NCBI GenBank assembly: GCA_017508505.1
Contig: JAFVYT010000006.1
Coordinates: 1-13,708 of the forward strand
DNA: 13,708 nucleotides
Direction of reading: 5' to 3'
Source of the DNA: Clostridia bacterium
Lineage (GTDB): Bacteria; Bacillota_A; Clostridia; Oscillospirales; SIG627
A program made the translations under genes and the position numbers. Numbering within the stretch: position 1 is the first letter of the stretch; every line of letters starts with the position of its first letter. The notes below the pieces were generated by a model that worked only from the letters and a program-made list of their open reading frames with translations, did no database searches and was not told the DNA's origin. Below, one piece after another: positions 1 through 13,708 of this stretch.

Positions 1-15
1 CACCGCAGCCTATCT

Positions 16-44
16 AATATATCACATCGCTTCCCGCTTGTCAA
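16..44 (-). promoter_or_regulatory. Leftward sigma-A promoter P1
   Basis: Read on the minus strand, a perfect TTGACA (39-44) is followed by 17 nt and TATATT (16-21). It points off the left edge, so the gene it serves is not in the window. The -35 lies inside a direct repeat shared with the second promoter at 123-151. No gene overlaps it. The promoter is seen in sequence; its activity is inferred. Confidence 0.65.
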
Positions 45-56
45 GTGCTTTTTGCA
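32..56. repeat. Direct repeat copy A, 25 bp, around the -35 of P1
   Basis: On the minus strand this reads TGCAAAAAG, three variable bases (CAC), then TTGACAAGCGGGA. The second copy lies at 138-163 with variable bases GTG and one extra G (AAGGCGGGA). Both copies sit in the same position relative to a -35 box, so the repeat is either a duplicated promoter module or a regulator site laid over the -35. Confidence 0.6.
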
Positions 57-122
57 TTTTTCTCAAAAAAACTTTTCCAAACCTTCCGCTTTGTGCCACC
101 CCCTCAGCGGCGGTGGAGTTAC

Positions 123-151
123 AGTTTACCAAATTTATCCCGCCTTGTCAA
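123..151 (-). promoter_or_regulatory. Leftward sigma-A promoter P2
   Basis: On the minus strand TTGACA (146-151) is followed by a 17-nt spacer and TAAACT (123-128). It lies about 107 bp upstream of P1 and points the same way, giving tandem promoters for a gene beyond the left edge. The -10 is weaker than that of P1. Confidence 0.55.
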
Positions 152-163
152 CACCTTTTTGCA
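138..163. repeat. Direct repeat copy B, 26 bp, around the -35 of P2
   Basis: Partner of the repeat at 32-56. On the minus strand it reads TGCAAAAAG, GTG, then TTGACAAGGCGGGA. The match extends about nine bases upstream of the -35 hexamer, more than two unrelated promoters would share. Confidence 0.6.
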
Positions 164-306
164 AAAAAATTGATTTTTTTTATTTGTTTTCCCTTTGTTC
201 ATAAAATCCCCGTATTTCAGGCTTTTTCCCCTTTTAGCACGGTAAAATCTATGGAATTTCCTTCCTTTTATTATATATAGTTTATCTTATATCGAAAAAA
301 CGACGG
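164..306. other. AT-rich non-coding stretch
   Basis: Between the P2 repeat and the terminator of the sugar operon lies AT-rich DNA with homopolymer runs. I see no ribosome binding site with a credible reading frame on either strand. An open frame at 38-280 (+) translates to low-complexity Phe/Pro-rich sequence and crosses both promoters, so I do not call it a gene. The stretch may be the upstream region of the unseen leftward gene. Confidence 0.5.
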
Positions 307-350
307 CAAAAGGAAAGGAGGCGACCGTCGGTCACCTCCCGCTTTTTTTA
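307..350 (-). terminator. Intrinsic terminator of the nanA-kinase operon
   Basis: On the minus strand a 10-bp stem GGAGGTGACC / GGTCGCCTCC (317-339, one G-U wobble, 3-nt loop) is followed by the U-rich run TTTCCTTTT (307-316). It starts about 14 nt after the kinase stop codon. The other strand also has a T7 run after the hairpin (343-349), so it could act both ways, although the plus-strand stem carries one C-A mismatch. Confidence 0.75.
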
Positions 351-352
351 AA

Positions 353-1324
353 TCACCCCAGACCGTATTCCTTTTTCATCGTCTCCAAAACCTCAGTCAA
401 GGTCGGAACGGAGGAAATCCCGCCGAGCTTTGCGGTGGACAGTCCCGCGCCGGCGCAGGCAAATGCCGTGATCTTAACAAGCTCCTCTTCCCCGAGCTCC
501 TCCGGCGCCTTGCCAAGCTGAAGAATCTGAAACAGCGCACTGCCGCCGAAGATGTCCCCTGCTCCCGTGGTGTCGATCCGAACCACGTCCTTCAAGCTGG
601 AAACCCTTCCCTCGGCCTTGGCATTCTTGAAAACGCATCCGTCCCCGCCACAGGTCACGAAAACCAGCTTTACGGGGAAATTCTTCAAAATATAATCTGC
701 GCCCGCCTCAGGCCCGAGGCCGAAGAGGAACTCCACCTCGTCTTCGCTGATCTTCACCACGTCCGCCTGACCGAGGCCCCAGAGAAGCTGCTTTTTTGCC
801 TCGTCCAAATCCTTCCAGAGGGGCTTGCGCAGGTTGGGATCGTAGGTAATCAGCTTTCCCTTTTCCTTGGCATATGCCACGGCACGGTAGGTTGCGCTGC
901 GGGCAGGCTCGTCTGTCAGAGAAAGGGTACCGAAATGGAAGACCCTCGCCTCATCGATCAGACCCGTGTCGATCTCCTCGAAGGAAAGGCAGGTGTCCGC
1001 ACCCGGCTTTCTGGCGAAGGCAAACTCCCGTTCTCCCCCCTCGGATAGCGTCACGAAGGCAAGGGTGGTAAAGACCTCGTCCGAAAGCACCAGCCCACGG
1101 GTCTCGATGCCCGCAGACTTCAGGGTTTTCGCCAGAGTCCTGCCGAAGGTGTCACCTCCCACCTTCCCGATGAGGGCGGCACGGGCACCGTACCCGGCCA
1201 GAGCCGCAAGGAAGTTAGCGGGGGCACCGCCGGGGTGTGCCGCCATGGTGGGATATCCGTCCCCGTCGGTGGAGACGCAGGTAAAATCAATGAGCAATTC
1301 GCCCAATGCCACAACGTCGATCAT
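353..1324 (-). CDS. PfkB-family sugar kinase, fructokinase-like
   Basis: A 323-residue cytoplasmic kinase that probably phosphorylates a free hexose, most likely fructose to fructose 6-phosphate with ATP. The N-terminal signature PGGAPAN (31-37) and GKVGGDTFG (53-61) is the sugar-binding half. DTTGAGDIFGGS (251-262) carries the anion hole and the catalytic Asp257. YDPNLRKPLW (161-170) is typical of ScrK-type fructokinases. Length is normal for the family. I chose the ATG at 1324 rather than a start 54 nt upstream: GGAGAG lies just before it, the N-terminus aligns with relatives (MIDVVALGELLIDF), and it forms an ATGA overlap with the epimerase stop, indicating translational coupling. It is the last gene of the nanA operon. 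Substrate is inferred; 2-keto-3-deoxygluconate or another ketose is possible, but the fructokinase motifs and the neighbouring aldose-ketose isomerase favour fructose. Confidence 0.88.
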   Translation of the reverse strand: MIDVVALGELLIDFTCVSTDGDGYPTMAAHPGGAPANFLAALAGYGARAALIGKVGGDTFGRTLAKTLKSAGIETRGLVLSDEVFTTLAFVTLSEGGEREFAFARKPGADTCLSFEEIDTGLIDEARVFHFGTLSLTDEPARSATYRAVAYAKEKGKLITYDPNLRKPLWKDLDEAKKQLLWGLGQADVVKISEDEVEFLFGLGPEAGADYILKNFPVKLVFVTCGGDGCVFKNAKAEGRVSSLKDVVRIDTTGAGDIFGGSALFQILQLGKAPEELGEEELVKITAFACAGAGLSTAKLGGISSVPTLTEVLETMKKEYGLG

Positions 1325-2211
1325 ATTTTTCTCTCTCCAATCAAAGTAATGGCCCAAGCGCGCTCCAGAACCTCCCAAGCGGGCAGGGTCAGAAGATCGC
1401 TTTTACAGCTGATTTCCTCCTCCACCCCCTGACGGGCAGGCAGAGAGCACCAAGGCTCCAGGCAGACGTACTCCGCTTTTGTTTTCGGCCAATGCCAAAT
1501 GCCGAGATACGGCATATCGGGGTAGGACAGCGCCACCCCGCGACCGCTCTTTTTCGAGCGGAGGGTGACCCCTCTTGCCATATTCTTCAGAATCACCGCA
1601 TCCTCGTCGAAGAGACCGTGCCGCAAAGGCAGGATGCGCTCCTCCTCCAAGGGATAGGGCTCGTCCCGATCGCTCAGGAACACGTCCTCGGTAAAGCCCA
1701 CGCGGCAGGGCCGTGCGGGGTCGGAAAACTCCAGCACGTAATCCTCGAAGTCCTCCCCGTCCGAAAGCGGTACCCGAAAGCCCGGGTGCCCTCCCAGACC
1801 GAAGAACATCCGCTCCGTGCCGTGGTTCTCCACTCGGTAGACGATCCGCAGACTCCGTCCGATCCACTCGTAGGTGACCGTGAAGGCAAAGTCAAAGGGA
1901 TACATCTCCCGGGTTCTTTCATCGGAGGCAAGACGAAGCACCAGCTTCCCCTCGGACTCTTCCGCAAGGGAAAACTCGCCGGATGCCGCAAAGCCGTGCT
2001 GGGGCAGGGCAAAAAAGCGACCCCGATGGCGAAAGCCTCCGTTCCAAAGCCTTCCCACCCAGGGAAAGAGGATGGGAGAGGTCTCGGGCCAGATGGCGGG
2101 ATCCGCCTGCCAAAGATACTCCACCCCCTCACGGTCGCGGATGGAGCGCATCTCTGCGCCGCGGGAATCCACCTCGAGAGTCGCCGCGGCGCCCGTTACC
2201 AAACAGCGCAT
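1321..2211 (-). CDS. Aldose 1-epimerase (mutarotase), LacX-like
   Basis: A 296-residue cytoplasmic mutarotase that should interconvert alpha and beta anomers of an aldose. Family landmarks are the FPWVGRLWNGGF segment (49-60), HGFA with His72, GGHPGF with His142 (one of the two histidines expected to protonate the ring oxygen), and CLEPW with Glu252 as the catalytic base. The pattern fits the LacX-type branch better than classical GalM. The ATG at 2211 is chosen over a start 60 nt upstream because GAGGGAG precedes it directly and the upstream option would overlap the isomerase by about 50 nt. That ribosome binding site overlaps the isomerase stop codon, and the gap between the genes is 7 nt. 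The stop overlaps the kinase start. Next to a mannose/lyxose isomerase it probably supplies the anomer that the isomerase or aldolase needs. The exact sugar cannot be read from sequence. Confidence 0.88.
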   Translation of the reverse strand: MRCLVTGAAATLEVDSRGAEMRSIRDREGVEYLWQADPAIWPETSPILFPWVGRLWNGGFRHRGRFFALPQHGFAASGEFSLAEESEGKLVLRLASDERTREMYPFDFAFTVTYEWIGRSLRIVYRVENHGTERMFFGLGGHPGFRVPLSDGEDFEDYVLEFSDPARPCRVGFTEDVFLSDRDEPYPLEEERILPLRHGLFDEDAVILKNMARGVTLRSKKSGRGVALSYPDMPYLGIWHWPKTKAEYVCLEPWCSLPARQGVEEEISCKSDLLTLPAWEVLERAWAITLIGERKI

Positions 2212-2218
2212 CGCTCCC

Positions 2219-2908
2219 TCAGTCCCTTGCAGGGGGATACTCGTTGCAAAGCAAACGATAAGGAGGCTCATCCTCCTCGATGGCGGGGAAGCGCCCCATA
2301 GGAGGCAGGAAGCGATTGTCGCAGTTGTCGTCGTTACACTGGCTCACCTCGCCCAAAAGGACGGGACCCGTGCCCGGTTCCACCTCAAAGTCGTGATAGA
2401 GGTACTGGGGGATGTAAATGCTTTCCCCGGGGGTCAGGCGGATCTGGGTGCCTGCAGGCACCGTATAGGCTCTGCCGTCGGTGTAGACGGTAACGTCGGA
2501 CTCCTTGTCCAATTCCTCATTGGGCAGAGAGTTATAAACGCGGATGAGCACGTTGCCGCCGCCGCGGTTAATGATGTCCTCCGTCTTGTACCAATGGAAG
2601 TGATTGGGGGAGTACTGGCCCTCTTTCAGATAAAGGAGCTTTTCCGCGTAGACCTTCTTGTACTTGTCGGCCATTTTCATATTGCCGTTGCGGATGGTGA
2701 TGAGGGAAAAGCCCATCTTGTCAAAGTCGCCCATTCCGTAGTCGGTGATATCCCAGCCCAGCATACAGTCGCGCACCTCGTCGTACTCGTGACCCTTGGT
2801 CGCCCATTCCTCGGGGGTAAAACGGCAGAAGGGAGGCAGGTAGCAATGCTCCCTTTCGCACATCGCCTCCAGCTCGCGCAGGGCGCGGTTGATCTCGGAT
2901 CGTTTCAT
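2219..2908 (-). CDS. D-lyxose / D-mannose ketol-isomerase
   Basis: A 229-residue cupin-fold, metal-dependent isomerase of the D-lyxose isomerase family (EC 5.3.1.15; includes Providencia enzymes and E. coli O157 z5688). Characterised members convert D-lyxose to D-xylulose and D-mannose to D-fructose. The metal ligands are visible in HFHWYKTEDIINRGGG: His103, His105 and Glu110, with His172 in YLYHDFE completing the site. Length and N-terminus (MKRSEINRAL) match the family. The ATG at 2908 follows GGGAGGATAACAC, a good site with 7-nt spacing, 19 nt after the nanA stop. Between a sialic-acid-type aldolase and a fructokinase-like kinase, the mannose-to-fructose reaction makes more sense than lyxose metabolism, but this is inference. 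No signal peptide. Confidence 0.88.
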   Translation of the reverse strand: MKRSEINRALRELEAMCEREHCYLPPFCRFTPEEWATKGHEYDEVRDCMLGWDITDYGMGDFDKMGFSLITIRNGNMKMADKYKKVYAEKLLYLKEGQYSPNHFHWYKTEDIINRGGGNVLIRVYNSLPNEELDKESDVTVYTDGRAYTVPAGTQIRLTPGESIYIPQYLYHDFEVEPGTGPVLLGEVSQCNDDNCDNRFLPPMGRFPAIEEDEPPYRLLCNEYPPARD

Positions 2909-2927
2909 GTGTTATCCTCCCGGTGCT

Positions 2928-3806
2928 TCAGTTTGCAAAAATTTCGTCTGCCACGGCGTCCAGCAGAGCCTTCTTCTCCTCGGTGATGGCACCGAAGGGG
3001 GGACGGCATCCGCCGAAGTCCATTACACCGAACTTGGTGAGCAGATACTTGATACCGGGGTTGACCCCTGCGGCAATGAGGGTATCAATGAGGACGTTAA
3101 CCTTGGCCTGCTTTTGAGAAACGGCGGCCTGATCGCCCTTTTCGTATGCCTCGCGGATGGCCTTGTATTTGCCGGGCATCAGGTTGAAGGTGGAGCCGAT
3201 GGCACCGGAAAGCCCGATGGGAAGGGCATTGGCATAAACCTCGTCGTGACCGTTGAAGAGGGTCAGCTCGGGATGGGCTCTGTGGATGCGCTCCAATTCA
3301 AACAGGTCGTAGGAGGTGTACTTCAGACCCTCGGCACCGGAGGCGTCGATGATGGTCTTGATGTTGTCGTGGGTGATGTTCACTCCGGAGAAGGCGGGAA
3401 TGCTGTAGATCACCAGAGGCTTCTGTGCCGCATCGGAAATGGCGGCGTAGTAGGAGGCGATCTCGTCCACGGAGAATTTAAAATAGAAGGGAGGCACGCT
3501 GGAAACGGCGCTGACCCCACAGGAGGCGGCGTGACGGGCAAGATCCACGGCCATCGCGGTACCGATATTACCCACCTGCGCGATGATCGGCACTCTGCCG
3601 TTGACCTCCTGGGTCACGATCTCCACAATGCGCTTTCTTTCCTCACCGGTCATCAAAAAGCACTCGGCGGTGGAGCCGCAAACGTAGAAGCCCTCGGCGC
3701 CGCGCTCAATCTCAAAATTGACCAGTCTCTTGATGGCGTCGTAGTCGATGGAGAAATCCTCGTGAAAGGGAGTGACCAATGCGGGAATAATGCCTTTGAT
3801 ATTCAT
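2928..3806 (-). CDS. nanA: N-acetylneuraminate lyase (class I pyruvate aldolase)
   Basis: A 292-residue TIM-barrel aldolase of the DapA/NanA superfamily, predicted to cleave N-acetylneuraminate (or its relative KDN) into pyruvate and an N-acyl-hexosamine or hexose. The residues follow E. coli NanA closely: GSTAE (44-48) binds the pyruvate carboxylate, Tyr134 sits in YSIPAFSG, the Schiff-base Lys162 lies in GLKYTSYDLFELER, NGHDE (186-190) supplies the Asp-Glu pair, and GAIGSTFN contains Ser205. The KYTSYDLFELER stretch and the NGHDE motif separate it from dihydrodipicolinate synthase. GSTAE has Ala where most lyases have Gly. The ATG at 3806 is preceded by AAAGAGGT at 8-nt spacing; a start 78 nt upstream has no such site and adds a non-homologous tail. 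It is the first gene of the operon, with a long leader and a divergent AraC regulator upstream. Confidence 0.9.
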   Translation of the reverse strand: MNIKGIIPALVTPFHEDFSIDYDAIKRLVNFEIERGAEGFYVCGSTAECFLMTGEERKRIVEIVTQEVNGRVPIIAQVGNIGTAMAVDLARHAASCGVSAVSSVPPFYFKFSVDEIASYYAAISDAAQKPLVIYSIPAFSGVNITHDNIKTIIDASGAEGLKYTSYDLFELERIHRAHPELTLFNGHDEVYANALPIGLSGAIGSTFNLMPGKYKAIREAYEKGDQAAVSQKQAKVNVLIDTLIAAGVNPGIKYLLTKFGVMDFGGCRPPFGAITEEKKALLDAVADEIFAN

Positions 3807-3871
3807 TTTCGATACCTCTTTCTTTTTTTCTTTTGCTCCGACGGGGCTTGAAATGTCCGTCGCAGCGTGAT

Positions 3872-3900
3872 AGAATAAGACCATAAGGGGTCTTTCCCAA
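3872..3900 (-). promoter_or_regulatory. Possible proximal promoter of the nanA operon
   Basis: On the minus strand TTGGGA (3895-3900), a 17-nt spacer and TATTCT (3872-3877) form a weaker promoter 65 nt upstream of the nanA start. The spacer contains the perfect inverted repeat AAGACC-N6-GGTCTT, which could be an operator or an RNA hairpin. Each box matches consensus at only four of six bases. Confidence 0.3.
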
Positions 3901-3950
3901 AAAACGGACGCAAATCGGGGAAAGCCCAGACGGGCCCGCTCTTCTCCTCC

Positions 3951-3980
3951 ATTATAAGGCAGAGATCGGGGGCTTGTAAA
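3951..3980 (-). promoter_or_regulatory. Promoter of the nanA operon
   Basis: On the minus strand TTTACA (3975-3980), an 18-nt spacer and a perfect TATAAT (3951-3956). Transcription would start near 3944 and give a leader of roughly 140 nt before the nanA ATG. The -35 abuts the presumed control region of the divergent AraC gene, so one regulator site could serve both directions. Confidence 0.6.
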
Positions 3981-4037
3981 TAGATGAAACTGTCAAAAAA
4001 ATGTACCGATTCTGCTATTTTTCAAAAAGGAGCTGCT

Positions 4038-4877
4038 ATGGACGTTTTACGTGACCTGCAGGAGGCGGAATATCGCCTGATGGGCTCTGACCCGAAGAAC
4101 GCCACTCCCCATTTTGCCGACGCGGTGGAATTGATCCAGACCTGGTCCGAGGGAGGCTATTTTCTGGTGAACGGGCGGGTCTTTCCCATCAAGCCCGGCT
4201 CCCTTTTCCTCATCGACGCCAACAACCGACACTACTCCAACCCCATCAACCCCGCCCGCTACAATCGGAGCAAGGTCATCCTGAACGCCGCCGCCTGGCG
4301 GGAGCTTCTGGAATTCTGCTCCCTGAGTGAGAGCTTCTCCCCCGCCTTCAGTCTGTTCGGCGGCGCGGCGTGGGATCTTTCTCCCGAAAGCGGAGAGGCC
4401 CAGCGCATCGATCGCGCCTTTGCCTCCATCTGCGAGGCCGTGCGGGAGGGAGGCGAGTTCGCGCACCTTACCGTGCTGGCGGCGCTGGCAGGAATTCTGG
4501 CGGAAATCACCCGCCACCCGGACGAGAGCGAGGCCTATCCCCTGGGCCAAAAGACGATCCACTCCATGGCCCGCTACATCGGAGAGCGGCTGGACGGCAC
4601 GAGAGACGTCTCCATGGAGGAGATCGCCCGAGAGCTTCATATGAGCCAGTCCCACGCCTTTCACCTGTTCCGCACCGTCACGGGCAAGAACCTGACCGAC
4701 TATCAAACGGAACGGAAAATTGCCGAGAGCAAGAAGCTTTTGACCACCACCGAAATGCGCGTCGGGGAGATCGCCCGCACCGTGGGCTATCGGGACCCCT
4801 CGGTATTTTGCCGAAGATTTAAGCAGTACACAGGCACCACCCCCTTAAAATACCGCAAGGAAAACCGCCCGAAATAG
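4038..4877 (+). CDS. AraC-family transcriptional regulator
   Basis: A 279-residue regulator with an N-terminal cupin-like effector domain (roughly 25-85; YFLVNGRVFPIKPGSLFLID is the beta-roll part), a helical linker, and a C-terminal DNA-binding domain with two helix-turn-helix units: one at about 192-212 (VSMEEIARELHMSQSHAFHL) and one at about 241-262 (GEIARTVGYRDPSVFCRRFK). The end TGTTPLKYRK is the usual AraC signature tail. I place the start at 4038 because AAAAAGGAG precedes it at proper spacing; an in-frame ATG at 3984 has none. It is divergent from nanA with about 230 nt between start codons and is transcribed away from that operon, so it is the likely local activator, with a sugar or sialic acid as effector. 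The ligand cannot be read from the sequence. Confidence 0.88.
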   Translation: MDVLRDLQEAEYRLMGSDPKNATPHFADAVELIQTWSEGGYFLVNGRVFPIKPGSLFLIDANNRHYSNPINPARYNRSKVILNAAAWRELLEFCSLSESFSPAFSLFGGAAWDLSPESGEAQRIDRAFASICEAVREGGEFAHLTVLAALAGILAEITRHPDESEAYPLGQKTIHSMARYIGERLDGTRDVSMEEIARELHMSQSHAFHLFRTVTGKNLTDYQTERKIAESKKLLTTTEMRVGEIARTVGYRDPSVFCRRFKQYTGTTPLKYRKENRPK

Positions 4878-4906
4878 CCAAGACCCCGACGGAAGCTTCC
4901 AAAAGC

Positions 4907-4954
4907 AAAAAAAAAGACCGCCCACTCCGCATCTTGCGGAGCGGCGGTCTTTTT
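4907..4954. terminator. Bidirectional terminator between araC-type gene and small membrane gene
   Basis: A strong hairpin: GACCGCC with GGCGGTC, then CTCCGCA with TGCGGAG and a TCT loop, interrupted by a small asymmetric bulge. On the plus strand it is followed by T5 (4950-4954), ending the AraC gene. On the minus strand it is followed by nine T residues (complement of 4907-4915), ending the signalling operon. A wider inverted repeat CCCCGACG (4884-4891) / CGTCGGGG (4957-4964) encloses the whole hairpin. Confidence 0.85.
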
Positions 4955-4976
4955 GGCGTCGGGGACAGCGCGTCCT

Positions 4977-5384
4977 TCACTTCATCAAATCGTCCGCGAG
5001 GCGGAGGATCTCCGGGGCGATCCTCGCCCTTTCTCTTTTGAGGATGCGGTTATAGACGGGGTAGGCCACGCCGGCAAGCAGGATCCCAACAAGGCCGAGG
5101 GGAATCCCGATCAAAAGCGCCGTTTTGTCGGAAAGGCCGATGATCCCTCCGATCTCGGTCATCACAAGGCTCATCCCCATCCCCATGATCAGCGCTCCGA
5201 GGACTCCCAGCACAAGGGAAACGGACGTCGCCCGTTTCGTTGCGGTCGCATCGAGGCGGCGCAGCTGTGCCATCTTATCCTCGGCCCCTTCGGGAGCAGC
5301 GTATTTTTCTCGGATCGCCTTGATTTCCTCCCGATCCCTTGCGGAATAGGTATAATGGAACGTTTCTTTTTCTTTATTCTCCAT
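4977..5384 (-). CDS. Small two-helix membrane protein, unknown function
   Basis: A 135-residue protein with a charged N-terminal region (1-52), two hydrophobic helices (about 54-76 and 88-111) and a basic, probably cytoplasmic tail. The central motif IMGMGMSLVMT (66-76) ends helix one. The protein encoded at 8297-8662 shares IMGxGMSLVMT, an IRxxY segment and LxxLD before the helices, P-x-Y after helix two, and a similar C-terminus ending in D-x-x-M, so the two are paralogues. The start follows AAAGGAG with 6-nt spacing, and only 3 nt separate it from the stop of the preceding membrane gene, so it is the last gene of the two-component operon. I cannot assign a function. I dimly recall similar short proteins labelled dihydropteridine reductase, but nothing visible supports an enzyme. 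Confidence 0.8.
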   Translation of the reverse strand: MENKEKETFHYTYSARDREEIKAIREKYAAPEGAEDKMAQLRRLDATATKRATSVSLVLGVLGALIMGMGMSLVMTEIGGIIGLSDKTALLIGIPLGLVGILLAGVAYPVYNRILKRERARIAPEILRLADDLMK

Positions 5385-5387
5385 CGT

Positions 5388-6272
5388 TTACTCCTTTACT
5401 GCACGAAGCAGCTTTATCTTTTTTGTTCCGTTTACAATCATATAAATTGCCATCGCAATAATCAATACGGATATTACGCCGCCGGATATGCCGAGTAGGA
5501 TGCGACGACCCGTTAAGCTCATGGTTCCGTCACCGAAGGTTGTCAGCATCGTGGATTCCAGCGTCAGCATCGACACACACGCAGAAGCAAGGCTGATTGC
5601 TTTGGATGCAGAATAGACGGGACTGTTATATTTGCGGTACTTCACCGTATTGATGATCGCAAGGGTCAGGGAGGTAAAGGTGTAAGCCGCAAGGGCAATG
5701 GTCGTAATTTCGTGATGGTGGAACGTTCTGTTCCAATACACCATAAAGAAGATCATCAATGCAAGCGCCAGGTTCATAATCAGAAATACAATGCCGCAAG
5801 CACGGTATTTTATAAGCTCATCCGGCATTTTTTCTCCCGGCTTATGCCGACGGGTATGGCGCACCAAGAAGAACCGCATCACCGCAAGAGAGACATAATA
5901 TCCTGCCAGAGAGTAGAACCAAAAGCTGTGATGCCAAAAGCCCATACCGAGTTGCAGCAGAGCGTAGGCGGTGTTATAGATCAGCGTGCCGTAAAGAGAT
6001 ACGTTTACCCGCAGTCTTGTGTCGTCCTGCCAGATTCTCGCATACTTGTTTTCATTCTTGAACGTTTTGAAAAACTTGATCAAATACGGTATCTTGAAGC
6101 ACCAAACCGTCAATGTATAGGCAGAGAGCACGTACGAAATAATTGCCGCAACCGACTCCGTTCCCAAAAACACCATGGAATACACGAGAAATACGGTGGC
6201 GATGGGAACGAGAAGGATCAGAATGGCCATAGGGGGGAACAGCAAGGCCTTCCCCAGCTTTTTCCAGTCCAT
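5388..6272 (-). CDS. Eight-helix integral membrane protein, unknown function
   Basis: A 294-residue protein with about eight hydrophobic segments (roughly 12-33, 39-59, 91-110, 116-136, 157-179, 190-210, 222-245, 257-281). Notable features are the first loop FKNENKYARIWQDDTRLRVN, the polar-aromatic segment MVYWNRTFHHHEITT (177-191), which has three consecutive histidines near a membrane face, and KYRKYNSPVYSASKAISLAS in the last loop. I recognise no transporter or enzyme signature, and no signal peptide is evident. It starts 1 nt after the kinase stop codon with GGAGG at 7-nt spacing, so it is translated with the histidine kinase. Such tight coupling suggests a role in sensing by the kinase or as a target of the system. 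The His cluster could bind a metal or be structural; this is speculation. Confidence 0.82.
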   Translation of the reverse strand: MDWKKLGKALLFPPMAILILLVPIATVFLVYSMVFLGTESVAAIISYVLSAYTLTVWCFKIPYLIKFFKTFKNENKYARIWQDDTRLRVNVSLYGTLIYNTAYALLQLGMGFWHHSFWFYSLAGYYVSLAVMRFFLVRHTRRHKPGEKMPDELIKYRACGIVFLIMNLALALMIFFMVYWNRTFHHHEITTIALAAYTFTSLTLAIINTVKYRKYNSPVYSASKAISLASACVSMLTLESTMLTTFGDGTMSLTGRRILLGISGGVISVLIIAMAIYMIVNGTKKIKLLRAVKE

Positions 6273-6273
6273 C

Positions 6274-7341
6274 TCAAATCCTCCGAATCGTTACGGCAAA
6301 GACGGTGCCGACACCCACGGCGCTTTCCACGCGGATCTCGCCCTGCATAATGTCAATGACCCGCTTGACCAGCGCAAGGCCCAAGCCGTTTCCCTGAACG
6401 GAATGGGAGGGATCACCCTGATAAAATTTTTCAAAAATGTGCGCCCCGACCTCGGGGGTCATCCCACAGCCGGTGTCGGACACCTTGACAACGGCGTGAT
6501 GCTCGGTGGCCGTCAGGGTTACGGTCACCTTGCCCCCGGACGGGGTGAATTTAAAGGCATTGGAGAAGAGATTGCTCCAGACGTGGCCGAGCAGCTCGGC
6601 ATCCGCCTTGACCCGCACACCCTCGGCAATGTCCGTTTCGATTTCGATGTTTGCTTTTTCCCATACGCTTTCGTACTGCAAGAGGCACTCGCAAAGCTGC
6701 TCGGACAGATCAAACTCCGTGATCTCGGGATAGATCTGCTGGTTCTCCAGGCGATTGAGCTTTAAGATATTGGTCATCATATCCGCCATACGGCGGGAGC
6801 CGTCGGTGACCCCCTTGGCATACTCGAGCCGCTTTTCTTCGCTCAGGTCGGGGGCCTGCAGGAGGGTTCCGTAATTCTGCATCACCGCAAGGGGCGTTTT
6901 CATTTCGTGGGATACGTTGGCGATAAAATCCGTGCGCAGGGTCTCCACGCTGCCGAGCTCCTCTGCCATTTGATTGATTGCCATAGCAATTCGGTTAAAG
7001 CCCTCCATACCGGAATTTTGCATCGGCTGAATGCGCACGGAAAAATCGCCGGACGTAATCCTTTCGGTTGCTTCTGTAATGATTTTGGTTGGCCGATCCA
7101 CCATGATTTTGCGGCGAAGGGAATCCGCAAGCTGAAACAGAAGCGTAATCAGAATCACGTTCCAAAAGGTTATTTTGGCGGCGGTGGCGATGTTGTCCCC
7201 ATTCAGCACAAGCCCCATCGTGTCGGCCAGAACGCGCAAAAACAGCATCATACAGCAGGATACGATGAACCCCACCGTCAAGAAAAACAGCAGGAAGCTC
7301 GTAACCTTTTCCAAAATTCTCTTTACCGTCAGCCTTTTCAT
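6274..7341 (-). CDS. Membrane sensor histidine kinase (HAMP, HisKA, HATPase)
   Basis: A 355-residue sensor kinase that should autophosphorylate and pass phosphate to the response regulator encoded just upstream. There are two transmembrane helices (about 14-37 and 56-76) with a loop of only some 18 residues between them, so there is no real extracellular sensor domain. A HAMP linker follows (about 78-133), then the dimerisation domain with phospho-acceptor His145 in VSHEMKTP. The ATPase domain has the N box (Asn257, Asn261 in NLFSNAFKF), G1 DTGCGM (289-294), F box FEKFYQ (303-308) and G2 GNGLGL (317-322). The start forms an ATGA overlap with the regulator stop. The short loop means the signal probably comes from within the membrane or through a partner; the coupled eight-helix protein is a candidate. 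The cognate signal is unknown. Confidence 0.93.
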   Translation of the reverse strand: MKRLTVKRILEKVTSFLLFFLTVGFIVSCCMMLFLRVLADTMGLVLNGDNIATAAKITFWNVILITLLFQLADSLRRKIMVDRPTKIITEATERITSGDFSVRIQPMQNSGMEGFNRIAMAINQMAEELGSVETLRTDFIANVSHEMKTPLAVMQNYGTLLQAPDLSEEKRLEYAKGVTDGSRRMADMMTNILKLNRLENQQIYPEITEFDLSEQLCECLLQYESVWEKANIEIETDIAEGVRVKADAELLGHVWSNLFSNAFKFTPSGGKVTVTLTATEHHAVVKVSDTGCGMTPEVGAHIFEKFYQGDPSHSVQGNGLGLALVKRVIDIMQGEIRVESAVGVGTVFAVTIRRI

Positions 7342-8009
7342 TTGATCACCGCCTTGTAGCCGAGTCCGTGAACGGTCATGATCTCAAAATCCTCACAGTC
7401 GGCCAGCTTGGAGCGGAGCTTGGTCATATACACGTCCACGGCACGGGGAGCCGTTTCGGTGTCCGCATCCCAGAACTCGTCCATCAGCTGGGTTCTGGTA
7501 AAGGTCTTTTTGGGATAACTGAGCAATTTATAAAGGATACTGAACTCGCGGTTGGTAAGGGAGATTTCCTCATCGCCGAGATAGGCAGTATGCTCGTCGG
7601 CATCCATTACAAAACTGCCGATTTCGAGCTTACGGGAGGAGGCGATCTTGGCACGACGGAGAAGGGCCCCGATGCGTAAAAACAGCTCGTCCGGGTCGAT
7701 GGGCTTTACCATATAATCGTCCACGCCGATGCGAAAGCCCCTTTGCTTAGAGGCGATGTCGTCCCGGGCGGTCATAAAAAGGATCGGGATCTCCTCGTTC
7801 AGCTCCCGTACGCTTCGGGCAAATTCAAAGCCGTCCACACCGGGCATCATAATGTCCGATACGATCAGATCGAACATATTTTCATACATCGCGTCGTAGG
7901 CATCGGTCGCATTCAGACACCCCGTAGCCTCATAGCCGCTGTGATTCAAAAAGGAGCAAACGGTCTTGTTCAGCTCCCTGTCATCCTCCACAACCAATAT
8001 CTTAAACAC
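7338..8009 (-). CDS. OmpR/PhoB-family response regulator
   Basis: A 223-residue regulator. The receiver domain has the acidic pair in VVEDD, the phospho-acceptor Asp in LIVSDIMMPG (residue 52 from this start), Thr in FMTARDD and Lys in VKPID. The C-terminal winged helix (about 128-223) contains LTNREFSILYKLLS and AVDVYMTKLRSKL, the recognition-helix region, and ends in VHGLGYKAV. I prefer the GTG at 8009. GGAGG (8017-8021) is 7 nt from it but only 1 nt from an ATG at 8015, which is too close for initiation; the ATG would add two residues (225 aa). It is first in the operon with its kinase. The promoter upstream carries 11-bp direct repeats that fit autoregulation. Confidence 0.93.
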   Translation of the reverse strand: MFKILVVEDDRELNKTVCSFLNHSGYEATGCLNATDAYDAMYENMFDLIVSDIMMPGVDGFEFARSVRELNEEIPILFMTARDDIASKQRGFRIGVDDYMVKPIDPDELFLRIGALLRRAKIASSRKLEIGSFVMDADEHTAYLGDEEISLTNREFSILYKLLSYPKKTFTRTQLMDEFWDADTETAPRAVDVYMTKLRSKLADCEDFEIMTVHGLGYKAVIK

Positions 8010-8046
8010 AAGCATACCTCCGCAAGCTTACGGTAATCTTTCCTTT

Positions 8047-8083
8047 AGTATACCACGCAAATGTTAAGGTTTTGTTTGTGTTT
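8047..8083 (-). promoter_or_regulatory. Activator-type promoter of the two-component operon with tandem 11-bp repeats
   Basis: On the minus strand TGGTATACT gives an extended -10 (TATACT at 8047-8052). No -35 is present at the expected distance. Instead two 11-bp units lie at 8062-8083, reading on the plus strand TGTTAAGGTTT and TGTTTGTGTTT (8 of 11 bases identical). The first unit begins 9 bp upstream of the -10, covering the -35 position, as in promoters activated by PhoB/PhoP-type regulators. On the minus strand this also reads CAAACA-N5-TTAACA, close to a Bacillus PhoP box. Confidence 0.6.
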
Positions 8084-8130
8084 TTCTTTTTTGGCAAAAA
8101 AATACCCCGTCTTCCCCCTTCTTTTGTACG

Positions 8131-8164
8131 AAAAAAGCGAAGCGGCCGAATGCTGCTTCGCTTT
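8131..8164 (-). terminator. Intrinsic terminator after the 36-residue ORF
   Basis: On the minus strand a perfect 10-bp stem AAAGCGAAGC / GCTTCGCTTT (8134-8143 with 8155-8164), an 11-nt loop, and a run of six T residues (complement of 8131-8136). It starts 4 nt after the stop codon of the small ORF. It separates the upstream two-gene unit from the two-component operon, which has its own promoter downstream. Confidence 0.8.
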
Positions 8165-8168
8165 CTCC

Positions 8169-8279
8169 TTACTCCTCCGTGACGGAAACCGTGTACTTTG
8201 CCTTGATGCCCTTGGTGCGAAGGAAGGCGGAAAACGGCTCGTTCAGCTCCGGCATTTCCCGCTCGATTTCCCTTTTCAT
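8169..8279 (-). CDS. Short ORF, 36 residues, unknown function
   Basis: A 36-residue frame starts with ATG at 8279 and ends TAA at 8169, between the 121-residue membrane protein gene (17 nt upstream) and an intrinsic terminator (4 nt downstream). AAAAGGAG lies 3 nt before the ATG, a slightly short spacing; an internal ATG at codon 9 is an alternative. The peptide has a strongly charged helical first half (MKREIEREMPELNEP) and a second half FSAFLRTKGIKAKYTVSVTEE that could form strands. It has no membrane segment or cysteines. The exact fit between stop codon, ribosome binding site and terminator argues for a real small protein co-transcribed with the membrane gene. I recognise no family; it could be a degraded C-terminal remnant of a longer gene. 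Confidence 0.5.
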   Translation of the reverse strand: MKREIEREMPELNEPFSAFLRTKGIKAKYTVSVTEE

Positions 8280-8296
8280 TTGCTCCTTTTCCGATT

Positions 8297-8662
8297 TTAT
8301 TTGCTCATGATCTGATCGCTGAGCGCAATGATTTTATCGGCATACTTCTTGCGGCGGGAGGCAAGGAGCTTTTTATAAATGGGGAAGTTTACGATTGCCA
8401 TCAGCATCCCCACGACCCCGATCACAACGCCGTAAAGCATCGGACTTCCGAGGCGGAGGACTTCTGCAAGGTCGGTCATCACAAGGCTCATCCCAAAGCC
8501 CATAATAATAGCGCTGATGCTGCCGAAGACGTAGGCAAACACGTTCGCGGGACGCTTCACCTTGGCATCCAGCCTCTTGAGCTCATCCAGAGCGGTCTGT
8601 TCCTTTTCGGTGTACTGCGTGCGGATCTTCTGTACGAGAAAATTCTGATCGTTTTGATTCAT
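8297..8662 (-). CDS. Small two-helix membrane protein, paralogue of the one at 4977-5384
   Basis: A 121-residue protein with a charged N-terminal helix (1-38), membrane helices at about 41-63 and 74-96, and a basic tail KKLLASRRKKYADK. The motif IMGFGMSLVMTD (53-64) is shared with the protein encoded at 4977-5384, as are IRxxY, LKRLD, NFPIY-type and terminal SDQIM segments. A TTG at 8671 would extend it by three residues, but AGAGGT directly abuts that codon and sits 9 nt from the ATG at 8662, so ATG is chosen. It is the first gene of a two-gene unit with the 36-residue ORF. Its promoter has the same repeat-plus-spacing layout as the two-component operon, so it is probably a target of that regulator. 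Function unknown. Confidence 0.82.
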   Translation of the reverse strand: MNQNDQNFLVQKIRTQYTEKEQTALDELKRLDAKVKRPANVFAYVFGSISAIIMGFGMSLVMTDLAEVLRLGSPMLYGVVIGVVGMLMAIVNFPIYKKLLASRRKKYADKIIALSDQIMSK

Positions 8663-8696
8663 AGCGGGCAACCTCTTTCTTTTCTTTTGTGCGTGT

Positions 8697-8755
8697 ATTG
8701 TACCCTGCCGATGTTTGGGAAAGTTTTAAGAAATGTTTGGGTTTTGTTAAAATGA
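8697..8755 (-). promoter_or_regulatory. Activator-type promoter with four 11-bp-phased repeats
   Basis: On the minus strand the -10 is TACAAT (8697-8702) with no recognisable -35. On the plus strand 11-bp units begin at 8712 (TGTTTGGGAAA), 8723 (GTTTTAAGAAA, weak), 8734 (TGTTTGGGTTT) and 8745 (TGTTAAAATGA). The first unit starts 9 bp from the -10, identical to the promoter at 8047-8083. This common architecture suggests both are bound by the OmpR-type regulator encoded at 7338-8009. Confidence 0.6.
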
Positions 8756-8824
8756 ATTTTTCTTACATCGCTCCCGAAAACGGAGTCCACAAAAATAAAA
8801 AAGAAACCGCTTTTCCGAAATGAT

Positions 8825-8890
8825 ATAATCCCCCTTAGAGTAGACACTGGAAAAAACAAAAGGTTTTCAAGACTACACGAAGGGGGTTAT
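8825..8890. repeat. Imperfect 66-nt inverted repeat, function unknown
   Basis: The arms are ATAAT-CCCCCTT at the left and AAGGGGG-TTAT at the right, with inner pairing GTAG/CTAC and CTGGAAAA/TTTTCAAG around an A-rich centre. It lies between two divergent promoters. It could be a small structured RNA, a tiny MITE-like element or a remnant of an insertion-sequence end. An extended -10 (TGATATAAT, 8821-8829) overlaps its left arm on the plus strand. I cannot decide between these. Confidence 0.45.
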
Positions 8891-8925
8891 GCCAACGCCC
8901 CGCGGCTTTTCTTTTCCCTCTCCTC

Positions 8926-8954
8926 TTGAAATCCCCCTTTTTCTATGCTAAAAT
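8926..8954 (+). promoter_or_regulatory. Promoter of ychF
   Basis: TTGAAA (8926-8931), a 17-nt spacer and TAAAAT (8949-8954). Transcription would begin near 8961, giving a short leader of about 27 nt that contains the GGAGAG ribosome binding site (8973-8978). Confidence 0.7.
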
Positions 8955-8987
8955 AGCCTTGCAATTCAATGAGGAGAGATAAAACGA

Positions 8988-10091
8988 ATGAAACTAGGCA
9001 TCGTGGGGCTTCCCAACGTGGGAAAGAGCACCCTTTTTAACGCTATGACCGGGGGCGGCGCGCAGGCCGCCAACTATCCCTTCTGCACCATCGAGCCCAA
9101 CGTGGGTGTGGTGCCCGTGCCCGACGCACGTCTTACGGCGCTGGCAGAGATGTACGACCCGGAGAAGATCACCCCTGCGGTGATCGAATTCGTAGACATC
9201 GCCGGCCTTGTCAAGGGAGCAAGTCAGGGAGAGGGTCTTGGAAACAAGTTTCTTTCTCACATCCGCGAGGTGGACGCGGTGGTGCACGTGGTGCGCTGCT
9301 TTGAGGATGCGGACATCGTCCACGTGGATTCGGGGATCGACCCCGTGCGGGACGCGGACGTGATCAATATGGAATTAATCCTTTCCGACATCGAAATCCT
9401 CGAGCGGAGAATGGATCGTGCCCAGAAGCGCTTTAAGGGAGACAAAAGTGCCAAGGGCGAGATCGACCTGATCGCAAAGCTGCTTTCTACCCTGAACGAG
9501 GGCAAGAGCCCCCGAGGGCTGGACTTTTCCGATGCGGAGCGCGCGCTCCTTGCGGAGATGCCGCTGCTTTCCATGAAGGCGCAGATCTTCGCCGCCAACG
9601 TCTCCGAGGACGACATTCGCTTGGGAGATGCGCTGGCAGAACAGAATCCCCACTTCGCCGCCCTCAAGCGCTACGCCGAGGAAAGCGGCAACGGCATCAT
9701 CCCCATTTGTGCCAAGATCGAGGCGGAATTGGCCGAGCTTGAGCCGGAGGACAGGCAGATGTTCCTGGAGGATCTGGGCATCGAGCACGCAGGCCTTGAA
9801 AACCTCGTCCGCGCCAGCTACGCCCTCTTGGGGCTCATCAGCTATCTCACCGCAGGCAAGCCCGAGGTACGCGCCTGGACCATCACCCGCGGCACGCTGG
9901 CGCCTCAGGCGGCGGGCAAGATCCACTCCGACTTCGAGCGGGGCTTCATCCGTGCGGAGGTGGTCTCCTTCGAGGATCTCATCGCAAACGGCTCGATGGC
10001 CGCCGTGCGGGAGAAGGGTCTGCTCCGCAGTGAGGGCAAGGAGTACGAGGTGCGGGACGGAGACGTGGTGCTCTTCCGCTTTAACGTATAG
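8988..10091 (+). CDS. ychF: YchF/Obg-type redox-regulated ATPase (translation-associated)
   Basis: A 367-residue cytoplasmic P-loop protein of the OBG family, normal length for YchF/OLA1. G1 is GLPNVGKST (7-15) and the switch region holds DIAGLVKGA. The usual NKxD of G4 is replaced by the Asn-Val-Ser-Glu form (FAANVSED), the feature that lets YchF prefer ATP over GTP. A coiled-coil insertion follows the switch region (LERRMDRAQKRFKGD), and the C-terminal TGS domain contains AWTITRGTLAPQAAGKIHSDFERGF, ending in VRDGDVVLFRFNV. The family binds ribosomes and influences stress responses. The ATG is preceded by GGAGAG at 9-nt spacing. It is monocistronic, with its own promoter and a terminator immediately after. 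It is a housekeeping gene and does not belong functionally to its neighbours. Confidence 0.96.
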   Translation: MKLGIVGLPNVGKSTLFNAMTGGGAQAANYPFCTIEPNVGVVPVPDARLTALAEMYDPEKITPAVIEFVDIAGLVKGASQGEGLGNKFLSHIREVDAVVHVVRCFEDADIVHVDSGIDPVRDADVINMELILSDIEILERRMDRAQKRFKGDKSAKGEIDLIAKLLSTLNEGKSPRGLDFSDAERALLAEMPLLSMKAQIFAANVSEDDIRLGDALAEQNPHFAALKRYAEESGNGIIPICAKIEAELAELEPEDRQMFLEDLGIEHAGLENLVRASYALLGLISYLTAGKPEVRAWTITRGTLAPQAAGKIHSDFERGFIRAEVVSFEDLIANGSMAAVREKGLLRSEGKEYEVRDGDVVLFRFNV

Positions 10092-10099
10092 AACCGATG

Positions 10100-10137
10100 A
10101 AAAGAAAAAACGGATCGGCCGATCCGTTTTTTCTTTT
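10100..10137. terminator. Terminator of ychF
   Basis: A perfect 38-nt palindrome centred on GGATCGGCCGATCC, flanked by A-rich and T-rich arms (AAAAAACGGATC ... GATCCGTTTTTT), continuing into CTTTTTTC. It begins 8 nt after the ychF stop. Because of its symmetry it could stop transcription from either side. Confidence 0.85.
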
Positions 10138-10182
10138 TTCTCCCCATCCTTTGCACTTTTTCCCACCGAGGGACAAGTTTTC

Positions 10183-10211
10183 TTGACTTTTTCCCGCACC
10201 CTTGCTACAAT
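10183..10211 (+). promoter_or_regulatory. Promoter of the GH20 gene pair
   Basis: TTGACT (10183-10188), a 17-nt spacer and TACAAT (10206-10211), each one base from consensus. The start point would be near 10218, about 23 nt before the first ATG. ACTTTTTCCC occurs at 10155-10164 and again at 10186-10195, 31 bp apart and overlapping the -35 region. This could be an operator pair or chance in T-rich DNA. Confidence 0.75.
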
Positions 10212-10240
10212 GAAAAAAATGCTGGAAAAGGAGACCTGTT

Positions 10241-11857
10241 ATGACAAAAATTCCCTTCAAGCGCTTCGGCGTAATGCCCGATATGAGCCGCAATGCGGTG
10301 ATGGACGTACCGACCCTCAAGCGCTTTGCCGACCTGATTTCCGATATGGGCTACAACGCCCTCTTCCTTTACATCGAGGATACCTATGAGATCCCCGGGG
10401 AGCCCTACTTCGGCCATCACAGAGGCCGCTACAGCCAAGACGACATCCGCGAGATCGTCGCCTACTGTGAAACCCTCGGGATGGAGGTCATCCCCTGCAT
10501 TCAAACCCTGGCACATCTGGAGTGCATCTTCAAGTGGAAGCAGTATCAGCATATCCGCGACACGGGGAACATCCTCTTGGCGGACTGTGAGGAGACCTAC
10601 GCGCTCATCCGCAAGATGCTCCGCAGTGTGGCCTCCTGCTTTAAGTCCGGGGTGGTGCACGTGGGAATGGACGAGGCCCATATGCTCGGCCTCGGGAAGT
10701 ACCTGGACAAAAACGGCTACAAGCCCCGCTTCGAGATCCTGAAGCGCCATCTGGAAAAGGTGTGCGAAATGGCAAAGGAGGAGGGACTGGAGGCCAACAT
10801 CTGGGCCGATATGTTCTTCCGCGTCTCCAACGGCGGCCAATATTATATGAAGAATCCCAAGGTGGAGCCCGAGCTCTTCGGCGAGCTGCCCGAGAACCTT
10901 TCCCTGACCGCTTGGGACTATTACCGTGCGGACAGACGGCTGGTGCGCGGGATGATCCGCGGCCATCAGGCCTTCGGCAAGGACGTTTGGTATGCAGGCG
11001 GCATCTGGACCTGGAAGGGCTACGCCCCCGACAACCGCTTCTCCATCCGCTGCTCCAAGGTCTCCATTGAGGAGAGCATCAAGGCAGGGGTGGAAAACTA
11101 CTACCTGACCATGTGGTGTGAGGCGGGCGGCGGCACCTCCCGCTTTATGGGTCTGCCCGCTCTGTACGCCTGCGCCCGCATCGCCCAAGGGGAAACGAGT
11201 ATGAAGAAGATCGCCTCAGAGTTCGAGGCAAAATACGGCATTCCCTTCGCCCGCTTCATCGATCTGGATCTGACCGAGCGCAAGGAGGGTCTCTTCTCCC
11301 ACGGCGGCGTGGTGACCAATCCCGAGACCTATCTGCTCTTCAACGACCCCCTTCTGGGCAAATTCGACAGCAGCGTGGCGGGGAACGAGCGCGCCTTCTA
11401 CACCGCCTACGCCAGACGGCTCTCCAAATTCCGCAACCACCCCGAGTTCGGTTATCTCTTCCGCTCTCAGGCCGCTCTGGCCCGCACCCTCTCCCGTAAG
11501 GCTGAATTGACCGTGAAGGCAAGAAGGGCCTACCTTGACGGGGACAAGGCCGCCATGAAGGAGCTTCTGGAGAAGGATTATCCCTACGTTTTGAAGCATC
11601 TCAAGGAATTCATCACCGCCTTCCGCGCCATGTGGCTGTATGAGAACCGCCCTCAGGGGCTGGAGGTTCAGGAGGCTCGCCTCTGCGGCCTTTACGGACG
11701 CATCACCTCTGCCAAGGCACGGCTGGAGGATTGGCTGGAGAACGGCACCCGCATCCCCGAATTGGAGGAAGAGGTTCTGAACTTCCGCCTGACCGTCACC
11801 GACCGTCACATATTCCAGGACGGCTGGATCAACCACGTCACCGCAGGCCGCCACTAA
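10241..11857 (+). CDS. GH20 beta-N-acetylhexosaminidase, GcnA-like, copy 1
   Basis: A 538-residue cytoplasmic glycoside hydrolase, predicted to remove terminal beta-linked GlcNAc or GalNAc from oligosaccharides. The TIM barrel starts at residue 1 without the usual N-terminal accessory domain. DMSRN (14-18) carries the substrate-binding Arg17 of strand one, and VVHVGMDEAH (138-147) corresponds to the family H-x-G-G-D-E motif, with Asp144 as polariser of the substrate acetamido group and Glu145 as acid. The second glycine of that motif is Met. Aromatic binding residues follow in LTAWDYYRAD and GGIWTWKGYAPDNR. The last 190 residues or so are mainly helical, as in GcnA-type enzymes. No signal peptide, so the substrate must be imported. 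The ATG follows AAAAGGAG at good spacing. A paralogue starts 19 nt downstream. Exact substrate unknown. Confidence 0.85.
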   Translation: MTKIPFKRFGVMPDMSRNAVMDVPTLKRFADLISDMGYNALFLYIEDTYEIPGEPYFGHHRGRYSQDDIREIVAYCETLGMEVIPCIQTLAHLECIFKWKQYQHIRDTGNILLADCEETYALIRKMLRSVASCFKSGVVHVGMDEAHMLGLGKYLDKNGYKPRFEILKRHLEKVCEMAKEEGLEANIWADMFFRVSNGGQYYMKNPKVEPELFGELPENLSLTAWDYYRADRRLVRGMIRGHQAFGKDVWYAGGIWTWKGYAPDNRFSIRCSKVSIEESIKAGVENYYLTMWCEAGGGTSRFMGLPALYACARIAQGETSMKKIASEFEAKYGIPFARFIDLDLTERKEGLFSHGGVVTNPETYLLFNDPLLGKFDSSVAGNERAFYTAYARRLSKFRNHPEFGYLFRSQAALARTLSRKAELTVKARRAYLDGDKAAMKELLEKDYPYVLKHLKEFITAFRAMWLYENRPQGLEVQEARLCGLYGRITSAKARLEDWLENGTRIPELEEEVLNFRLTVTDRHIFQDGWINHVTAGRH

Positions 11858-11876
11858 AGAAAGGAAGGTCTCCCAA

Positions 11877-13484
11877 ATGGATCGAATCTCCTTCAAGCGC
11901 TTCGGCGTGATGCTGGATATGAGCCGTAACTCCGTGATGCGGCCCGACGCACTCAAGGACTTTGCCACGCTTTTGCGCCAAATGGGCTACAACACCCTGC
12001 TTCTCTACACCGAGGACACCTACGAGATCCCCGGGGAGCCCTACTTCGGCCATTTCCGCGGGCGCTACACCGCCGAGGACATCCGCGGGATCGTCGCCCA
12101 TTGCGAAGGCCTCGGGATGGAGGTCATCCCCTGCATTCAGACGCTGGCGCACCTTGCCACCTACCTGAAGTGGCGGCACACCGCCCCCTTCAGGGACTGC
12201 GGGGACATCCTCCTTGCGGAGTCGGACGAGACCTACGCGCTCATCCGCAAAATGCTCCGCGGGGTGAAGGCCGCCTACAAGTCAAGGCACGTGCACGTAG
12301 GGATGGACGAGGCACACCTCATCGGCTTGGGACAGTATTTAAAGAAACACGGGTACACCGATCGCTTCGGCATCCTCTCCCGCCATCTGCAGAAGGTCTG
12401 CGAAATGGCACGGGAGGAGGGGCTGGAGCCCAATATGTGGAGCGATATGTTCTTCCGCTTGGCAAACGGTGGAGTCTACTCCCTGGACCGTCCGAAGCTC
12501 GATCCCGATCGGATCGGTCCTCTTCCCGAGGATCTGAATCTGACCTATTGGGACTACTACTCCACGGGCAAGCGCCGCTACCGCGCCATGTTCCGTGCCC
12601 ACAAAAGGCTCACCGACCGCATTTGGTTTGCGGGGGGCATCTGGACCTGGAAGGGCTGGGCTCCCGACAACCGCCATTCCGTGAACACCTGCCTGCCGGG
12701 GCTTGCGGTAGCCGCTGAGGAGGGGGTGGAAAACGCCTTCGTGACCCTCTGGGGGGACGACGGCGGGGAATGCTCCCGCTTTGCGGCACTTCCCTCTCTG
12801 TTTGCCGTGGCGCGCTTTGCCGCGGGTGAGACGGACAAAAAGCGCATCGCAGAGCAATTCGAGGAGTGCTTCGGCATCCCCTATCGCGCCTTTTTGGAGC
12901 TGGATCTCAAGCTCGAAAAGGATAAGGTGGCCAACCCCGAAAAATACCTGCTCTACAACGACCCCTTTTTGGGACTTTGCGATTCTACGGTCTACGGTAC
13001 TGAGGACGGCTTCTACCGCCGTGCCGCCCGCCGTCTCCGTCGCTATGCGAAACATCCCCGCTTCGGGGCGCTCTTTGCCTCGCAGGCCGCCCTTGCCCAA
13101 ACCCTTTCCTACAAGGCACTCCTTGGGAAAAAGACCAGAGAATGCTATGTGCGCGGCGACCGCGAGGGAGGCAAGGCGCTTCTGCGGGACTACGGTCTCG
13201 CCATTCGGGGTCTTCGGGACTTCATCGGAAAATTCCGCACTCTCTGGCATTGGGAGAACCGCCCCCAGGGCTTTGAGGTTCAGGAGGTTCGCCTCGGCGG
13301 CCTTTTGGAGCGCCTGCAGTCCTGCAGAGTACGCCTTGCGGATTGGGTGGAAAACGGCACCGAGATCCCCGAGCTGGCCGAGCCCTGCCTCGACTTCTTC
13401 GGAGGCGGCACCACCCTTGCCCCGGGTCACTTCCGCCACACCGCCTACGAAAAAATGTACACCCCCGGCCAACCGCCGAAATAA
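11877..13484 (+). CDS. GH20 beta-N-acetylhexosaminidase, GcnA-like, copy 2
   Basis: A 535-residue paralogue of the preceding gene along its whole length; by hand alignment 42 of the first 60 residues are identical, with lower similarity later. It keeps the same landmarks: DMSRN (14-18), VHVGMDEAH with Asp144 and Glu145, LTYWDYYSTG, GGIWTWKGWAPDNR and the helical C-terminal region including ENRPQGFEVQEVRLGGL. The two proteins differ around residues 94-110 (after IQTLAHL), in the GGDDGG-type loop (WGDDGGECSR against WCEAGGGTSR), and in the loop after LELDLKLEKDK, which is shorter than in copy 1. Such loops may tune specificity for GlcNAc versus GalNAc or linkage. AAAGGAAGG precedes the ATG and only 19 nt separate the genes, so they are co-transcribed. 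No signal peptide. Both copies look intact and catalytically competent. Confidence 0.85.
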   Translation: MDRISFKRFGVMLDMSRNSVMRPDALKDFATLLRQMGYNTLLLYTEDTYEIPGEPYFGHFRGRYTAEDIRGIVAHCEGLGMEVIPCIQTLAHLATYLKWRHTAPFRDCGDILLAESDETYALIRKMLRGVKAAYKSRHVHVGMDEAHLIGLGQYLKKHGYTDRFGILSRHLQKVCEMAREEGLEPNMWSDMFFRLANGGVYSLDRPKLDPDRIGPLPEDLNLTYWDYYSTGKRRYRAMFRAHKRLTDRIWFAGGIWTWKGWAPDNRHSVNTCLPGLAVAAEEGVENAFVTLWGDDGGECSRFAALPSLFAVARFAAGETDKKRIAEQFEECFGIPYRAFLELDLKLEKDKVANPEKYLLYNDPFLGLCDSTVYGTEDGFYRRAARRLRRYAKHPRFGALFASQAALAQTLSYKALLGKKTRECYVRGDREGGKALLRDYGLAIRGLRDFIGKFRTLWHWENRPQGFEVQEVRLGGLLERLQSCRVRLADWVENGTEIPELAEPCLDFFGGGTTLAPGHFRHTAYEKMYTPGQPPK

Positions 13485-13487
13485 AAC

Positions 13488-13525
13488 ATCAGCCCCCAAC
13501 GCTTTGTTGGGGGCTGATTCTTTTT
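13488..13525 (+). terminator. Terminator of the GH20 operon
   Basis: A 13-bp perfect stem ATCAGCCCCCAAC / GTTGGGGGCTGAT (13488-13500 with 13506-13518), loop GCTTT, followed by TCTTTTT. It begins 3 nt after the stop codon of the second gene. Confidence 0.9.
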
Positions 13526-13554
13526 ACGGGGGATTTATGGGGCTTTGCGCCATA

Positions 13555-13613
13555 CCCCACCAAAACCTTTTTCGAGAAAAAGGTTTTGGATTCCAAAAAG
13601 CTTTTGAGTGGGG
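13555..13613. repeat. Nested inverted repeat, unit 1
   Basis: An outer pair CCCCAC (13555-13560) / GTGGGG (13608-13613) encloses a perfect 14-bp stem CCAAAACCTTTTTC / GAAAAAGGTTTTGG (13560-13589, GA between arms) and the palindrome AAAAGCTTTT (13596-13605). There is no open frame with a ribosome binding site. It resembles the multicopy intergenic repeats of gut Clostridia, by memory rather than by search. Confidence 0.6.
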
Positions 13614-13694
13614 GGTCTTTCTTGGAACCCTTTTTTGAAAAAAAGGGTTCCAAACCTCCCAAAAAACTTTAGAGTTTTTTCAATAAGAAAGACC
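13614..13694. repeat. Nested inverted repeat, unit 2
   Basis: The outer pair GGTCTTTCTT (13614-13623) / AAGAAAGACC (13685-13694) encloses two hairpins. The first is TTGGAACCCTTTTTT / AAAAAAGGGTTCCAA (13622-13653, GA between arms); the second is AAAAAACT / AGTTTTTT (13661-13680, TTAG loop). The unit abuts unit 1 directly, so the two may form one composite repeat. The window ends 14 nt later. Confidence 0.6.
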
Positions 13695-13708
13695 TCACAA
13701 AACCGTGA

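Follow-up and report, generated by a model that had tools for sequence, protein, structure and literature searches.

A four-gene operon in a Clostridia bacterium that may direct the catabolism of KDN through mannose and fructose

Which sugar is served by a compact operon that pairs a sialic acid lyase-type aldolase with a mannose isomerase-type enzyme? The operon lies in a 13,708-nucleotide stretch from an apparently gut-type Clostridia bacterium, the whole of which is referred to here as the window. A preliminary description had read it as a four-gene operon for the deaminated sialic acid KDN. All four genes are found where it had placed them, tightly spaced on the minus strand, and their families are recovered by Pfam.

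316-340, minus strand: terminator-like hairpin 3´ of the kinase gene (11-pair stem, T-rich tail)
353-1324, minus strand: PfkB sugar kinase, fructokinase-like (PF00294, 8e-51)
1321-2211, minus strand: aldose 1-epimerase family protein (PF01263, 6e-22)
2219-2908, minus strand: D-lyxose/D-mannose isomerase of family PF07385 (7e-98)
2928-3806, minus strand: N-acetylneuraminate lyase (NAL)-type class I aldolase (DHDPS/NAL; PF00701, 8e-74), the first operon gene
3951-3980, minus strand: promoter-like site 5´ of the operon (TTTACA-18-TATAAT, 11/12 consensus matches)
4038-4877, plus strand: divergent AraC-family regulator (PF12833 and PF02311)

Chance family assignment is excluded for the four operon proteins, because their Pfam E-values range from 6e-22 to 7e-98. 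The epimerase and kinase genes overlap by 4 bases (ATGA), and gaps of 7 and 19 bases separate the isomerase from the epimerase gene and the aldolase from the isomerase gene, respectively. With these short gaps, the four genes form an apparent single transcription unit, as predicted from the sequence. A purine-rich stretch precedes every operon gene with the chosen starts; open frames also run from ATG 2271 for the epimerase, from 3884 for the aldolase and from ATG 3984 for the regulator. Counted by consensus matches only, the window contains 9 promoter-like sites compared with 2.0 in shuffles, and 8 terminator-like sites compared with 6.7. The AraC protein is likely the regulator of the operon, and its relatives (89–159 bits) lie upstream of and divergent from NAL at four other loci (L002, L003, L051 and L055).

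The aldolase exceeds the cut-off of the N-acetylneuraminate lyase model NF003164 (310.6 bits; cut-off 281) but falls below that of TIGR00683 nanA (277; cut-off 382), and among solved structures it matches E. coli-type NALs at about 1e-73. In E. coli numbering, it keeps S47, T48, E50, Y137, K165, T167, D191, E192 and S208, which include the NAL signature residues: the Schiff-base Lys165, Tyr137, Ser47/Thr48 and the tail-binding Asp191/Glu192/Ser208. The roles of Ser47 and Thr48 are presumed from general knowledge of NALs; those of residues 165, 191, 192 and 208 follow the accessible text of PMC3014015, and that of Tyr137 follows the accessible text of PMC4016182. Positions 49–51 are Ala49, Glu50 and Cys51, and positions 49/190/252 read A/H/N, compared with G/Y/F in E. 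coli. His190 and Asn252 (Tyr190 and Phe252 in E. coli) were considered as proof of a KDN preference and dropped, because the acetamide group has no protein contacts in group 1 and 2 NALs (PMC4016182, parts available). With mannose, NALs of these two groups retain nearly full activity (PMC4016182). The preliminary statement that Neu5Ac lyases accept KDN is borne out by E. coli NanA, for which KDN and Neu5Ac are similarly good substrates, both cleaved at high efficiency, according to the available portion of PMC13220900. The NAL sequence cannot separate KDN users from Neu5Ac users.

The isomerase scores 326.7 bits against PF07385 (cut-off 20.8), matches the solved D-lyxose isomerase 3kmh/3mpb (1.2e-64), which we take to originate from E. 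coli O157, and is 47% identical to ECs_5070 of E. coli O157 Sakai. The kinase meets the PfkB fold family (PF00294, 173.6 bits; cut-off 25.8), and the solved protein closest to it is the fructokinase 5ey7 (4e-45). The earlier names "mannose isomerase" and "fructokinase" hold at the family level, both proteins scoring under curated equivalog cut-offs: 262.6 against 350 for the isomerase (NCBIfam NF051472) and 185 bits against 450 for the kinase, whose best NCBIfam model is the fructokinase NF006957. The name of the former model, LyManIsomGneg, suggests a Gram-negative scope. PF07385 isomerases act on 2-hydroxy aldoses, so that of the aldoses released by NAL, the product of KDN (mannose) suits the enzyme and the product of Neu5Ac (ManNAc) does not. 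If Neu5Ac were the substrate, neither the isomerase nor the kinase would have a task.

We put forward, at roughly even confidence for and against, that the operon serves the catabolism of KDN, or of sialic acid pools in which KDN is present. Open-chain KDN would be split by the NAL-type aldolase into pyruvate and D-mannose; the PF07385 isomerase would convert D-mannose to D-fructose; and the PfkB kinase would phosphorylate fructose, in the simplest case giving fructose 6-phosphate. The epimerase, a proposed mutarotase for mannose or fructose, would speed anomer exchange, and the AraC protein upstream may sense the substrate. The substrate, the direction, the kinase product and the placing of all four enzymes in one pathway are what we infer.

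The second half of this route has a precedent in the lmuKAIZYX cluster of E. coli O157, in which LmuI converts mannose to fructose, as had been claimed for the isomerase family, and LmuK has fructose kinase activity (PMC10128022, available text). The cluster was assigned to Sakai ECs_5068-5073 (L170) from its gene order and, like the window, couples a PfkB kinase to an isomerase of family PF07385 (47% identity). In contrast, the window kinase is a different PfkB protein that BLAST does not match to ECs_5068 at 1e-3, neither a class II aldolase nor an ABC transporter is present among the window genes scanned, and a NAL aldolase and an epimerase are added; an lmuKAIZYX-type cluster with orthologous kinase is thus not what the window holds. 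A precedent for the first half is the Kdn-specific aldolase of Sphingobacterium, cited together with a KDNase in the consulted part of the review PMC10017367; there, as proposed here, a NAL-family aldolase breaks down KDN, and therefore yields pyruvate and mannose. Asp50 is singled out as important in that enzyme (PMC10017367, same part), whereas the window aldolase has Glu at E. coli position 50, a comparison that follows the review's description and may involve different numberings. Each step is known elsewhere, and no description of such a four-gene combination was found in the literature searched, which excludes most subscription papers.

Compared with E. coli nanATEKQ (K-12, L165), the window likewise opens with a NAL aldolase as the first catabolic step but has no relatives of nanT, nanE, nanK or nanQ, and the product would pass to the isomerase and PfkB kinase instead. 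The 13 window genes called by a simple codon-score caller over the 13.7 kb give no match at E 1e-8 to E. coli NanE, NanK, NanQ, NanT, NagA, NagB, NagC or ManA. The window thus has no canonical nan operon with nanE and nanK beside nanA, and it lacks recognizable ManNAc kinase, epimerase and deacetylase genes as first described. Nor is a KDN-releasing sialidase, a sialic acid transporter or an anomerase recognized in it. Beyond the operon, the window carries a tandem pair of GH20C hexosaminidase-like genes.

Consistent company of nanE and nanK at homologous clusters, which had been named as evidence against a KDN route, is not observed: a NanE relative flanks 4 of 96 NAL loci (L043, L066, L083 and L094), 22 bases to 3.4 kb away, in flanking stretches read by a codon-score caller that misses some genes. 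A NanK-like gene lies by NAL at L066 and in L157, a larger stretch from one genome of the same set (G210), which has NAL and the isomerase but no NanE; its NanK-like ROK gene (96 bits, 509 aa) is 2 kb from NAL. NagB- or NagA-like genes occur in the NAL flanks of L001, L005, L016 and L019. Anywhere in the genome, NanE is found in 7 of the 16 genomes with the closest NALs; across the order, 19 of 285 genomes have it at full length. The four genomes in which NAL was seen to share a contig with the isomerase (G008, G016, G251 and G415) show no NanE match, with controls as expected. None of the nearest family's 22 genomes, not all of which need have been searched, is among the 50 listed with a NanE match.

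Among rabbit Lachnospiraceae, L010 and L015 come with NanE, and L011, L012 and L028 with the isomerase. Mutual exclusion of the two genes, striking in these few, failed over 92 NAL-bearing genomes (NanE 27, isomerase 27, both 9, one only 18 and 18, neither 47; Fisher p 0.62, or 0.29 without the five genomes chosen because they bear the isomerase). Left out of this count are 10 genomes whose isomerase matches are over the Pfam cut-off but only partial or weak (G428, G015, G009, G010, G013, G434, G444, G437, G469 and G448); the raw tallies before their removal were 18/40 and 20/54.

These distributions bear on the main rival to the KDN reading, joint use of Neu5Ac and mannose from sialylated N-glycans, which we judge unlikely though deserving serious weight. 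The aldolase would convert Neu5Ac to ManNAc for processing by unlinked genes, and the other three enzymes would take the freed mannose, so that the operon is grouped by substrate and is not a linear pathway. NAL enzymes do cleave Neu5Ac; six near NAL loci (L001, L005, L009, L013, L014 and L015) adjoin sialidase-like BNR genes and ABC transporters in genomes that all have NanE; in L159, NAL stands in a row with GH2 and AraC genes before it and a BNR gene after it; in L151 and L152, the neighbor of the isomerase gene is a GH2 beta-mannosidase; and the window carries the tandem GH20C genes. However, no ManNAc gene is recognized in the window, the operon contains neither a sialidase nor a mannosidase, and full-length NanE is as sparse in the order and the nearest family as given above.

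We then considered the isomerase neighborhoods, sampled as 29 stretches from 26 genomes. In other Clostridia, a relative of the window kinase adjoins the isomerase or is one gene off in 8 of the 29 stretches, from 7 genomes; its identity is 69% in L135, 63% in L148 and about 40–45% in five others, and in L133 it scores 499 bits. An epimerase relative directly follows the isomerase gene in two stretches (L140 and L143; 350 and 346 bits, self 692), and a GH2 beta-mannosidase accompanies it in three. The isomerase also belongs to other modules, such as one with a PfkB kinase and a class II aldolase in L141. Absences from these maps weigh little, the codon-score caller having missed genes such as the kinase and mannosidase of L154. 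The isomerase-kinase/epimerase module is thus also found independently of NAL, in part together with enzymes that release mannose.

Linkage of NAL to the isomerase recurs rarely and loosely, on three separate NAL branches represented by the window, by the closely related L012 and L028, and by G251. In L012 and L028, the two genes lie about 8 kb apart in one same-strand run, which also holds a sialidase-like BNR protein, an ABC transporter, an alpha-galactosidase and a GH51 arabinofuranosidase. In G251, about 1.5 kb separates NAL and the isomerase, with two genes between, one on the opposite strand; in G415, about 12 kb lies between NAL and the isomerase, which has other genes around it.

The L012/L028 run could also fit plant cell-wall side chains, and hence a quite improbable reading in which the aldolase acts on another 2-keto-3-deoxy acid, e.g. 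KDO, with the pentose or other aldose so released passing to the isomerase and kinase. The aldose product of KDO is D-arabinose, whose C3 configuration is not that of the substrates of the isomerase family (mannose, lyxose and L-ribose). This mismatch, the retention of the tail-binding pair D191/E192 in the aldolase and the closest similarity of the kinase to fructokinases argue against KDO, although E. coli NanA and human NPL cleave KDO and KDX (PMC13220900, available portion).

No second copy of the four-gene cluster was found around the best 80 of 233 NAL loci (genome_contigs), in 394 genomes of one order, in 22 genomes of the nearest family, in 391 genomes of the class (E 1e-75) or in viral contigs. 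The search took NAL or the isomerase above an E-value and then the neighbors, a design that weaker or unlinked copies would escape; the neighborhoods of the aldolase relatives at 70–76% NAL identity (P0122-P0129, from sequence-archive sources) lay outside it. The failure to find a second copy, together with the downstream module that occurs without NAL, would suit a chance rearrangement that joined the aldolase gene to an unrelated mannose/fructose module with no shared pathway. The short gaps of the apparent single transcription unit and the looser NAL-isomerase associations on two other branches make this very improbable.

Of the KDN pathway as first described, the families, the layout, the chemistry and the mannose-to-fructose half (PMC10128022, available text) stand. 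KDN is a putative physiological substrate of the aldolase: NALs take both acids, no KDN-specific transporter or sialidase is recognized in the window, and no second cluster was found in the genomes searched. A bolder version, against which we lean, would be an operon devoted to KDN in a gut-type lineage of uncultured Clostridia, whose NAL belongs to a subclade (Ala49/His190/Asn252) adapted away from N-acetylated sialic acids and in which a mannose-fructose route with late phosphorylation replaces the ManNAc route.

Work on microbial sialic acids concerns mainly Neu5Ac, and the accessible part of a gut-microbe review describes aldolase specificity as studied mainly toward Neu5Ac, with one KDN-specific enzyme cited (PMC10017367). 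If the KDN reading is true, a complete KDN-to-fructose-phosphate operon would provide a genetic marker, open to testing, of KDN use by gut communities, and would point to a way in which some genomes that bear NAL but lack NanE could draw on a nonulosonic acid.

The run from 3806 to 353 consists of four consecutive minus-strand genes, assigned by profile search and bordered by a promoter-like site and a terminator-like hairpin:

start 4038 (alternative 3984), AraC regulator, divergent from the operon
3980-3951, promoter-like site, one border of the operon
3806-2928, minus strand, N-acetylneuraminate-lyase-type (NAL) aldolase, first gene
2908-2219, minus strand, D-lyxose/D-mannose isomerase (PF07385), second gene
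2211-1321, minus strand, aldose epimerase (PF01263), third gene
1324-353, minus strand, PfkB kinase, last gene
340-316, terminator-like hairpin, other border of the operon

For the chosen starts, the genes are spaced by 19 and 7 bases and then overlap by 4 bases (ATGA). The four families and their arrangement as an operon agree with the preliminary description, and its statement that ManNAc genes are absent holds within the window, where none of the 13 called genes matches E. coli NanE, NanK, NanQ, NanT, NagA, NagB, NagC or ManA at E 1e-8. Elsewhere in the window, two GH20C-type hexosaminidase-like genes lie in tandem on the plus strand (10241-11857 and 11877-13484). Two small membrane-protein genes on the minus strand (4977-5384 and 8297-8671), alike by eye, lie on either side of a two-component system (6274-8015) together with a 294-aa membrane protein that matches no Pfam family.

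We prefer the reading in which the deaminated sialic acid KDN would be cleaved to pyruvate and mannose, and mannose converted via fructose to fructose phosphate, because all four enzymes are then given work; we see about an even chance that it is right. Each individual step is already known, and, as the preliminary description anticipated, no account of such a four-gene operon was found in the literature searched.

The best structural matches of the aldolase are E. coli-type NAL structures, and it retains S47, T48, E50, Y137, K165, T167, D191, E192 and S208. The glycerol tail is identical in Neu5Ac and KDN. Positions 49/190/252 carry A/H/N rather than G/Y/F. This combination is shared by 57 of the 120 listed homologues (including the window's own P0121), occurs in 19 of the 21 homologues P0121 to P0141, and appears in none of the 100 NAL locus rows listed. 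In Campeotto et al. (PMC3014015), E192 contacts the glycerol tail at O8 and O9, and D191 and S208 contact hydroxyls of a bound inhibitor. The A/H/N set cannot decide between KDN and Neu5Ac, since, in the source extracts, E. coli NanA accepts both about equally (PMC13220900), and group 1 and 2 NALs lose almost no activity with mannose, as the protein makes no contact with the acetamide (PMC4016182). A KDN-specific aldolase of Sphingobacterium is cited in a review (PMC10017367). Relatives at 70–76% identity are archive proteins (P0122-P0129), and identity is at most 56% in the best 80 genome loci. The 308-aa P0154, 99% identical to the window NAL over 61% of its length and carrying a PF00150 piece, may be a chimera made in assembly or else a rearranged copy. 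Among 197 genomes, the closest by YchF is G204 (86%; next 72%), in whose family 6 of 22 genomes have a NAL-family match (E 1e-40) at 33–41% identity.

The isomerase is 47% identical to E. coli O157 ECs_5070, which has a PfkB kinase and a class II aldolase on one side and an ABC transporter on the other; by gene order, this cluster is lmuKAIZYX. As excerpted from PMC10128022, LmuI converts mannose to fructose, the activity earlier ascribed to this family, LmuK has fructose kinase activity, and a manA deletion strain grows on mannose via the cluster once its regulator is overexpressed. A Clostridia stretch (L141:3853-6463) likewise combines PfkB kinase, class II aldolase and isomerase, although, unlike lmuKAIZYX, no ABC transporter was recognised among its called neighbours. 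The window kinase belongs to another PfkB branch than the lmu and L141 kinases and is closest to solved fructokinases. Isomerase neighbourhoods covered 29 stretches from 26 of the 62 matching genomes, mostly the best-scoring. In L133, L135, L136, L138, L147, L148 and L149 the isomerase has a relative of the window kinase as its immediate neighbour, and in L154 a single gene separates the two (8/29 stretches, 7/26 genomes), with identities of 69% (L135), 63% (L148) and about 40–45% (five others). In L140 and L143 an epimerase relative directly follows the isomerase; L151, L152 and L154 have a GH2 beta-mannosidase beside it (mannosidase domains checked in L151), and other stretches have different neighbours. 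Isomerase, kinase and epimerase thus recur as pairs, and for some members of the family mannose is a plausible substrate.

Linkage of NAL and isomerase is rare among the loci and genomes surveyed. The isomerase occurs in the flanks (at most 10 kb long, often less) of 2 of 80 NAL loci, the closely related L012 and L028 from rabbit-gut Lachnospiraceae, where it follows NAL on the same strand at a distance of about 8 kb. Their run (L012:1619-17451) encodes an aldose epimerase, GntR-type regulator, NAL, ABC transporter, sialidase-like BNR protein, alpha-galactosidase, GH51, PF07385 isomerase and GH2, and could be a second sialic-acid-like or a plant cell-wall locus. Distant PDB matches of the BNR protein include 2xcy, the Aspergillus fumigatus Kdnase, ranked behind bacterial sialidases. 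Across 394 genomes of one order, NAL (E 1e-60) is present in 16, the isomerase in 62 and both in five; the two genes lie about 1.5 kb apart with two genes between in G251, one of these five. In G415 a single contig carries both, separated by about 12 kb. The linked NALs belong to three distinct branches of a 59-row tree, those of the window, of L012/L028 and of G251, so linkage was gained or lost more than once; the linkage label clusters no more than in shuffles.

The main rival, joint use of Neu5Ac and mannose from N-glycans with ManNAc processed by genes elsewhere, appears rather unlikely to us. NanE has no match in the four genomes with NAL and isomerase on one contig (G008 with L012, G016 with L028, G251 and G415). 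In the five genomes of the order that carry both genes, no NanE hit reaches the cut-off; G343 has one below it. Of 285 genomes in this order, 19 contain a full-length NanE and 23 score over the cut-off. Ordinary Neu5Ac-type clusters are found among more distant NALs, with NanE 0.9 kb from NAL and a NanK-like gene adjoining it (L066), or NanE 22 bases from NAL (L094). In L003 (9097-10873), a 304-aa protein overlaps the NAL start, and downstream lie genes for an ABC transporter and a NanQ relative; by eye the 304-aa protein resembles a TIM-barrel sugar isomerase and may be another NAL partner, and that genome has no NanE or PF07385 isomerase match.

Among 92 NAL-bearing genomes, NanE is present in 27, the isomerase in 27 and both in 9, the two being independent (p 0.62), and 47 lack both a NanE over the cut-off and a full-length PF07385 isomerase, a tally that leaves AGE-type epimerases aside and may include draft-genome gaps. 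Together these counts argue against a simple scheme of NAL pairing with one or the other, as does a NanK-like ROK gene 2 kb from NAL (L157) in G210, one of the five genomes with both. Given the 47 genomes with neither, many NAL-like aldolases may supply different pathways.
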